A DNA stretch of 64,000 nt from the NCBI RefSeq assembly GCF_026015625.1, contig NZ_JAPDVG010000001.1, forward strand, positions 1 through 64,000. The letters are read 5' to 3'. Both the position numbers and the translations under genes were made by a program. This DNA is from Segatella copri (GTDB lineage: Bacteria > Bacteroidota > Bacteroidia > Bacteroidales > Bacteroidaceae). A model generated the notes under the pieces. It did not search any database and was not told the origin of the DNA. It worked only from the letters and a program-made list of their open reading frames with translations. Shown here piece after piece: positions 1 to 64,000 of the stretch (positions within the stretch are counted from its first letter, which is position 1; every line of letters starts with the position of its first letter).

Positions 1-1416
1 ATGTTAGCAAGTCCAAAAGCCCTCTGGGACAACAGTCTTTTGCTCATAAAGGACAGTGTAACAGAGCAGCAATATAACACATGGTTCAAGCCAATCGTCT
101 TTGAATCGTACAAGCCGTCGACAAAGACTTTGTTGGTGCAGGTTCCGAGTCCATTCGTATACGAGTACTTGGAACAGAACTTCGTTGACTTGTTAAGTAA
201 GGTGCTGCATCGTAATTTTGGTGATGGAATCCGTCTCACTTATCGTGTTGTAACCGATAAGGAGCATAAGCTTTCTCAAGATATAGAGGCAGATCCAGAC
301 GATGCTGATATGGCAAAGCAAACTCGTGAGCGTGCCCAGCAGACGGCTGCCCAGCCTGCCGCTCCCCAGCAGCAGGAAGACATTGATACACAGTTAGACC
401 CGAAGCTTACTTTCAACAATTATATGGAGGGTGACAGCAATAAGCTGCCTCGTTCCGTAGGATTGTCTATTGCCGAGCATCCCAATACCACCCAGTTTAA
501 CCCAATGTTCATTTACGGACCTTCGGGTAGCGGTAAGACGCATCTGGTGAATGCCATCGGCCTGAAAGCGAAGCAGATGTATCTTCAGAAGCGTGTGCTC
601 TATGTGAGTGCCCGTCTTTTCCAGACCCAGTATACTGATGCCGTGCTCCATAATGCGAGCAATGATTTCATCAACTTCTATCAGTCTATCGATATGCTGA
701 TTGTGGATGATATCCAGGAGTGGGCTGGTAAGGCGAAGACGCTGAATACCTTCTTCCATATCTTCAACCACCTCTTCCGCAACGGAAAGCGTATTATCCT
801 GGCGTGCGACCGCCCTCCGGTAGAGTTGAAGGATATGCCAGACCGTCTGCTCACCCGTTTCTCTTGCGGTCTTGTCTGCGAGTTGGAGAAGCCGAACATC
901 CAGTTGTGTGTGGATATCCTGAGCAATAAGATCCGTCGTGACGGTTTGAAGATTCCGGTAGATGTCATCTCTTTCATCGCCCAGACCTGTAACGGAAGTG
1001 TGCGCGATTTGCAGGGAGCCATCAATGGTCTTCTGGCTTACAGCATCGTTTATAACAGCAGCATTGATATCCGTCTTGCCGAGCGCGTCATCAAGCGTGC
1101 GGTGAAGGTGGATGATAAGCCGCTTACCATCGATGATATTGTTGAAACGGTTTGCCATCATTATAATGTAACGGTTACTGCCGTGAACAGCAAGAGCCGT
1201 AAGCGTGATTATGTAGTGGCAAGACAGGTAACGATGTATCTGGCACAGAAATATACCAAAATGCCTGCTTCGAGAATCGGCAAACTCGTTGGTAATCGTG
1301 ATCATAGCACAGTTATCCACAGTTGTTCAAAAGTGGAAGAAAGACTGAAGATTGATGCTGGATTCAGCGATGAACTGGTTAGTATCGAAAACGGATTAAA
1401 GGTGAAAAGGGCATAA
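1..1416 (+). CDS. dnaA: Chromosomal replication initiator protein DnaA
   Basis: DnaA binds origin DnaA boxes, forms an ATP-bound filament and opens oriC for helicase loading. All four domains are visible in 471 aa, a normal length: an N-terminal partner-binding domain (about 1-85), a Gln/Ala-rich linker (about 105-125), an AAA+ core with Walker A GPSGSGKT (173-180) and Walker B LIVDD (233-237), and a C-terminal DNA-binding domain with the signature GNRDHSTVIH (431-440). The gene begins at the first base of the window, so its promoter and any oriC upstream cannot be seen. A terminator-like hairpin follows at 1494-1536, shared with the convergent pnuC-like gene. Confidence 0.98.
   Translation: MLASPKALWDNSLLLIKDSVTEQQYNTWFKPIVFESYKPSTKTLLVQVPSPFVYEYLEQNFVDLLSKVLHRNFGDGIRLTYRVVTDKEHKLSQDIEADPDDADMAKQTRERAQQTAAQPAAPQQQEDIDTQLDPKLTFNNYMEGDSNKLPRSVGLSIAEHPNTTQFNPMFIYGPSGSGKTHLVNAIGLKAKQMYLQKRVLYVSARLFQTQYTDAVLHNASNDFINFYQSIDMLIVDDIQEWAGKAKTLNTFFHIFNHLFRNGKRIILACDRPPVELKDMPDRLLTRFSCGLVCELEKPNIQLCVDILSNKIRRDGLKIPVDVISFIAQTCNGSVRDLQGAINGLLAYSIVYNSSIDIRLAERVIKRAVKVDDKPLTIDDIVETVCHHYNVTVTAVNSKSRKRDYVVARQVTMYLAQKYTKMPASRIGKLVGNRDHSTVIHSCSKVEERLKIDAGFSDELVSIENGLKVKRA
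1313..1321 (+). promoter_or_regulatory. Consensus DnaA box inside dnaA
   Basis: TTATCCACA, the consensus DnaA-binding 9-mer, lies in the codons for the DNA-binding signature of DnaA itself. It may be a codon coincidence (GTT ATC CAC encodes the conserved VIH), so binding is only inferred. Confidence 0.35.
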
Positions 1417-1493
1417 AGAATGTGCTTTTCGCTGATAGGATAAGTTTAAGCGCGGAACCTTGGTATAGTGGTTCTTGTTTATATAAATGAAAT

Positions 1494-1536
1494 AAAGGAA
1501 GCCTGGCAAGTTTGTTTTTGCCTTGGCTTCCTTTTT
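1494..1536. terminator. Bidirectional terminator between dnaA and the pnuC-like gene
   Basis: A GGAAGCC-TGGCAA stem pairs with TTGCC-TGGCTTCC around a T-rich loop and is followed by a T run. An A-rich stretch on the other side would serve the convergent gene. Confidence 0.75.
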
Positions 1537-1554
1537 CCGTCTATAAACTATTAA

Positions 1555-2148
1555 CTATAAACTGCCTTTCATCATCTTCTTCCATTTAAAGTATCCGGCT
1601 ACGGCGATGATGACGTAGAGACCGTAAAGTCCTGCCTTGAATGGGATGCCTTTGACGATATAGAGATAGAAGCAAACGGCATCTACGATAATCCAGAAGA
1701 ACCACTGCTCGATATATTTGCGTGCCAGCGCCCAGAGACCCACAAAGCTCAGGGCATTGGTGAAACTGTCTTGCAGAGGAACTGTAGAGTTGGTGAAAGT
1801 TATCAGTATATAATAGGTGATGCCCCAGGCTGCCAGGAAGAACAGAAGAGTAGGGAGATAGAGCGACTTCTTCATATAGGTAATCGGAAGTTCTTCTTTC
1901 TCCTTCTGGTTGTGCTTCTTGCCATATTTCCATACGGCATAACCATATATACCGGCTATCGTATAGTAGACCGCCATACCCGCATCGCCGTAAAGACCAT
2001 GACTCCAATAGAGCCATACGTCCAGGGCGGGCATGATGATGCCTACCAGCCAGAGCCAGATACTGGCACGGTACTCCAACAGGATATAAACCAGTCCGAG
2101 TACCGTGGTAAAGATGTCTAAACCATGTGATGCAATATAATCCATCAT
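1555..2148 (-). CDS. pnuT: PnuC/PnuT-type vitamin permease, probably thiamine transporter
   Basis: This is a 197-aa inner-membrane protein of the PnuC family (nicotinamide riboside and related vitamin transporters), with about seven hydrophobic segments and the Trp-rich membrane regions typical of the family (e.g. SIWLWLVGII near 29-38). It begins 12 nt after the stop of a TonB-dependent receptor whose leader carries a TPP riboswitch, so the two are cotranscribed. By known analogy with Bacteroides PnuT, this context points to thiamine rather than nicotinamide riboside. The start could be either of two consecutive Met codons. No thiamine pyrophosphokinase gene follows; the next gene downstream is the convergent dnaA. 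Family assignment is firm; substrate is inferred from the riboswitch. Confidence 0.85.
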   Translation of the reverse strand: MMDYIASHGLDIFTTVLGLVYILLEYRASIWLWLVGIIMPALDVWLYWSHGLYGDAGMAVYYTIAGIYGYAVWKYGKKHNQKEKEELPITYMKKSLYLPTLLFFLAAWGITYYILITFTNSTVPLQDSFTNALSFVGLWALARKYIEQWFFWIIVDAVCFYLYIVKGIPFKAGLYGLYVIIAVAGYFKWKKMMKGSL

Positions 2149-2160
2149 GATGATTTCTGA

Positions 2161-4521
2161 TTAGAACTTCAATGTAAGATGCGTCATCCAGGTGGTATCT
2201 GCCATTGGGATGTAGGCTATCTGCTTGAATCGTTTGTCCAATGTATATCCGTAACCGGTAGCATTGCCCCAGGTGAATGCGCTGGCTGCATAGTGGCGGT
2301 TGAAGATATTGTTGATGTCTACACCGAAGCTTACCTCCTTGATGCCGAGTGCCTTGGTTACCTTAGCGCTATAGTTGAGGCTCAGGTCGCTCTGTGAATA
2401 GCATGGCAGCGAGAAGTCGCGGTCTTCTGTGTTGGTAATATACTGGCGACTTACAAAGTTGGTGTGCCAGGTAGCTGAGAAACCGGCATAGTGGATGTCG
2501 ATGAATCCGTTCAGGATAGCTGATGGAGAATAAGACAGGGTTGAGTTGTCGTAATGTACTACGCCTGGCTTCGTATCATCTTCCCAGTTGCTTACATACT
2601 CATCAAAGTCCTTAATCTTGTTCTTGCTCAAAGCGGCATTTCCTTCTACAGACAACCATGACAATGGTGCCCAGCCGGCTGTCAGCTCTACGCCCATACG
2701 GTAAGAATCCTTGATGTTGGTGGTCAGCGCCTCGCCGATGTCACTCAACTGTCCGGTCTGAGCCAGCTGGTTGTCATAATCCATATAGTAGAAGTTGGCG
2801 CCTGCATGCCAGTTGTCGCCCTGATACTGATAGCCGAACTCTACATCGAGCAGCTTCTCCTCTTTAGGGAATGGATAGTTGAAGTTGTCGGTAAAGTTGT
2901 TGCGCTCTGGCTCGCGGTTGCTGTAGGCTACAGATGCGTATGCCTTGTGGCCATCCTTGTTGAAGCTGATACCTGCCTTAGGGTTGAAGAAGTTGTACTT
3001 CTCGTTGATGTTCAGCTCCTGGTTCTTGTAGCTGCCATCTGCCTGGGCGATAAATTTATCGTTGATACCGTCGGTCTTGTATTCTACACGGCGATACTGC
3101 AGGTCAGCGAAGGCATTCCAGTAGTCAGCAAAGCGATAGCTTGCCTTGGCGAAGGCGCTGTAGTCATACTTGTGGGCATCAGAGTCATAGTACTTATACT
3201 TTCCGTTGCTGCCGAAGAATTTCTTCTCGGCATCCTGGTTGGCGATATAAGTAAGGTATCCCCAGTGGTTGCCGCGGAACTGCTGCAGGTTCAATCCGCC
3301 GATAACATCCCAGTGCTCATCCTTGTAGTTGGTATTGTATACCATGCCGTAGGTATGCTGGGTGAGTCCCTTCTTGCGGATGAAGTCAGACTTCTTAACC
3401 TTGTTGCCTTCTGCATCCTTGTAAACGAGTCCGAACTTGGCAAACTTGGCGTTGTTCTTAAACTCCTTGTAGTAGCCGTAGCCATAGGTGTAATGCAGTG
3501 AGAGGCTGTGGCTCCAGTGGCTGCTTGGTGTCCAGGTAGCCGAAAGGATGTTGTGGTTCTGATAGAAGTTATCAGTAGTCTTGTCCCATTTGCTTCCGTC
3601 GCGCAGGGTATAAGGAGTGATGGTATAATCGCCCTTGCCGTTGCGAACCAAATCACCTGTCAGCACGTTAAACTTATCCAGACCTGCCTTATACATATCT
3701 TTATAAGTGCGGATGCCATCCTCAAGGAGGGTGAAGTTAGAGTTGTAATCTCCGCCCAGCACACCGCTCCAAGCCTGACCGGTCTTCTCGAAGTTGCCGA
3801 TGTTCTTGTAGCTTATCTTGAAGTTATCGCCCAGCCAGGTCAGTCCGCCATAGTAAGAACCTGAACGGCCTGCTGTGCCGTCTACATAACCGTCGGTAGC
3901 TGTCTCGTGATAAGCACCGTCAAAAATCAGATGCTTGCCGAGCAGACCTGTAGAGAAGCTGGCGCCTGTATGATAGGTATTGTAAGAACCGAAAGAACCG
4001 GTAACTTCTGCTGTAGGGGTGAGCGAAGGAGCAGCTGTAGCCATAGAGATGCTTCCACCGAAGGCACCGTCGCCATTGGTAGAAGAGCCTACGCCGCGCT
4101 GTACCTGGATGCTGCCCAGGAGCGAAGAATAACTGTTCATGTTAGCCCAGAAAACGGTCTGGTCTTCCGGTGAGTTGAGAGCCACTCCGTCGAGTGTTAC
4201 ATTGATGCGGCTTCCGGCAGCGCCACGAATGCGCATATAGGTAGTACCGGTGCCGATACCGTTCTCACTCCAGGCGAGAATGCCCGGTGTACGAGAAAGG
4301 AGAAATGGCAATTCCTGACCTGAGCAAGAGAATTGTTTGAGTTCTGATTTCCTGATGTTAGCCACGGCGTATGGAGCTTCCTTTGCGGCACGTACGCCTT
4401 TTACAATCACTTCATTCAAATTCTGCACCTTCAAGGTGTCGATTTTTGTCTGTGCCAGTGCAGCCTGGCTTGCCAAAGAGCAAAACGCTACACTGAGTGC
4501 GATCCCGTTGAATCTTTTCAT
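2161..4521 (-). CDS. TonB-dependent outer-membrane receptor, probably for thiamine
   Basis: A 786-aa outer-membrane beta-barrel receptor with a signal peptide (about 1-23, ending ALAQ), a plug domain (about 35-150, with GTTYMRIRGAAGSRINVTLDG) and a long barrel ending in an aromatic C-terminus (HLTLKF). It lacks the N-terminal carboxypeptidase-like domain of SusC proteins and has no adjacent SusD, so it resembles vitamin/siderophore receptors. A TPP riboswitch occupies its 5' leader (4561-4656), and a pnuT-like permease follows after 12 nt. This is the arrangement known for OM thiamine receptors in Bacteroides. It would carry thiamine or TPP across the outer membrane using TonB energy. Confidence 0.88.
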   Translation of the reverse strand: MKRFNGIALSVAFCSLASQAALAQTKIDTLKVQNLNEVIVKGVRAAKEAPYAVANIRKSELKQFSCSGQELPFLLSRTPGILAWSENGIGTGTTYMRIRGAAGSRINVTLDGVALNSPEDQTVFWANMNSYSSLLGSIQVQRGVGSSTNGDGAFGGSISMATAAPSLTPTAEVTGSFGSYNTYHTGASFSTGLLGKHLIFDGAYHETATDGYVDGTAGRSGSYYGGLTWLGDNFKISYKNIGNFEKTGQAWSGVLGGDYNSNFTLLEDGIRTYKDMYKAGLDKFNVLTGDLVRNGKGDYTITPYTLRDGSKWDKTTDNFYQNHNILSATWTPSSHWSHSLSLHYTYGYGYYKEFKNNAKFAKFGLVYKDAEGNKVKKSDFIRKKGLTQHTYGMVYNTNYKDEHWDVIGGLNLQQFRGNHWGYLTYIANQDAEKKFFGSNGKYKYYDSDAHKYDYSAFAKASYRFADYWNAFADLQYRRVEYKTDGINDKFIAQADGSYKNQELNINEKYNFFNPKAGISFNKDGHKAYASVAYSNREPERNNFTDNFNYPFPKEEKLLDVEFGYQYQGDNWHAGANFYYMDYDNQLAQTGQLSDIGEALTTNIKDSYRMGVELTAGWAPLSWLSVEGNAALSKNKIKDFDEYVSNWEDDTKPGVVHYDNSTLSYSPSAILNGFIDIHYAGFSATWHTNFVSRQYITNTEDRDFSLPCYSQSDLSLNYSAKVTKALGIKEVSFGVDINNIFNRHYAASAFTWGNATGYGYTLDKRFKQIAYIPMADTTWMTHLTLKF

Positions 4522-4560
4522 TTATTTAAATTAAAAACATCATATAAGGGGGGAATGTGC

Positions 4561-4656
4561 CTTATTTTCCTACGCCAGCATTACCTGGTTCAGGTCGATG
4601 GGTATATTCTCAGCATCCGCTTTTTTCTCTTTTCCGGCGGTAGCACCCCTTAGTTA
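4561..4656 (-). promoter_or_regulatory. TPP (THI-box) riboswitch
   Basis: Read on the minus strand, this holds the conserved TPP aptamer signatures in order: GGGGTGC, then CTGAGA followed by a short variable stretch and ACC, then GACCTGAACCAGGTAATGC, and finally CTGGCGTAGGAAA. An extra stem (GGTTAGC/GCTAACT, 4655-4672) lies just upstream in the leader. The start codon of the receptor is about 40 nt downstream, and no T-run terminator lies between, so control of translation initiation is more likely than attenuation. Confidence 0.95.
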
Positions 4657-4675
4657 GCTCTCTGCTAACCGGGTG

Positions 4676-4683
4676 CAAAGGTA
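4676..4683 (-). promoter_or_regulatory. -7 box for the thiamine uptake operon
   Basis: TACCTTTG on the minus strand matches the Bacteroidota -7 consensus TAnnTTTG and sits just upstream of the riboswitch. Confidence 0.7.
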
Positions 4684-4756
4684 CAAATAAATTTGATAAC
4701 CGCAAAATTTACGTAGATTTTTACTATATTTGTGTCCTTTTATCATTCTTTTTTCT

Positions 4757-4764
4757 TATATTTG
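4757..4764 (+). promoter_or_regulatory. -7 box for the orphan SusD-like gene
   Basis: TATATTTG, 63 nt before the start codon. A TTTG lies at 4729-4732, but the 24-nt spacing is longer than the usual 19-21. Confidence 0.5.
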
Positions 4765-4827
4765 CAGTCGGATTGCTGTTATTCGCAGTCTTGACAGTTT
4801 GAAACCTAAACTTCATGTGATAGGATT

Positions 4828-6150
4828 ATGAGACGATATATTTCACATTTGTTCACGTGGGTCATCTCTTTCCTGACCCTGTTGGCATTCTCATCGTGCT
4901 TGAATGAGCATCCTAAGGATCAGCTCGATGGGGGTGGCAGCAATGGTTCTGCGTCTGAAATATTCGATACGACCATAGCTCCTTTATATGATTTTATGGG
5001 TGGAACGATAGATGGGGAAGGCATCAGCGATATTCAGCGTCTTGACAGTCTGCTTTCTCTTTCTCCTGATGATGAGCAGCTTTATTCTTCCTGGCAATAT
5101 CTTTATCGGGCTATCGGTATGTGCAACAAGTCGCTGGATATGATTGATTTACAGTCAGTACGCCTTACCGATAACCAGAAGGCGCAGTTCAAGGCTGAGG
5201 TGCGTGCCATCAGAGCCATGATGTATTATGAGGCGATGGATTTGTATGGCAGGATTCCGGTACTCCTGTCTTCGGCAGAATCACTCATCTATGAACCGGC
5301 TTCGGGCTCTTCGGTTACCGATGAAAAGCTGTCGGCTCAGAGCGAACGGAGCGAAATCTTCCATTTCATCTTCAGCGAATTGCAGCAGGTGTTGCCTTAT
5401 CTTCCTCAGACGTCCAGTTTGGAGGAAGGCTCTCATTATGGGCGCATCACGCAGCCTGTGGTCAACTTCCTGCTGGCTAAGCTGGCGCTGAATGCTGAAA
5501 TCTATATGTACAACGATTGGGCGCAGGGTTACAGGAAGCGTCCGAAGGGTAGGGACCTGGAATTTATGGTGCGTACTGCCGATGGTGCCTCGCTCATTAC
5601 GGGCGGCAAGGCGAGTGAGAACCGCAGCAAGATATTGAATGCTTGGGAAACCTGTATCTTCTATTGCAACAGACTGGCTGATGAAGGCTACAGTTTAGAG
5701 GAGGATGAAATCTTCAACAGTTCTGCGCGTTATCTGATGCCGAAGGATGCGCTGGTGATGGATGAGGCTGATTCTGTTCAGCATTCCCGGCCAGCCAAAC
5801 CTCTGTTCCGTTTCCGCTATACCGATGTTTTGCTGATGAAGGCTGAGGCGATGGAGCGCAACGATGGGGATGGCAGGGCAGAGTATAATATGGTTCGTGC
5901 GCATGCCGGTTTGTCTGCGCGCAAGTCTTCGCTTGCCAATATTCTGGAAGACCGTCAGGTTGTGCTGGCGGACGAGACCTGTCACCGTCAGGACCTTATC
6001 CGTTTCGGCAAGTTCCTCAAGTCCTCGCATCTTCGCCGTTCTGTTCAGTCCGCTCTCTCGTTCTGTTCCATCGTCTTCCCGATACCTCAGCGAAGTCTTG
6101 CCTTCAATGGCAAGTTGGTACAGAATAAAGGATATGAGGCAATGGAATAG
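4828..6150 (+). CDS. Orphan SusD/RagB-family lipoprotein
   Basis: A 440-aa lipoprotein: signal sequence with lipobox LAFSSC (Cys 24), then the SusD helical fold with EVRAIRAMMYYEAMDLYGRIPVLL (about 128-150), which is a hallmark of the family. C-terminal hallmarks are YTDVLLMKAEAM, QDLIRFGKF and PIPQRSLAFNG...NKGY. SusD proteins bind glycans on the cell surface and cap a SusC channel. Here there is no SusC gene next to it; the divergent TonB receptor is of the vitamin type. It is also shorter than usual (about 500-600 aa). It may be a relic of a degraded polysaccharide locus or a stand-alone binding lipoprotein. The ligand is unknown. Confidence 0.85.
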   Translation: MRRYISHLFTWVISFLTLLAFSSCLNEHPKDQLDGGGSNGSASEIFDTTIAPLYDFMGGTIDGEGISDIQRLDSLLSLSPDDEQLYSSWQYLYRAIGMCNKSLDMIDLQSVRLTDNQKAQFKAEVRAIRAMMYYEAMDLYGRIPVLLSSAESLIYEPASGSSVTDEKLSAQSERSEIFHFIFSELQQVLPYLPQTSSLEEGSHYGRITQPVVNFLLAKLALNAEIYMYNDWAQGYRKRPKGRDLEFMVRTADGASLITGGKASENRSKILNAWETCIFYCNRLADEGYSLEEDEIFNSSARYLMPKDALVMDEADSVQHSRPAKPLFRFRYTDVLLMKAEAMERNDGDGRAEYNMVRAHAGLSARKSSLANILEDRQVVLADETCHRQDLIRFGKFLKSSHLRRSVQSALSFCSIVFPIPQRSLAFNGKLVQNKGYEAME

Positions 6151-6157
6151 CCAAAAA

Positions 6158-6325
6158 CTCTTCACTCTTCACCCGATAGCTCGAATCCCCTTTATATAAA
6201 GGCGCTGCGGAGGGTGAAGAGTTTTTTGTAACTCTTCACCTCTCTTCACCCACTCTTCACCTCTCGAATCCCCTTTATATAAAGGCATTCCCAGCGATTG
6301 GGTGAAGAGTGAAGAGTAAAATCAA
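6158..6325. repeat. GTGAAGAG-type repeat cluster with a 23-bp direct repeat
   Basis: Multiple copies of CTCTTCAC and its complement GTGAAGAG in both orientations, plus a 23-bp direct repeat (starting TCGAATCCCCTTTATATA) at 6181-6203 and 6264-6286. The same GTGAAGAG words recur at 13996-14101 and 16788-16892. Confidence 0.8.
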
Positions 6326-6354
6326 TTCGACCTGTACGGTTTAATTACCCAATA

Positions 6355-6531
6355 CGCCCTGAAAGGGCAGAAGCTCCTAGCCCAGGGCATCGCCCTGGGT
6401 ATAATAGCAGTCAGCAAGGCGCCCTGTAAGGGCAAAAGCTTTGTTAATTGCCTGGTATTTGAAAGCTTTTGCCCTTACAGGGCGACAGGTTTGCGCCCAT
6501 AATAACCCAGGGCGATGCCCTGGGAGGGCAC
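6355..6531. repeat. Long palindromic (REP-like) repeat
   Basis: Short palindromes (CGCCCTGAAAGGGC, CCCAGGGCATCGCCCTGGG) are nested in a longer imperfect inverted repeat whose arms are about 6382-6445 and 6465-6530; the apex pairs GGGCAAAAGCTTT with AAAGCTTTTGCCC. No coding potential. The same words recur in inverted orientation at 8281-8330, on the other side of the IS. Confidence 0.85.
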
Positions 6532-6619
6532 TGAAAAAGTCCCTTCATGGGTTATGTTAGTTTAACATTCGATCTTTGAAATAGTGTACCCAAAAGTTGC
6601 ATATGTGCAATATTTTTTG

Positions 6620-6627
6620 TATCTTTG
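6620..6627 (+). promoter_or_regulatory. -7 box for the IS transposase
   Basis: TATCTTTG, 18 nt before the transposase start codon, matches the Bacteroidota -7 consensus. Confidence 0.65.
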
Positions 6628-6645
6628 TAGAAAAATACAAGGATT

Positions 6646-8103
6646 ATGCTAGAGCAACAACAGACCATATCATTCAGTGATTATTCAAGTTTGTATGACT
6701 TGATTATCCCAAAAGACAACCTGCTCCGCCAGATTACTGACCTGGTGGACTTTCGTTTCGTATACCAGGAATTGCAGGACAAGTATTGTCATGACAATGG
6801 TCGTACAGCAGAGAGTCCTATCCGTATGTTTAAGTATCTTCTTTTAAAGGTAATCTATGACATATCGGATGTTGATGTTGTTGAACGTACTCGCTATGAT
6901 ATGTCGTTTAAGTACTTCTTGGGATTAACTCCTGAGGAGACTAATCTGATTAATCCTAGTTCCTTGACCAAATTCCGTCGACTTCGTCTGAAGGATATGG
7001 ACCTGTTGGATCTTCTTATCAAGAAGACTGTTTCTATTGCTATAGAAGCAGGTGTCCTCAAGTCTAGAACCATCATTGTTGATGCAACCCATACGCATTC
7101 TCGTTCCAACCCTATCAGTGCAGCAAAGAGTTTGGAGTATTATTGCAAGGCCGTAATCAAGGTCGTTAATTCTGTGGATGACAGCATGGAATTGCCTGAG
7201 CTTCCAAAAGAAAAGAAGTATTCTTCTATCATGACTGCAGCCAAAACGATAGTTGCTACGGTGGAAGCTGATGCTGCAACTGCCAATATGCCTGCAGTCA
7301 AGGAGCGTCTCAATATGCTGAAAGAAACCATTTCAGACGCAGAGACCCGAGGCGTAATATCAAAAGATGCAGATGCCCGTACAGGACATAAAACAGCGCA
7401 TTCTTCATTCTTTGGCTATAAGACGCATATAGCTATGAGCGATGAGAGAATTATCACCGCAGCTACCGTCACCTCCGGCGAGAAGGGTGATGGACAGCAA
7501 TTGCCAGAATTGATAAAAAAGACAGAGGAAGCAGGAATGGAAGTTGATTCCATAGTAGCAGATAAGGCATATTCCAGCAAGGAGAATCTCAAAATGGCAA
7601 AGGAAAACAATATGCGCCTCTCTGCTCGTTTAAGCTCTGTAATTGACGGTAATCGAACAAACAAACTCCCTTTTGAATACAACAAGGATGCAGATCTGTA
7701 CGTCTGCCCAGCAGGGCATCTGGCGAAATGGAAAGAGATGAATTATCGCAAAAATGACAAGCGTCACAGAAACTCCAGCATTACCTATTATTTTGATGTG
7801 GACAAATGCAAGGTCTGTCCATTACGTGAAGGTTGCTACAAGGAAGGAGCCAAGACAAAAACATATGCGGTTACCATCAAATCGGATGAACAGTTGGAGC
7901 AAATCGAATATCAAAAAACAGAAGAGTTTATAAATCTTCAGAGGAAACGATACAAGATAGAAGCCAAAAACTCCGAACTTAAGAATGTCTTAGGATATGA
8001 CAGAGCCCTGTCATACGGTTTGTCGTGCATGGAAATGCAGGGAGCTTTGACTATTTTCGCTGCAAATGTGAAGAGAATCATCAAATTGATGCAAAATGCA
8101 TAA
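6646..8103 (+). CDS. IS1182-family DDE transposase
   Basis: A 485-aa transposase, full length for the family. The N-terminal part is the DUF772-type domain (SPIRMFKYLLLKVIYDISD). The catalytic triad can be read: Asp in TIIVDATHTHSR (about 147), Asp in SIVADKAYSSKEN (about 306) and Glu in KIEAKNSELKNVLGYDRALSYG (about 445). A zinc-ribbon-like CPAGH...CKVCPLREGC motif precedes the Glu. No frameshift or internal stop, so the enzyme is probably active. It cuts the ends of its own element. Confidence 0.93.
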   Translation: MLEQQQTISFSDYSSLYDLIIPKDNLLRQITDLVDFRFVYQELQDKYCHDNGRTAESPIRMFKYLLLKVIYDISDVDVVERTRYDMSFKYFLGLTPEETNLINPSSLTKFRRLRLKDMDLLDLLIKKTVSIAIEAGVLKSRTIIVDATHTHSRSNPISAAKSLEYYCKAVIKVVNSVDDSMELPELPKEKKYSSIMTAAKTIVATVEADAATANMPAVKERLNMLKETISDAETRGVISKDADARTGHKTAHSSFFGYKTHIAMSDERIITAATVTSGEKGDGQQLPELIKKTEEAGMEVDSIVADKAYSSKENLKMAKENNMRLSARLSSVIDGNRTNKLPFEYNKDADLYVCPAGHLAKWKEMNYRKNDKRHRNSSITYYFDVDKCKVCPLREGCYKEGAKTKTYAVTIKSDEQLEQIEYQKTEEFINLQRKRYKIEAKNSELKNVLGYDRALSYGLSCMEMQGALTIFAANVKRIIKLMQNA

Positions 8104-8280
8104 GGGGGGAAGTAGATTTCTCTATATATTGCCGAATTAAACGCCAGAAACGCTATAGAAAGCTGTTTGAGACTATATTCCTGTCCAAAAAAGTATTTCA
8201 CTTTTAAAAGATGAAATGCGTCTTGGACAAGAATTAAAGTTCAAAAACAAGCTATGCAACTTAAAATTGGGTACCTTTTT

Positions 8281-8330
8281 CAGTGCCCTCCCTGGGCTAG
8301 GAGCTTCTGCCCTTTCAGGGCGTGTGGGGC
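8281..8330. repeat. REP-like palindromic repeat, inverted copy beside the IS
   Basis: Holds GGGCTAGGAGCTTCTGCC and CCCTTTCAGGGCG, the reverse complement of the start of the 6355-6531 repeat. The outer words CACTGAAAAAG (6530-6540) and its complement (about 8276-8286) also face each other across the IS. Confidence 0.8.
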
Positions 8331-8384
8331 AAAACTTGCGAAAGTTCTGTCGGTTATTTAAAAAACTGATAAACGCGTTTTCAT

Positions 8385-8527
8385 TCGCTGTTTGGCTCAG
8401 ACAGCCCACTGTTCTTCCTATCGCTAGTCTGCTGTTCTAGTTTCGCTAGTTCGCTGTTCTTGTTGCACTTGTCCCCTGTTTCCGTTTCTCCAGTCTGCTG
8501 TTCTTGTTTCACTCGTCAGCTGTCCCC
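8385..8527. repeat. Degenerate 22-bp tandem repeat array
   Basis: Six full units and one partial unit of 22 nt start at 8385, 8407, 8429, 8451, 8473, 8495 and 8517. Shared core: CTGTT near the start and nGT at the end of most units, e.g. CTGCTGTTCTTGTTTCACTC. Units are only about 60-80% alike, so this is an old array. It lies in the 570-bp gap between the IS and the AraC-type gene and has no long ORF. Confidence 0.8.
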
Positions 8528-8603
8528 GATAAATAAAACCATTTTTTTCCTTTTTAAAAATCACTTTTTTCCTTTTCCCATCCTCATTTAAAAATAAAAT
8601 TTG

Positions 8604-8611
8604 TACTTTTG
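8604..8611 (+). promoter_or_regulatory. -7 box for the AraC-type regulator
   Basis: TACTTTTG matches the -7 consensus. It excludes the TTG codon at 8601 as a start. A short palindrome TTAACGTGTTAA lies at 8620-8631, near the expected transcription start, and could be an operator. Confidence 0.7.
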
Positions 8612-8672
8612 CATGCGTATTAACGTGTTAACGATAATCTTGGCAGATGCCAAATACAAAAATAAGAACGAA

Positions 8673-9824
8673 ATGGATACATTATATTTATTGCAGTTCG
8701 CCTGTTTCCTATTTATGCTCGTCAATATCCTCATCCTGGGTATTACCCGACTGCACATGAAGTGGATGAACCGGCGATATGAAGTGTCACGATGGCTGAT
8801 TATCGGAGCCATGGTAGGATTAGCCATACAATTTCTCATGCAGATGCTTCTGGGCTTCCGGGCTCAAGACGCTGCTGTGGGAGCCGTTTTCAACATTCTG
8901 GTCTATCCCCCTTGCTTCTCGCTCATCTCTATTGGCATTTACAATATCGAGGCAACGCATGCCAACCGCCGGAAGATGAGCATCGTTTGCGCCAGCATTT
9001 ATGCCGCCATATTGGCTGCCTTCTGCATCGGCTTTATCCAGAGCGGAAACTTCCATATCGGCAGCTGGATTTATGTGATGATAGTCCTGTTCGCCTTCAG
9101 CGTAGCCTATTGCATCTATATGATAATAGTGGAAATCAGAAAGCGCAGAAGAATGCTGGAGGTGATGGCTGGTTATGATATCCTGCCTTACGTGAGATAT
9201 GCGCGAGCCAGTGTATTCATTGTCTTTTTCCCTGCAGTAGCCCTGCCTTTTGCAGTTCTTTCCACCAAATCTCTATATGTAATCGGACCTCTGGGACTGC
9301 TTGCTGTCTTTTTCTTCACGCTCAGTTTCATGGCTTTGGGCTATAATTACGTACCTTCCGAAGAACTTCTGGATAAGGAGGAAGAAGAGGAGGCTGCCAT
9401 GGAATGTGTGGAAGACAATACCTGTTTAGAACTGCAGGATGAAGAACTGGATGATAGGAAAGAAACTTTACAATCGCAGCGTTCAGAAAGACGGAAGAAG
9501 ATCATCCGTAAGAAGTTGGATGAATGGTGTGCTGCCAATGGTTATAGGGATACGTCGCTGAATATGATTACCCTGTCACGTTCGTTGAATATCAGCAGAT
9601 ACGAGTTGTCGCGCTACCTCTCATCCTGTCTCAATACCACCTTCCGCCCCTGGCTTGCCGAGGTGCGTTTTGAGGCTGCCAAGAAGATGATGTTGGATAA
9701 CCCCGACTTCGGTAATGACATCATTTCTGCCGAGTGTGGCTTCTCTTCCCGTACCCATCTCTACCGTATGTTCAAAGAGAAAGAAGGCTGCTCTCCGACG
9801 GCTTGGAGAGAGGAAAACTGTTAA
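8673..9824 (+). CDS. Membrane-anchored AraC-family transcriptional regulator
   Basis: A 383-aa protein with about six or seven transmembrane segments in the N-terminal half (from LYLLQFACFLFMLVNILIL through SLYVIGPLGLLAVFFFTLSF) and a C-terminal AraC-type double helix-turn-helix (about 300-383, with LSRYLSSCLNTTFRPWLAEV and ISAECGFSSRTHLYRMFKEK). Between them is an acidic linker (LDKEEEEEAAME). Membrane-bound AraC regulators of this shape are common in Bacteroidota, but their signals are mostly unknown. The start at 8673 is chosen because the promoter lies at 8604-8611. The small membrane-protein gene at 9941 follows but has its own promoter. Confidence 0.85.
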   Translation: MDTLYLLQFACFLFMLVNILILGITRLHMKWMNRRYEVSRWLIIGAMVGLAIQFLMQMLLGFRAQDAAVGAVFNILVYPPCFSLISIGIYNIEATHANRRKMSIVCASIYAAILAAFCIGFIQSGNFHIGSWIYVMIVLFAFSVAYCIYMIIVEIRKRRRMLEVMAGYDILPYVRYARASVFIVFFPAVALPFAVLSTKSLYVIGPLGLLAVFFFTLSFMALGYNYVPSEELLDKEEEEEAAMECVEDNTCLELQDEELDDRKETLQSQRSERRKKIIRKKLDEWCAANGYRDTSLNMITLSRSLNISRYELSRYLSSCLNTTFRPWLAEVRFEAAKKMMLDNPDFGNDIISAECGFSSRTHLYRMFKEKEGCSPTAWREENC

Positions 9825-9837
9825 AAAGTATGTATTA

Positions 9838-9873
9838 GGTGTCGCATTCCCCACGAATGAGACACCTTTTTTG
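9838..9873 (+). terminator. Terminator of the AraC-type gene
   Basis: Stem GGTGTCGCATTC / GAATGAGACACC with loop CCCAC, followed by TTTTTT. Confidence 0.8.
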
Positions 9874-9910
9874 TAGGAATGCGACACCTATGTGGGGGAA
9901 TGCGACACCT
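9838..9910. repeat. Three copies of GGTGTCGCATTCC in mixed orientation
   Basis: GGTGTCGCATTCC at 9838-9850 and its complement GGAATGCGACACC at about 9877-9889 and 9897-9909. The first copy also pairs with GAATGAGACACC (9856-9867) to make the terminator hairpin. Confidence 0.8.
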
Positions 9911-9928
9911 TGTTTCAAAGAAAAACAC

Positions 9929-9936
9929 TATCTTTG
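9929..9936 (+). promoter_or_regulatory. -7 box almost touching the next start codon
   Basis: TATCTTTG ends 4 nt before the ATG at 9941, so the transcript would start at or within a few bases of the start codon, as in a leaderless mRNA. Confidence 0.6.
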
Positions 9937-9940
9937 CACC

Positions 9941-10201
9941 ATGAAAAGTATAATAGAATCATTAGCCAAAGAAGAACAGGCTATCCTGATAGTAGCTTTG
10001 TTTCTCCTCATTTATGTTGGTATCATGATTAATGTCATGGTGAGGGAATATAGGGCCTATCTTGATGATTACCCGATGTATCATTTCAGCTTGGGTGATT
10101 TCATCAGGAGAGGGCGTTTCTATATCTGCCTCATTCTCGGCGTAGTGTTTATCACGTTCGTATGTCTGGTAGTCAGTCTGATGGCAATCAGTATTCAGTA
10201 A
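9941..10201 (+). CDS. Small membrane protein, unknown function
   Basis: An 86-aa protein not recognised as a named family. Two hydrophobic segments are clear: about 13-33 (AILIVALFLLIYVGIMINV) and about 55-80 (YICLILGVVFITFVCLVVSL), joined by a charged loop with Tyr and Asp (REYRAYLDDYPMYHF). It sits between a membrane AraC-type regulator and a leucine-rich surface protein, in the same direction. The start at 9941 is preferred over the upstream in-frame ATG at 9839 because that one lies inside the previous terminator and the -7 box is at 9929-9936. Confidence 0.65.
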   Translation: MKSIIESLAKEEQAILIVALFLLIYVGIMINVMVREYRAYLDDYPMYHFSLGDFIRRGRFYICLILGVVFITFVCLVVSLMAISIQ

Positions 10202-10237
10202 TTTCTTGATAAAAAATAATAACAAAGCATAACATTT

Positions 10238-12946
10238 ATGATGAAAAGATTTACAAATCAATCCAATGGGTCGCAAGCCGGCCGTATGTACAATGGGGGG
10301 GCGAAGTTTTGTAGATTCGCTCTGTTCCCATTGATGTTGCTCATGTTGTTGCTTCTGCCAGCCGGCATGGTGGCGCAGAAGGCAGCTTCCAGTTCTAAGT
10401 ATATAGCAACGTATGAATCCTCCACCCAAACCTTGACTTTCAAGAAAAATGTGGGTGAAACCCTTCCTGAAAATAGTGCTTGGGTGGAAGATAAGATGAC
10501 GGTGGATGGTATCAATAAGAGATTAGGAAATGGCACAATTGTGCACATTGTTTTCGATAAGAGCTTTAGCACATACACTCCTACATCGTTGTACCGTTTC
10601 TTTGAAAGTCTCACAAAGCTGGAAACAATTACAGGCCTGGAATATCTGAATACAGAGAATGTAACGAATATGGGACGTATGTTCTATAACTGCTCATCTC
10701 TTACCTCGCTAGATGTTACTCATTTCAATACCGCGAATGTGACGAATATGAGTTACATCTTCTCTGGCTGCTCAAAACTCACCTCGCTAGATGTTACTCA
10801 TTTCAATACTGCGAAGGTGAAGAATATGCACAATATGTTCTCTAGCTGCTCATCTCTCACCTCGCTAGATGTTACTCATTTCAATACAGCGAAGGTGGAG
10901 GATATGTACGGTATGTTCTATAGCTGCTCATCTCTCGCCTTGCTAGATGTTACTCATTTCAACACAGAGAATGTAACGAATATGGGATACATGTTCTATA
11001 ACTGCTCATCTCTCACCTCGCTAGATGTTGCTCATTTCAATACAGCGAATGTGAAGGTTATGAGCTACATGTTCTCTAGCTGCTCATCTCTCACCTCTCT
11101 CTACCTCACTAACTTCAATACAGAGAAGGTGACGAATATGGAAAACATGTTTTCTGGCTGCCAAGCTCTCACCACCATCTACGCCAGCAGTAAGTTTGTA
11201 ACAACCCAGGTAACTAAGAGTAGCGGCATGTTCAATAAATGTGAAAAACTCAAAGGTGAAGAAGTATGGACAAAAGACAAGGCTACCGACAAGACCTTTG
11301 CCAAAATAGAAGGTGGATATTTTAGTCGTGCAATCCCTAGGGTAAAATATGCTGATGGCACGCTGACCTTCTTTCTCGCATCCAAGGAGACTTTGGGAGA
11401 AAATGAGTATGGAATCTATGATGGGTGGGCGACACCTGACTGGGTGTGGCAAAACCCTAACGTTACCAACGTTACCAAGGTAGTGTTTGATCCCGCCTTT
11501 GCAAATGCCCGACCAACCAAATGTAATGAATGGTTCCAAAACTACGTAAACCTCACGAGCATAGAGGGTATCGAATATTTGAATACATCACAGGTTACTG
11601 ATATGCATAATATGTTCTATAATTGTTATCATCTCCAAACAACAGATTTTTCTGGCTTCGACACTCGAAAAGTAAAGGATATGAGTAATATGTTTTACAA
11701 CTGTGGTAGTTTGAAATCACTGGATATTTCAAATTTCAATACGTCGGAAGTGACGAATATGAGAAACATGTTTTATCATTGTATAGGGCTGACGTCACTT
11801 GATCTCTCTCATTTTAATACATCAAAAGTGTCTATTATGATTTCGATGTTCCAATTATGTAGTAACCTTTTGTCTGTTAATTTGTCGGGTTGGGATACTA
11901 GGAATGTAGGAAGTATGGATCATATGTTCGAAAAATGCATATCCCTAAAGACACTTGACTTGTCTGGTTTTGATACTCGGGAAAAAACTTGTGCTATGGA
12001 CGACATGTTTAATACGTGTAAAGAACTTACTACCATTTTCGTGAGCGATAAGTTTGCTGTAGGAACACGCGGTACTGGTGATGGCACGATGTTCCTGGAA
12101 TGCAAAAAACTCAAGGGAGCCAATGCTTTCGATAAAAATAAAACGGGAATTGATAACGCCAACTACAAGACTGGCTACTTCACCAAGCTGGTAGGCAAGA
12201 ATGGCGATGAGAAGATAGGAGCAACGGGAGAACCTCTTGCTACGGATAATCTCGTTCTTGACGATGGCAAGGACTTCGTGGCTTACGAGCCATTCGTAGC
12301 CAAGGCTGCATCTTACAACCGCACAATGAATGCTGGCACCACCTGGGGAACGCTCTGCCTGCCATTCGAGGTATCGCTCGCAAATCAGAACTTCCGTGCC
12401 TTCAAACTCCTTTCAGCTGATGATGTTACAGAAACCGTAGAACTCGAAGAGATAGAGGGAAGCATCGCAGCTGGTACTCCTGTTATCATCAAGATGAAGG
12501 ATGGAGCAACAAAGCTCGACTTCACTGTAGCCAACAAGGAGATTGCAAAAGACGTTCAGACTGCTGAAACAGCTAATGGCAACTATCAGCTCCAGGGCAT
12601 CTACACCAAAAAGGAGTTCAGCAAGGATACTGACAACAACTGCTACATCGTGAAGGGCTCCAAGCTGATGAACCCAGCCAAACTGTTGGATAAAACAGCA
12701 ACAGAGTCTGTGGGCAGCAAGCCTTTCCGTGCTTACATGGTAGATAACTCTTCTGCTCCTGCAGCAGGTGCCAGAATGTTCAGCATCAGCGTCGGCGGTA
12801 GCACCACAGCCATCGAGCAGTTGGAGTCTACAGCAGATAGCAAGGCAGAATACTACGACCTCCAGGGTCGTCGCCTCCAGGATTTGCAGAAGGGCATAAA
12901 CATCGTGAAGCGTGGCGGCAAGACCATGAAGGTTATCATCAAGTAA
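10238..12946 (+). CDS. BspA-like leucine-rich repeat surface protein (DUF285 repeats)
   Basis: A 902-aa secreted protein with an N-terminal signal region (hydrophobic LMLLMLLLLPAGMVA, cut after VAQ near residue 47). There are two blocks of DUF285-type 26-residue repeats: seven units from about residue 138 (pattern NTxNVTNMxxMFxxCSSLTSLDVTHF) and six more diverged units from about residue 445. A non-repeat C-terminal domain follows and ends with YYDLQGRRL...KGINIVKRGGK, a C-terminal segment common in Prevotella surface proteins. DUF285/BspA proteins are known as adhesins in oral and gut bacteria. At DNA level the first block is a near-perfect 78-bp repeat, so unit number may vary between strains. 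The second Met codon (10241) is an alternative start. Confidence 0.88.
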   Translation: MMKRFTNQSNGSQAGRMYNGGAKFCRFALFPLMLLMLLLLPAGMVAQKAASSSKYIATYESSTQTLTFKKNVGETLPENSAWVEDKMTVDGINKRLGNGTIVHIVFDKSFSTYTPTSLYRFFESLTKLETITGLEYLNTENVTNMGRMFYNCSSLTSLDVTHFNTANVTNMSYIFSGCSKLTSLDVTHFNTAKVKNMHNMFSSCSSLTSLDVTHFNTAKVEDMYGMFYSCSSLALLDVTHFNTENVTNMGYMFYNCSSLTSLDVAHFNTANVKVMSYMFSSCSSLTSLYLTNFNTEKVTNMENMFSGCQALTTIYASSKFVTTQVTKSSGMFNKCEKLKGEEVWTKDKATDKTFAKIEGGYFSRAIPRVKYADGTLTFFLASKETLGENEYGIYDGWATPDWVWQNPNVTNVTKVVFDPAFANARPTKCNEWFQNYVNLTSIEGIEYLNTSQVTDMHNMFYNCYHLQTTDFSGFDTRKVKDMSNMFYNCGSLKSLDISNFNTSEVTNMRNMFYHCIGLTSLDLSHFNTSKVSIMISMFQLCSNLLSVNLSGWDTRNVGSMDHMFEKCISLKTLDLSGFDTREKTCAMDDMFNTCKELTTIFVSDKFAVGTRGTGDGTMFLECKKLKGANAFDKNKTGIDNANYKTGYFTKLVGKNGDEKIGATGEPLATDNLVLDDGKDFVAYEPFVAKAASYNRTMNAGTTWGTLCLPFEVSLANQNFRAFKLLSADDVTETVELEEIEGSIAAGTPVIIKMKDGATKLDFTVANKEIAKDVQTAETANGNYQLQGIYTKKEFSKDTDNNCYIVKGSKLMNPAKLLDKTATESVGSKPFRAYMVDNSSAPAAGARMFSISVGGSTTAIEQLESTADSKAEYYDLQGRRLQDLQKGINIVKRGGKTMKVIIK

Positions 12947-12970
12947 TAAAAAATAGTAATAAAAATAGAT

Positions 12971-13132
12971 ATGAAAAAGAAAAGATATATCAAGCCAGTG
13001 GTTAGCGTCATGGAAATGGAAACCACAGCCATCCTCGCCGGCTCTGTTATCCGGAAGGCGTCAGATGAGGATTACAGCGATGAAAATGTGAAGGATTTCT
13101 GGGATACAAATAAGGGAATTTGGGCAGACTAG
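12971..13132 (+). CDS. 53-aa peptide gene downstream of the BspA-like gene
   Basis: A small ORF of 53 aa beginning MKKKRYIKPVVSVMEMETTA, with ILAGSV in the middle and an acidic, Trp-containing tail (DEDYSDENVKDFWDT then NKGIWAD). The basic start, a YxxP motif and an LAGS-like junction resemble a class of very short hypothetical proteins often seen in Prevotella and Bacteroides. No function is established that I can name. It begins 24 nt after the leucine-rich protein stop, in an A-rich gap, and a strong terminator follows at 13187, so it is probably cotranscribed. The LAGS junction might be a processing site (inference only). Confidence 0.65.
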   Translation: MKKKRYIKPVVSVMEMETTAILAGSVIRKASDEDYSDENVKDFWDTNKGIWAD

Positions 13133-13186
13133 CCCCTGATTCTCTTTCGTATTCCACGACAGCACTTCTGATGCCTGGGGCAAAAT

Positions 13187-13224
13187 AAAAAGCCCCCGGA
13201 GCTATTACGCTTCGGGGGCTTTTT
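13187..13224 (+). terminator. Strong terminator (first of two identical copies)
   Basis: AAAAAGCCCCCG / CGGGGGCTTTTT hairpin with loop GAGCTATTACGCTT. A 45-bp stretch including this hairpin (13187-13231) recurs exactly at 13915-13959. Confidence 0.92.
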
Positions 13225-13302
13225 CCGCTTTCTAGGTATCATGTTGATAGGTAAGTTCATGAACATCCACAACATTTTTTCCGAAACTTTTCTCCTATTT
13301 TC

Positions 13303-13333
13303 TTTGCACTTTCAAAATAAAGTCGTAACTTTG
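13303..13333 (+). promoter_or_regulatory. Promoter of the DUF4160/DUF2442 pair
   Basis: TTTG at 13303-13306, 19 nt, then TAACTTTG at 13326-13333. The surrounding 105 bp (13229-13335) resemble 14179-14283 in front of the next gene pair. Confidence 0.8.
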
Positions 13334-13352
13334 CAATCAAGATAGGTTAAAA

Positions 13353-13359
13353 AAGGAGG
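13353..13359 (+). promoter_or_regulatory. Unusually strong Shine-Dalgarno sequence
   Basis: AAGGAGG, 5 nt before the ATG at 13365. Bacteroidota genes seldom carry such a site, which hints at a foreign origin for this cassette. Confidence 0.6.
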
Positions 13360-13364
13360 TTGCG

Positions 13365-13667
13365 ATGCCAAAGATATTTGAATACTTCGGATTTATCTTT
13401 CTGTTCTATTCGAATGAGCATGAACCGATACACGTTCATGTAATGAAGGATGGACATGAAGCTATTTTCGAGATAATATTAGAAAATGGTGAACTTGTTG
13501 AAATTCACAGAAGAACTTCTAGCAAGATACCACCTTTAAGTGAGAAGGATGCTGCTACAGCAGAGGCCTTTGTGAAGAAGTACTATAAGAATATAGTTGA
13601 TAAATGGGTAAACTTCTTTATTTATAAGAAAAGAATACGTTCAACTAAAATAACGAAGAAATTATGA
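13365..13667 (+). CDS. DUF4160 protein, predicted toxin-antitoxin-like partner
   Basis: A 100-aa DUF4160 protein; the typical core is visible as IFLFYSNEHEPIHVHVMKDG (about 12-31), with conserved His residues in HEPIHVHV. The C-terminal tail is basic (KKRIRSTKITKKL). Its stop overlaps the ATG of the DUF2442 gene by 4 nt (ATGA), so the two are translationally coupled. DUF4160-DUF2442 pairs are widespread and have been listed as candidate type II toxin-antitoxin modules; which partner is toxic is not shown by the sequence. A strong Shine-Dalgarno site and flanking identical terminators mark the pair as a separate cassette. Confidence 0.82.
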   Translation: MPKIFEYFGFIFLFYSNEHEPIHVHVMKDGHEAIFEIILENGELVEIHRRTSSKIPPLSEKDAATAEAFVKKYYKNIVDKWVNFFIYKKRIRSTKITKKL

Positions 13668-13912
13668 ATTTAAGTATCGTTTCTGCAAAATATGTGGCAC
13701 CATTAAAAGTTGAATTACACTTTAATGATGACACTGTTAAGACGATAGATGTTGGGGCTTTTATTAGAAATCACCCACATCCGCAATATAACTCTTACTT
13801 GAATGAAAACAAATTCAAAAAGTTCAAGATAGAGTTTGGAAATATCGTTTGGGGAAAAAATTGGGATTTGATATTCCCTATAGATAAGTTATATGCTGGC
13901 GTTTGCTGCTGA
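13664..13912 (+). CDS. DUF2442 protein, partner of the DUF4160 protein
   Basis: An 82-aa DUF2442 protein, recognised from its layout: an N-terminal beta segment (IVSAKYVAPLKVELHFNDDT), a central linker (VDVGAF-like IDVGAFIRNHPHPQ) and the closing motif IVWGKNWDLIFPIDKLY. The start codon overlaps the end of the DUF4160 gene. An identical copy of the upstream terminator closes the unit at 13915. The predicted role is as one half of a toxin-antitoxin-like module; no partner binding can be shown here. Confidence 0.82.
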   Translation: MNLSIVSAKYVAPLKVELHFNDDTVKTIDVGAFIRNHPHPQYNSYLNENKFKKFKIEFGNIVWGKNWDLIFPIDKLYAGVCC

Positions 13913-13914
13913 AC

Positions 13915-13952
13915 AAAAAGCCCCCGGAGCTATTACGCTTCGGGGGCTTTTT
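13915..13952 (+). terminator. Strong terminator (second identical copy)
   Basis: Same hairpin as at 13187-13224. Its 3' half (from 13946) is also where the 236-bp direct repeat begins. Confidence 0.92.
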
Positions 13953-14181
13953 CCGCTTTTTTTCTTCCCATATTGCGTATAGTGTATTTCTATATGGGTG
14001 AAGAGGGGTGAAGAGTGGGTGAAGAGATAAAGAAAACTCTTCACCTCCCGAAACCCCGATAAACAGAGGGGATACGGGCGAGAAGGTGAAGAGTGAAGAG
14101 ATAAATCGGGATTGCCTACAACTGATAGAACTTGGTGAAAGCCTTCACGCAGTATTCGTGGTCGATAACGCTACCGTTTTC
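13946..14181. repeat. 236-bp direct repeat, copy A
   Basis: About 96% identical to 16738-16973 (roughly nine differences and small indels). It covers the tail of a terminator, a GTGAAGAG-rich segment and the last codons of an M18 aminopeptidase. Copies A and B bracket the 47-aa/DUF6169 pair and the AAA/PD-(D/E)XK gene. Confidence 0.92.
14116..14181 (-). pseudogene. 3' fragment of an M18 aminopeptidase gene
   Basis: The minus strand reads the last 21 codons of the aminopeptidase at 16908-18194, ending VKAFTKFYQL and a stop (TAG here, TAA in the intact gene). Most differences from the intact gene are silent; one changes Thr to Asn. Nothing of the gene remains beyond 14181. It is a scar of duplication or recombination, part of direct repeat copy A. 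Confidence 0.85.
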
Positions 14182-14250
14182 TATGTGTCACTGTGATAGG
14201 TGGGTTCAAGAACTACCACCATATTTTTTCGAAACTTTTCTCCTGTTTTC

Positions 14251-14281
14251 TTTGCATTTTCAAAATAAAAGCTTATCTTTG
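14251..14281 (+). promoter_or_regulatory. Promoter of the 47-aa/DUF6169 pair
   Basis: TTTG at 14251-14254, 19 nt, then TATCTTTG at 14274-14281. The geometry and the flanking sequence (14179-14283) match the DUF4160/DUF2442 promoter. Confidence 0.82.
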
Positions 14282-14317
14282 CAGACAAATAGAAGTAGAA
14301 CTTTTAAATGGATAAAT

Positions 14318-14461
14318 ATGGCTTTAAAAATTAAAACTCGTGAAGAAGCAATTGCTGTATTACGAGACATGGTTAAACGTAAAAGAGAAATGGAGGCAAA
14401 GGCTCAAATAGACTTTGCTAAAGCACGTAAGGAGGCTGCAAACTGCTATGCAGGCCTTTAA
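14318..14461 (+). CDS. 47-aa charged helical protein, unknown
   Basis: A short protein, MALKIKTREEAIAVLRDMVK and onward, rich in Lys, Arg, Glu and Ala and likely a single helix or coiled coil (REEAIAVLRDMVKRKREMEA). Not recognised as a named family. An in-frame upstream ATG at 14132 is rejected because it lies in the direct repeat before the promoter. The 3' end contains a perfect AAGGAGG (14429-14435) that serves the next gene, which overlaps by 14 nt. Size and coupling resemble an antitoxin or accessory partner, but that is inference. Confidence 0.65.
   Translation: MALKIKTREEAIAVLRDMVKRKREMEAKAQIDFAKARKEAANCYAGL
14429..14435 (+). promoter_or_regulatory. Shine-Dalgarno site inside the 47-aa gene
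   Basis: AAGGAGG, 12 nt before the ATG at 14448, supports that start over the upstream one at 14415. Confidence 0.6.
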
Positions 14462-14945
14462 CTTAACGCGCCTCAATTTTCATTCTCCTTATAAGGTCTG
14501 GATAGATAATGGCTCATATAAGTTCTTGACAGATTATGGTGTTCAGTATCGAATAGAATTTGTTGAAAATAATAATATCTGGGAGGATGAAAAAGCGTAT
14601 GAATTCGGTATTCTCAATGAAAACAAGAAGAATTCTCCTAACGATTCTAAAGTAAAAGAGACTGTACAAAGTATTATTGAAGAGTTCTTTCTCACGAATC
14701 CGGACATTCTTTTATATCAATGTGAAACGGGTGATAGCAGACAGGCTATGCGAGCTCGTCTTTTTACCAGATGGTTTAACGAATTCGATAAACGAGATCG
14801 GTTTTGTGTCAAGGTTTCTATTCTTAGAGATGAAGAAGTTGACAATTACATAGCTATTATAGTTCAAAAGAGTAATCCTAAGTTGACTGACATCCTTCGA
14901 GATTTTGATGAGTTTATCGGTTTCTTTGATACAAAGCCCGAATAA
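14448..14945 (+). CDS. DUF6169-like protein
   Basis: A 165-aa protein resembling the Bacteroidota family DUF6169. The features used are an N-terminal beta-rich part (NGSYKFLTDYGVQYRIEFVE), the segment VKETVQSIIEEFFLTNPDIL, then YQCETGDSRQAMRARLFTRW and a C-terminal IIVQKSNP. Function is unknown. It overlaps the 47-aa gene by 14 nt and shares a promoter type and position with the DUF4160/DUF2442 pair upstream, so it may belong to a similar two-gene stress or defence module (inference). It ends before a convergent terminator pair at 14991-15061. Confidence 0.7.
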   Translation: MQAFNLTRLNFHSPYKVWIDNGSYKFLTDYGVQYRIEFVENNNIWEDEKAYEFGILNENKKNSPNDSKVKETVQSIIEEFFLTNPDILLYQCETGDSRQAMRARLFTRWFNEFDKRDRFCVKVSILRDEEVDNYIAIIVQKSNPKLTDILRDFDEFIGFFDTKPE

Positions 14946-14990
14946 AAGCGGTAAGTGAGATACAGACAAACGGAATCTCTATCGTACCCC

Positions 14991-15018
14991 CACCAGGCAG
15001 CACCTTTGCTGCCTGGTG
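14991..15018. terminator. Perfect hairpin after the DUF6169-like gene
   Basis: CACCAGGCAGCA / TGCTGCCTGGTG with loop CCTT, directly before a second terminator hairpin. Confidence 0.6.
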
Positions 15019-15021
15019 CAT

Positions 15022-15061
15022 AAAAAAGCTCCCGATGCGTATGGCACCGGGGGCTTTTTTC
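15022..15061. terminator. Bidirectional terminator between convergent genes
   Basis: AAAAAAGCTCCCG pairs with CCGGGGGCTTTTTT; A-rich on one side and T-rich on the other, serving both the DUF6169-like gene and the AAA gene. Confidence 0.85.
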
Positions 15062-15105
15062 CGTTTCCTTCTTTATTCTTCTTTATATTTCCTTCCAATC
15101 TTCTT

Positions 15106-16680
15106 TTATACTTCCTTCCAATCTGCCAATCCTTTTCCCTTATCATCCAGTTCTATGGCAAGGGCAATTACTTTTCGCTTATCAGCCTTGAATGGCTCGG
15201 CATACTGCTTGGCTTTTATCTGCTCCGTGGCAGCATCCACGCCACCGTTGTTGCTCAGCTTCAATTCAAGCACATAGATAAAGTTGGTAGTTTCTACCAC
15301 CATATCAATCCTGCCCGTAGCAATCATCTTCTCTACTTCCACCCGGCAGCCGATGGCATTGAAGATGGTGCTCAGAATCAGGCGGTAGCGCTCTTCCATA
15401 TCCATGCTGGCAAGCTTCTTGTTGCTGTAAGGTACATCCGCAATAAGCGCCTTCAGGCATTTCATGGCTTCGGGGAGATTGCCAAGCTTTAGGGAGTACA
15501 ACAACATATTCTGGGTTGATATTACCAGTGCATTCGATTGTAGTGTCAAGGCTGGCAATACAATCTTGTATAGAGCCTTTCGAACTTCATAGTTTGGAAT
15601 GCCTAGCAGATAAATCTCATCCATATACCCCTTTATCGTAAGATACCCCGACTGATAGAGGAAAAGTTCCGCTCCGCCACCTGTTACGTCGGAAGTCTCC
15701 AGTGTATCGCTGTCTATCGGACAATTCTCAAAATCTTTCAGTCTCATTTCTATATTATCCACAAATTTAGGGAGTAGCGAGGTTGCGCCCGATGAAGCCC
15801 AGTAGTTTTTCAGTTTGGAATCAGCGAGTGCATTGATAAGACTGAATGGATTGAAGACATCAACCATATTTTCATAACAGAAATGATAGCCATCATAATA
15901 GGCTGTCAATTGTGCAACGGCTTCGTCGAAAGTCCATCCCTTGCTTGTTGCCAACTTGTTGATTTCCGGCTTGAAATCACGCAAAACTTCTTCCTTGGTG
16001 ATACCGCAGAGAGCCGCATATTCCGGCTCGAAACTGATGTTGCTCAGATTGTTGAGCACTGAGAAGAGAGATATCTGCGTAAACTTGGTAATACCGGTGA
16101 TGAAGACAAACTTCTCGTATTTGTCGTCTGCTTTGAGAATGGCAAACACCTCCCTATAGATAGCGGTACATGCTTCGTGATAAGGAGTCTTCCAGGAATG
16201 CTGTAATGGCGAGTCGTATTCATCGATGAGAATGGCAACCTGCTGTCCGGTTTGCTCATACGCCCCCACGATTATTGCATTGAAGCGGTCGGCAAGACTA
16301 TCTGCAGGGTCAGGGACCAATGAATATTCTTTTTCGTATTGTCTGAATATATTATTGAGATAAGAGCGCAATGTTTCCGGCTCTGCGCCCGCACGGCTCA
16401 TATCCAGTCTGATGACAGGTCGCTTCACCCATTCCGTCTCCATCTGCATGATCTTCAACCCCTCAAAGAGTTCCTTCTTACCCATGAAGTAGGCTTCGAG
16501 CGTATCTACAAGAACGGATTTACCAAAGCGGCGTGGGCGGCTCAGGTAATTATACTTTTTCCCTCTGTTGGCAAGTTGCCAGATGATATCTGTCTTGTCA
16601 ACATAAAGATATCCACCCTTTCTGATTTCCTCGAAAGACTGGATGCCTACCGGCAATTTTCTATCGTTAGTCTCTATCAT
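15106..16680 (-). CDS. AAA-ATPase-like / PD-(D/E)XK nuclease-domain protein (DUF1703 type)
   Basis: A 524-aa protein with the AAA-ATPase_like N-terminal domain (LPVGIQSFEEIRKGGYLYVDKT at the start, unusual Walker A RPRRFGKSVLVDTL near 50-60, Walker B VAILIDEYDSPL). At the C-terminus is a PD-(D/E)XK nuclease-like domain (GRIDMVVETTNFIYVLELKL, then DAATEQIKAKQYAEPF). This family is highly multiplied in Prevotella and other gut anaerobes; its function is not established. The start at 16680 fits the family's usual N-terminus and the -7 box at 16707-16714. The gene lies between the two copies of the 236-bp direct repeat, so it looks like acquired cargo. Confidence 0.88.
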   Translation of the reverse strand: MIETNDRKLPVGIQSFEEIRKGGYLYVDKTDIIWQLANRGKKYNYLSRPRRFGKSVLVDTLEAYFMGKKELFEGLKIMQMETEWVKRPVIRLDMSRAGAEPETLRSYLNNIFRQYEKEYSLVPDPADSLADRFNAIIVGAYEQTGQQVAILIDEYDSPLQHSWKTPYHEACTAIYREVFAILKADDKYEKFVFITGITKFTQISLFSVLNNLSNISFEPEYAALCGITKEEVLRDFKPEINKLATSKGWTFDEAVAQLTAYYDGYHFCYENMVDVFNPFSLINALADSKLKNYWASSGATSLLPKFVDNIEMRLKDFENCPIDSDTLETSDVTGGGAELFLYQSGYLTIKGYMDEIYLLGIPNYEVRKALYKIVLPALTLQSNALVISTQNMLLYSLKLGNLPEAMKCLKALIADVPYSNKKLASMDMEERYRLILSTIFNAIGCRVEVEKMIATGRIDMVVETTNFIYVLELKLSNNGGVDAATEQIKAKQYAEPFKADKRKVIALAIELDDKGKGLADWKEV

Positions 16681-16706
16681 AATTCCTAATCTTTGTTTTC
16701 CAATTG

Positions 16707-16714
16707 CAAATTTA
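16707..16714 (-). promoter_or_regulatory. -7 box for the AAA/PD-(D/E)XK gene
   Basis: TAAATTTG on the minus strand, 26 nt before the start codon. Confidence 0.6.
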
Positions 16715-16737
16715 CGATTATTTTCCCAAACCGCCAT

Positions 16738-16973
16738 GCTTTTTCTCGTTTTTTTCTTCCCATATTGCGTATAGTGTATTTCTATATGGGTGAAGAGGGG
16801 TGAAGAGTGGGTGAAGAGATAAAGAAAACTCTTCACCTCCCGAAAACCCGATAAACAGAGGGGTTACGGGCAAGAAGGTGAAGAGTGAAGAGATAAATCG
16901 GGATTGATTACAACTGATAGAACTTGGTGAAAGCCTTCACGCAATATTCGTGGTCGATAACACTACCGGTTTC
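16738..16973. repeat. 236-bp direct repeat, copy B
   Basis: Partner of 13946-14181. Here it joins the intact M18 aminopeptidase gene, so this is probably the original location. Confidence 0.92.
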
Positions 16974-18194
16974 GCGGCAACTGTGCATAGCGAGGATGGC
17001 ATTGCCCATATCCACACCCTTCAATGGGATGGAAGAGGCGAGGATGTTGCCCAATGTGCTGCCACCTGCTACATCGCTGTGGTTTACGAAACGCTGGCAT
17101 GGTACACCGGCTGCATCGCAGATGTTGGCGAAGATGGCTGCTGATACAGCATCGCTCGCATACTTCTGGGCTGCATTGAACTTGATGACCGGACCACCAC
17201 CCAGTTTAGGATGATTCGTAGGGTCAAACTTTTCGCTATAGTTAGGATGCCAGGCATGCGCATTATCGGCTGATATCATGAAGGCACGCTCTACTGCCTG
17301 ATAATAAGCCTCTTCTGTATGGCTCTGTGCCAGGGCGATACGCTGGAGCATATATGAAAGGAATGGACTTCCGGCACCCTGCTTGGTCTGAGACCCCGTT
17401 TCTTCATTATCGAAGATGGCGAGAACCTGGGTGGTATCATTGGCATCTGCTGCAATCATCGCCTCTACACCAGCCCAGCACATAGACAGGTCATCGAGTC
17501 TGCCTGAAGAGATAAACTCATCGTGTACACCGAAGGTGCAGGCTGGAGTGGCATCAGCCAGATAAAGATCGAAATCAAGAACATCCTCTTTCTGGATATT
17601 CAGTTCGCCGGTTATCACATTCATCAGGAGATTACCCTTCTCCAGTTCATCATTGATGATGCCGAGGATAGGAAGTACATCCTTCTGCTTGCTCAACTTC
17701 ACACCATCATTCACCTGACGGTTGAAGTGGATAGCGAGATTGCTGATCTGCAGCAATGGGCGCTTCACATGAAGAAGGAGCGTCTGGGGATTCATCGCAT
17801 TCTCACCCTTCACGATAACTCTACCTGCCAGGGTGAGCGGACGGTCGAACCAGGTTGACATGATAGGACCACCATAAACCTCGGTATTCAGTTTTACGAT
17901 ACCGCCCTCGCAAAGCATCTCAGCATTTGGCTTGATGCGGAAGGTAGGCGAATCGCAGTGGGCGCAGATCATGTGGAAACCGGCATCTGCCAAAGGCTTC
18001 TTTCCGATTTGGAAGGCGTAGATGGAAGAGTCGTTCTTGGTAACGAAGAACTTTTCACCCGCTTCAATCTTACCCAAAGGCTCCTGTGGGTTCATACGGC
18101 GGAACCCGTTCTTCTCCAATTCCTCGGAGATATTCTTTACTGCCAGGAAATTCACTGGCGATGCGTCTAGAAAGGATAATAATCTTTTGATCAT
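16908..18194 (-). CDS. M18 family (aspartyl-type) aminopeptidase
   Basis: A 428-aa cytosolic metallopeptidase that removes N-terminal residues from peptides, probably Asp/Glu-preferring as in the family. Family motifs in order: metal-binding MICAHCDSPTFRIK (HxD), DDLSMCW, the catalytic and metal-binding FDNEETGSQTKQGAGSPFL, VNHSDVAGGSTLG and the C-terminal MHSCRETGSVIDHEYCVKAF. The length is normal for M18 enzymes. A divergent promoter pair (18222-18291) separates it from the HTCS gene. A duplicated fragment of its 3' end lies at 14116-14181. Confidence 0.94.
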   Translation of the reverse strand: MIKRLLSFLDASPVNFLAVKNISEELEKNGFRRMNPQEPLGKIEAGEKFFVTKNDSSIYAFQIGKKPLADAGFHMICAHCDSPTFRIKPNAEMLCEGGIVKLNTEVYGGPIMSTWFDRPLTLAGRVIVKGENAMNPQTLLLHVKRPLLQISNLAIHFNRQVNDGVKLSKQKDVLPILGIINDELEKGNLLMNVITGELNIQKEDVLDFDLYLADATPACTFGVHDEFISSGRLDDLSMCWAGVEAMIAADANDTTQVLAIFDNEETGSQTKQGAGSPFLSYMLQRIALAQSHTEEAYYQAVERAFMISADNAHAWHPNYSEKFDPTNHPKLGGGPVIKFNAAQKYASDAVSAAIFANICDAAGVPCQRFVNHSDVAGGSTLGNILASSIPLKGVDMGNAILAMHSCRETGSVIDHEYCVKAFTKFYQL

Positions 18195-18221
18195 AGTCTA
18201 TATCTTTATATTAATATCTTG

Positions 18222-18229
18222 CAAAGATA
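18222..18229 (-). promoter_or_regulatory. -7 box for the M18 aminopeptidase
   Basis: TATCTTTG on the minus strand, 28 nt before the start codon. Confidence 0.7.
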
Positions 18230-18283
18230 ATAGATTTTTTTCATTTTATCTCATTATTCTATTTGTTTTTCATTTTTTTGTAT

Positions 18284-18291
18284 TATCTTTG
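18284..18291 (+). promoter_or_regulatory. -7 box for the HTCS regulator
   Basis: TATCTTTG with TTTG at 18262-18265 (18-nt spacing), 28 nt before the start codon at 18319. Confidence 0.7.
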
Positions 18292-18318
18292 TCCCCAAAT
18301 AAGATCAATGAAAGAATT

Positions 18319-21300
18319 ATGAAACGATATAAATCCTGTACTCTCATTATATTGCTGCTGTTGGCATCGGCTCTTCAGGCATATGCGCATGTTTCCAGAA
18401 ATATGTTCATGCTTTCCAATCTCAATGCTGACAATGGTCTTTCCAGCCCTCGAGTTTATTCTATTGTCGAGGCAGAGGATGGTGCCATGTGGATAAGTAC
18501 TAAGCGTGGAGTTGACCGATATAATGGGCAACAAGTAACCAATTATACTTTATACACAGAGATGCCGTATAGTGATGCTAGTGGTAGATGTATTAAACTG
18601 ACTAAGGATGCGCAACATCTGATTTACGCCTACGACAACAAGGGAAAGGTGTATATATATGATAAGAGGAAAGATACATTTGTCTTGAAATGTAATCTTC
18701 AGAAAATTTTAGGTGGAAGTATCGTGTTGAACGAACTGTTGGTAGACGAAAAGGGTAATTTCTGGTTAGCTATGGATAGAGGCATTTATTGCTTGTCAGC
18801 AGCTACTGATGGAAAGGAGATAGTTCGGGAGACAGCTAAGGGTAGGTTTGTATTGAAAAATACCTATATTAATCATATCCAATTTATAGGTCAGAAACTC
18901 TTGATAGGAACTTTTAAAGATGTTTATTGCTATTCGATGTCTGCCCGGAAGTTAGAAAAGAAGATTAGTGGCAGTTCTGTAGTATCCTCTTATCATGATA
19001 TTGTGGGACATCGTATCTGGCTGGGTACTTTTCACGAAGGAGTTAAAGTGGTGGATGATCGTACTTGGAAGCTGATAAAATCTGCTGATTTCCAATCTTT
19101 GCAAAACATTCCTAAAATTCCCGTACGTTCAATCATTTTATATGATAAGCAGACTCTTCTGATGGCTGTAGATGGAGCAGGAATATATGCTTATGACAGT
19201 TCGAATAAACAAACCAAGCTCTTGCTTGATACAGATGGACGTCCGGGTAACGTGCTGAATGGTAATGGATTATATACCTTGTGCTGCGATCGTTTTGGCG
19301 ATTTATGGACAGGCTCTTACTCGGGAGGAGTAGATTTGGCAATACCGATGAAACATACATTGGAATATATCACACATGAATATCTCAACAGTCAATCACT
19401 GATAGATAATTGTGTGAACGATGTTTTCCAAAGCCGTGATGGGAAAATATGGTATGCCACAGATAAAGGAGTAAGTGTTTATGATGCGCAGACTCGTCTT
19501 TGGCATCATGGATTATATAATAAAGTGGCGCTTACGATTTGTCAGACTGTAGACGGCAGAATTCTGGTTGGTACCTATGGTAATGGCGTATATCAGGTTC
19601 ATGCTGATGGCACTAGTATGCCTGCTTATTCTGTGGAAACAGGAATGTTGAAGAGTGATTACGTATTCAGTCTTTTTACTGATAGCGATGGTAATGTTTG
19701 GGTGGGATGTTTGGATGGAGATATGGCTTGTTTCCCTTCTGATAAATATAATTTGAATGGAACGGGAAAGTCGGTATTCTATCTGCCTGTCAACGAAGTG
19801 CAATGCATCACGGAATCACTGGATAAGCGTTTTATTGCTGTAGGAACTTCGCATGGAGGCTATTTGATTGATAAGCGTGAACCTTTGCATCCTCATCGTT
19901 TCTTTTATCCTGAACAGTATCCCGAAAAAGACATTAATTTGTTTGTCAACAGTATGGCTTTTCAGGATTCCCGTCATATCTGGATTGGAACGGATGGAGG
20001 AGGACTCTATGATTATGATTTACTGACAAAGAAGTTTAAGCGTTATACCAATCAGGACGCTTTGCCTTCTAATACAGTTTATGGACTTATAAGAGGTATT
20101 AATGGCAATTTGTGGATCAGTACGGATAAAGGATTGGCGTTCATGAAACAGGGTAAGATAGTAAACCTCAACATCTTTAAGGGAATGGAACGTGAGTATA
20201 ACCGAATGTCTGTTGCGTGTACTTCAGATGGCAGGGTGCTTTTTGGCAGCAACGATGGAGTTGTCGCTTTGACTCCTATGTTTGCCAAAGGTTTGAATTA
20301 TGCTGCTCCACTTCGTATTCATAGTGTTGAGGTTGAAGGTGTCGAACGTTCCGATTACTGGAATGAATGTCTCTTTGAAATGTTGAAGGAAGGCAAATTG
20401 AAACTTAGCCATAATGAGAATACGCTGGTTGTTTCTTTTGAGAGTATCAATTATCAATACCAGTATGATATTCAATATCAATATTATTTGGAAGGATACG
20501 ACCGTAATTGGAGTAAACCATCTTCTAATCAGTTGGCACGATTTGTAAATTTGCCTTCGGGCAGTTATGTGCTTCATGTAAAGGCTATCTGCAGAAGTAA
20601 TGGTAGAGAATTGGGAGAAACAACTTTGGAAATTCATATAGCCCAACCTTGGTGGAATACCTGGTGGGCATGGATTATCTATCTCTGTATTTTTGCTGCC
20701 ATCTTATATTTTGTCTGGCAGTATTACAAAGAGCGCTTACAGCGAAAGTATTATGATGAGAAAATCAATTTCTTCGTTAATACAGCCCATAACATACGTA
20801 CTCCTTTGAGTCTCGTGTTGGCTCCTCTTGATAATCTGGCTAATGATTCCAGCTTGAGTGAGAAAAGTCGTGGATTCTTGGATATGGCGCATCGCAACGG
20901 CAACAAACTATTGAAGATGGTTACAGAATTGCTTGACTTCCAAAAGGTAGAGCAGTCTGCCGAACAGGTTCGCCTGCAAGATATAGAATTGCCGATGCTT
21001 TTACGTGTGCAGTTGGAAAAGTTTGTATTGGCAGCTCAGGAGAAGCATATTCAACTGTGTATTGAAACGTGTCCGCAGCAACAGATTCATTCTGATGTCA
21101 AAATGATGGATCTGATATTGGAAAATCTTCTCTCGAATGCTATCAAATATACACCTCAAGGTGGAAAGGTTACGTTGTCGGCTTCTGTTGAAGGTAAGAT
21201 GGCTATGATTCATGTATGTGATACAGGTATAGGTATTCCAAAGGCCGAAATTAAGAGTATCTTCAAGACCTTCTTCAGGGCTTCTAATGCGATAAATTCT

Positions 21301-22452
21301 CAGGAAATGGGAAGTGGATTAGGACTGATGCTTACACGAAAGCTTGTAGAGAAATTAGGAGGAAAGCTTAGTTTCGTAAGTGAGGAAGGAAAGGGTACTA
21401 CTTTCTGTGTGAAGATGCCATTAGGTAATGTGACAGATTCTTCAGTCCGGCTTGTTGGAGAAAAGAAAAATGTTGCAACTGAATCTTCTTTAGCTGAAGA
21501 TAAGCATGATGAAACTAGCCAGACAGTGTCTTCTGCGGTTCTGCAGGATGCTGATGTTTCAACGGATACACTTCTTTTTGTCGATGACAATGAAGATCTT
21601 CGCAAATATATCAGAATGACTTTTGGTGATTCTTATCAAGTAGTTGATGTGGAGAGTGCAGAGGCTGCCTTGAAATATTTGAAAGAGGGCGGGGTATGTG
21701 ATATCGTTGTTTCTGATGTCATGATGCCGGGAATGCACGGAGATGAGTTCTGTCGCAGCATCAAGGAAAATAAGGAAACATCATGGCTGCCTGTTATCCT
21801 GCTGACTGCTAAGGCTGGTCGTGACTTTATGATAGAGGGACTCGGATTGGGTGCTGATGACTATATAGCCAAGCCATTCGATACTGCTATTCTTGCGAGT
21901 AAGGTTGCCAGTATTTTGAAGAATCGTCGCCGGTTGAGTCAGTATTATATGGACAGAAGCCTTGCTCTTGTTAGAGGAGAGGTTGCTTCTGGGTCTGCTT
22001 CTTCCGAGCAGATTGTGGGTTCTGATTCTTCCGATGAACACTTGGAACCTACTGGAACTTCTGAAGAGAAAAAGGATGATACTGTCTTGAATAAGCAAGG
22101 CCAGACATTCGAAAATGTGGCAGAAGCTGTTCTGGATCCACAAGACCAGGCTTTTGTAGATAAAGCTACTCGTTTGGTGTTGGCTCATCTGAGCGATACA
22201 GACTTTAATATCGACCGACTCTGTAGAGAGATGGCGATGAGTAGAACGCTTTTCTATGGTAGGCTGAAGACTCTTACGGGTCAAAGTCCGCAGGATTTTA
22301 TGCGTTTGATACGTCTGGAGCAGGCTGCAATCTTCCTGAAACAGGGGGATAGTGTGCTGGATGTATCTGTGAAAGCCGGTTTTGTAAATGTGAAGTACTT
22401 TAGTACTGTATTTAAAAAGCACTTTGGAGTTTCTCCAAGTAAGTATCTGTAA
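18319..22452 (+). CDS. Hybrid two-component system sensor/regulator (HTCS) of the PUL
   Basis: A 1377-aa one-protein two-component system. Signal peptide (about 1-23, LQAYAH), then a periplasmic two-bladed beta-propeller sensor built of Reg_prop repeats (e.g. DGAMWISTKRGVDRYNG, RHIWIGTDGGGLYDYD), a Y_Y_Y domain (about 690-770), one transmembrane helix (about 781-802), HisKA with phospho-acceptor His824 (NTAHNIRTPLS), HATPase_c (ENLLSNAIKYT, DTGIGIP, GSGLGLML), a receiver domain with Asp1133 (SDVMMPGMHG) and an AraC-type helix-turn-helix at the C-terminus. Such regulators bind a breakdown oligosaccharide and switch on the neighbouring PUL. The in-frame ORF extends upstream, but the -7 box at 18284-18291 fixes the start at 18319. 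Confidence 0.95.
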   Translation: MKRYKSCTLIILLLLASALQAYAHVSRNMFMLSNLNADNGLSSPRVYSIVEAEDGAMWISTKRGVDRYNGQQVTNYTLYTEMPYSDASGRCIKLTKDAQHLIYAYDNKGKVYIYDKRKDTFVLKCNLQKILGGSIVLNELLVDEKGNFWLAMDRGIYCLSAATDGKEIVRETAKGRFVLKNTYINHIQFIGQKLLIGTFKDVYCYSMSARKLEKKISGSSVVSSYHDIVGHRIWLGTFHEGVKVVDDRTWKLIKSADFQSLQNIPKIPVRSIILYDKQTLLMAVDGAGIYAYDSSNKQTKLLLDTDGRPGNVLNGNGLYTLCCDRFGDLWTGSYSGGVDLAIPMKHTLEYITHEYLNSQSLIDNCVNDVFQSRDGKIWYATDKGVSVYDAQTRLWHHGLYNKVALTICQTVDGRILVGTYGNGVYQVHADGTSMPAYSVETGMLKSDYVFSLFTDSDGNVWVGCLDGDMACFPSDKYNLNGTGKSVFYLPVNEVQCITESLDKRFIAVGTSHGGYLIDKREPLHPHRFFYPEQYPEKDINLFVNSMAFQDSRHIWIGTDGGGLYDYDLLTKKFKRYTNQDALPSNTVYGLIRGINGNLWISTDKGLAFMKQGKIVNLNIFKGMEREYNRMSVACTSDGRVLFGSNDGVVALTPMFAKGLNYAAPLRIHSVEVEGVERSDYWNECLFEMLKEGKLKLSHNENTLVVSFESINYQYQYDIQYQYYLEGYDRNWSKPSSNQLARFVNLPSGSYVLHVKAICRSNGRELGETTLEIHIAQPWWNTWWAWIIYLCIFAAILYFVWQYYKERLQRKYYDEKINFFVNTAHNIRTPLSLVLAPLDNLANDSSLSEKSRGFLDMAHRNGNKLLKMVTELLDFQKVEQSAEQVRLQDIELPMLLRVQLEKFVLAAQEKHIQLCIETCPQQQIHSDVKMMDLILENLLSNAIKYTPQGGKVTLSASVEGKMAMIHVCDTGIGIPKAEIKSIFKTFFRASNAINSQEMGSGLGLMLTRKLVEKLGGKLSFVSEEGKGTTFCVKMPLGNVTDSSVRLVGEKKNVATESSLAEDKHDETSQTVSSAVLQDADVSTDTLLFVDDNEDLRKYIRMTFGDSYQVVDVESAEAALKYLKEGGVCDIVVSDVMMPGMHGDEFCRSIKENKETSWLPVILLTAKAGRDFMIEGLGLGADDYIAKPFDTAILASKVASILKNRRRLSQYYMDRSLALVRGEVASGSASSEQIVGSDSSDEHLEPTGTSEEKKDDTVLNKQGQTFENVAEAVLDPQDQAFVDKATRLVLAHLSDTDFNIDRLCREMAMSRTLFYGRLKTLTGQSPQDFMRLIRLEQAAIFLKQGDSVLDVSVKAGFVNVKYFSTVFKKHFGVSPSKYL

Positions 22453-22473
22453 ATTAGAGTTTTAAATTCAAAG

Positions 22474-22521
22474 AAAAGGTTTCTGTTTAGACGATATGTC
22501 TGAATTGAAACCTTTTTTTGT
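22474..22521 (+). terminator. Terminator of the HTCS gene
   Basis: AAAAGGTTTC / GAAACCTTTTTTT outer stem with an inner TTTAGAC / GTCTGAA stem. Confidence 0.85.
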
Positions 22522-22554
22522 TTGTTATCTAACCCTCTGAAAGTTCCTTTTCTT

Positions 22555-22562
22555 TATCTTTG
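22555..22562 (+). promoter_or_regulatory. -7 box for the PUL operon
   Basis: TATCTTTG 69 nt before the GH5 start codon; the longer leader fits a regulated PUL promoter under the HTCS. Confidence 0.65.
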
Positions 22563-22631
22563 CAACCAGATTCTGTTAAGTAAGTCAAACAGTTATTTAA
22601 AAAACGAAACAATAACAATATAAACATAAAA

Positions 22632-23852
22632 ATGAAAAGGAACTTTTTGAAAATTAGCCTCTTTTTAATAGGCGTCTTCACATGTTTCTCATGCGAAGCA
22701 AGTACGTTGCCCTCATCCGGCAGTTCTGATGGCGTAGGCGAATCCATACCTACTGCCCAGCAATGGAATAAAGATGTTGTGGGGTGGAATCTTGGCAATG
22801 AATTCGAGTGTTCAGCTCCTGGACAGGATGGTGAGTCGATGCAGATTGGCAACCCTGATGGTTCTATCCATGCAGAGACAGCCTGGGGCAATCCCGTTGT
22901 TACCAAGAAGATGATACAAGCCGTGAAGAAGGCAGGTTTCAATGCCATCCGTATTCCAATCCGTTGGCAGTGCCACATTACCAACGCTCAGGCGATGAGC
23001 ATCGACAAGGCTTGGATTGCCCGTATCAAGGAAGTGGTGGGCTGGTGTCTGGATAATGACCTCAAGGTTATCATCAATGTGCATCATGAAAAATGGCTCG
23101 AAAGTCGTCCTACCTATCAATATAAGGAAGAAAACTGCCAGAAGCTTGCGCTCCTCTGGATGAATATCGCTTCTGAGTTTGCCAATTATGATTATCGTCT
23201 TGCTTTCGCAGGAACTAACGAAGTGCATATCAAAGATAATTGGGGCAAGCCTACTGCCGAGAATCTCGAAGTGCAGAATGCTTACAATCAGATATTCGTG
23301 GATGTGGTTCGTGCCACAGGCGGCAACAATGCCAAGCGCCACCTCATCTTACAGACTTACGTTTGTAACCCATGGTTTGGCATCGAGAATGGAGATTTCA
23401 TCATTCCGAAGGATGCCGAAGGCAATGGCAACAACTATATGAGTGTGGAATTTCACTACTATCAGCCATGGAGCTACGCCGGCGATTGCACCTACGATTA
23501 CTGGGGTGATGCCTACAAGGATGCTGGCAAGATACCTGCAGACAACGAGAAGACGATGACGGATTTCTTCGACAAGGCGGTGAATACCTGGAGCAACAAA
23601 GGACTGGGTATCGTAATAGGAGAGTGGGGAGTAACCGATCACTATAAGTCAAACTCAGAGAAAGTGCATGAAAACATGACCTACTACTGTAAGTTCTTGA
23701 CTACGGAGGCTCGCAAACGAGGCTTCTCTACTTTCGTTTGGGACAACAACCACTTCGGCAACGGCTCTGAGAAGTATGGCATCTTCGACCGTTTCAAGAG
23801 TATGAAGGTGAATGCTCCTTGGATTCTCGAAGGAATCTTTGGGAAAGAATAA
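22632..23852 (+). CDS. GH5 family endo-beta-glucanase, surface lipoprotein
   Basis: A 406-aa glycoside hydrolase family 5 enzyme. Lipobox FTCFSC near residue 19 predicts attachment to the outer membrane. Catalytic residues: acid/base Glu197 (FAGTNEVH) and nucleophile Glu331 (IVIGEWG). The opening VGWNLGNEFE and AETAWGNPVVT...GFNAIRIPIRW most resemble subfamily GH5_4, which includes beta-1,4-glucanases, xyloglucanases and mixed-linkage glucanases; the subfamily is a by-eye judgement. It heads the SusC/SusD operon, 27 nt before SusC. It would cut beta-glucan at the cell surface. Confidence 0.9.
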   Translation: MKRNFLKISLFLIGVFTCFSCEASTLPSSGSSDGVGESIPTAQQWNKDVVGWNLGNEFECSAPGQDGESMQIGNPDGSIHAETAWGNPVVTKKMIQAVKKAGFNAIRIPIRWQCHITNAQAMSIDKAWIARIKEVVGWCLDNDLKVIINVHHEKWLESRPTYQYKEENCQKLALLWMNIASEFANYDYRLAFAGTNEVHIKDNWGKPTAENLEVQNAYNQIFVDVVRATGGNNAKRHLILQTYVCNPWFGIENGDFIIPKDAEGNGNNYMSVEFHYYQPWSYAGDCTYDYWGDAYKDAGKIPADNEKTMTDFFDKAVNTWSNKGLGIVIGEWGVTDHYKSNSEKVHENMTYYCKFLTTEARKRGFSTFVWDNNHFGNGSEKYGIFDRFKSMKVNAPWILEGIFGKE

Positions 23853-23879
23853 TGTTAAACTAAAAACAATATATCAATT

Positions 23880-26800
23880 ATGAGAAAGAAAACTATGTTT
23901 CTCGGCCTGCTCGGTGCAGGTTTGATGTGGATGCCTGCTTCTGCCATTCTCGCTGCCCAGATGAACAATGCAGCGATGAGCGTTCAGCAGAACCAAGGCA
24001 TCAAGGGTACAGTGGTGGATGCCACTGGCGAAACCTTGATTGGCGCTAGCGTGAAGGTGGCTGGTACAACCAACGGTGCCGTTACCGATATAGATGGTAA
24101 CTTTACGTTGAACTGCAAGCCTGGAGCAACGCTCGAAGTGAGCTACATCGGTTACAAGACGATGACCGTGAAAGCTGCTAATGGCATGAAAATCACGATG
24201 CAAGAGGATGGTAAGGCCTTGAATGAGGTCGTTGTTACCGCCCTTGGTATCAAGCGCGACCGCAAGGCTTTGGGCTATGGCTTGGAGGAGGTTAAAGGTG
24301 AGGAACTTACCAAGGCGAAGGAAACCAACGTCATCAACTCTCTTTCAGGTAAGGTGGCTGGTCTCGTTGTGCAGAACACCGCTGGCGGTGCTTCTGGTTC
24401 TACCCGCGTGCTTCTTCGTGGTAATACAGAAATGGCAGGCAATAACCAGCCTCTCTACGTGGTGGATGGTGTGCCTTTGGATAATACCAACTTTGGCAGT
24501 GCTGGTGAAGCTGGTGGTTATGACCTCGGTGATGGTATCTCTGCCATCAATCCTGACGACATCGAGACGATGACCGTATTGAAAGGTCCTGCTGCCTCTG
24601 CCCTCTATGGTAGCCGTGCTTCCCACGGTGTTATCTTGATTACGACCAAGAAGGCGGAGAAGGATAAGATTGGTGTAGAGTACAATGGTTCTTTCACCAT
24701 CGATACCCAGTTGGCTAAGTGGGATGATGTGCAGACAACTTATGGTATGGGCTACAATGGTGCCCTTCCTACATCCAGTACAGCTGGTACCAACTCCAGT
24801 TGGGGTCCTAAGGCTGATGATTTCGTCTTCAAGTATTTCGATGGCGAGGAGCGTCCATTCATGATGTATCCCAACAACGCCTCCGATTTCTTCCGCACAG
24901 GTTTCACCGCCCAGAACTCTGCCATCCTCTCAGTTAATTCTGGTAAGACGGGTATGCGTTTCTCTGTTACCGATATGCGCAATAAGGACATCTTGCCTAA
25001 CACCAACATGAGTCGTGACAACTTCAACCTCCGTGTGAATACCTCAGCTGGTCCTGTTGACTTCGACTTCACCGCCAACTATACTCGTGAGAACGTGAAG
25101 AACCGTCCTGCCCTTGGTGATTCTCAGAGCAATGTAGGTAAGAACCTCATGACTTTGGCTGGTACCTACAACCAGGCTTGGTTGAAGCACTATGAGGATG
25201 CCGACGGCAACTACTCCAACTGGAATGCTAACGACCAGTATAACAAGAACCCATACTGGGATCTCTATAAGAATGGCAATACTTCTAAGAAAGATGTGTT
25301 CCGCTTGACAGGTAAGGCAATCTGGAACATCAACAAGCACTTGAAGTTGCAGGGTACCATCGGTACCGACATCAACAGCATGAACTTCGAGGACTTCATC
25401 GCCAAGACAACTCCAGGTACACCAGCAGGAAAGCTTACCGACCAAATCTTCAATAACAGAACACTGAACGCAGAGCTCCTTGCCCTCTACAACAACTCAT
25501 GGGGCGATTTCGATGTCAATGCCACAGCGGGTGGCAACATCTTCAAGGTGAACAACAAGACCATCACCAATACCGGTCTTAACCAGCAGATGAATGGCAT
25601 CCAGAACATCATGAACTATCAGGAGCAGAACACTCGTGAGAGTATGTACAAGAAGCAGATCAGCTCTCTTTATGCCAGCGCGAGCCTCGGCTACAAGCAT
25701 ACTTACTATTTGGAGGGAACCCTCCGTGGCGATAAGTCGTCTACGCTCCCTACAAATAACAATACATACGTATATCCATCTGTATCGGGTAGTTTGGTTT
25801 TCTCCGAGTTTATCAAGAACAAGAAGTTCATCAATTATGGTAAGATTCGCGCATCTTGGGCAAAGGTAGGTAGCGATACCGACCCTTACCAGCTTGCACT
25901 CAACTACTCCACAGGCAAGTATAGCTACTCGGGTTATACCATCGGTATGATAGCCAACTCAACACAGCCAAACAAGGATTTGAAGCCTACAATGACAGGT
26001 TCTTACGAGGTAGGTTTGGAGATGAAGTTCCTCAACGGACGCTTGGGCTTGGATGCCACCTATTACAACCAGAACTCCAAGAACCAGATTTTGAGTTTGG
26101 CTTCAACCACCACCTCTGGCTATGCTTACCGCCTCATCAATGCCGGTGAGATTCAGAACCAGGGTATCGAGATTGCCCTCAATGCCCGTGCCTTGCAGAT
26201 CAAGGACTTCGCTTGGGACTTGGGTGTCAACTTCTCCAAGAATACCAACAAGGTGAAGTCGCTCGTAGATGGTATGGACTATTTTGAGCTTGCCAAGGCC
26301 ACATGGTGCGGTGTATCAGTAGGTGCTCAGGTTGGCGAGAATTATGGTGCTATCCGTGGACACGATGTTGTTCGCAATGAGCAGGGACAAGTTGTCATCG
26401 ATGCAGCCACAGGACTTCCAAAGGTTGACCAGAACGTGAAGACCATCGGCAACTCTTCTTGGGATTGGACTGGTGGTTTCTATACCACATTCTCTTACAA
26501 GAACTTCCGCCTCTCTGCATCTTTCGATGTGAAGGTGGGTGCTGATATCTACTCTATGTCTATGCGCTCTGCATACCAGACTGGTAAGGCAAAGGGAACA
26601 TTGGCAGGCCGTGAGGAGTGGTACGCTTCTGAGGAGGCTCGTCAGGCAGCAGGTAAGGACATCTCGGCATGGCGTGAGTCTGGCAACTGCAAGGGACTCG
26701 TAGTGGATGGTGTTATCGACAATGGTGATGGTACTTATCGTAAGAACGACATCGCTGTGAGCCCAGAGGATTACTGGAAGCACATGGCTCAGAACGTACA

Positions 26801-27056
26801 GAGCGAGTTTGTATATGACAACTCTTACGTGAAGTGTCGTGAGATTACTTTCGGCTATACCTTCCCAGAGAGCATCCTGGGCAAGTATGTCAAGGGCTTG
26901 ACCGTATCCTTCGTGGCTCGTAACCCATTCATTGTTTGGAAGAACATTCCTAACATCGACCCAGACTCCAGCTACAACACCTCAGGTCTCGGCCTGGAAT
27001 ATGGTTCCCTGCCATCTCGCAAGAGTTATGGTTTGAACGTGAATGTGAAGTTCTAG
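23880..27056 (+). CDS. SusC/RagA-type TonB-linked outer-membrane transporter
   Basis: A 1058-aa importer. Signal peptide (1-about 27), N-terminal carboxypeptidase-like domain (IKGTVVDATGETLIGASVKV), the SusC signature around ALNEVVVTALGIKRDRKALGY (about 112-132), a plug with DGVPLDNTNF and VLKGPAASALYGSRASHGVI, then a 22-strand barrel ending LNVNVKF. It forms the outer-membrane pore that takes up oligosaccharides with its SusD lid encoded next. Its place in the GH5...GH3 operon suggests cello- or mixed-linkage gluco-oligosaccharides. Confidence 0.96.
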   Translation: MRKKTMFLGLLGAGLMWMPASAILAAQMNNAAMSVQQNQGIKGTVVDATGETLIGASVKVAGTTNGAVTDIDGNFTLNCKPGATLEVSYIGYKTMTVKAANGMKITMQEDGKALNEVVVTALGIKRDRKALGYGLEEVKGEELTKAKETNVINSLSGKVAGLVVQNTAGGASGSTRVLLRGNTEMAGNNQPLYVVDGVPLDNTNFGSAGEAGGYDLGDGISAINPDDIETMTVLKGPAASALYGSRASHGVILITTKKAEKDKIGVEYNGSFTIDTQLAKWDDVQTTYGMGYNGALPTSSTAGTNSSWGPKADDFVFKYFDGEERPFMMYPNNASDFFRTGFTAQNSAILSVNSGKTGMRFSVTDMRNKDILPNTNMSRDNFNLRVNTSAGPVDFDFTANYTRENVKNRPALGDSQSNVGKNLMTLAGTYNQAWLKHYEDADGNYSNWNANDQYNKNPYWDLYKNGNTSKKDVFRLTGKAIWNINKHLKLQGTIGTDINSMNFEDFIAKTTPGTPAGKLTDQIFNNRTLNAELLALYNNSWGDFDVNATAGGNIFKVNNKTITNTGLNQQMNGIQNIMNYQEQNTRESMYKKQISSLYASASLGYKHTYYLEGTLRGDKSSTLPTNNNTYVYPSVSGSLVFSEFIKNKKFINYGKIRASWAKVGSDTDPYQLALNYSTGKYSYSGYTIGMIANSTQPNKDLKPTMTGSYEVGLEMKFLNGRLGLDATYYNQNSKNQILSLASTTTSGYAYRLINAGEIQNQGIEIALNARALQIKDFAWDLGVNFSKNTNKVKSLVDGMDYFELAKATWCGVSVGAQVGENYGAIRGHDVVRNEQGQVVIDAATGLPKVDQNVKTIGNSSWDWTGGFYTTFSYKNFRLSASFDVKVGADIYSMSMRSAYQTGKAKGTLAGREEWYASEEARQAAGKDISAWRESGNCKGLVVDGVIDNGDGTYRKNDIAVSPEDYWKHMAQNVQSEFVYDNSYVKCREITFGYTFPESILGKYVKGLTVSFVARNPFIVWKNIPNIDPDSSYNTSGLGLEYGSLPSRKSYGLNVNVKF

Positions 27057-27114
27057 TCTCGAAAAAATGAATCAATTTCTTTAGAAGAGTTCTAATATAT
27101 AATAAGGTAAGAAA

Positions 27115-28893
27115 ATGAACAATATAATCAAGAAATATATAGGTAAGAGCAGCCTGATGATGGCTTTCGCCCTGATGGCAACCGGCACTGCGATGACTTC
27201 TTGCTCTGATGATACCTTGAGCAACATCAATACCGATAAGACCAAGGTGAACGAGCTCGACCCTAACGCACAGTTGACAACAGCTTTGTTGCAGACTTAC
27301 GGTGACTTCAGTCTGATGGATACCTACCGTAACTATATAACTGGTTTTCCACAGTATTTTGCTGGTGGTTGGAATGTAACCAATTACGCTGGTTCTAATT
27401 CCAGAGAAGATGATATGACCCGTCGAGTTTGGGACCGCTATTATGAAATCGGTATCAAGAACCTTGTGGATGCCATCCACAATTCTGCAGACAAGGCAAA
27501 CTTGAATGCGGTACTTCGTATCCATCGTGTCTATCTCACGGCAGTTTTGGCAGATATCTACGGTGACGTGCCTTGTTCGGAGGCAGGTCTGGGTTATATC
27601 TCAGGTATCTCCAACCCTAAGTATGATACCGTAGAGGAACTCTACAGCTGGTTCTTCAAGGAACTTGACGCTTGCGAGAAGCAGCTTGGCACAGGTACCG
27701 ACCACATTTCTGGTGATGTCACCAGCATGGGTGGTGATGTAGCTAAGTGGAAGAAGTATGCCAATGCACTCCGTATGCGCTATGCCATGCGCATTTCCGA
27801 TGTTAATCCACAGAAGGCAAAGGAGGAGTTTGAGAAGGCTGTAGCTGCCGGTGCTATCGCCAGTGCTGCCGATGATGCTTATATCAAGTATGCTGATGCA
27901 CCATTTACCTATTATGATGGAGCCAACGACTACGATTTCCGTGCCAATGCCTTGGGAGAGATACTCTATGGTCAGGATGCCACATCGCCTACCATGGTAT
28001 GCTCTACCTTGTTCTATCAGTTGCAGAATACCAACGACCCTCGTCTCTATCGCATCTGTCGCCACTATTACAACATCAAGCGTAGTCAGGTGAAGCCAGA
28101 CAAGGAGCAGAACATCGACTTGACCGATGAGGTGTTGGCTTACTTCCAGCGTCAAGGTATTGGTGAGGAGCCTTGTAATCCTGGTGCTGCTTGGTATAGC
28201 GACTGGATGAACGTGCCTGAGGTATCAGAATTTCCTACTCTCGCTAAGTTGGCTAAGCAGGATGCTAACAATTATGACAACTCAGATTTTCGTGCACGTA
28301 TGATGCGTCCATGCTTGAACATCGACTTTGAGATGCCTTCTTGCCCTGGTATTCTGATTACCTCTGCCGAGGTGAAATTCCTCATGGCCGAGGCTAAGAC
28401 CAAGGGTTGGAATGTAAGTGGTGACGCTGAGACTCTCTATGAGGAAGGTGTTCGTGCTTCTATGGAGATGCTCAACAACTATTATCTCACGTCCAACAAG
28501 ATTTCTGAGGATGAGATCAATGAGTTCATTGCCAACAACAAGTTGGGTGACAATCCTAAGGCGACCATCAACACCCAGGCATGGATTCTCCACATGATGA
28601 ACCCATCAGAGGGTTGGGCTAACTTGCGTCGCTCCGACTATCCTGCTATCCTGGACAGAAGCCGACTAGGCATCTTTACCAATGGTTTCACTTATACCGA
28701 TTCTAACATGGCTATGCCTACTCGCTTGCGTTATCCAGAGTTGGAAGGTCAGTATAACAGCGTCAACTATAAGGCTGCCATCGAGCGTATGGGTGGTACT
28801 GATGATTGGCACAAGCAGCTTTGGTGGGATAAGGCTAACGTCAACCTTCAGCCAGAATTCACTCCAGTTAATGGTAAAGGATACATTAAGTAA
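27115..28893 (+). CDS. SusD-like glycan-binding lipoprotein (SusD-like_2 type)
   Basis: A 592-aa surface lipoprotein with lipobox AMTSC (Cys near residue 30). It looks like the SusD-like_2 branch, with DTYRNYITGFPQYFAG early, LRIHRVYLTAVLADIYGDVP in the TPR-like region, and LITSAEVKFLMAEAKTKGW plus PTRLRYPELEGQYN towards the C-terminus. It acts as the substrate-binding lid on the SusC encoded 58 nt upstream. Confidence 0.94.
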   Translation: MNNIIKKYIGKSSLMMAFALMATGTAMTSCSDDTLSNINTDKTKVNELDPNAQLTTALLQTYGDFSLMDTYRNYITGFPQYFAGGWNVTNYAGSNSREDDMTRRVWDRYYEIGIKNLVDAIHNSADKANLNAVLRIHRVYLTAVLADIYGDVPCSEAGLGYISGISNPKYDTVEELYSWFFKELDACEKQLGTGTDHISGDVTSMGGDVAKWKKYANALRMRYAMRISDVNPQKAKEEFEKAVAAGAIASAADDAYIKYADAPFTYYDGANDYDFRANALGEILYGQDATSPTMVCSTLFYQLQNTNDPRLYRICRHYYNIKRSQVKPDKEQNIDLTDEVLAYFQRQGIGEEPCNPGAAWYSDWMNVPEVSEFPTLAKLAKQDANNYDNSDFRARMMRPCLNIDFEMPSCPGILITSAEVKFLMAEAKTKGWNVSGDAETLYEEGVRASMEMLNNYYLTSNKISEDEINEFIANNKLGDNPKATINTQAWILHMMNPSEGWANLRRSDYPAILDRSRLGIFTNGFTYTDSNMAMPTRLRYPELEGQYNSVNYKAAIERMGGTDDWHKQLWWDKANVNLQPEFTPVNGKGYIK

Positions 28894-28955
28894 TTAAGAA
28901 TTTAGAATGAACAATTAAGAATTGGCTAACGCCATAACTATTAATAATTATCAAG

Positions 28956-29969
28956 ATGAAAAAGATAATGAATCAATATAAAGGTAATGTCTTGAAGGCA
29001 ATGATGATGCTTTTCGCCATGAGCTTTGCGTTCGCAGGCACTGCTACACTGTCTTCTTGTTCCTCTGACGACGATCCTTTCTTCACCGTATCAGAAGATG
29101 ACAATCCTCGTATCTTGAACACCGACTTGGCTGACCAGAAGTTGGATCGCAAGACCAAATTGAACTTGGAAATTAAAGTCACTCCTGTTCACTACACCAC
29201 TGTGACATGGCTCTTGGATGATACTCAGATTGCTGAGGGTACAACCATCGACCAGACTTTGCCAGTGGGCAATCATACTTTGAAGATTGTGGCAACCACC
29301 ACCAAGGGCAAGAGCACATCCCGCACCTTGAACGTTACCGTGATTCCTGCTGCCGATGACCCAGCTTTGGGTACCAATGCCAGCGAGCTTTGGGTAGCTC
29401 CGGGAGAAACTACAACCATCCGCAACTGCAAGAACCTGGTGGATCACGTTCAGAAAGTACTCATCGCTGGTAAGGAGGCTGCCTTCGAAGTTCTCGATGA
29501 GGGTAAGGCATTGAAAGTTACAGCTCCTTCTGACCTCGCCAATGGCGATTACGACATTACATTGGTAGATGGCAGTGGTGTAGAGTTCCCTTGCGGTAAA
29601 ATCAAGGTAACTACAGAGCCACGTCCATCTATGGAGACTACCCTCTGGAAAGGTCATCACTATGTATCTTGGGACTTGGGAGAGGGTGACCCTAACAAGA
29701 GCTTCAACCTCATCACCAAGGACCAGGTAGCTAAGTGGAAGGAGGGGCAGACCCTCCGAGTTTACTGCTCGATGAAGGATGACGATAAATACCATCAGAT
29801 CAAGCTTGCCACCAACTGGTGGAAAGACTTGACTTCTCCATACGAGTTTGGTGAGGGCAATGTCGTGAAGTTTGTGTTGACCCAGGATGCACTCGACAAG
29901 ATAGCTGCCCAGGATGGGTTCATCTGTGTGGGACATGGCTATTATGTAGATAAAGTAACTATTGAATAA
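28956..29969 (+). CDS. Surface glycan-binding lipoprotein (SGBP-B-like)
   Basis: A 337-aa lipoprotein: long signal with lipobox TLSSC, then Ig-like beta-sandwich stretches (VTPVHYTTVTWLLDDTQIAEG, VGNHTLKIVATTTKGKSTSR, IPT/TIG-like GTNASELWVAPGETTTIRN) and a C-terminal domain with several Trp residues (ETTLWKGHHYVSWDLGEGD, LATNWWKDL). Position after SusD and the multidomain layout match the second surface glycan-binding proteins of PULs, which hold the polymer at the cell surface. The fine specificity cannot be read from sequence. Confidence 0.85.
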   Translation: MKKIMNQYKGNVLKAMMMLFAMSFAFAGTATLSSCSSDDDPFFTVSEDDNPRILNTDLADQKLDRKTKLNLEIKVTPVHYTTVTWLLDDTQIAEGTTIDQTLPVGNHTLKIVATTTKGKSTSRTLNVTVIPAADDPALGTNASELWVAPGETTTIRNCKNLVDHVQKVLIAGKEAAFEVLDEGKALKVTAPSDLANGDYDITLVDGSGVEFPCGKIKVTTEPRPSMETTLWKGHHYVSWDLGEGDPNKSFNLITKDQVAKWKEGQTLRVYCSMKDDDKYHQIKLATNWWKDLTSPYEFGEGNVVKFVLTQDALDKIAAQDGFICVGHGYYVDKVTIE

Positions 29970-30021
29970 AATATTAGAAAGATTTCCGCTTTTATCATAA
30001 AGCGTCAAACCTTTACTGTTT

Positions 30022-32340
30022 ATGAAGAAAATTTTATTATCTATTTCATTATTGGCATTGGCTTATACAGCCAGTGCCAATGTTCCGGTTATCAAGAGCG
30101 ACCCTAAGATAGAGGCTCAGGTAGAACAAACCCTGAAGAAACTCACCTTGGAGGAAAAGATAGGTCAGATGATGGAATTGGTGACCGACCTCTTTGGGGG
30201 CAACGACAAGAACGGCGTGTTCTATATCGACGAGCACAAGACCGATTCTATCCTTTCCCGCTATAAGATTGGCTCTATCCTCAACGCTCCAAATACTTGC
30301 GCACCAACCGCCAAGCAGTGGGAGAAGTACATCGCACAAATCCAGAAGATCTCGATGAAGCGCATCGGTATCCCTTGTGTCTTCGGTCTCGACCAGAACC
30401 ATGGCTCTACCTATACACAGGGCGGAACCCTCTTCCCGCAGAACATCAATGTGGCTGCCACCTTCAATCGTGAGATAGCTCGCCGTTCGGCTGAGGCTAC
30501 CGCTTATGAGACTCGTGCGGTGAGCATACCTTGGACTTACAGTCCTACCGTTGACCTCGGTCGTGATGCCCGTTGGCCTCGCATCTGGGAGAACTTTGGC
30601 GAGGATTGCTACCTCAGTTCTGAGATGGGCAAGGCGATGGTCTATGGTTTCCAGGGTGAGGACCCAAACAACATCGACCAGTATCACATCGCCACTTCAA
30701 TGAAGCACTTCATGGGCTATGGTGTGCCTTGGACCGGTAAAGACCGTACGCCAGCCTATATCTCTCCTGCCGACTTGCGAGAGAAGCACTTCGCTCCTTT
30801 CCTGGCGGGTCTGCAGGCTGGAGCCTTGACCGTGATGGTGAATTCCGCTTCCGTTAACGGTATGCCGATGCATGCCAACAAGGACATCCTGACAGGATGG
30901 CTGAAGGAAGAGACAGGATGGGATGGTGTGCTCATCACCGACTGGGCAGACATCAACAATCTCTATACTCGTGAGATGGTGGCAAAGGACAAGAAGGATG
31001 CGCTCCGCATTGCCATCAATGCCGGTATCGACATGATTATGGAACCTTATTCTTGCGATGCTTGTGGCTATCTTGTAGAACTGGTGAAGGAAGGTAAAAT
31101 TCCGATGAGTCGCATCGACGATGCCTGTCGCCGTGTGCTTCGCATGAAGTACCGTCTCGATCTCTTCAAGAACCCAACCCAGAAACTGAAGAATTATCCT
31201 AAGTTTGGTGGCGAGGAGTTTGCCAAGCTCGCCTTGGAGGGAGCTACCGAGAGTATGGTGCTCCTGAAGAACGAGGGTAATATCCTTCCTTTGCAGCATG
31301 GCAAGAAGATTCTCCTTACAGGTCCTAATGCCAATCAGATGCGTTGTCTGGACGGTGGATGGAGCTATACCTGGCAGGGACATCGTGCCGATGAGTTTGC
31401 CGGCAAGTACAATACCATCTATGAGGCATTCTGTAATGAGTATGGCAAGGAGAATGTTATCTTGAACCAGGGTGTTACCTATAATGAGAAGGGAAAATAC
31501 TGGGAGGAGAACGAACCTCAGATTCAGGGCGCAGTGGCTGCAGCGAAGGATGCCGACGTCATCGTGGCTTGCATTGGCGAGAACTCCTATACAGAGACTC
31601 CGGGCAACCTGACCGACCTTTGGCTCTCAGAGAACCAGCGCAATCTGGTCAAGGCTTTGGCTCAGACAGGCAAGCCTGTCATCTTGGTGCTGAATGAAGG
31701 TCGTCCTCGTCTCATCGCCGACATCGAACCATTGGCACAGGGCATCATCAACATCCTTATCCCTGGCAACATGGGCGGCGATGCCTTGGCAAACCTGGTA
31801 TCGGGCAAGTCAAACTTTAGTGGCAAGATGCCTTACACCTATCCTAAGGAAATCAATTCGCTCGCCAACTATGACTTCAAGAAGAGTGAGGAGGTGGGTA
31901 CGATGGAAGGTGCTTACGACTACAATGCGAAGATTACCCAGCAGTGGGGCTTCGGATATGGTTTGAGTTATACCTCTTACAAATATAGCAACCTGAAGGT
32001 TTCTCAGTCTGATTTCCGCCACGGCGACATCATCAAGGTGAGCGTGGATGTGAAGAATACGGGAAAGGTGGCAGGCAAGGAGAGTGTCCTCCTGTTCAGT
32101 AGCGATCTCATCGCTAGTATGGTGCCTGATGGCCGTCGTCTCCGTGCCTTCGACAAGGTGGAACTTCAGCCTGGTGAGACCAAGACCATGATATTTGAAT
32201 TGAAGGCAGACGATTTGGCCTTCGTAGGTTGGAATGGCAAATGGAGATTGGAGGAAGGCGACTTCAAGTTGATGATAGCCGACCAGAGTGCCGATATCCA
32301 TTGCACTGATACTTATCAGTGGCCTACTGCCAACCGATAA
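30022..32340 (+). CDS. GH3 family beta-glucosidase, periplasmic
   Basis: A 772-aa family 3 glycoside hydrolase with an SPI signal peptide (about 1-19, no lipobox), hence periplasmic. (beta/alpha)8 domain from about 30; motif [15 protein letters not shown] and nucleophile Asp307 in [11 protein letters not shown]; alpha/beta sandwich domain with [15 protein letters not shown] and [16 protein letters not shown]-terminal fibronectin III-like domain ([15 protein letters not shown]). It would release glucose from the oligosaccharides imported by SusC/D. Last gene of the operon; a terminator follows. Confidence 0.94.
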
Positions 32341-32365
32341 TGTATATTTAAAAGATGATTTAAAG

Positions 32366-32399
32366 AAAAGAGCGTGCCAAGAGTGGTGCGCTCTTTTTG
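32366..32399 (+). terminator. Terminator of the PUL operon
   Basis: AAAAGAGCG / CGCTCTTTTT hairpin. Confidence 0.8.
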
Positions 32400-32476
32400 T
32401 TTGCATAGTAAAATGCAGAAGAGTTAAATATCTACAAGAATCCCCCATGATGTTTGGTGTTATGTCTTGAAATGAT

Positions 32477-32484
32477 TACTTTTG
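32477..32484 (+). promoter_or_regulatory. -7 box for rmuC
   Basis: TACTTTTG, 48 nt before the start codon. Confidence 0.6.
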
Positions 32485-32532
32485 CAAATCATAATTTTTG
32501 CAGATTTACAGAATCATTCAAAACAAGGATAA

Positions 32533-33849
32533 ATGGAAATAGTAATTGGAATCATCATAGGGCTTGCCATTGGATTCTTCGTGGGGAAACTGATGGAAGC
32601 AAAAAGTGCGGTAGAGGAGAAAACCCAGCTCGTAGCGAAGGCTCAGGTGCTGGCGGCTAACATTGAACAGATAAAACTACATCATGCTTCTGAGGTTCAA
32701 TCAATGAAATCTCAAATGGAGAACGAGCGGCTGTATGCGGCGAAACTCAGGGCGGAAAGCGACCAGCAGTGGGCACAGAAACTCGAGAGCCTGAAGCAGG
32801 AAATGCAGCGAATGACGATAGAACAGCAGAAGGTGGCGGCTGAGCAGTTGGCTGCCAAGCAGTCGGCTCTGCAGGAAAACAACCGTCTGCAGATGGATGA
32901 ACTCCTGAAACCTATCAAGGAACAGTTTGCTGATTTCAAGAAATCGGTAGAGGAGAGCAAAACCCAGAACGAGGTGAACAAGAAGGAACTGCAGAACACC
33001 TTCGAGGCAACGATGAAACTCTTCCAGCAGGAACAGCAGCAGGCTGTACTGAACCTGAAGGAGCAGACCGAGAAGATTGGCTCCGATGCTGCTAACCTGA
33101 CCAAGGCATTGAAGGGCGACAGCAAGATGCAGGGCGACTGGGGCGAGATGGTGCTGGAAACCATCCTGGAGAACAGCGGACTTCGTAAAGATGAGGAATT
33201 CTTCATTCAGGAGAATACGAAAGATGAAGAGGGAAAGAACTATCGTCCGGATGTCATCGTCAGATTCCCGGAAGGCAGAAGTGTGGTCATCGATTCCAAG
33301 GTTTCGCTTACCGCCTATTCCGATGCTCTGGCAGCTGAAGATGAGGCTGAACAGGAACGCCTGATGAAGGCACATGCGCTGAGCGTACGAAAGCACATCG
33401 ATGAACTGGCAGCCAAAGACTATTCCAAACTGGTGGATGATGCCATCGGCTTCGTACTGATGTTCATCCCTAACGAGACCAGCTATATCGCAGCGATGAA
33501 GCAGCAGCCTGATCTCAGCCGTTATGCTTATCAGAAGAAGATTATCATCATCTCACCAAGCAATCTGCTCATGGCACTCCAGCTGGCGTATAATCTCTGG
33601 CAGTATGACCGGCAGAACAAGAATGTGGAGAAAATCGTGAAGACGGCTGCTGACCTGTATGATAAGGTGGCTGGCTTCGAAGATACCTTTATGAGTGTGG
33701 GTGATCTGATAACCCGCCTTTCCGGCACCTTCGACAAGGCAAGAAAGCAGCTTTACGATGGAAGTGGCAACGTGATGCGCAGGGTGGAAAGCTTGAAAGG
33801 TCTCGGCGTAACGCCGAAGAAGCAGATTAAATCGCTGGAGGAATCGTAA
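32533..33849 (+). CDS. rmuC: DNA recombination protein RmuC homologue
   Basis: A 438-aa protein with one N-terminal membrane helix (IVIGIIIGLAIGFFVGKL), a long coiled coil (about 25-190, Gln/Glu/Lys-rich) and the RmuC nuclease-like domain (about 200-400). Signature: GDWGEMVLETILENSGL, then YRPDVIVRFPEGRSVVIDSK. E. coli RmuC lowers the rate of inversions between short inverted repeats; the biochemical role is not well defined. It is a stand-alone gene with its own promoter; the coiled-coil length is normal. Confidence 0.93.
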   Translation: MEIVIGIIIGLAIGFFVGKLMEAKSAVEEKTQLVAKAQVLAANIEQIKLHHASEVQSMKSQMENERLYAAKLRAESDQQWAQKLESLKQEMQRMTIEQQKVAAEQLAAKQSALQENNRLQMDELLKPIKEQFADFKKSVEESKTQNEVNKKELQNTFEATMKLFQQEQQQAVLNLKEQTEKIGSDAANLTKALKGDSKMQGDWGEMVLETILENSGLRKDEEFFIQENTKDEEGKNYRPDVIVRFPEGRSVVIDSKVSLTAYSDALAAEDEAEQERLMKAHALSVRKHIDELAAKDYSKLVDDAIGFVLMFIPNETSYIAAMKQQPDLSRYAYQKKIIIISPSNLLMALQLAYNLWQYDRQNKNVEKIVKTAADLYDKVAGFEDTFMSVGDLITRLSGTFDKARKQLYDGSGNVMRRVESLKGLGVTPKKQIKSLEES

Positions 33850-33952
33850 CATTTTCTTTTCCTGGTCTTACCATATTGTTCAAAAGTATTTGTTAATCGT
33901 TCAATTTTTGAAATTAGTTCTCTAAAAATGAGCGGTTTTCGATTTTTCTTTG

Positions 33953-33960
33953 TACTTTTG
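33953..33960 (+). promoter_or_regulatory. -7 box for uxuB-uxuA
   Basis: TACTTTTG. It is followed by a small hairpin (GCCTAT / ATAGGC, 33966-33985) right at the expected 5' end of the mRNA. Confidence 0.65.
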
Positions 33961-34017
33961 CCACGCCTATTCGGAAAGATAGGCACATACATGGAACAAT
34001 CAAAAAAACGTATAATC

Positions 34018-35607
34018 ATGAAACTGAACGAAATTCTTTCTCGCAGCTTTAATGCTGCAGAATGGGAAGCTAAGGGTTATGAGCTTCCTAAGTATGACAT
34101 CGCAGCCGTAGCTAAGAAGACTCACGACGAGCCTACTTGGGTTCACTTTGGTGCAGGTAACATCTTCCGTGCGTTCCCTGCTGCTATTCTTAACGATGCA
34201 CTTAACACCGGCAAGTACGATCGTGGTGTTATTGTTGCTGAAAGCTTCGACTACGAAATTATCGACAAGGCTTATCGCCCTTACAATAATCTCTCTCTTC
34301 TCGTCAGCCTCCAGAGCAACGGAACCATCGAAAAGAAGGTCATCGCTTCTATCACAGAAAGCCTCAAGGCGGATAAGCAGTTTGGTGAGGACTGGGCGCG
34401 ATTGGTCCAGATTTTCCAGGCACCAAGTCTGCAGATGGTAACTTTCACCATCACAGAGAAGGGATATTCTTTCAATGATGCCGATTTGGCACGTGGTCTT
34501 GATGCAGTATTTGCTATGGGTAAGCTTACCGCTCTTCTCTATGAGCGTTATAAGGCAGGCAAGTTGCCACTTACTCTTCAGTCTACCGACAACTGTTCTC
34601 ACAATGGCGACCATGTTAAGGCTGGCGTAAAGGCTTATGCTGAGCGTTGGGCACAGGATGGTATCGTAGAGGCTGGTTTCGTAGATTATATCAATGACAG
34701 CAGCAAGATTACCTATCCTTGGTCTATGATTGATAAGATTACTCCTCGTCCACACGAGAAGGTACAGGCGATGCTCGCAGAGGATGGTTTCGAGGATAAC
34801 AATACGATTATTACCGAGAAGCATACTTTCACCGCTCCTTTCGTAAATGCCGAGGAAGTGCAGTATCTCGTTTGCGAGGATACTTATACCAACGGTCGTC
34901 CGCCATTGGAGTTGGGCGGTGCGCTCTATACATCCCGCAAGACTGTAGATGAGGTTGAGACCATGAAGGTAACCACCTGTCTGAACCCTCTCCATACAGC
35001 GATGTCAATCTATGGTTGCATGCTCGACTATACCTTGATTTCTGCCGAGATGGCTGATGAGGACCTTCGTGCCTTCATCCAGAAGATTGGTTATATCGAG
35101 GCAATGCCAGTAGTAACAGATCCAGGTGTATTGAACCCATACGAATTTATCGGCACCGTTATCAACAAGCGTCTGCCTAACCCATTCATGCCAGATGCTC
35201 CTCAGCGTATCGCTACCGATACCAGCCAGAAACTCTCTATCCGTTTCGGTGAGACTATCAAGAAGTATATCGACCGTGGTCTCGACAAGAGCAATCTCGT
35301 GTTGATTCCTTTGGTTTTGGCTGGTTATGCCCGTTATCTCAAGGCATTGGATGATAACCTGAAGCCATTCGAGCCATCTTCCGACCCATTGTTGGCAGAG
35401 CTACAGGCCATCGTAGCTCCTCTGGAGGTAGGCAAGGCTGATCAGGACTACTCTTGCCTGAAGAATCTCTATTCCCGCAAGGATGTGTTCGGACTCGATC
35501 TCTACGAGGCTGGCTTCGGCGAGCAGATTGAGGGCATGGTGAAGGAACTTTTCGCCGGCAAGGGTGCCGTAAGACAGACATTGCATAAATATGTTTCTGC
35601 AAGATAA
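34018..35607 (+). CDS. uxuB: Mannitol-dehydrogenase-family oxidoreductase, probably fructuronate reductase
   Basis: A 529-aa NAD(P)H-dependent polyol dehydrogenase. N-terminal Rossmann part with VHFGAGNIFRAFPAAILND; the family motif FVDYINDSSKITYPWSMIDKITPRP; C-terminal domain with STDNCSHNGDHVKAGV and CLNPLHTAMSIYGCML. UxuB reduces D-fructuronate to D-mannonate, which UxuA, encoded 33 nt downstream, dehydrates. The pairing supports this reaction, although tagaturonate reductases belong to the same family. The ATG at 33991 is an alternative start; the upstream ORF start at 33928 precedes the promoter and is rejected. Confidence 0.85.
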   Translation: MKLNEILSRSFNAAEWEAKGYELPKYDIAAVAKKTHDEPTWVHFGAGNIFRAFPAAILNDALNTGKYDRGVIVAESFDYEIIDKAYRPYNNLSLLVSLQSNGTIEKKVIASITESLKADKQFGEDWARLVQIFQAPSLQMVTFTITEKGYSFNDADLARGLDAVFAMGKLTALLYERYKAGKLPLTLQSTDNCSHNGDHVKAGVKAYAERWAQDGIVEAGFVDYINDSSKITYPWSMIDKITPRPHEKVQAMLAEDGFEDNNTIITEKHTFTAPFVNAEEVQYLVCEDTYTNGRPPLELGGALYTSRKTVDEVETMKVTTCLNPLHTAMSIYGCMLDYTLISAEMADEDLRAFIQKIGYIEAMPVVTDPGVLNPYEFIGTVINKRLPNPFMPDAPQRIATDTSQKLSIRFGETIKKYIDRGLDKSNLVLIPLVLAGYARYLKALDDNLKPFEPSSDPLLAELQAIVAPLEVGKADQDYSCLKNLYSRKDVFGLDLYEAGFGEQIEGMVKELFAGKGAVRQTLHKYVSAR

Positions 35608-35640
35608 TTCATTTTTAAACTTATACATTATAATATATAT

Positions 35641-36912
35641 ATGGAAAGAACATGGCGCTGGTTTGGCAAGAAAGATAAGATTACACTTGCACAGTTGAAG
35701 CAGATTGGTGTTGAGGGCATTGTTACCGCATTGCACGATGTTCCTCTGGGCGAGGTTTGGACACGCGAGAAGATTCATGAACTCAAGGAGTACATCGAGT
35801 CTTATGGTATGAAATGGAGCGTGGTAGAGTCTTTGCCTGTGGTTGAAACCCTGAAATATGGCGGTCCTGACCGTGATCATCAGATTGAGGTTTACAAGGA
35901 AAGTCTTCGCAACCTGGGCGAGGAAGGCATCAAGTGCATCTGCTACAACTTCATGCCTGTTTTAGACTGGGCTCGTACCGATTTGGCACACGAGAATCCT
36001 AACGGAGCCAACAACCTCTATATGAACTGGGGCGAGTTTGCCTACTTCGATATCTATATCCTGCAGCGTGAAGGCGCTCGTGAGGATTGGGCTGAGTTCT
36101 CTAAGGAGCACAAGTGGGGCAGAGACCTTGTGGCTGAGGCTGATGAAATCAAGAAGACTTCTACACCAGAGCAGGATCATGCCTTGGTTGAGAACATCAT
36201 CATCAAGACCCAGGGCTTTGTATCGGGTAACTTCAGCGAGGGCGATTCTGCTCCTGTTCAGAAGTTCCGCGACCTCTTGAAGCTTTATGATGGCATCGAC
36301 AAGAAGAAGTTGCAGGAGAACATGAAGTACTGGCTGGAGGCTATCATGCCTATCTGCGATGAATACGATATCAACATGTGTGTTCACCCAGACGATCCTC
36401 CTTATCCTGTATTCGGTTTGCCAAGAATCATCGGTCGTGCCGAGGATATCCAGTGGATGCTCGATGCTGTGCCAAATAAGCACAATGGTCTGACTTTCTG
36501 TGCAGGTTCATTCTCTGCCGGCGAGCACAACGACTGTGTGGCGATGGCGAAGCAGTTTGCCGACCGCACTCATTTTGTTCATCTGCGCTCCTGCTACATC
36601 TTCCCTAACGGCAACTTTACAGAGGCTTCTCACTTGGGTGGTCGCGGCCATCTCATTGAACTTTGCCGCATCTTCGAGAAGGCTGAGCAGGAAGGTAAGT
36701 GCAATTCGGGCCGCAGATTGCCTATGCGAGTAGACCACGGTATGACCTTCACTGATGAGCCAGGCGGCGTATTCGATGAGAGCAATCATGGTCACAATGC
36801 CGGTTACACTCTCCTCGGCCGTATGTTTGCCATGGGTCAGATTCAGGGTGTCATCGCAACAGTAGATGATGAACTGGGCATTGAGTATAAGCAGCCGGGA
36901 TTCTATGATTAG
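35641..36912 (+). CDS. uxuA: Mannonate dehydratase
   Basis: A 423-aa enzyme converting D-mannonate to 2-keto-3-deoxy-D-gluconate in glucuronate breakdown. It is recognised from MERTWRWFGKKDKITLAQLK at the start, GVEGIVTALHDVPLGEVW, the metal-binding MCVHPDDPPYPVFGLPRI and FVHLRSCY, and the closing MRVDHGMTF...GHNAGYTLLGR. The length is normal. It is the second gene of the uxuB-uxuA operon, preceded by an AT-rich gap. Confidence 0.95.
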   Translation: MERTWRWFGKKDKITLAQLKQIGVEGIVTALHDVPLGEVWTREKIHELKEYIESYGMKWSVVESLPVVETLKYGGPDRDHQIEVYKESLRNLGEEGIKCICYNFMPVLDWARTDLAHENPNGANNLYMNWGEFAYFDIYILQREGAREDWAEFSKEHKWGRDLVAEADEIKKTSTPEQDHALVENIIIKTQGFVSGNFSEGDSAPVQKFRDLLKLYDGIDKKKLQENMKYWLEAIMPICDEYDINMCVHPDDPPYPVFGLPRIIGRAEDIQWMLDAVPNKHNGLTFCAGSFSAGEHNDCVAMAKQFADRTHFVHLRSCYIFPNGNFTEASHLGGRGHLIELCRIFEKAEQEGKCNSGRRLPMRVDHGMTFTDEPGGVFDESNHGHNAGYTLLGRMFAMGQIQGVIATVDDELGIEYKQPGFYD

Positions 36913-36997
36913 TTGATAGCTTATAGTTTATAGTTTATAATTTATAGTTATAGGCTTAGGCTATTAAGTGATTTGAAATTCAGGTTAGATAAAATAC

Positions 36998-37037
36998 GAA
37001 AAGGCTAGTGTGCGTTTTTGCATGCTAGCCTTTTTTG
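36998..37037 (+). terminator. Terminator after uxuA
   Basis: AAAAGGCTAG / CTAGCCTTTTTT hairpin. Confidence 0.85.
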
Positions 37038-37052
37038 TGCTGATTGTTTGGC

Positions 37053-37140
37053 TATTGGCTAAATATGCCGCTCATTTTAGCCAATAATGCTTAAAAATAG
37101 GTATTATTGGCTGAAAATTATATAAGAAATAGCCAATAAT
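37053..37140. promoter_or_regulatory. Four AGCCAATA operator-like sites in two inverted pairs
   Basis: TATTGGCTA (37053-37061), TAGCCAATAAT (37079-37089), ATTATTGGCT (37103-37112) and TAGCCAATAAT (37130-37140). Orientation alternates. The last site covers the expected -33 region of the ATPase promoter, which suggests a repressor site. Confidence 0.6.
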
Positions 37141-37154
37141 TACTTTTTTCTTGC

Positions 37155-37162
37155 TATTTTTG
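37155..37162 (+). promoter_or_regulatory. -7 box for the ATPase_2 gene
   Basis: TATTTTTG, 34 nt before the start codon. Confidence 0.55.
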
Positions 37163-37196
37163 CAAATGGTTAGAAATTAAAGCAGGAGAATAAGAA

Positions 37197-38627
37197 ATGA
37201 AGAATAATATCATAGGCAGAAAGAGTGAACAGGATACCTTGGCACGTATATACGAGTCAAGGCAGTCGGAATTTGTGGCAGTATGCGGACGCCGCAGAGT
37301 GGGGAAAACGTTTCTTGTGCGCGAATATTTTGAGCAGGAAATGGTGTTTCAGACATCAGGATTGGCGGGCGGAAACACACAGGAGCAGTTGAAAAACTTC
37401 TTTTATACGCTTCGACGTTATGATAGGAATGTAACCTCTGTTCCCCACGACTGGCTCGATGCTTTCGAGATGCTTATCTCTTATCTCGACTCTTTGAACG
37501 GGATAGAACGTAAGGTGATTTTTCTTGATGAACTGCCTTGGATGGATACTGCAGGCTCTAATTTTATCTCTGCCCTGGAGCATTTTTGGAATGGATGGGC
37601 CTCTGCACGTCGCGACATCGTTCTCATTGTCTGCGGCTCTGCCACTTCCTGGATGATGGATAAACTTATCAATAACCATGGCGGACTTTATGGTCGTCTT
37701 ACTCATCGTCTTTTCCTGCAGCCTTTTTCTCTAGGGGAGTCGGAAGCATTCCTGAAGACCAAGGGGATGATGTTGTCCAGATATGAACTGGCTGAACTTT
37801 ATATGATATTGGGAGGAATCCCATATTACCTGAATCTTTTGGACGAGCGGTTAAGTTTGGCTCAGAATATAGACCGTCTGCTGTTCAATCCCAATGGGCA
37901 GTTGTACAATGAGTTTACGATTCTCTATCGCTCTCTGTTCAAGGATTCAGAGGCATACGTCAAGGTGGTAGAGTGTCTGAACGAGCGTGGTTATGGCATG
38001 ATGCGCTCGGAAATAGCCGATGCCACAGGGATGAAGTCGGGCAAATCGTTGACCACGATTCTCGACAATCTGGAATCTTGCGGTTTCATCAGAAAGTATG
38101 TCAACTATGGCTGTTCTACCCGAAAGTCTCTCTATCAGTTGGTAGATTTTTTCACCTTGTTCTATTTCCGTTTCCTGCGCGATAGTTCATTCCGTAATCT
38201 TCTGTATTGGAGCAAGTTGCAGCGCACGCCCCGTTTTTATGCCTGGGCTGGAGTCTCTTTCGAGATATTGGCGATGAATCATATCGACCAGGTGAAGCAG
38301 CGGTTGGGAATTTCTGGTGTGTCTACCCAGTTGTATTCCTGGCGAAGCAAGAGTGATGCCGGGGCGGCGGAGCGGGCAGCCCAGATAGACATGGTGATAG
38401 AGCGTGGTGACAATACCATTAATCTTTGTGAAATGAAGTTTTCGGAAAGTGAGTTTGCCATCAATAAGGATTACGAGAAGATTCTGAGAAACAAGATTGT
38501 CCGCTTTAGGGAGGAAACAAAGACCCGAAAGTCGATACAGCTGACGTTTATCAGCAGTTATGGTCTTCAGCGGAATATGTATTCGGGCATAGCCCAGAAT
38601 GAAGTGGTGCTCAATGATTTGTTTTGA
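37197..38627 (+). CDS. ATPase_2 / DUF234 family protein
   Basis: A 476-aa archaeal-type ATPase family protein. It opens with IIGRKSEQDTLARIY; Walker A is GRRRVGKTFLVREYF (about 31-45) and Walker B VIFLDELPWMD (about 107-117); sensor-like LIVCGSATSWM follows. A winged-helix-like middle part (SEIADATGMKSGKSLTTILD) and a C-terminal DUF234 region with a PD-(D/E)XK-like core (AAQIDMVIERGDNTINLCEMKF) complete it. The family is abundant in Bacteroidota and archaea; its biological role is unknown. The four-site operator upstream is unusual. The 3' end overlaps the convergent lipoprotein gene by 17 bp. Confidence 0.88.
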   Translation: MKNNIIGRKSEQDTLARIYESRQSEFVAVCGRRRVGKTFLVREYFEQEMVFQTSGLAGGNTQEQLKNFFYTLRRYDRNVTSVPHDWLDAFEMLISYLDSLNGIERKVIFLDELPWMDTAGSNFISALEHFWNGWASARRDIVLIVCGSATSWMMDKLINNHGGLYGRLTHRLFLQPFSLGESEAFLKTKGMMLSRYELAELYMILGGIPYYLNLLDERLSLAQNIDRLLFNPNGQLYNEFTILYRSLFKDSEAYVKVVECLNERGYGMMRSEIADATGMKSGKSLTTILDNLESCGFIRKYVNYGCSTRKSLYQLVDFFTLFYFRFLRDSSFRNLLYWSKLQRTPRFYAWAGVSFEILAMNHIDQVKQRLGISGVSTQLYSWRSKSDAGAAERAAQIDMVIERGDNTINLCEMKFSESEFAINKDYEKILRNKIVRFREETKTRKSIQLTFISSYGLQRNMYSGIAQNEVVLNDLF

Positions 38628-39030
38628 GCTCCACTTCCTCCACATATTTCACCAGCGAATCCTTGCCATTGAGGAGATAGAAGTCTACACGAACCACGTG
38701 GTTGATGTCGGCATTGCCCTTCACCTTGATGTGTCGGGTCTTGCTGTACATCATCGTGTCGCGGCGTGAAGGATAGGATACGAGCTCGATGAGGTCTTTG
38801 GTAGAGTTGCTGCCCACATAATAGATGCCTACACTGTCTTTTCCGTTCTTGATAGCAGCAATCTTCGCCATCTTCTTGGCATGAGCCGCAGAGGTATCTA
38901 TCGGGTAAAACTCGCTGGCGGCTACCGTGTCGCCGTCATGCTGGTCGGGTGCAAACTTGCAGCTGGTACCCGTCGTAGTGATAAAGGATGCAGCAGCCAG
39001 GACTGCCACAAAGTATAATATTTTCTTCAT
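38611..39030 (-). CDS. Small lipoprotein, unknown function
   Basis: A 139-aa predicted lipoprotein: signal sequence MKKILYFVAVLAAASF, lipobox TTGTSC (Cys near 24). The mature part contains KIAAIKNGKDSVGIYYVGSN and ends VKYVEEVELKTNH. I do not recognise a family. Transcribed from its own -7 box at 39093-39100; its 3' end overlaps the ATPase gene tail-to-tail. Confidence 0.75.
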   Translation of the reverse strand: MKKILYFVAVLAAASFITTTGTSCKFAPDQHDGDTVAASEFYPIDTSAAHAKKMAKIAAIKNGKDSVGIYYVGSNSTKDLIELVSYPSRRDTMMYSKTRHIKVKGNADINHVVRVDFYLLNGKDSLVKYVEEVELKTNH

Positions 39031-39092
39031 TGTTATTTCCTTTCTTTTCTTTTAAAGAATCCTGTTTTGTTCGCAAAATGCGTTATCGGCTG

Positions 39093-39100
39093 CAAAAGTA
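39093..39100 (-). promoter_or_regulatory. -7 box for the small lipoprotein gene
   Basis: TACTTTTG on the minus strand, 63 nt before the start codon. Confidence 0.6.
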
Positions 39101-39156
39101 CAAAAAATAACTCGAAAAGCCATACCTTTTTTATCTTTTTCCTTTTAATACTTCGG

Positions 39157-39266
39157 ATGGAGAGACGCGTGCTGAAGCTGGGCGGGAGGAGTTATGGGGA
39201 TGGTATGGCAGGAGTTGGAAGGTATGGTAGAGATGGATGGAATGGATGGAATTCCGTGCAAAGATA
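39157..39266. other. Purine-rich stretch with GGATGGAAT repeats and a stray -7 box
   Basis: The plus strand is almost free of C (GGTATGG, GGATGG, GGAATGG words). A minus-strand TATCTTTG (39259-39266) points into it, but no gene starts before the lipoprotein promoter at 39100. No convincing gene in 39031-39340. Confidence 0.4.
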
Positions 39267-39340
39267 CAACTTTTCTCTGATACTGCCAAATTTGGGGGTG
39301 TGATAAGGAAATGTTTGAACTATGCTTTCAGATTGAAAGT

Positions 39341-40665
39341 CATTAGTGTCCAATAAAAATTGGACACGTTAATTAATTAATCAAATAGTCCCTTAAAAAG
39401 GGGATAATCGAGTTCTTTGACATCGTTGAAAATAGTCTTATCAAATAGATCTCTTAGGTGGGTTTTGTCCGTCAATGAAATGCTTAGAATCTGCAAAACT
39501 TCATATGTCGAGCGTTTCAGTTGCATATCATGGTGCACAATAGCCACGAGACAATAAGTGATAATGGCAACACTAATCTGTATGCGTACAGCATTCTTCG
39601 TTGTGCCCCAGAATCTCTTTATCTTAAGATGCTGCTTTAGCCATTTGAAAAATAGCTCAACCAACCATCTTTTTTTATATAGATTCGCGACATCCAACGC
39701 TGAAAGATGCTTTGCATTCGTCAGAAAAGTAAACTCACGATCATCTTCTTCATCGTAGTATCGAATGAATCTGAATGATTCAGGATACTTCTTTTCGGAA
39801 AGATATCCTGTTAGTTTTACTTCAGCATCAGTTAGTACATTCTTTGGCATTCTTCGCTTCCATTTTACCATTTTGTACTTCAAGTTCGTTTTGGCTCTGA
39901 CTACATAGTAGGAACCTGTAAGATGAATCTTATAAAGTTCCTTGAAAGTATCATAAGCCCTATCGAAAATGTAGTAACTGTTTGGTTCATACGTAATTGA
40001 AGACATTGCTGTAGAATCATGCTTTGATGCTGTGGTCACAGTATAGAAAGCTGGAACTTGTGCTTCTACGTCATATAAGACATGTGCTTTAACTCCTCCT
40101 TTCTTACTTCTGAACTTTGCCCATGGAAAAGTTGCAAGACACAACGGAATAGTTGTCGAATCAAAAGCATACTTCTTTCCTGGTATATTCAAAATGTTGG
40201 TTTCTCGCTTTTTGCAAGCTTCCTTCATCATATAGAATGCAAAGTCTTCGAAAATCCTGTAATCACGAGTCTGATTGGCATAAGCAAGAGTTGCTTTTAC
40301 GATAGTATTACGTCCAAGTCCCAGATGATATTGCTTAGCTCGATGAGCTTCCAATGCAACTATCAAGTCACGTAAACTCTCACGATTGCTCAGTTGCCCA
40401 AACATCATTGCAAGAAGCTGGTTCCAGCAAGTGAAGTGTTTCACGTATCGGTTGCCATCATACTTGCGTACGTAGTTGTTGAACTGAGTTCTATTCAGAA
40501 ATGCAGTAAGTTGAGCGAAAACATATTTGTCTTGAAACATAGTAGCCAATTCTTTTTGGCTGCAAAGTTACAAAATCAAGTCCGTTTCATTGCAAAATAC
40601 TGCATAAAAGACTATAATTCAACTGTTTCAAAGATCGAATTGCCCTTTTTTATTGGACAGTAGTG
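39341..40665 (-). mobile_element. IS4-family insertion sequence (intact copy A)
   Basis: 1325 bp with terminal inverted repeats CATTAGTGTCCAATAAAAA (left) and CACTACTGTCCAATAAAAA (right, read inward), and a 9-bp target duplication ATTGAAAGT (39332-39340 and 40666-40674). One intact transposase gene. Confidence 0.9.
39377..40549 (-). CDS. IS4-family DDE transposase
   Basis: A 390-aa transposase. N-terminal DUF4372-like part (FAQLTAFLNRTQFNNYVRKY), catalytic Asp in KYAFDSTTIPLCL, second Asp in YIFDRAYDTFKELY and the Glu in the YREK-like region KKRWLVELFFKWLKQHLKIK. Full length with no frameshift. A -7 box TAACTTTG lies at 40563-40570 on the minus strand, 14 nt before the start. Confidence 0.94.
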   Translation of the reverse strand: MATMFQDKYVFAQLTAFLNRTQFNNYVRKYDGNRYVKHFTCWNQLLAMMFGQLSNRESLRDLIVALEAHRAKQYHLGLGRNTIVKATLAYANQTRDYRIFEDFAFYMMKEACKKRETNILNIPGKKYAFDSTTIPLCLATFPWAKFRSKKGGVKAHVLYDVEAQVPAFYTVTTASKHDSTAMSSITYEPNSYYIFDRAYDTFKELYKIHLTGSYYVVRAKTNLKYKMVKWKRRMPKNVLTDAEVKLTGYLSEKKYPESFRFIRYYDEEDDREFTFLTNAKHLSALDVANLYKKRWLVELFFKWLKQHLKIKRFWGTTKNAVRIQISVAIITYCLVAIVHHDMQLKRSTYEVLQILSISLTDKTHLRDLFDKTIFNDVKELDYPLFKGLFD

Positions 40666-40688
40666 ATTGAAAGTAGTTAAACTTCCTT

Positions 40689-40747
40689 ACTCATAGTTTT
40701 GCGGGTGACAACTCATAGTTTTACGGGTAGCAACTCATAGCTTTGTT
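40689..40747. repeat. 22-bp tandem repeat, nearly three units
   Basis: ACTCATAGTTTTGCGGGT plus four bases, at 40689 and 40711, and a partial unit at 40733. It lies in the 242-bp strip between the two IS4 elements, which holds no gene. Confidence 0.75.
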
Positions 40748-40811
40748 CTCTTAAAGTATAGAGTTAAGCAGTAAATCAGGTGTTTATGATGGTTGTGATG
40801 TTTTTACTGCA

Positions 40812-40846
40812 ATGACTCAGTTCCTCAGTTCCTCAGTTTTTCTCTG
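40812..40846. repeat. Inverted arm of a 9-bp minisatellite (left)
   Basis: ACTCAGTTCCTCAGTTCC and onward: the complement of the (ACTGAGGAA)n repeat at 45826-45865, about 60 bp outside the other end of IS4 copy B. Confidence 0.8.
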
Positions 40847-40921
40847 ACCCTTCACTTTTTCCTTTATTTAGAAGTTTATTATATATATATATAATAATAT
40901 ATAATATCACTGCTGTCCCGT

Positions 40922-41204
40922 TTAGAAATCATCGGGCCTGAAAAGGCTAGGATATAGCCAATCCTCCGTCTCTTCTGTTGGAACAGCTTTGTTAAACAAT
41001 TCATTTAAAGGAGTCTTGTCCGTAAGGAATAGACCCACGTTCTTTGAAATAGTGTGTAGCGATTGATCTATGTGCATCACTTTCTTTGCATAAGCTAAAA
41101 GCAAGTATGTGCATATGGCAATCCAGATTTGCAGATATATGGCATTCTCGGAAGTTCCATAAAAGGATTTGATGTGAAGGTGTTGCTTAATCCATTTAAA
41201 GTAA
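40922..41204 (-). pseudogene. C-terminal part of the split IS4 transposase
   Basis: Minus-strand reading continues the transposase from YFKWIKQHLHIKSFYGTS through IAICTYLLLAYAKKVM to DWLYPSLFRPDDF. The break falls in the VELYF/KWIKQ motif right after the catalytic Glu. The N-terminal part is at 44732-45634. Confidence 0.88.
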
Positions 41205-41252
41205 TTATGTAAAGCTTCTCATAATTACTTTTATGACAAGAATATCATTATG
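41198..41252. repeat. Left end of the RIT element
   Basis: A 28-bp terminal repeat at 41225-41252 (starting TTACTTTTATGACAAGAATA) matches the right end in 27 of 28 positions. A palindrome AAAGTAATTATG...CATAATTACTTT spans 41198-41231 and joins it to the target core. Confidence 0.85.
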
Positions 41253-41385
41253 TCAAGTTAGACAGATTTGACCTGTGAAAAATTGTTGATTATATGAATT
41301 TTACAGCAAAAACTTATCATAAATACTTCTCATAACGTTATATTACAGTATAGGGCATAAGCCCCAAAACTAAATATTATATATT

Positions 41386-42621
41386 ATGCAAGAAGTAAAG
41401 ATTCAAGTCCTAATGGATCGATGCATCAAGTACTTTGAAGACCATTGTTACACAGAGAATAGAATATCTGTGTATAAATGTCTATGGCGTAAAGGCATCG
41501 TCCACTACATGTCGGCTCACGACATTGAGAATTATTCCCCTTCTATTGGTGAAGAGTTCCTGTCAACCTGTCATCATTATGGTGAGATTCGTCACCAGGA
41601 GCGTGAAATGATTCGCAGTATTCAAGTCCTTGACGATATGCTTTCGTTAGGGCTTATACGTAAGCGTTGTTTCACTCCTGTTTTCCATACCCTCGATGGG
41701 AAGATTGGCATGGAGATGGAAAAACTCATCATCCATCTTACTTCTCTTCGTAGAAGTCTGGTGACTATAAATGACTATCGTTTGTATCTAAGCGAGTTCT
41801 TAACTCATCTCAATCTCAGTGGTGTCAACAGTGTGTCCGAGATTGCGGATAAACACATCTTGTCGTTTGTCTCGTCCCATCCGACCAACAAGGTAAACAT
41901 AGTTTCTGCCCTGCGTGTCCTCTTTCGTTTCTGGAAAGCGGAGCATATTGTAGATGGAAGGTTTGATGGTCTGTTTGACACATATAAGCTGCGCAAGAAA
42001 GAGCGTATTCCTTCGTTTTACACAGCAGCAGAGGTAAATATAGTAGAGAACTCCGTGAATAGAAGCAGCGGCGTTGGCAAGAGAAACTATGCAATGTTAT
42101 TACTTGCATCACGTTTGGGGTTGCGAGCTTCGGACATAGCCAACCTACAGTTCTCTAATATAGACTGGGACAACAATGTACTAACCCTTGTGATGCATAA
42201 GACCGGAAAGGTCATAGAGTTGCCATTGCTTGCGGATGTTGGTAATGCCATCATAGATTACTTGCAGCATGGAAGACCTCAGACAGTTTCACAGAATGTA
42301 TTTCTTTCTTGCAAGGCACCTTATGTGCCAGCAACCAAAAGTATGGTATGCTCTGCAATAAACAACATCATCTGTAAATCCGGAATAGATGTATCGGCCA
42401 AGCATCATGGTCCACATTCTCTACGTCATTCTCTTGCAAGCGTCATGCTTGAGAAAGGCACGACGTTACCTGTCATATCCGAATCGCTAGGGCATCGCAG
42501 TACGGAAACAACTCTCACTTATCTTAAGATTGACATAAAGTCTTTGATAGAGTGTGCCATTCCTGTACCGCCAGTTCCAGATGCCTTTTACAAACAGAGA
42601 GGAGGTGCGTTCTATGGCTGA
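41386..42621 (+). CDS. ritA: RIT tyrosine recombinase A
   Basis: A 411-aa tyrosine recombinase, first of the trio. Catalytic set: Arg in LASRLGLRASDIANL, Lys in LVMHKTGKVIELPL, HxxR in HGPHSLRHSLASVM and Tyr in LGHRSTETTLTYLKID. The N-terminal part is a SAM-like core-binding domain. It overlaps the next gene by 8 nt, so the three are translated together. It would cut and rejoin the element ends with its partners. Confidence 0.92.
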   Translation: MQEVKIQVLMDRCIKYFEDHCYTENRISVYKCLWRKGIVHYMSAHDIENYSPSIGEEFLSTCHHYGEIRHQEREMIRSIQVLDDMLSLGLIRKRCFTPVFHTLDGKIGMEMEKLIIHLTSLRRSLVTINDYRLYLSEFLTHLNLSGVNSVSEIADKHILSFVSSHPTNKVNIVSALRVLFRFWKAEHIVDGRFDGLFDTYKLRKKERIPSFYTAAEVNIVENSVNRSSGVGKRNYAMLLLASRLGLRASDIANLQFSNIDWDNNVLTLVMHKTGKVIELPLLADVGNAIIDYLQHGRPQTVSQNVFLSCKAPYVPATKSMVCSAINNIICKSGIDVSAKHHGPHSLRHSLASVMLEKGTTLPVISESLGHRSTETTLTYLKIDIKSLIECAIPVPPVPDAFYKQRGGAFYG

Positions 42622-43618
42622 GCAATTTAAATATTCCAGCGTGTTAGCCTCATATATGAATCATCTTCTTGACATTAAAATATCTGCAGGAATCAGTGCG
42701 TTGCGTACCAGATGGATATTGAAAGAGATTGACGACTTTGCCAATGCAGAGTGCCTAAAGGATCCTCATATCAAAGAGGTGTTCTTCAAAAAGTGGAGAG
42801 CTACACGTGTGGCGGACTGTGACAGAACTTTATATTCCAAATGTTCCGTATGGTGTCAATTGACAAGACTGATGTGCAGGTGTGGCTGTGTATGCTTCAT
42901 TCCACGAATGCCCAAGCAACCGAAGTCTGATTTTACTCCGTATATATTCACAAAGGAGCAGATTGGCGCAATCTTTTCTGCAGCGGACGAATATAGACTA
43001 TATGACATACGCATGGGTACAGCTCTCATAGCCATGCCAGCTCTTCTTCGTTTACTATATAGTACAGGAATGCGTATATCTGAGGCTCTTTCCATCCGCA
43101 ACAAACATGTTCATCTGGATGAAGGTTACATTCGCTTAGATAAAACCAAGAACGGAAGTGAAAGGATCGTACCTTTATGTGAGTCGATGAAGACGGTACT
43201 TACATCTTATATGGAGTATAGAAACAATATGCCCATCAAAGACATAGCTGCAGGAAATGGTTTTTTGTTTGTAAAATCGGACGGGACTAGCATCAAGGCT
43301 AATAGTGTATATCAGCATCTGCGCAAATTGCTGGACACATGCGGAATTCCCCATAAGGGGAATCATCATGGACCACGCGTTCACGACCTGCGACATACGA
43401 ATGCAGTACATGCTCTTGTACAGATGGGGCACAAAGGAATGGACTTGTATGCCAGTTTGCCAATTCTCTCAACATGCCTGGGACATCACTCGCTGAAAGC
43501 GACAGAGCAGTATGTTCGCCTCACATGCAACATGTATCCAGAATTGGAAGAGCAATGTTCTGAAATCAACGCTTTTGTCTATCCAAAGATATGTAAAGCC
43601 TATGACTACGACGACTGA
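42614..43618 (+). CDS. ritB: RIT tyrosine recombinase B
   Basis: A 334-aa tyrosine recombinase with Arg in LLYSTGMRISEALSI, Lys in LDKTKNGSERIVPL, HxxR in GPRVHDLRHTNAVHAL and Tyr in LGHHSLKATEQYVRLT. The start at 42614 (MAEQFKYSS) overlaps the ritA stop by 8 nt; an earlier in-frame ATG at 42554 would add 20 residues inside ritA. All active-site residues are present. Confidence 0.92.
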   Translation: MAEQFKYSSVLASYMNHLLDIKISAGISALRTRWILKEIDDFANAECLKDPHIKEVFFKKWRATRVADCDRTLYSKCSVWCQLTRLMCRCGCVCFIPRMPKQPKSDFTPYIFTKEQIGAIFSAADEYRLYDIRMGTALIAMPALLRLLYSTGMRISEALSIRNKHVHLDEGYIRLDKTKNGSERIVPLCESMKTVLTSYMEYRNNMPIKDIAAGNGFLFVKSDGTSIKANSVYQHLRKLLDTCGIPHKGNHHGPRVHDLRHTNAVHALVQMGHKGMDLYASLPILSTCLGHHSLKATEQYVRLTCNMYPELEEQCSEINAFVYPKICKAYDYDD

Positions 43619-44633
43619 CTTTGCCAAACATTTAAGCCGCTTTCTGGTAGAATACCTGCCTCATGAGCGTAATGTAAGCCCTAACACCATATCCTCCTAT
43701 AGAGATGCATTTGTACAATTTATTGACTTCATGAAAGATATTAAAGGAATCACAGTTGAAAAATTGCAATTGAAACATCTCACGAGAGTAAGTGTAACCG
43801 AGTATCTCGAATGGCTACTTAACAAGCGAAAATGCTCTGCAGCGACACGTAACTATCGGCTTGCTGCCATTCATTCTTTTTGTCATTACTTGCAATATAG
43901 CGTCATAGAAATGATAGAAGAATGGCAAAAGATCCTAACTATTAAAGCCATAAAAACATCAGGGACAACACTTAACTACCTGACAATAGAAGGTATCAAG
44001 TTGTTGCTGGCTCAGCCTGATACATCAACTTGGAGAGGCCGAAGAAATCTCGCTTTACTCTCACTAATGTATGATACGGGAGCAAGAGTCTCTGAAATAG
44101 CAGATCTTACTGTGGATAGTGTGCGCATAACCCATGAGCCATATACCATACGTCTGTTCGGAAAAGGACGCAAAGCACGAATAGTACCGCTTGTAAAGGA
44201 ACAGGTGTCAATTCTATGTGAATATATGGAAGAGAATCATCTTAACGATTGCAACAAAGCTGCGTCTCCACTTTTCTATAATGGCAGAAATGAAAAGCTA
44301 ACGCGTGAGGGTATCACATACATTCTTTGTACTTATGCAAACATGGCAAGGAAGGTGTCTCCAGAACTTATTCCGCAAAGGATTAGTTGTCACTCTATAC
44401 GTCATAGTCGAGCTATGCATCTTCTACAGGCTGGAGTCAACCTTATTTATATTAGAGATTTGCTAGGACATGTCTCTATTCAAACAACGGACATTTATGC
44501 TCGTGCAGACTCTAAAGCAAAACGTGAGGCGTTCGAAAAGGCGTATACAGATCTCACACCTAACCGAGAGGCTGATAAATCTTGGGAAAACAATAAAAAT
44601 CTCAGAGATTGGCTCAGAGGTCTGAAGAAATAG
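43602..44633 (+). CDS. ritC: RIT tyrosine recombinase C
   Basis: A 343-aa tyrosine recombinase. Arg in LMYDTGARVSEIADL, Lys in LFGKGRKARIVPL, HxxR in SCHSIRHSRAMHLL and Tyr in LGHVSIQTTDIYARAD. The start at 43602 overlaps the ritB stop by 17 nt and is preferred over 43512, which lies far inside ritB. Last gene of the trio, followed within about 80 nt by the right terminal repeat. Confidence 0.92.
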   Translation: MTTTTDFAKHLSRFLVEYLPHERNVSPNTISSYRDAFVQFIDFMKDIKGITVEKLQLKHLTRVSVTEYLEWLLNKRKCSAATRNYRLAAIHSFCHYLQYSVIEMIEEWQKILTIKAIKTSGTTLNYLTIEGIKLLLAQPDTSTWRGRRNLALLSLMYDTGARVSEIADLTVDSVRITHEPYTIRLFGKGRKARIVPLVKEQVSILCEYMEENHLNDCNKAASPLFYNGRNEKLTREGITYILCTYANMARKVSPELIPQRISCHSIRHSRAMHLLQAGVNLIYIRDLLGHVSIQTTDIYARADSKAKREAFEKAYTDLTPNREADKSWENNKNLRDWLRGLKK

Positions 44634-44710
44634 TTATCATTATGAGAAGTCGAACGGAGAAGCATTCTCCTAAAGTTCTGATCTTCAATAATACTTTTCC
44701 ATTCACTTCT

Positions 44711-44738
44711 CATAATGTTATTCTTGTCATAAAAGTAA
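44711..44738. repeat. Right terminal inverted repeat of the RIT element
   Basis: Complement of 41225-41252 with one mismatch. The 10-mer CTTCTCATAA borders it (44706-44715) and recurs at 41215-41224, 41326-41335 and, inverted, at 44640-44649. Confidence 0.88.
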
Positions 44739-45634
44739 AGTTCCACGTTCCATCTTTCCCTATATAATTCAGATATGGTAAGCGCTTCATATTCCATGTT
44801 GTTTGTGAGAAACCTATACACCTTACTTGTTGCATAGTCCTCATAGGTTACCATTCTAAGTTCTTCAGGATACCATTTGGCAGTATGTAGTCCTGTTAAT
44901 TTGATACGTTCATCAGAAATGATACCAGTACTCTTGTCAACTTCGGCTTCTGATACAACTTCAAAAAGCATGTTATCTTTTGCCCTAGTAACAAAGAATG
45001 CATTCTTCTTAGTTATCAACTTGAAGAGTCTGTTGAAATCTACATATCCTCTGTCCATCAAATAGATAGCAGAAGGTTCTATGTAGAGATCATCAAGAGC
45101 TTTTACATCATTAACCGATGCAGAAGTCAAATAAACTGAGACTGGAAGATTTCCTCGCAAATCGACTAATGTGTGCATTTTGATGCCACCTTTGTTTTTG
45201 CGATACTTTGCCCAAGGACATAATTTGAGACACAGACTTATAGTACTGCTATCAAAAGCATATACCATGTTGTCTAGGTCTAATCTGAACTTGTCTTTGA
45301 CATAAAGAGGACGTACTTTTTTCAAAAGAACGTCTGCAAAATCTTTATAGATATGCCAATCTCGCTTCTCGTTAGCTTTTGCTAGAGTATTACGTGGTAC
45401 AGCATAACTAATACCACAATGGTAAAGTTTGCTGGAGAGTGCCGTAAGGCAGTTTTCTATATCTCGAAGACTATCACGACCTGTTAATTGAGCATAGCTC
45501 ATTACTAGGAATTGGTCTTTGCAAGAGAAGTTTCTTGCTCTGTAGTTTCCCTTATAACGGTCTACACAAGTTTTGAAATCACGTTCTGGTATAAGTGACA
45601 TAATCTGAGAGAATATAGTTTTGCCTTTGTTCAT
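44732..45634 (-). pseudogene. N-terminal part of the split IS4 transposase
   Basis: From MNKGKTIFSQIMSLIPERDF to ERWNVELYF, with catalytic Asp in VYAFDSSTISLCLKL and DRGYVDF and the Glu just before the break. The reading frame then runs about 80 codons into the RIT element (to 44495), giving a chimeric tail with no IS4 similarity. A -7 box TATCTTTG lies at 45660-45667 (minus). Confidence 0.9.
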
Positions 45635-45825
45635 CGCACACGTATTTTAAATATGCGTGCAAAGATACAAAATCAAATCGAATACACTATAAAAAGTCCG
45701 TAAACTTTTGAGTATTAATAACTTATTTAATAACCGTCTCGTTTTAACGGGACACTAGTGATATAATATATAACAATTTAAAACAACTTTGAACTATAAG
45801 GGCTATATACCCCCTAGGAAAAAAC

Positions 45826-45865
45826 TGAGGAACTGAGGAACTGAGGAACTGAGGAACTGAGCAAG
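45826..45865. repeat. 9-bp minisatellite (ACTGAGGAA)n, right arm
   Basis: Four tandem copies of ACTGAGGAA. It is the inverted counterpart of 40812-40846. Confidence 0.85.
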
Positions 45866-45939
45866 CTTAGAATCTTACTCTTGATACTGTTGAATAGGTG
45901 CTTATGTTAAAAGTTAAGTATCAGATTATCAGATAATAA

Positions 45940-45976
45940 AAACACTTGACCCCCTGAAATAAGGGGTCAAGTGTTT
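45940..45976. terminator. Perfect hairpin, possible terminator of the GH94 gene
   Basis: AAACACTTGACCCC / GGGGTCAAGTGTTT, 14-bp stem, about 100 bp beyond the GH94 stop (minus strand). Confidence 0.65.
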
Positions 45977-45982
45977 ATTGTG

Positions 45983-46017
45983 ATACCCATACGTCGTGAA
46001 ACACGACGTATGGGTAT
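45983..46017. repeat. Perfect 15-bp stem hairpin (ACGTCGT palindrome)
   Basis: ATACCCATACGTCGT / ACGACGTATGGGTAT with loop GAAAC. The core CGTCGTnAAACACGAC is shared with the hairpin at 56341-56379, so it may be a dispersed palindromic element. Confidence 0.75.
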
Positions 46018-46075
46018 GAAAAGGAGTTTCGTTACATTGAACTTTCAAATCGTAACTTGATGAGATCTGGCTGAT

Positions 46076-48571
46076 TTACATCTCAACCACTACTTCATGC
46101 TTGCCTTCAGAGCAAGGAATGATGGTGCCTGAGATAGGAGTGCCATCCACTGTAATCTGCTTCACGCCCTTCTGGTTTCCGTTAGGATTCTTTACTGTGA
46201 TATGGTATTCGCCACCACGGAACTTGCGGGTTACCTCATACTCCTTAGCGGTGCTTGGGAGACAAGGATCGATGAGCAAACCTTCATAATCTGGCTTGAT
46301 GCCGAGGATGAATTCTGATACTGTATACCACATCCATGCCGCTGTACCGGTAAGCCAGGAGTTCTTTCCTTCGCCCGGTTTGGCTGCATCCTTACCGGCT
46401 ACCATCTGGCAGTTTACGTAAGGTTCTACCTTGTGAAGTGTCTGATATTTTTCCTCTACATAGCTAGGCAGAATCTTGGTATAATGGCTCCAGGCATCGT
46501 TGCCTCTGCCGGCTACAGTCTCTCCGATGATGACCCAAGGATTGTTGTGGCAGAAGATACCGGCGTTCTCCTTGTAGCCTTCAGGATAAGAAGAAATCTC
46601 ACCCATTTCTACATGATAGGTAGTGTAGGCTGGGTTGTTCAGCACCAGTCCGTGTTCGCATTCCAGTCGTTTCTTGCTGCTATCCAGTGCTTTATCGCAG
46701 AGTCCTTCTTCCAGACCGATACCAGCCATCGTACACCAGCCCTGGCTTTCGATGAAGATTTTGCCTTCCTCGTTCTCATCACTACCAATCTTGTTGCCGA
46801 AGAAATCGTAAGCGCGGAGGAACCATTCACCGTCCCATCCATGCTGCTTCACAGCCTCGTTCATCTCATCTACAGCCTGCTGCATGCGCTCGGCTTCTGT
46901 CAAATAATCTTCCTCTGCAAGACCGGCTATTTCGCCCTCCTTGCTTTCCATAGCTTCCTTGGCAAGCTGCTTGCACAGAGCCACATAATCCTTGCCGGTA
47001 ACGACGAACAGACCGGCTATCATCAGACTCTCTGCCTTGCTTCCTTCGCCCTTGTTTTCGGTGGTCTGGAAACTCTCGTTAGGGTCCCAGGAGAAGCAGT
47101 TCAGGTTCAGACAGTCGTTCCAGTCGGCTCTTCCGATGAGTGGCAACTTATGTGGACCCAGGTTGTTGATAACATGGTTCATCGAAATCTTGAGGTGCTC
47201 GAAGAGGCTTACTTCTGTGCCTGGCTGGTTGTCGAAAGGCACCTGCTCAGCGAGGATAGAGAAGTCGCCCGTCTCCTTGATATAGGCTACGGTACCGAAG
47301 ATGAGCCAGCATGGGTCGTCGTTGAAACCGCCACCGATATCGTTGTTGCCGCGTTTGGTGAGCGGCTGATACTGGTGGTAGCAGCCACCGTCAGGGAACT
47401 GGGTGCTGGCGATGTCGATGATGCGCTGGCGGGCACGGGTAGGTATCTGATGAACGAAACCTACGAGGTCCTGGTTGGAATCGCGGAAGCCCATGCCTCG
47501 ACCGATGCCGCTCTCGAAGAAACTTGCCGAACGCGACATACAGAAGGTGATCATGCACTGATACTGGTTCCAGATGTTCACCATACGGTCTAACTTATCG
47601 TTGCCGCTCTTCACGGTGAAGATGTTCAGCAGGTTATCCCAGTATTGGTTGAGTTCTGCGAAGGCAGCATCCACCTTTTCGGTGGTATCAAACTTGGCGA
47701 TAAGCTGATGAGCTTTCTCCTTGTTGATTACCTTCTTGGCGCTGAACTTCTTGTCCTGCTCGTTCTCCACATATCCCAAAAGGAAGATGAGGTCGCGGCT
47801 CTCGCCTGGCTGCAGGGTAACCTCGATATAATGAGATGCGATAGGGCTCCAGCCGTGGGCAAAGCTGTTGCGTGGCTTGCCTTCCATCACAGCCTCAGGC
47901 TCGGAAAACTCGTTGTAGAGTCCGATGAAGCTCTCGCGGTCGGTATCGTAGCCCTGAATCTCGGTGTTCACTGTGTAGAAAGCATAGTGGTTGCGGCGCT
48001 CACGATATTCGGTCTTGTGATAGAGGGTAGAGCCTTCTACCTCCACCTCGCCCGTTGAGAAGTTGCGCTGGAAGTTCTCCATGTCGGTAGCAGCATTCCA
48101 GAGGCACCATTCAGCAAAGGAGAACACCTTGAGGGTCTTCACCTCCTTAGTCTGGTTCTTCAGCGTCATCTTCTGCACCTCAGCCCATGTATGGAGCGGA
48201 ACGAAGAAGAGCACACTAGCCTCTACGCCGTTCTTGCTGCCCGTGATGCGGGTATAGTTCATGCCGTGGCGGCACTCGTAGCTGTCGAGCGGTGTCTTGC
48301 AAGGTTTCCATCCCGGGTTCCATACGGTATCGCCATCTTTGATATAGAAATAGCGACCGCCGTTATCCATCGGCACACCATTGTAGCGATAACGAGTGAT
48401 GCGACGGAACTTGGCATCCTTGTAGAAGGAATAACCACCTGCAGTGTTTGAGATGAGCGAGAAGAAATCCTCGTTACCCAAATAATTGATCCAAGGCCAT
48501 GGAGTCTTTGGATCAGTAATCACGTATTCGCGATTGGCGTCATCAAAATGACCATACTTTTTTTCTGCCAT
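46076..48571 (-). CDS. GH94 cellobiose (cello-oligosaccharide) phosphorylase
   Basis: An 831-aa cytosolic phosphorylase. The N-terminus ([59 protein letters not shown]) and the central [13 protein letters not shown] are typical of cellobiose phosphorylases. The Asp of WND (Asp486) is the expected general acid. No signal peptide. It splits cellobiose with phosphate to glucose 1-phosphate and glucose. It would complement the GH5/GH3 PUL at 18-32 kb, though it is not in that operon. The start at 48571 is chosen because the -7 box overlaps the upstream in-frame ATG. Confidence 0.92.
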
Positions 48572-48616
48572 TGTTTTTTTAATGTTTATTTCTAGGTAAA
48601 ATATATTATTTTCGTG

Positions 48617-48624
48617 CAAAGATA
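48617..48624 (-). promoter_or_regulatory. -7 box for the GH94 gene
   Basis: TATCTTTG on the minus strand, 46 nt before the start codon. Confidence 0.7.
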
Positions 48625-48667
48625 GTAAAAAGTTTCAGTTTCGGGGTTAGAAAACAGTTTTTTTTTG

Positions 48668-48675
48668 TATTTTTG
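48668..48675 (+). promoter_or_regulatory. -7 box for the alpha-2-macroglobulin-like gene
   Basis: TATTTTTG; divergent from the GH94 promoter with about 45 bp between the two boxes. Confidence 0.65.
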
Positions 48676-48730
48676 CAATGAAAAGTTTGATGATTATCAT
48701 CATTCCATTAACATTTTATACTGTTGGCTT

Positions 48731-51700
48731 ATGAAAAGAAACATTTTATCACTTCTGGTAGCCCTCTTTGCAACCTTGCAGGTAGCGGCTCAGACATACG
48801 ACAACTTGTGGAAGCAAGCTGAAATCAATGCTCAGAAGGACCAGCCTAAGAGCGAAATCGCGGTGATGAAGAAAATCATCGCCAAGGCTTCGGCTGCCAA
48901 AGATTACGGGCAGCTGCTGGCGGCTGAGATGCGGCAGGCGATACTCTGGAGAGAGATTTCGCCCGACTCGCTGACGCCCCATGTGAAGCGGATGGAAGCC
49001 GAGGTGCTGAAGGTGAAGGGCCCGGCGTTGAAGGCCGTGAGATATGCTGTGCTGGGCAATGTGTATCGTGATATGAACGAAAAGAAAAGCCAGGAATTCT
49101 TCAAGAAAGCCCTGGAACAGCCTGAACTCCTTGCTCGACATACATCTACAGAGTATGTTCCATTGACGCTGAAAGGCGTGGATGGCAGTTCCTTTAACAA
49201 CGATCTGCTGCATCTCATCGGATTCGAGGCAGACAGCAAGGAGGCGTACCATCTGCTGTACACCTATTATAATAAGGTGGGAAATAGGGGTGCGGCTTGT
49301 CTCTGTGCCTATAAGCTCATCGAGAAATACCGCCAGGACGACGTGAGAGAGGTGAAGAAATCGAAGTATCTGCAGACCATCGACTCGCTCATCCAGGTTT
49401 ATCAGGATATTCCGGAGGCAGGCGAACTTGCCGTGGAGCATTTTCGCTTCATGGAAGGGGCTACCGATGCCAAACCGCAGGATAAGCTCAACTATATCAA
49501 CTATGCGCTGAGCCGTTGGGGGGGATGGTCGAGAATGAACGAATTGAGAAATGCGCAGAAGCGACTCACCGAACCGATGTTCCGGGTGAAGGATATGCCA
49601 TTGGTGCTTCGTCCTTCAGAAAGGAAGTGGGTGCATCTGAACGTGCGCAATCTCCAGAACCTGAAGGTTAGCATTTCCCGCCTCAACATCACGGCAGATA
49701 ATGAGTATGATGTTCAGAATGAGGCTACCTATAAGATGCTTCTGAAAAAGACTACGAAGCTGCATCAGAAGGATTTCAGCAGGAACTACTATGGTCGTCC
49801 GAATTACGAAGAGGTGAAGGATTCCATCGAAATCGGTGGCAATCTGCCGCTGGGTGCCTATCTGATGGAGGTTACTTCGGATAATACCGGCATCGCTCCG
49901 CAGCGACAGCTCTTCTATGTCAGCAATCTGGCGGTGATGATCCAGCAGTTGCCGGATGATAAACATCGCTATGTGGTGGTGAATGCTACAGACGGACAGC
50001 CTATTGCTGGGGCGAAGATAGAACTCTATGAAAAGGATTATGATTTCAAGACGAAGAAGGACAAACGAACGGTACATGCCCGCTTGACAACCGATGAGAA
50101 CGGAGAGGCTTACTTCAAGAATGTGGATGGAGAGGTATTGGTTTCTACCAACAATGACAAGTTTACGCCAGCCAAGTACATCTATCTCAGCCGTACCCGC
50201 TATTATGAGAAGAAGGATAACGAGACTAAATATCAGGTTTATACCGATCGTGCCATCTATCGCCCGGGGCAGAAGGTACATGCCTCAGCCATTTCCTATA
50301 CTGTCAAGAAGGGGTTGGATGCCAGCGTGCCAGGAAAGAGTATGGAACTGAAGTTTGTCCTGAGTGATGCCAACTGGAAGCAGGTGGCAGAACAGAAGGT
50401 TACGACCGATGAATATGGTACGGCTTCGGTAGATTTCGAACTCCCGAAGGAGGGAAAGACAGGACAGTATTCCATCTCCGTGAATGGTACAGCAAGCGAA
50501 TATTTCAGAGTTGAGGAATACAAGCGTCCAACCTTCGAGATTACCTTCCCGAAGGTGAACGAGAAATATACCTGGGGCGACACCGTGGTGGTGAAAGCTT
50601 CAGCCAAGACCTATGCCGGAGTGCCGGTGCAGGGTGCCAAGGTGGAGTATCAGGTGACCCGCAGAAATCAGCTCTGGTGGTGGGGTGCAGGCTCTGCCGG
50701 ACAGTTGGTGAAGACTGACAGTTGCGTGACTCGTGAGGACGGAACCTTCGACGTAGAGATTCCGCTGGAGGCTTCCTTGTCAGAAAAAGACGAGGCTGAT
50801 ATGAGCGATTTCATGCGCATCGCCCGTTTCTTCAACTTCGAGGTCTCAGCCATCGTTACCGACATTAGCGGTGAGAGCCACGAGGGTGTAATGAGTCTGC
50901 CTCTGGGCACCAAACCAACCATCCTCACGGTGAATCTTCCTAAGCGTATCGAGGCAGACAGTCTGAAGACGGTGACCTTTGCTTACCGCAATGCCAGTGG
51001 AATGCCGATTTCGAGCAGGTTGAAATATCGCATTGATGAAGGCGAATGGAAGGATGCCGAGGCGAATGCACCGGTTTCTATCAAGGAATATGCTTCTTCC
51101 TCTGCCTCTTCTTCCCTCGTTTGGAAATCTGGCGTACATCAGCTGGAGGCAATCTGCGGACAGGATACCCTGCAGCAGAAGTTCACCCTTTTCAGCATGA
51201 AGGATACCCATCCGGTGGAGCCAACTACCGAATGGTATTATCAGACGGCGAAGACCTTCCCTCGTGATGGCAAGCCGGTCTATATCCAGGTGGGCTCTTC
51301 GGAGAACGGAGCGCACATCGTATATTCCATCATCGCCGGCAACAAACTGCTGGAGAAGGGTGCCTGGGAGTTGGGCGACAGTATCGTGACCCTGCCTTTC
51401 ACCTACAAGGAGGAATATGCGTCGGGCATCGTACTGAACTATAGTTTCGTGAAGCAAGGCAAGTGCTATACCCGAATGATGAGCATCGCCCGTCCTTTGC
51501 CTGAGAAGAAACTGAATATCGCCTGGAAGACCTTCCGCAACCGTCTGACCCCTGGACAGAAGGAGGAGTGGACGCTGAAGATTACCACCCCTGACGGCAA
51601 GCCAGCCAAGGCGCAGCTGATGAGCGTACTCTATGACAAGTCGCTCGACCAGATAGCCCCGCATTCCTGGAATTTCTCCCTGGGCTTCTATCAGAGTTTG

Positions 51701-54211
51701 CCAGACTGCTACTGGGAGGACAACCTCACTTTCCGTTCATTATACTTGAATGGCGTTTATCCTACCAAGTATTATGACGAGAGGGGACTGGATGTAGATA
51801 AGTTTGATGGCAAATTCTTTAGCTATTATGCTTATATGCAAGCGGTGGAACTGAGCAAGTTGGAACGTTCTTCTGGCAGAACCGTTGAGGCTGTTCGTAT
51901 ACAGAAAGACGAGCTGGTTCAGGAAGAAGGGAGAGTCATGAAAACTCGTGGGAGTAATATGATTCGTGTTGCAGCGGCTGCTCCATCTGCCAACAAGGTT
52001 TTTGATGCAGTAGAGGAGATGCCGCAGTTTGCTGGCGGTTCAGGCTCAGACGCAGGACTGTTCCTCGACCAGGTGCAGGTGCGCGAGAACCTGAACGAGA
52101 CCGCCTTCTTCTATCCTGCCTTGGAGAGCGACAACAATGGCAACGTAGCCATCAGATTTACCCTGCCGGAGAGCGTGACTACCTGGAAGTTCATGGGCTT
52201 GGCTCATGACAAGGAGATGCGCAACGGTTTGCTGGTGGATGAGGCTGTGGCTCAGAAAACCGTGATGGTGCAGCCTAACATGCCTCGCTTCCTGCGTGAG
52301 GGCGATAAGAGCACCATCGTGGTGAAACTCTTCAATACTTCCGACAAGAAGGTGAGCGGCAACGCCCGTATGCAGATTCTCGACCCAGAGACCAACAAGG
52401 TGGTTTGGCAGAAGACGCAGAACTACAGCATCGATGCCGAGGGCTCTGCTACCATCTCCTTTGATGTCCAGGGACTGAAAGAAGGCGTATATATTAATAA
52501 GGTGGTGGCTGCCGGTAATGGCTACAGCGATGGTGAGCAGCACTATCTGCCGGTTTTGAGCAACCGTGAACTCGTGGTGAACACCCTGCCTATCACCCTG
52601 CATCAGAAGGGTGAGCAGAACTTCGACCTGAGCAAACTCTTCCTGAACAAGGAGGGCAAGCAGGCGAAGGGCGCTGAAGAGGCAAAGGTAACCATCGAGT
52701 ATACCAACAATCCTAGTTGGCTGATGGTGAAGGCGCTGCCAGCTATCAGCAATCCGGATGAGGAGAACGCCATCTCGCTGATGTCTGCCATCTATGCCAA
52801 TACCATCACCACCCATATCCAGAAGACTCTCTCTTTGGATAATCATTCTCAGAAGAATCTCTCTCAGGAGAGCATCCGTCTGCAGAATCAGGTGGAGAAG
52901 CTGAAGAAGTTGCAGAACCCTAACGGTTCCTTCTCCTGGTGGAAGGGCATGAAGGGCAGCCGGTATATGACAACGTCGGTAGCCGAAATGATGGTTCGAT
53001 TGAATGCCATCGCAGGTGTGCAGAAATCAACCGCCAAGATGCTGACTTCCGCCATTGATTATCTCTCCTGGCAGACAGCACAGGAAGTAAGAGAAATGAA
53101 GAAGCAGGAGGAGAAAAAGCAGAAGGTGAGTCCTAGCGAACAGGCGCTGCATTATCTCTACATCCTTTCGATGGATGGCAGAAAGATGAAACAGAATCTG
53201 GAGCAGGATAAGGCTTATCTCCTGGATAAGATGTCGAAGATGACCGGTGATTTCTCCATCTATGGCAAGGCGCGTGCTGCCGTGGTTCTCGCCAGAAACA
53301 GCCAGCAGAATGCTGCTTACCGCGAGAAGGCTGGCGAATATCTGCAGAGCGTGAACGAATATGCCGTTTACCGCGAGGAGATGGGCCGCTACTACGATAC
53401 CCGCAAGGCACTCTACAGCTGGAGAAACTACAAGATTCCTACCCAGGTATCCGTGATAGAGGCGATGCAGATGCTGAAGCCGAACGACAAGCAGACCATA
53501 GAGGAACTGCAGCGCTGGCTCCTGATGTCGAAGCGCACCCAGGTTTGGGATACGCCGGTGAACACCGTGGATGCTGTTTACGCCTTTATGAAGGGCAATG
53601 AGAGCAACTGGAGCAGGAAGGCTGAGAATGCCGTTCTGAAACTGGATGGCAAGCTGCTGCCGATGCCGCAGGATTCCACTACTTTGGGCTATGTGAAGAC
53701 CGAAAAGACGGGCAAGGCATCTAAGCTGAGCATCGACAAAAAGAGCGATTATACCAGCTGGGGTGCTGTCTATGCAGAGTTTAAGCAGCCTATCAGCGAA
53801 ATCGGTTCTATGGAGTCGGGCATCAAGGTGCGCCGTGTCATCGTTCCTGCCGAATCTGAGAGCAAGGGCAAGGCGCAGGCGAAGGTAGGTGAGAAGGTGA
53901 AGGTAACGCTCATCATTACCGCCGACCGCGACTACGACTTTGTGCAGATTACGGATAAGCGTGCGGCATGTCTGGAACCGGTTAACCAGAAGAGCGGTTA
54001 TCAGTGGGGCATAGGCTGCTATGTTTCTCCAAGAGATCATGCAACAAATTTCTATTTCGATCGTTTATCTAAAGGTAAGCACATCGTAGAAATGGAGTAT
54101 TACGTGGATAGAAAGGGCGACTATCAGAGCGGAACTTGCACCGCTGAGTGTACCTACAGTCCGGAATTTGGTGGCCGCACAGAGACGTATGAGTTGAGAG
54201 TTAACAATTAA
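48731..54211 (+). CDS. Alpha-2-macroglobulin family protein, very large, no thioester
   Basis: An 1826-aa exported protein (signal peptide ending LQVAAQ). Recognised by the MG domains (TDRAIYRPGQKVHASAISY, the MG2 hallmark; EEYKRPTFEITFP) and the A2M domain (NETAFFYPALESDNNGNVA, ESVTTWKFMGLAHDKEM). Bacterial relatives trap or block proteases in the periplasm. In the region that usually holds the CxEQ thioester, this protein reads NPDEENAISLMSAIYANTI: the Cys and Gln are missing, so covalent trapping is not expected. A VEEMPQFAGG motif similar to one in TonB C-terminal domains lies near residue 1095. Followed by a DUF1573 protein gene 41 bp downstream. The start at 48731 follows the promoter at 48668. 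Confidence 0.9.
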   Translation: MKRNILSLLVALFATLQVAAQTYDNLWKQAEINAQKDQPKSEIAVMKKIIAKASAAKDYGQLLAAEMRQAILWREISPDSLTPHVKRMEAEVLKVKGPALKAVRYAVLGNVYRDMNEKKSQEFFKKALEQPELLARHTSTEYVPLTLKGVDGSSFNNDLLHLIGFEADSKEAYHLLYTYYNKVGNRGAACLCAYKLIEKYRQDDVREVKKSKYLQTIDSLIQVYQDIPEAGELAVEHFRFMEGATDAKPQDKLNYINYALSRWGGWSRMNELRNAQKRLTEPMFRVKDMPLVLRPSERKWVHLNVRNLQNLKVSISRLNITADNEYDVQNEATYKMLLKKTTKLHQKDFSRNYYGRPNYEEVKDSIEIGGNLPLGAYLMEVTSDNTGIAPQRQLFYVSNLAVMIQQLPDDKHRYVVVNATDGQPIAGAKIELYEKDYDFKTKKDKRTVHARLTTDENGEAYFKNVDGEVLVSTNNDKFTPAKYIYLSRTRYYEKKDNETKYQVYTDRAIYRPGQKVHASAISYTVKKGLDASVPGKSMELKFVLSDANWKQVAEQKVTTDEYGTASVDFELPKEGKTGQYSISVNGTASEYFRVEEYKRPTFEITFPKVNEKYTWGDTVVVKASAKTYAGVPVQGAKVEYQVTRRNQLWWWGAGSAGQLVKTDSCVTREDGTFDVEIPLEASLSEKDEADMSDFMRIARFFNFEVSAIVTDISGESHEGVMSLPLGTKPTILTVNLPKRIEADSLKTVTFAYRNASGMPISSRLKYRIDEGEWKDAEANAPVSIKEYASSSASSSLVWKSGVHQLEAICGQDTLQQKFTLFSMKDTHPVEPTTEWYYQTAKTFPRDGKPVYIQVGSSENGAHIVYSIIAGNKLLEKGAWELGDSIVTLPFTYKEEYASGIVLNYSFVKQGKCYTRMMSIARPLPEKKLNIAWKTFRNRLTPGQKEEWTLKITTPDGKPAKAQLMSVLYDKSLDQIAPHSWNFSLGFYQSLPDCYWEDNLTFRSLYLNGVYPTKYYDERGLDVDKFDGKFFSYYAYMQAVELSKLERSSGRTVEAVRIQKDELVQEEGRVMKTRGSNMIRVAAAAPSANKVFDAVEEMPQFAGGSGSDAGLFLDQVQVRENLNETAFFYPALESDNNGNVAIRFTLPESVTTWKFMGLAHDKEMRNGLLVDEAVAQKTVMVQPNMPRFLREGDKSTIVVKLFNTSDKKVSGNARMQILDPETNKVVWQKTQNYSIDAEGSATISFDVQGLKEGVYINKVVAAGNGYSDGEQHYLPVLSNRELVVNTLPITLHQKGEQNFDLSKLFLNKEGKQAKGAEEAKVTIEYTNNPSWLMVKALPAISNPDEENAISLMSAIYANTITTHIQKTLSLDNHSQKNLSQESIRLQNQVEKLKKLQNPNGSFSWWKGMKGSRYMTTSVAEMMVRLNAIAGVQKSTAKMLTSAIDYLSWQTAQEVREMKKQEEKKQKVSPSEQALHYLYILSMDGRKMKQNLEQDKAYLLDKMSKMTGDFSIYGKARAAVVLARNSQQNAAYREKAGEYLQSVNEYAVYREEMGRYYDTRKALYSWRNYKIPTQVSVIEAMQMLKPNDKQTIEELQRWLLMSKRTQVWDTPVNTVDAVYAFMKGNESNWSRKAENAVLKLDGKLLPMPQDSTTLGYVKTEKTGKASKLSIDKKSDYTSWGAVYAEFKQPISEIGSMESGIKVRRVIVPAESESKGKAQAKVGEKVKVTLIITADRDYDFVQITDKRAACLEPVNQKSGYQWGIGCYVSPRDHATNFYFDRLSKGKHIVEMEYYVDRKGDYQSGTCTAECTYSPEFGGRTETYELRVNN

Positions 54212-54252
54212 TAGTTTATAGTTTATAGATTGATAATTTAAAATAGAATAGT

Positions 54253-55317
54253 ATGAAACGGATGAATATATGGATGCTCTCAGCGCTGTTGGCGCTGCCT
54301 GCATCAGCACAGAAGATTACAACCCAGCACGAGGTGGTAGACTGCGGACAGGTGGTGTTCCGCAAGCCTGTAACTGCCGAATTCGTGCTGAAGAATGACG
54401 GGCACAAGCCTTTGGTTATCAACAATGTGTTGAAAAGCTGCGGCTGTACGGAGGTAGATTATCCGAAGACGGGCATAGCTGCCGGCGAAAGTTTCGTCAT
54501 CAAGGCGGTATACGATGCCAAGCAGATGGGTACTTTCACCAAGCAGGTTTGCCTCTATACCAATGCGGATGAAGAGCCGTTCATCCTCTCTATGAGGGGA
54601 AAGGTAGTGGGCAGCGTAGTAGATTTCGCTGGTTCTTACGATGAGATGCTGGGTGTCATCAAGAGTGATGCCCAGGAGGTGGAGTTTGATGACGTGAACC
54701 GTGGCGACCGTCCGGTTCAGCGCATCCATATCTTCAATCCTACCGACGAATTACTGGAGCCGGTAGTGATGCATCTGCCATCCTATCTTCATGCTTTCGT
54801 ATCGCCTTCCAAGGTGGCTCCGCGTCATTCTGCCGAAATCAGTTTCGTGCTGGATTCCAAGAAACTGCGTGACCTGGGATTGAACCAGACTTCGGTTTAT
54901 CTCGGTGAGCGTCCTGGCGATAAGATTGCGCCTGAGAAGGAAATCGTGGTTTCAGCCGTTCTTCTTCCTGGTTTCGAGAACATGACTCCAGCCAGGAAGG
55001 CACTGGCTCCGAAGCTAGAGATGTCTGCCACCGATCTCAATCTGGGTAGTTTCAATGGAAAGAAGAAACTGAAGGGTGAGATTCTGATTACCAATAAGGG
55101 TAAGTCGGAACTGGATATCCGCAGCATGCAGATGTTTACGATGGGCTTGCAGGTGAACCTGAAGAAGAGTAAGATTCAGCCAGGAGAGACCGTTAAGATG
55201 AAGGTGACGGCTGTGGCTGCCGACTTGAAGAAATCGCGTGTCAGACACCCTCGTATCCTCATGATTACGAATGATCCTGACCATGCTAAGGTGGTGGTGA
55301 AGATTAATGTACAATGA
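54253..55317 (+). CDS. DUF1573-domain exported protein
   Basis: A 354-aa protein with a signal peptide (about 1-19, LPASAQ). The N-terminal DUF1573 domain is clear: DCGQVVFRKPVTAEFVLKND followed by VINNVLKSCGCTEVDYPKTG. A second similar domain covers the C-terminal half (LNLGSFNGKKKLKGEILITN). These immunoglobulin-like domains are common in Bacteroidota periplasmic proteins; no enzyme role is known. It overlaps the ispH start by 11 nt and follows the A2M-like gene, so the three may be cotranscribed. Confidence 0.85.
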   Translation: MKRMNIWMLSALLALPASAQKITTQHEVVDCGQVVFRKPVTAEFVLKNDGHKPLVINNVLKSCGCTEVDYPKTGIAAGESFVIKAVYDAKQMGTFTKQVCLYTNADEEPFILSMRGKVVGSVVDFAGSYDEMLGVIKSDAQEVEFDDVNRGDRPVQRIHIFNPTDELLEPVVMHLPSYLHAFVSPSKVAPRHSAEISFVLDSKKLRDLGLNQTSVYLGERPGDKIAPEKEIVVSAVLLPGFENMTPARKALAPKLEMSATDLNLGSFNGKKKLKGEILITNKGKSELDIRSMQMFTMGLQVNLKKSKIQPGETVKMKVTAVAADLKKSRVRHPRILMITNDPDHAKVVVKINVQ

Positions 55318-56221
55318 ATTAAAAACGAATATCGTGCAGATAGAAATAGATAACGGCAGTGGGTTCTGCTTTGGCGTAACCACTGCCATCAAGAAAGCTG
55401 AAGAGGAGTTGGCTAAGGGCGGTAAACTTTACTGCCTGGGCGATATTGTGCATAACGGTATGGAGGTGGAGCGCCTGCATGAAGCGGGACTCATCACGAT
55501 AGACCATGAGCAGATGGAGGAACTGCAGGGCGTAAAGGTCTTGCTCCGTGCTCATGGTGAACCGCCTGAAACTTATGCCCTTGCCGAGCGAAACAACATT
55601 GAAATCATCGATGCTACCTGTCCTGTGGTGCTCCAGTTGCAGCGCCGCATCAAGAAGCAATATGTCAACAATCCGGAGGCACAGATCGTGATTTTCGGCA
55701 AGAACGGGCATGCTGAGGTGCTCGGACTGGTGGGGCAGACGGAGAGTCATGCCATCGTGGTAGAGAAGTTTGAGGATGTGAAGCAGTTGAAGGAAAGCGG
55801 TCAGCTGGATTTCTCTAAAGATATCTATCTTTACTCCCAGACTACCAAGAGTCTCGATGAGTTCCACCGCATCATCGAATACTGCCAGGAGCATATTGTT
55901 GAGGGTGCTGTCTTCAAGAGTTTCGATACCATCTGCCGTCAGGTGGCTAACCGCATGCCTAACATCGCTGCCTTTGCCAGCAAGCATGATGTCATCCTCT
56001 TTGTGAGTGGCAGAAAGAGTTCGAACGGTAAGGTGCTTTTCAAGGAATGCAAGAGTGTGAATGCCAACAGCTACCAGATAGAAAGTGCCGACGAGATAGA
56101 TATGAACTGGTTCAAGGATGTGGAAACGGTAGGTATCTGTGGCGCTACCAGTACGCCGAAGTGGCTGATGGAAGAGTGCAAGGAGAAGATTATCAACGAT
56201 AGTTCTGCTCTCTTACTGTAA
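55307..56221 (+). CDS. ispH: 4-hydroxy-3-methylbut-2-enyl diphosphate reductase (IspH/LytB)
   Basis: A 304-aa iron-sulfur enzyme, last step of the MEP isoprenoid pathway giving IPP and DMAPP. The three cluster cysteines are Cys21 (GSGFCFGV), Cys105 (DATCPVV) and Cys210 (FDTICRQV); motifs LRAHGEPP, GKNGHAEVLGLVGQT, SGRKSSN and GATSTPKWL are present. The ATG at 55307 overlaps the DUF1573 gene; a GTG at 55334 gives a start closer to that of many IspH proteins, so the true start is open. Confidence 0.96.
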   Translation: MYNELKTNIVQIEIDNGSGFCFGVTTAIKKAEEELAKGGKLYCLGDIVHNGMEVERLHEAGLITIDHEQMEELQGVKVLLRAHGEPPETYALAERNNIEIIDATCPVVLQLQRRIKKQYVNNPEAQIVIFGKNGHAEVLGLVGQTESHAIVVEKFEDVKQLKESGQLDFSKDIYLYSQTTKSLDEFHRIIEYCQEHIVEGAVFKSFDTICRQVANRMPNIAAFASKHDVILFVSGRKSSNGKVLFKECKSVNANSYQIESADEIDMNWFKDVETVGICGATSTPKWLMEECKEKIINDSSALLL

Positions 56222-56226
56222 GATTT

Positions 56227-56379
56227 AATGCGTTGATTGTTAGTTAGTTAACCACCTTGCTACCGCGTTTTGCGGTAACAAGGGTATAGGATAGTTCTAT
56301 CGTTGATTGAAAAACTTAATATGTTGGTTGTTAATTAGTTAACCCATTTGGTGTCGTGTTTTACGACGTCAAGTGGGTT
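56227..56379. repeat. Duplicated hairpin unit of about 91 bp
   Basis: Two copies of a leader (GTTGRTTGTTARTTAGTTAACC) each followed by a hairpin: CCTTGCTACCGC / GCGGTAACAAGG at 56254-56284, and AACCCATTTG...CAAGTGGGTT at 56341-56379. Not coding. Confidence 0.75.
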
Positions 56380-56387
56380 CATTTTTT
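56341..56387 (+). terminator. Probable terminator of ispH
   Basis: Hairpin AACCCA-TTG-GTCGT / ACGAC-CAA-TGGGTT, then CATTTTTTAT. Confidence 0.65.
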
Positions 56388-56399
56388 ATAAACTGTCTG

Positions 56400-56502
56400 A
56401 AAATAAAACAGGTGATAAATCTTCTCCCGAAGACCTATCACCTTCAAAAAACAGTAATTAACTCAAAATTTATAATCTATATCATTACTACCTTGTTAAT
56501 AT
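56400..56502 (-). ncRNA. Candidate small RNA
   Basis: A full Bacteroidota promoter (TTTG, 20 nt, TATCTTTG) on the minus strand has no ORF downstream. The transcript would run about 100 nt and end at the hairpin AGGTGATA-GTCTTC / GAAGAT-TATCACCT (56408-56441) plus a T-rich tail. Not matched to a known RNA family; evidence is promoter plus hairpin only. Confidence 0.45.
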
Positions 56503-56507
56503 GGTTG

Positions 56508-56515
56508 CAAAGATA
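56508..56515 (-). promoter_or_regulatory. Promoter without a downstream protein gene
   Basis: TATCTTTG on the minus strand with TTTG 20 nt upstream; drives the candidate small RNA. Confidence 0.6.
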
Positions 56516-56630
56516 CTACATTGAAGTTTTTTTCCCAAATCTTTTTCATCGAATAAAATAAATTTATCGGTAAAAGTAGTATCTTTAACGTATTTTTGCA
56601 TAAATAACCCGGCAGTCTCTTTTCTGTAGC

Positions 56631-57323
56631 TTATTCTGCTATTGCCTTTTGATATTGTTCCATCAGCCATGCCTTCTGTTCAGGAATGGTCATGTTGCTG
56701 TTGTCGAGCGTAATGGCATCATCAGCCTTTCTGAGTGGGGAAGTCTCGCGGTGGGTATCGATATAGTCGCGCTCCTCTACATTCTTCAGAATCGCATCGA
56801 AGTCGGCTGGCATTCCTTTCTCCTTCAGTTCATCGAAACGGCGCTGTGCTCTCACCTGTGAGCTGGCTGTAACGAAAATCTTCAGTTCGGCATTAGGGAA
56901 CACGGTGGTACCTATATCGCGACCATCCATCACGATGCCCTTGTCTTCGCCCATCTTCTGCTGCTGTTCTACCAGCGCCTCTCTGACGAAAGGAACGGCG
57001 GCAATCGGACTAACGTGGTTGGAAACCTCTAACGAACGGATTTCCTTTTCTACCAGTTCGCCGTTCAGATAGCAGTCTGGGCGACCGGTTGTTGCATTAA
57101 ACTTGAATGAGATGCTGATGTTCTTCATCTCCTTCTGCAGTTCTTCTGTCTTTACGGCTCCATCTGCTTCGAAGAGCTGATGACGCAGCGCATAGAGAGT
57201 TACCGAGCGGTACATTGCGCCCGTATCTACATAAACATAACCTATTTCCTTGGCAAGATCCTTTGCCATCGTACTCTTACCGCAAGAAGAGTATCCGTCT
57301 ATTGCTATTGTTATTTTCTTCAT
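56631..57323 (-). CDS. cmk: Cytidylate kinase
   Basis: A 230-aa (d)CMP kinase. P-loop GYSSCGKST (about 9-17), then [10 protein letters not shown], nucleotide-binding [20 protein letters not shown] and the lid region AQRRFDEL...[20 protein letters not shown]. It makes CDP from CMP with ATP for nucleic-acid and lipid synthesis. Next to the porQ-like gene on the same strand, an arrangement often seen in Bacteroidota. Confidence 0.97.
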
Positions 57324-57347
57324 AATTTCGAACTAATTTTAATGTAT

Positions 57348-57399
57348 AATTTATCATGTACAATTTATCATGTACAATTTATCATGTACAATTTATAAT
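57348..57399. repeat. 14-bp tandem repeat between cmk and porQ
   Basis: Three copies of AATTTATCATGTAC at 57348, 57362 and 57376 plus a partial fourth that overlaps the porQ stop region. Confidence 0.85.
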
Positions 57400-58340
57400 C
57401 TGTAACTTACGTTCAGCATGAGACTGCTGCTACTGACGTGATATTTGCCGTAGGCAACGTTCAGATGGAAGCGCTCCAGGTTGATACCGCCACCCACAGA
57501 GAAACCGGCTCCATGACTGCTTTCCTCATCTTCTGAGGTGCTGATTTTCATCTCGTTGGCTCTCCGGAAGTTGTAGCCGGCACCTATCCACAGGCTCTCC
57601 GAAAGCAGAATGTCGGCACCTACTACGGCATGATCACGAAGACTGCTGTCCCAATGGTTCAGGTTGACCAGTGTGGCTGATACCCTGAACGGTGCGTTGG
57701 CGAAGCGTTTCGTCACACCCAACTGCAGGTCGATAGGCATCTTCTCGTATTCATTATCGTAGGCTTTCAGCTGTCCACCCAGATTCTTTGCCGCACATGA
57801 AACCGACCATTCCGTTTCCGGGTCGTAATAGTTGATACCCAGATCCACTCCCACAGCGATAGAATTGTAATCGCCAATATACGAAGTGATGAATTTGGCG
57901 GCAATACCACCTGCGAATTTCTCACCGAGCATATAAGAGAAGTAACCCGCAACGGCAATATCCTTTGCCGAGAACTCACCCATCTGGATGTTGTTCTCGT
58001 CCGTCTCTTTCATCTTTCCGTAGTCAACAAGCTGAGCCGAAACAGCCCACGAAGCCTTGTCGTTGACAATACGGTTGAAACTAGCCGAGGCAGTATTCAC
58101 CCCCGACATATAGTTCATATAATTGAGATTGACCGTCTTGTCGCTTACCGAAGCCAGGAGAGCCGGATTATGGAATATGAGTGCCTCATCATCTTCTATC
58201 AAGGTGATGTTGTCGCCACCCAGAGCTGCTGCGTGAGCACTCACCGGCAAGCGAAGGAAATTATACCCCGTTTGGCTCTCTTGAGCATCAATAATTGTCG
58301 CAAAAAGCGTCAATATTGCGGAAATTACATATTTTTTCAT
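57393..58340 (-). CDS. porQ: PorQ-like outer-membrane protein of type IX secretion
   Basis: A 315-aa outer-membrane beta-barrel-type protein with signal peptide (about 1-19, IIDAQ). The PorQ-typical start of the mature protein, YNFLRLPVSAHAAALGGDNI, is followed by LIFHNPALLASVSDKTVNLNYMNYMSGV, and the C-terminus ends in an aromatic-rich strand (SSLMLNVSYRL). PorQ is part of the PorP/PorV/PorQ group tied to the type IX secretion system. The -7 box TATCTTTG at 58362-58369 (minus) lies 22 nt before the start. Its link with cmk is conserved. Confidence 0.88.
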   Translation of the reverse strand: MKKYVISAILTLFATIIDAQESQTGYNFLRLPVSAHAAALGGDNITLIEDDEALIFHNPALLASVSDKTVNLNYMNYMSGVNTASASFNRIVNDKASWAVSAQLVDYGKMKETDENNIQMGEFSAKDIAVAGYFSYMLGEKFAGGIAAKFITSYIGDYNSIAVGVDLGINYYDPETEWSVSCAAKNLGGQLKAYDNEYEKMPIDLQLGVTKRFANAPFRVSATLVNLNHWDSSLRDHAVVGADILLSESLWIGAGYNFRRANEMKISTSEDEESSHGAGFSVGGGINLERFHLNVAYGKYHVSSSSLMLNVSYRL

Positions 58341-58361
58341 TTAAATTTTCTAATTCTTTGG

Positions 58362-58369
58362 CAAAGATA
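58362..58369 (-). promoter_or_regulatory. -7 box for porQ
   Basis: TATCTTTG on the minus strand. Confidence 0.65.
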
Positions 58370-58442
58370 CTGCTTTTTTCAATAATAAGAAGTAAATTTG
58401 CAATGTTTTCGTAGGAAATAACGATTTTAAACGGTTTTTATT

Positions 58443-59168
58443 GTGGAAATTAAGAAATCAAATAGCGCACAACTGGAAGATAAGCGGGTTACATTTTTCC
58501 TGCTGGGGTTGCTGCTGGCTTTTACTTTCATCTTCGTAGGACTCCAATATCAGAGAGGTCCGCAGGGAGATGATGACTTGTCTGAATCGATGGAAGATCT
58601 TGCACAGGATCTGGAAATGTCGGCTCGACCCGACCAGAAAGATATGGTGAGTGCAGAGGCTGTTTCGGCTCCTGCTTCTAAGTCAATTACCCAGGAAGTG
58701 AAGGCTGCCGAGCAACAGACTCAGAAGGCACCGCAGAAAATCAGTTCTACAACCAGCGAACTGGTTATCGGCGACGGCTCGGGTGTAGTGGATGGATCTG
58801 AGGTGAAGGAAGCGGTTCCTGAAACTCCCATTGAGAATCCAGGAGTTGAGGCTCCTATCAAACTGACCGTCGTGCAGAAGATACCGCAGTTTCCTGGTGG
58901 CTGGTCTGCCTTCATGCAGTGGCTTACCAAGAACCTGAAGTACCCTGTAGCTGCCCAGAAGAGTAGGATTCAGGGAACCGTAGTGGTATCCTTTATCGTA
59001 AACAAGGATGGTAGTGTTGCCAATATTAAGGTAAGCACTTCGGTAGATCCATTGCTCGACAACGAGGCTTTGAGGGTGATGAAGATGATGCCGAAGTGGA
59101 AGCCGGGCATCGATAAAGGCAAGGTCTGTCGCACGATGATTGCCATCCCGGTAGTGTTCCAGCTATAA
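58443..59168 (+). CDS. TonB-family energy transducer
   Basis: A 241-aa protein with a short cytosolic start (EIKKSNSAQLEDKR), one membrane helix (VTFFLLGLLLAFTFIFVGLQY, about 16-36), a periplasmic linker and a C-terminal TonB domain (IPQFPGGWSAFMQWLTKNLK through MMPKWKPGIDKGK). It couples the proton gradient to TonB-dependent receptors such as those at 2161-4521 and 23880-27056. The start is GTG at 58443; no ATG is in frame upstream. Which receptors it serves is unknown. Confidence 0.9.
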   Translation: MEIKKSNSAQLEDKRVTFFLLGLLLAFTFIFVGLQYQRGPQGDDDLSESMEDLAQDLEMSARPDQKDMVSAEAVSAPASKSITQEVKAAEQQTQKAPQKISSTTSELVIGDGSGVVDGSEVKEAVPETPIENPGVEAPIKLTVVQKIPQFPGGWSAFMQWLTKNLKYPVAAQKSRIQGTVVVSFIVNKDGSVANIKVSTSVDPLLDNEALRVMKMMPKWKPGIDKGKVCRTMIAIPVVFQL

Positions 59169-59209
59169 ATTATTCATTGTAAATTATACATTATAAATTA
59201 TACATTATT

Positions 59210-60184
59210 ATGAAGACAGCAGATGAAATTTTAAGCATGGTAAATGAGTTTCTGGCTAATTTGCCTTACGAAAGAAAGCCAAAGTCTCTTTATGAGCCTA
59301 TCAGATACGTTCTTTCTATGGGTGGCAAGCGTATTCGTCCTACGCTCATGCTTCTGGGCTACAATCTTTTCAAGGACAATCCTGAGAAGATTCTGATGAA
59401 TGCCGTTGCCCTGGAAACTTATCATAACTATACTTTGCTGCATGATGACCTGATGGACAATGCTGATTTGCGTCGCGGTCATGAAACGGTTCATAAGAAA
59501 TGGGATGCCAATACGGCAATCCTTTCGGGCGACAGCATGCTCGTTCTGGCTTATGAGCGTATGGCTCAATGTGATGAAAAGCATCTTGCCAAGGTGTTGA
59601 AACTCTTTACGACCACTGCCCTGGAAATTGGTGAAGGTCAGCAGTTTGATATGGAGTTTGAAAACCGTAACGATGTGAAGGAGGAGGAATATATCGAGAT
59701 GATCCGCCTCAAGACCAGCGTTCTCCTGGCTTGTGCCCTGAAGATGGGTGCTATCCTTGCCGATGCTTCTGATGAGGATGCAGAGAACCTGTATAAGTTT
59801 GGCGAGCAGATTGGATTGGCGTTCCAGTTGCAGGATGATTACCTCGATGTTTACGGCGATACCAAGGTGTTCGGTAAGGAGATTGGTGGTGATATCACAT
59901 CCAACAAGAAGACTTACATGCTCATCAATGCCTTCAACCATGCCAACGACGCTCAGCGTGCAGAACTGCAGAAGTGGGTTGATGCCAAGGATTTCGACCG
60001 CAAGGAGAAGGTGGCTGCCGTTACCCGTCTTTACAACGAGATAGGTATCGACAAAATGGCGCAGGATAAGATTGCTTATTATTTCGAGCAGAGCAAGAAG
60101 TATCTGGATGCCGTGAATGTGCCTGCTGAGCGTAAGGAGGAATTGGCAAAGTATGCTCAGAAAATGATGAAGCGACAGTACTAG
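59210..60184 (+). CDS. Polyprenyl diphosphate synthase
   Basis: A 324-aa trans-prenyltransferase. First Asp-rich motif LLHDDLMDNADLRRG (Asp79/Asp80), second motif QLQDDYLDVYGD (from Asp209), and GGKRIRPTLML near 40. It extends allylic diphosphates with IPP to make long isoprenoids (quinone tails or similar). Chain length cannot be set from the motifs. In isoprenoid context with ispH 3 kb away. Followed by the tatD-like gene after a 39-bp AT-rich gap. Confidence 0.93.
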   Translation: MKTADEILSMVNEFLANLPYERKPKSLYEPIRYVLSMGGKRIRPTLMLLGYNLFKDNPEKILMNAVALETYHNYTLLHDDLMDNADLRRGHETVHKKWDANTAILSGDSMLVLAYERMAQCDEKHLAKVLKLFTTTALEIGEGQQFDMEFENRNDVKEEEYIEMIRLKTSVLLACALKMGAILADASDEDAENLYKFGEQIGLAFQLQDDYLDVYGDTKVFGKEIGGDITSNKKTYMLINAFNHANDAQRAELQKWVDAKDFDRKEKVAAVTRLYNEIGIDKMAQDKIAYYFEQSKKYLDAVNVPAERKEELAKYAQKMMKRQY

Positions 60185-60223
60185 TTGATAGTTAATAGTT
60201 TATAGTTGACAGTTGATAGGGCA

Positions 60224-61063
60224 ATGTTCAAAGTAATAGATACACATACGCATTTTGATGCGGAGGAGTTTGATGAGGATAGGGCGGAGGCTTTCGCCCG
60301 TGCCAAGGAAGCGGGGGTAGGCAAGGTGTTCTTGCCTGCCATCGACGTGAAGACCACACACGCGGTACTGGCATTGGCTAAGGAATATCCGGGCTATGCT
60401 TATCCGATGATTGGTCTGCATCCTGAAGAGGTGAAGGCTGACTGGAAGGAACAGCTGGCTGAACTCCGGAAGATACTGGAGGAGCATCGCATGACCGGTA
60501 ATGCCTGTCAGGTGGGTGGTTCTCCTCAGTTTTCAGACTTGATTGCTATCGGAGAGGTAGGACTTGATTATTACTGGAGCCGTGAGTTCGAGCATGAGCA
60601 GTTGGAGGCTTTCGAGGAACAGGTAAAATGGTCGGTAGAAACCCAGCTCCCGCTGATGATTCATTGCCGCAAGGCGCAGAACGAGATGGTACATCTGCTC
60701 AGAAAGTATGAGAAAGAACTGCCGGGTGGCGTCTTCCATTGCTTTACGGGCAATCAGAAGGAAGCCGAAGAACTGCTCTCCTTCGATAAGTTTGTATTGG
60801 GCATCGGTGGCGTATCTACTTTCAAGAGCAGCCATCTCAGAGAAGACCTGCCTGCTGTAGTTCCTCTGGATCGCATCGTTCTGGAGACCGACAGTCCGTA
60901 TATGGCGCCTGTTCCTTATCGCGGAAAACGCAACGAAAGCGCTTTCGTGGTAGAAGTGATGAAGACGCTCGCCAAGGCTTATGGCATAAGCGAAGAGGAG
61001 TTTGCCCGACAGACTAACCTCAATGCAGAGCGGGTTTTTCCGCTATCCGTATCGCAAGTATAG
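60224..61063 (+). CDS. TatD-family metal-dependent hydrolase
   Basis: A 279-aa TIM-barrel hydrolase. Metal-binding motif IDTHTHFD at the N-terminus, YPMIGLHPEEV, IGEVGLDYYWSR, PLMIHCRKA, GVFHCFTG and LETDSPYMAPVPYRGKRNE are the family hallmarks. TatD proteins act as 3'-5' DNA exonucleases or related hydrolases. The start at 60224 (MFKVIDTHTH) is preferred over 60206, whose first six residues lie in an AT-rich intergenic repeat. Confidence 0.93.
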   Translation: MFKVIDTHTHFDAEEFDEDRAEAFARAKEAGVGKVFLPAIDVKTTHAVLALAKEYPGYAYPMIGLHPEEVKADWKEQLAELRKILEEHRMTGNACQVGGSPQFSDLIAIGEVGLDYYWSREFEHEQLEAFEEQVKWSVETQLPLMIHCRKAQNEMVHLLRKYEKELPGGVFHCFTGNQKEAEELLSFDKFVLGIGGVSTFKSSHLREDLPAVVPLDRIVLETDSPYMAPVPYRGKRNESAFVVEVMKTLAKAYGISEEEFARQTNLNAERVFPLSVSQV

Positions 61064-61137
61064 GACGCAAGCGTTCAAAACTCCTTAAATAAACATAAAA
61101 AAACAATGAAAGTTATGGTATTTCGGAGGAAAAGCAA

Positions 61138-61145
61138 TAATTTTG
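61138..61145 (+). promoter_or_regulatory. -7 box for tRNA-Ser
   Basis: TAATTTTG, 58 nt before the mature tRNA. Confidence 0.45.
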
Positions 61146-61203
61146 CACTTCGAAATTGTTGCAGCAGCATGTTGCGGCGATTAAGAAGAGTTCTTCGGAA
61201 TAT

Positions 61204-61291
61204 GGAAAGGTGCTCGAGTGGCTGAAGAGGCACGCCTGGAAAGCGTGTATTCCCCTAAAGGGAATCGGGGGTTCGAATCCCCCTCTTTCCG
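61204..61291 (+). tRNA. tRNA-Ser (anticodon GGA)
   Basis: An 88-nt class II tRNA. Acceptor stem GGAAAGG / TCTTTCC, D arm TGCTCGAGTGGCTGAAGAGGCA, anticodon stem CACGC/GCGTG around loop CTGGAAA (GGA at 61238-61240), long variable arm (TCCCCTAAAGGGA) and T arm GGGGGTTCGAATCCCCC. CCA is not encoded. An integrase gene follows, so the 3' end is a likely attachment site. Confidence 0.97.
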
Positions 61292-61300
61292 CAGAAATCA
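61270..61300 (+). other. Presumed attachment site at the tRNA-Ser 3' end
   Basis: Tyrosine integrase gene begins 123 bp beyond the tRNA. The crossover copy expected at the other end of the element is outside the window, so the exact core is unknown. Confidence 0.45.
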
Positions 61301-61354
61301 CTGAAAATTAGGTGTTTCCAAAACATCGTATTTTATCCAACTAAGTAGAATCCT

Positions 61355-61389
61355 GCACATTCTTGCACATTTTTGCACATTTTTGCACA
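61355..61389. repeat. Four phased TGCACA hexamers before the integrase
   Basis: TGCACA at 61355, 61365, 61375 and 61384, spaced 10, 10 and 9 bp, so on one face of the helix; then AGCTTGCAAAT-type repeats up to the start codon. Possible integrase or regulator binding sites. Confidence 0.65.
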
Positions 61390-61413
61390 ATTCTGCTTGC
61401 AAATAGCTTGCAA

Positions 61414-62673
61414 ATGATAACAACGAAACTATACTTAGATACAAGAGCGGTCAAGGACGGAGAGCCTGCACCGCTCAAAGTTGCCATTACGAAGAAGCGA
61501 CAGGCAGCTTATATTCCTCTTGGTGTCAAATTGAAAAAGGAACAATGGGATGTCAAGAAACAAAGAATAGTTGATGCGCCAAACAAGCAGAGATTGGAAA
61601 TATTTGTCAAGAACAAATTGGTAGAGATTGAAAATGCTATATTGGAACTGCAGATGAAGGGAGAACTTACTAAACAGACTTCAACGCAGATAAAGAATAA
61701 GGTTGTGGCCTATCTAGACCCTGATGTTAAGAAGAAAGACTTATTTATAAATAGGTATATAGAATATATGAATAGTCGTTCAGCACAAAGGACCAGGGAA
61801 ATATATGCAACCACTTTGAAGAAGATGCGCGATTTCGATAGCAAGGTAGATACCTACGCTTTTGAAGATATCTCAAAGGATTGGCTGAAAAGGTTGGATG
61901 CCGAGTTGGTAAGACAAGGGTTAAAGAAGAACTCCAGGAATATACATTTCAGAAACATACGTGCCGTTTTCAACGATGCTATCGATAATGAGATAACCAG
62001 CCATTATCCGATGAGAACATTCGATATAAATCCGGAACAGACAGAAAAACGTTCTCTTTCTGTAGATGAACTACGTACCTTATTTAATTATAATGTGCAG
62101 CCATGGCAGCAGAAGTACCTGGATTATTTCAAGCTTACATTCTTCTTGATCGGGATAAACCCTGCCGATATTCTTGATTGTACGGATGAGAATATTGTAG
62201 ATGGAAGATTGCTGTATAGACGAAAGAAGACCGGAAGACTGTATAGCATCAGACTGGAACCGGAAGCTATACAGATAATAAATAGGTATAGAGGAAAGAC
62301 AAAGCTAGTCAATTTCTCAGAGAACATGAGAAACTACAAGCAATTTGTGTGCAAGGCAAACAAGGGACTAAAGGCAATAGGCCCTGTCACTAAAGAAAGG
62401 AACGAGAAAAAGAAAGCTCATGATTTTCAGAAGGAATATCATACAAAGCATAATCCTCTGTTTGATCATATCTCTCTGTATTGGGCTAGGCATACGTGGG
62501 CAACAATAGCCTTCTCCATAGGAATACCCGAAGAAATCATTGCCGAAGCATTGGGACATTCCCATGGAAACAGGACAACAGCTATCTATATTGACAAGAG
62601 TGTTGCCAATATAGACGATGCAAATAGAAAAGTATTGGATTACGTTCTATATAAGGAGCAACCAAAGGACTAA
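61414..62673 (+). CDS. Tyrosine integrase of the tRNA-Ser element
   Basis: A 419-aa phage-type integrase. N-terminal arm-binding and SAM-like core-binding domains (AAYIPLGVKLKKEQWD near 30-50; FINRYIEYMNSRSAQRTREIY), catalytic domain at the C-terminus with LYWARHTWATIAFS (the second Arg) and Tyr in LGHSHGNRTTAIYID. The usual first Arg is not seen: the segment reads FLIGINPADILDC, with Asn where GMR is typical; such replacements are known in Bacteroides integrases. The start at 61414 (MITTKLYLDTR) is the family's normal N-terminus; the ORF start at 61363 lies in the TGCACA repeats. Confidence 0.92.
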   Translation: MITTKLYLDTRAVKDGEPAPLKVAITKKRQAAYIPLGVKLKKEQWDVKKQRIVDAPNKQRLEIFVKNKLVEIENAILELQMKGELTKQTSTQIKNKVVAYLDPDVKKKDLFINRYIEYMNSRSAQRTREIYATTLKKMRDFDSKVDTYAFEDISKDWLKRLDAELVRQGLKKNSRNIHFRNIRAVFNDAIDNEITSHYPMRTFDINPEQTEKRSLSVDELRTLFNYNVQPWQQKYLDYFKLTFFLIGINPADILDCTDENIVDGRLLYRRKKTGRLYSIRLEPEAIQIINRYRGKTKLVNFSENMRNYKQFVCKANKGLKAIGPVTKERNEKKKAHDFQKEYHTKHNPLFDHISLYWARHTWATIAFSIGIPEEIIAEALGHSHGNRTTAIYIDKSVANIDDANRKVLDYVLYKEQPKD

Positions 62674-62698
62674 CCCTTGGAAGCTCCTTTCGAACCAA

Positions 62699-63646
62699 TT
62701 AAATTATCAGACCATTGGCCTTCATGAAGTTCACCATTGCCCTGTTCTGTGGCAAAAGGGCAGGGATATCCATTCTGTTAGCCTTATACAAGTTGGTAGC
62801 AGAATTATACATATCCCAGGCAGTTACAAACTCCTTATCGTGATAGGCCTCCAGCATATCCTCTGTGAAGAGTGTAATCTGTGACTGATTGAGAGGGTAG
62901 GTGATATTCTCACGAATAGACTTTCGTGATGTATCTGCCTTTACTCTTGTAGCAGTCATCAGTCCAATGAGCAAGAACATCTGTTCTGCAGTAATGCGTG
63001 TCTCCTTCATCTTGGCAATACGCTCACGATCAGTCTCGATGATGTGCCGGGCATCTACCAGCCATGACTTTAATGTATCAAGCATTGCTGCCACTTCCAT
63101 ACCGGAACCCTTCTTGCCCTTTTCGGAATAGCTGGACATATACAGTTCTGGAGAGAGCATACACTGATTGTGGCAAATCATCACATTCGGACCGAATCCA
63201 ATCTGAATACCTTTCTGATGGAAGGCTACGGCCACATTAGTAGTAGTCTCATCATTATCAAAATCAGTGATACGAATATTGGCATAAACTCGGCGGAGAA
63301 TATGCGCCTCTACCGCATGCTGACCTTTGACCGCTTCCACTTGTGGGAGGCGAACCACTCCAGGCGACTGACGGTCTCTGTTCTGTGCTGCAAACATATC
63401 ATAAACCTCCACATTGTAGCCGAGCTCTGTACACTCATCAATGACCTTATTGAAAAGGTCAAAGTGATAGATGCCACGGAGCGGATTTCCGTAAACATCA
63501 TCCTCTCGGTGTGTGCGACTCAACTGTTCGAGAGTGATTGCCTGAGTCTTGGCTTTCTCGAAATCAAAGAACTTGTCTTCATTAACTGAAGAAGGAACTG
63601 CTACCATATCTTCGGCAGCCTTACTCAAATTTGTTGCTGTTGTCAT
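62699..63646 (-). CDS. DUF3871 family protein
   Basis: A 315-aa protein matching the DUF3871 family, which is found almost only in Bacteroidales mobile elements. Features: PLRGIYHFDLFNKVIDEC, then the Arg-rich AHILRRVYANIRITDFDND, GFGPNVMICHNQCM and near the end FVTAWDMYNSATNLYKANRMD. Part of it resembles phage DUF932-type proteins. Function unknown. Convergent with the integrase, 25 bp away; a small gene lies 28 bp upstream on the same strand. Confidence 0.85.
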   Translation of the reverse strand: MTTATNLSKAAEDMVAVPSSVNEDKFFDFEKAKTQAITLEQLSRTHREDDVYGNPLRGIYHFDLFNKVIDECTELGYNVEVYDMFAAQNRDRQSPGVVRLPQVEAVKGQHAVEAHILRRVYANIRITDFDNDETTTNVAVAFHQKGIQIGFGPNVMICHNQCMLSPELYMSSYSEKGKKGSGMEVAAMLDTLKSWLVDARHIIETDRERIAKMKETRITAEQMFLLIGLMTATRVKADTSRKSIRENITYPLNQSQITLFTEDMLEAYHDKEFVTAWDMYNSATNLYKANRMDIPALLPQNRAMVNFMKANGLII

Positions 63647-63674
63647 AATCTTTAATATTTTAATTGGTTACAAA

Positions 63675-63923
63675 TTATTTCAATGGAATGCCTGCTTCTT
63701 CAAGAAGCTTGATTCTCTCTTCCTTTGTTGCTTTTGTCAAGTTTGTCTCTTTGACAAAATTCCCGGCAGAGTCTCTTGTTATAAGAAAAACATAGTCGGC
63801 ATGATTGATCCAGCCACTCTGACACTCCTCACGATAGGCATTGGCCTCCTCGTAAGTCTCAAACCCGCTCTTTGTGTCATACATTGAATCATCGCGGGTA
63901 ACATATAAGCTACTAGTCTTCAT
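63675..63923 (-). CDS. Small hypothetical protein of the mobile element
   Basis: An 82-aa protein, MKTSSLYVTRDDSMYDTKSG at the start, then a Tyr/Glu-rich part (FETYEEANAYREECQSGW) and a charged C-terminus (TKATKEERIKLLEEAGIPLK). No family recognised. The start at 63923 is preferred; a Met four codons upstream is possible. It overlaps the end of a further gene upstream by 11 nt, so an operon is likely. Confidence 0.65.
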   Translation of the reverse strand: MKTSSLYVTRDDSMYDTKSGFETYEEANAYREECQSGWINHADYVFLITRDSAGNFVKETNLTKATKEERIKLLEEAGIPLK

Positions 63924-64000
63924 TTTTAATCTCAATTATGTACATTAATTCTTTCTCTGGAACATCCTTCTCTTGATAAGGAGAATCATACTTATATACA
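63913..64000 (-). CDS. C-terminal end of a further gene, cut by the window edge
   Basis: The minus strand is open from the window edge to a TAG at 63913-63915; the last residues read YDSPYQEKDVPEKELMYIIE then IKNED. It overlaps the next start codon by 11 nt, which fits a coupled operon. Too short to identify. Confidence 0.45.
   Translation of the reverse strand, partial: VYKYDSPYQEKDVPEKELMYIIEIKNED

Follow-up and report, generated by a model that had tools for sequence, protein, structure and literature searches.

The window, a stretch of 64,000 nucleotides from Segatella copri, contains an IS4-type insertion sequence (IS) whose transposase gene is split in two. Judging from its sequence, the interrupting DNA is a RIT element of 3528 bp (41205-44732) nested inside that gene, with three adjacent, co-directional genes, ritA, ritB and ritC, spanning 41386-44633. 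The features of the locus are as follows.

40899..40907, no strand: left 9-bp target duplication of the IS, ATATAATAT (read directly; IS-free locus in genome G001)
40908..45760, minus strand: IS4-type IS with nested RIT, ends CACT...AGTG (ends read directly; NF033592 on the N-terminal half)
40922..41204, minus strand: C-terminal part of the split IS4 transposase gene (YFKWIKQ...RPDDF)
41199..41204, no strand: 6-bp spacer or core AAGTAA of the extended end (occurs once in the empty site)
41205..41224, no strand: palindromic centre, arms X TTATGTAAAG and X' CTTCTCATAA, extended end only
41225..41230, no strand: TTACTT, the inner spacer of 6 bp and presumed unused core (the outer spacer in reverse complement)
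41231..41240, plus strand: terminal arm A TTATGACAAG, ritA side
41386..42621, plus strand: ritA, tyrosine recombinase, 411 aa
42614..43618, plus strand: ritB, tyrosine recombinase, 334 aa
43602..44633, plus strand: ritC, tyrosine recombinase, 343 aa
44723..44732, minus strand: terminal arm A' CTTGTCATAA, ritC side, forming the short end
44733..44738, no strand: 6-bp spacer or core at the short end, AAGTAA
44739..45634, minus strand: N-terminal part of the split transposase gene, to WNVEL
44741-44743, within the N-terminal part: catalytic Glu codon of the split transposase
45761..45769, no strand: right 9-bp target duplication of the IS (read directly)

A preliminary description of this DNA had proposed three complete tyrosine recombinases with overlapping frames, and each Rit protein indeed has the R, HxxR, H and Y motifs in order as well as a PF00589 match. 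With the starts chosen here, ritA and ritB overlap by 8 bp and ritB and ritC by 17 bp; the overlaps given in the consulted part of PMC3414803 are 4-8 bp. RitA, RitB and RitC are 28%, 30% and 43% identical to the RIT proteins of Cupriavidus pHG1. The solved structures matching RitC best by sequence are XerD and then Xer-like recombinases, and integron integrase models scored the Rit proteins far under their cutoffs. Besides the trio, no same-strand gene of at least 80 aa was found between the element ends. The trio, its motifs, the ends, the size of ~3.5 kb and the homology to described RIT proteins together bear out the proposed nesting of a RIT element in an IS4 transposase gene.

The host IS has the characters of the IS4 family: a profile score above the cutoff (NCBIfam NF033592, IS4 transposase, 211 bits on the N-terminal half versus 115), terminal inverted repeats and a 9-bp direct duplication. 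The duplication, also reported earlier, is present as ATATAATAT at 40899-40907 and 45761-45769, and the homologous locus of G001 lacks both the host IS and the neighbouring IS4 copy; the exact duplication edge in G001 is ambiguous because the site lies within a TA-rich run.

An unsplit IS was found in G001, the nearest genome in the collection searched and the only one with the IS among 100 relatives searched at E 1e-100. It is 99-100% identical in the matched parts, has an internal deletion of its own, contains the core once and reads VELYF-KWIKQ, exactly as had been predicted for the joined sequence. Among 120 listed homologues of the N-terminal half (of 7045 within the E limit), VELYFKWIKQH occurs in 11 and VELFFKWIKQH in 78, and split forms occur as VELYFYDKN in 22, including the window's own protein (P0002), and as VELFF in 1; 8 of the 120 were unmatched by the search expression.

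Element ends and core

The ends of the RIT element are inverted over 34 nt with 91% complementarity. The simple 28-bp ends described earlier needed amending: the two ends are asymmetric, the left being longer by 26 bp (two inverted 10-bp arms and a 6-bp spacer) that the right one lacks. From their sequences, complete copies have a short end composed of arm A, a 6-bp spacer and target, and an extended end composed of arm A, spacer, palindrome X-X', spacer and target. When the window was shuffled 100 times, the extended-end pattern, with up to 3 mismatches allowed, was matched 0.00 times on average. The common core is the 6-bp AAGTAA rather than the 7-bp AAAGTAA first proposed, the seventh base being an arm base that matches the target by chance. 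The split had also been placed right after the catalytic Glu codon; it does lie just past this codon, but the insertion starts two bases after it.

Target choice

Eighteen insertions with ends of the window's group, one of them assigned by reading only, share a single codon register, just beyond the catalytic Glu in transposases of the IS4, IS1380 or IS1634 type; gene-less derivatives of ~340 bp are included. Residue 1 of the IS4_1 C-terminal halves aligned with profile position 293 in 4/4 scanned, and residue 2 of the IS1380 C-terminal halves (n=2) with Pfam position 336. The extended end was on the Lys side in 15/15 transposase-type insertions where it was seen, and the orientation of the trio differs among insertions. 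Lys-side positions 11-12 were AA in all 16 rows, one of which (L149) lies in an unnamed gene. Two members of the group lie outside transposases, in an hsdR-like (L001) and a lysozyme-like (L003) gene; L001, not counted among the 16 rows, also has the AA, and its motif-like DNA is antisense to the gene. The preliminary description had counted the same RIT at unrelated cores as evidence against its reading. Relatives do lie at different 6-bp cores, yet they keep the same codon register of homologous motifs, so that it seems to be the motif beside the core, and not the letters of the core, that sets the specificity.

Two other explanations of this recurrence were considered. If one old insertion had spread with the diversification of IS4, without repeated targeting, the 22 split VELYF proteins among the 120 listed might be copies of one event; but the insertions affect IS4, IS1380 and IS1634 genes, face either way, differ in their spacers and include gene-less derivatives, which makes this scarcely credible. 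Alternatively, RITs may insert widely and persist only in dispensable mobile genes, as the mostly mobile or accessory nature of the named targets would allow. We consider this very improbable, as one codon register recurs across IS families and selection for dispensability could not fix one base position; in hsdR, moreover, the motif-like DNA is on the antisense strand. Repeated insertion at an active-site codon instead suggests how RIT elements choose their sites.

More distant RITs lie in reverse transcriptase PQGG, IstB Walker B, ParA Walker A and AbiEii catalytic motifs (two sites each) and in IS21 IstA. Residue 1 of the ParA C-terminal halves (n=2) aligned with position 13, and the AbiEii C-terminal halves (n=2) share one register at 33/34. 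A RitC tree supported groups of the AbiEii copies, of the lysozyme and DUF6956 copies, and of the window clade.

These insertions came from several collections. The target was unnamed in 4 of 17 matches of the genus pattern search (L015, L024, L033 and L045), in L149 among 3 matches of the family pattern search, and in L047, L051, L052, L053 and L056 among 11 stretches of viral contigs; L049, with the same flank as L048, was removed by the duplicate filter. The family RitA set of 30 regions included 14 with an unnamed target (L096, L097, L098, L100, L101, L104, which is masked, L105, L106, L107, L111, L115, L118, L120 and L122); among these, the ends could be read in L098, L105 and L122. For plasmids, 16 regions were examined of 40 listed, from 3378 matching records, and the target was unnamed in L058, L060, L137, L138, L139, L140, L143, L144 and L146. 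L128 is a 141-bp derivative with an ambiguous Glu side, and L063, whose ends the search expression missed, was left out of the spacer table. The DNA of the IS with its RIT had no match in plasmids (near mode) or phages (distant mode), and single-protein scans found one locus in genome contigs and none in viral contigs.

Paired copies and a proposed insertion model

We consider it likely that the RIT element was inserted by site-specific tyrosine recombination into the DNA for the catalytic-Glu motif of the IS4 transposase, by way of a two-core circle with clade-specific targeting on the Lys side. The element would move as a circle with the junction A'-sD-X-X'-sU-A, in which the joined ends form two head-to-head (inverted) core sites, each with an independent 6-bp spacer. 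A target could recombine with either core; with arm A joined to the Glu side and X to the Lys side, the palindrome would always come to lie on one side of the target, regardless of the direction of the trio. The inner spacer would be the core left unused, taken along with the element, and the 6 bp belonging to the core that was used could remain at one end. Target specificity would come mainly from Lys-side sequence that differs by RIT clade, each clade's target DNA being conserved because it encodes a protein motif. Any division of roles among the three recombinases is a guess.

Mobility is inferred from copies at different sites, and three genomes, each with two copies in opposite orientation (L102/L103, L113/L114 and L108/L109), fit the two-core circle. 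In these pairs, which are the basis of the unused-core rule, the X-X' centre always points the same way with respect to the genes. In 6/6 comparisons, the inner spacer of a copy agrees at 6/6 bases with an outer spacer of its partner, at one end or at both, although chance agreement is likelier than for random 6-mers since the spacers lie within conserved codons. The three spacers of the window copy are identical, which leaves this copy without power to test the model. Unsplit IS4 sites numbered 10, in 4 of the 18 genomes searched, so that the 6 bp native to the target could be compared within one genome for only a minority of the informative IS4 copies.

The end that keeps the element's spacer varies, L108 being opposite to L102 and L113, with L099 and L112 ambiguous. 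A strict rule by which the short end keeps the target's 6 bp fits L102 and L113 (sister copies) and L095, L125, L126 (by reading); it was dropped because L108 is opposite. In G583, the reciprocal product of the spare core recombining with a second target was not found, and the palindrome occurs only once. The exact circle junction was absent from the viral contigs collection.

Integron attC sites have paired inverted arms around a spacer, can fold as single strands and tolerate an unpaired spacer; integron cassettes are not known to carry a recombinase. The RIT site differs from attC in lying at the element's own ends. By a single-strand route, the palindromic junction would fold into an arm-spacer-arm hairpin like attC, and only one strand would be exchanged. 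The folding energy of the junction strand is -29.4 kcal/mol (z -13.3), and such a route would account for the retention of one spacer, but identical end products result from a double-stranded site with two cores. In 13 of 19 elements the inner spacer is not the same as the outer one (in two of them by a single base), which would often leave the hairpin's spacer stem imperfect; given the tolerance of attC, this argument is weak. A strand bias in SE elements (PMC10214605, as far as consulted) also favours the single-strand route, which on balance we regard as rather unlikely.

Discussion

RITs of Cupriavidus and other bacteria are described, in the parts of PMC3414803 and PMC2864759 consulted, as three overlapping tyrosine-recombinase genes in the order A-B-C, ~3.5 kb in all, with a 28-29 bp inverted repeat and an overlapping palindrome, inserted in transposase or radC genes. 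The window element resembles them in gene order, size, inverted ends with palindrome and transposase target. Their repeats and palindrome were reported there as not fitting usual sites, and those parts name no crossover; in the present comparison, arms and 6-bp spacers are told apart within the ends, and the register of the target is defined. As of 2012, RIT mobility was undemonstrated according to the same part of PMC3414803.

GInt islands, in the portion of PMC5385486 consulted, have three recombinase-type genes, an exchange staggered by 6 nt, a spacer that changes from circle to target, and conserved target genes (ssb). The window RIT shares with them the three recombinase genes, the 6-nt exchange or spacer and the conserved target genes. 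GInts, by contrast, have four essential genes including ginD and lie on genomic islands, whereas no fourth or cargo gene of 80 aa or more on the strand of the trio was found between the ends of the window RIT; that portion mentions no palindrome or hairpin. SE elements and Tn554 carry a 6-bp footprint from the previous site and are target-specific, and Tn554 has imperfect terminal inverted repeats (PMC10214605, in part). The window RIT is similar in its carried 6 bp, target specificity and imperfect inverted ends; SE elements and Tn554 have other gene sets, and a double-core junction is not described in that part. The novelty of the target rule is provisional.

RIT elements have been known for more than 10 years yet are little studied. 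Comparing them yields a crossover at base resolution, the structure of a circle and a rule for target choice, all predicted from sequence. We lean slightly towards a broader reading in which RITs are active-site parasites: their clades would have settled on motif DNA of other mobile genes, often catalytic, that cannot drift, using a circle with two inverted cores, keeping a 6-bp record of an earlier site and leaving gene-less ~340-bp derivatives at the same sites. This would suggest a general strategy in which the chosen target is DNA that the function of another gene keeps from changing, with a rival mobile element disabled as well. Clade-specific recombinase trios with distinct targets may also be of interest to those seeking new integrases.

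A RIT element nested in an IS4-type transposase gene

The window carries an IS4-type IS whose transposase gene contains three tyrosine-recombinase genes, a recombinase-in-trio (RIT) element:

40908-45760, IS4-type IS with 9-bp duplications, its transposase gene split into N-half and C-half
41386-44633, recombinase trio ritA, ritB and ritC
39377-40549, second IS4-type transposase gene, unsplit, ending 358 bp from the split IS and holding the free target VELFFKWLKQH
40816-40841 and 45820-45864, octamer repeats AACTGAGG, inverted, either side of the IS; similar repeats occur at the IS-free locus of genome G001
6646-8103, transposase-like gene of another type, judged by eye

The preliminary description of this nesting was borne out. 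The transposase N-half scored 211 bits against the IS4 model NF033592 (cutoff 115), the duplications are present, and each trio protein matches PF00589 and contains the R, HxxR, H and Y motifs in that order; the element in the window is of the ordinary RIT kind. G001, the nearest genome compared, has 40% of sampled words in common with the window. Its homologous locus has neither the split IS nor the second IS4 copy, and elsewhere it carries the same IS, with an internal deletion, unsplit at the RIT site and 99-100% identical where the long halves match. Since the G001 locus is IS-free and its IS is unsplit, the order of nesting is, as read from these comparisons, locus, then IS, then RIT. Among the 120 protein matches listed, the joined motif reads VELYFKWIKQH in 11 and VELFFKWIKQH in 78, with 23 split forms and 8 without a match to the search expression. 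The split frame VELYFYDKN occurs in 22 of the 120 proteins listed for 41386-45634, one being the window's own; thus, either the IS::RIT composite has spread widely or a single common lineage carries it.

Unequal ends and a predicted double-core junction

The preliminary description also proposed inverted ends with a 7-bp core. The inverted arms are there, but the core resolves into 6-bp spacers between 10-bp arms of the form TTATGNNAAG, and the two ends are unequal.

Ends of the window element
Short end (right): arm, spacer AAGTAA, target
Extended end (left): target, AAGTAA, palindrome of two inverted arms, TTACTT, arm

The available text of one report describes RIT ends as a 28-29 bp inverted repeat with an overlapping palindrome, not fitting the usual core/arm sites, and RIT mobility as undemonstrated (PMC3414803); a 6-bp exchange is described in the available portions of reports on SE and GInt elements (PMC10214605, PMC5385486). 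When the ends are joined as a circle, the junction stretch holds two complete inverted core sites, and a 90-nt piece of a single junction strand has a predicted fold in which 36 base pairs enclose a 10-nt loop (-29.4 kcal/mol versus a shuffled mean of -4.7). One core would be used at integration, and the other would stay just inside the extended end of the integrated copy. Beside ritC of an amidoligase-gene insertion (L050:1216-1261), two palindromic centres have one spacer in common, an arrangement that is unexplained.

We regard opposite-orientation pairs as the best sequence evidence for the putative circle. In each of three genomes, two RIT copies point in opposite directions and can be read at both ends, and each pair is compatible with one circle (spacers AATTTC and TTTTTC in G061, GCTACG and ATTACG in G772, TGTCGG and GGTTGG in G715). 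The imperfect palindrome has a fixed orientation relative to the genes in all three pairs. In 6/6 comparisons, a copy's inner spacer is identical to that found at an outer end of its partner, or at both outer ends, an agreement likelier by chance than for random 6-mers because these spacers lie within conserved codons.

Across 19 elements, the mean number of mismatches between the two outer spacers is 25/19 = 1.3 out of 6 positions, with six elements showing none; the inner spacer and the extended-end outer spacer are likewise identical in 6/19. Core homology between element and target is therefore frequent without being a requirement. One end can apparently retain a spacer other than the target's own: in the gene-less copy L126, the extended end would give ELMF and the short end gives ELFF. 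Such inheritance may also explain the extended-end spacer GTTCTT of the hsdR copy (L001), which is seen at IS4 sites too and is consistent with previous residence in an IS4 gene. In the lysozyme-like copy L108, the end roles look reversed. Direct checks against unsplit targets were limited to 10 pattern-matching IS4 sites, located in 4 of 18 genomes.

Insertion at the catalytic-Glu motif

The extended-end pattern matched 17 times among 398 genus genomes, 15 of which carried it; its reversed control gave no match. Eleven of the 17 interrupt DDE transposase genes at the catalytic-Glu motif, two are elsewhere (an hsdR-like gene for L001 and, by eye, a lysozyme-like one for L003), and four have no assigned target. 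Among 399 family genomes, there were three matches, two in IS4-type genes and one in a gene without a name. Including copies found by other means, transposase-type insertions total 18: the window's own (WIN) and those below, with only the Glu side seen in L009, L030 and L094.

Transposase families of the 18 insertions
IS4_1: WIN, L002, L012, L044, L055
IS4_4: L023
IS1380: L005 (NCBIfam); L005, L046 (Pfam)
IS1634: L018
Assigned by motif reading: L009 (REIE, without family), L021, L025, L026, L030, L037, L094, L095, L099
Family-model names rest on short pieces below whole-protein cutoffs, except for WIN and the two Pfam matches.

The codon register is common: in 4/4 scanned IS4_1 C-halves, residue 1 aligns to profile position 293. 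Relative to the Y-R-E-K signature that marks IS4 transposases, insertion falls between the E and the K. In 16 Lys-side rows (L149, in a gene without a name, included; L001, L003, L015 and L024 omitted), three positions do not vary, namely position 5 of the spacer and positions 11 and 12. The two As at 11 and 12 belong to a Lys codon within the motif, where protein constraint and DNA recognition, presumably by the trio, are indistinguishable.

If either core is usable, the palindrome is expected at either end of the trio, but on a constant side of the target. Consistent with this expectation, the palindrome lies toward ritA in WIN, L005, L012, L021, L026 and L099 and toward ritC in L002, L018 and L095, while the extended end is on the Lys side in all 15 transposase-type insertions where it is seen (those nine plus L023, L025, L037, L044, L046 and L055). 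The short end is on the Glu side in 10/11 (WIN, L006, L009, L030, L094, L095, L099, L125, L126, L132), the eleventh, L128, being ambiguous. The target side of the palindrome is also constant in AbiEii (2/2), the DUF6956 gene (3/3), lysozyme-like genes (2/2), reverse transcriptase (2/2) and IstB (2/2). These arrangements suggest that the choice of core varies between insertions.

Targets of other RIT groups

Targets were named for 16/30 family loci, 7/16 plasmid regions and 5/11 viral stretches (six counting L049, whose flank is the same as that of L048).

Targets outside the transposase set
Reverse transcriptase, TPQGG/VPQGG: L061 (Rhodococcus), L063 (Agrobacterium vitis)
IstB, Walker B LLILD-DWG: L062 (Bradyrhizobium), L145 (Rhizobium)
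Tyrosine recombinase, active-site Tyr region: L059 (Cupriavidus pHG1)
ParA, Walker A: L048, L057
AbiEii-type nucleotidyltransferase, before SED-D: L102, L103
IS21 IstA, before KSTVE: L117
Helicase-like gene, DE-box: L123
ArdC: L121, L142
Glucosaminidase: L119
Amidoligase: L050, L054
DUF7258/DUF6956 gene: L112-L114
Lysozyme-like genes: L108, L109
Strawberry-notch-like: L141
L054, L059, L063, L108, L112, L114, L123, L141, L142 and L145 were named by eye, from a scanned relative or from record annotation. Pfam matched neither the L059 piece nor that of L123, and its cutoffs were not reached by L102 or by the one lysozyme piece scanned (L109).

In a RitC tree (34 rows, some identical), copies group by target, with support of 100/100 for AbiEii (including masked L104), 100/100 for lysozyme plus DUF6956 and 97/92 for the window clade with IS4 and hsdR copies; long branches outside the supported groups are unsure.

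Gene-less and double-short-end copies

L125, L126 and L132 (340, 341 and 340 bp), in transposase motifs of three genomes, have RIT ends and no rit gene, and L128 is a 141-bp version. They resemble MITEs, but of a tyrosine-recombinase element, and suggest that the trio can act in trans. L094 and L116 each have two short ends, and beside each end lies the 5′ half of a target, a different copy each time. Both cores may have recombined with different targets, a possible rearrangement through the spare core; L094 lies on a short contig and may be an assembly artefact. The reciprocal product was looked for in G583 and not found there.

The host genes reported for RITs are radC and a Tn6049-like transposase gene in one paper (PMC3414803), and radC, in two species, and an IS66 tnpA in another (PMC2864759), as far as the available text of these reports goes. 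Our literature search found neither a motif-level target rule nor a double-core junction for RITs; the main RIT paper (Ricker 2013) lay outside it, so earlier recognition of the target rule is possible. The sequence comparisons establish the ends, the spacers, the empty site and the common codon register, whereas the circle, the core chosen, the inheritance of spacers and recognition by the trio are inferred. Insertion at such motifs might benefit the element, and the window copy opens a clear, testable account of RIT construction and destinations.
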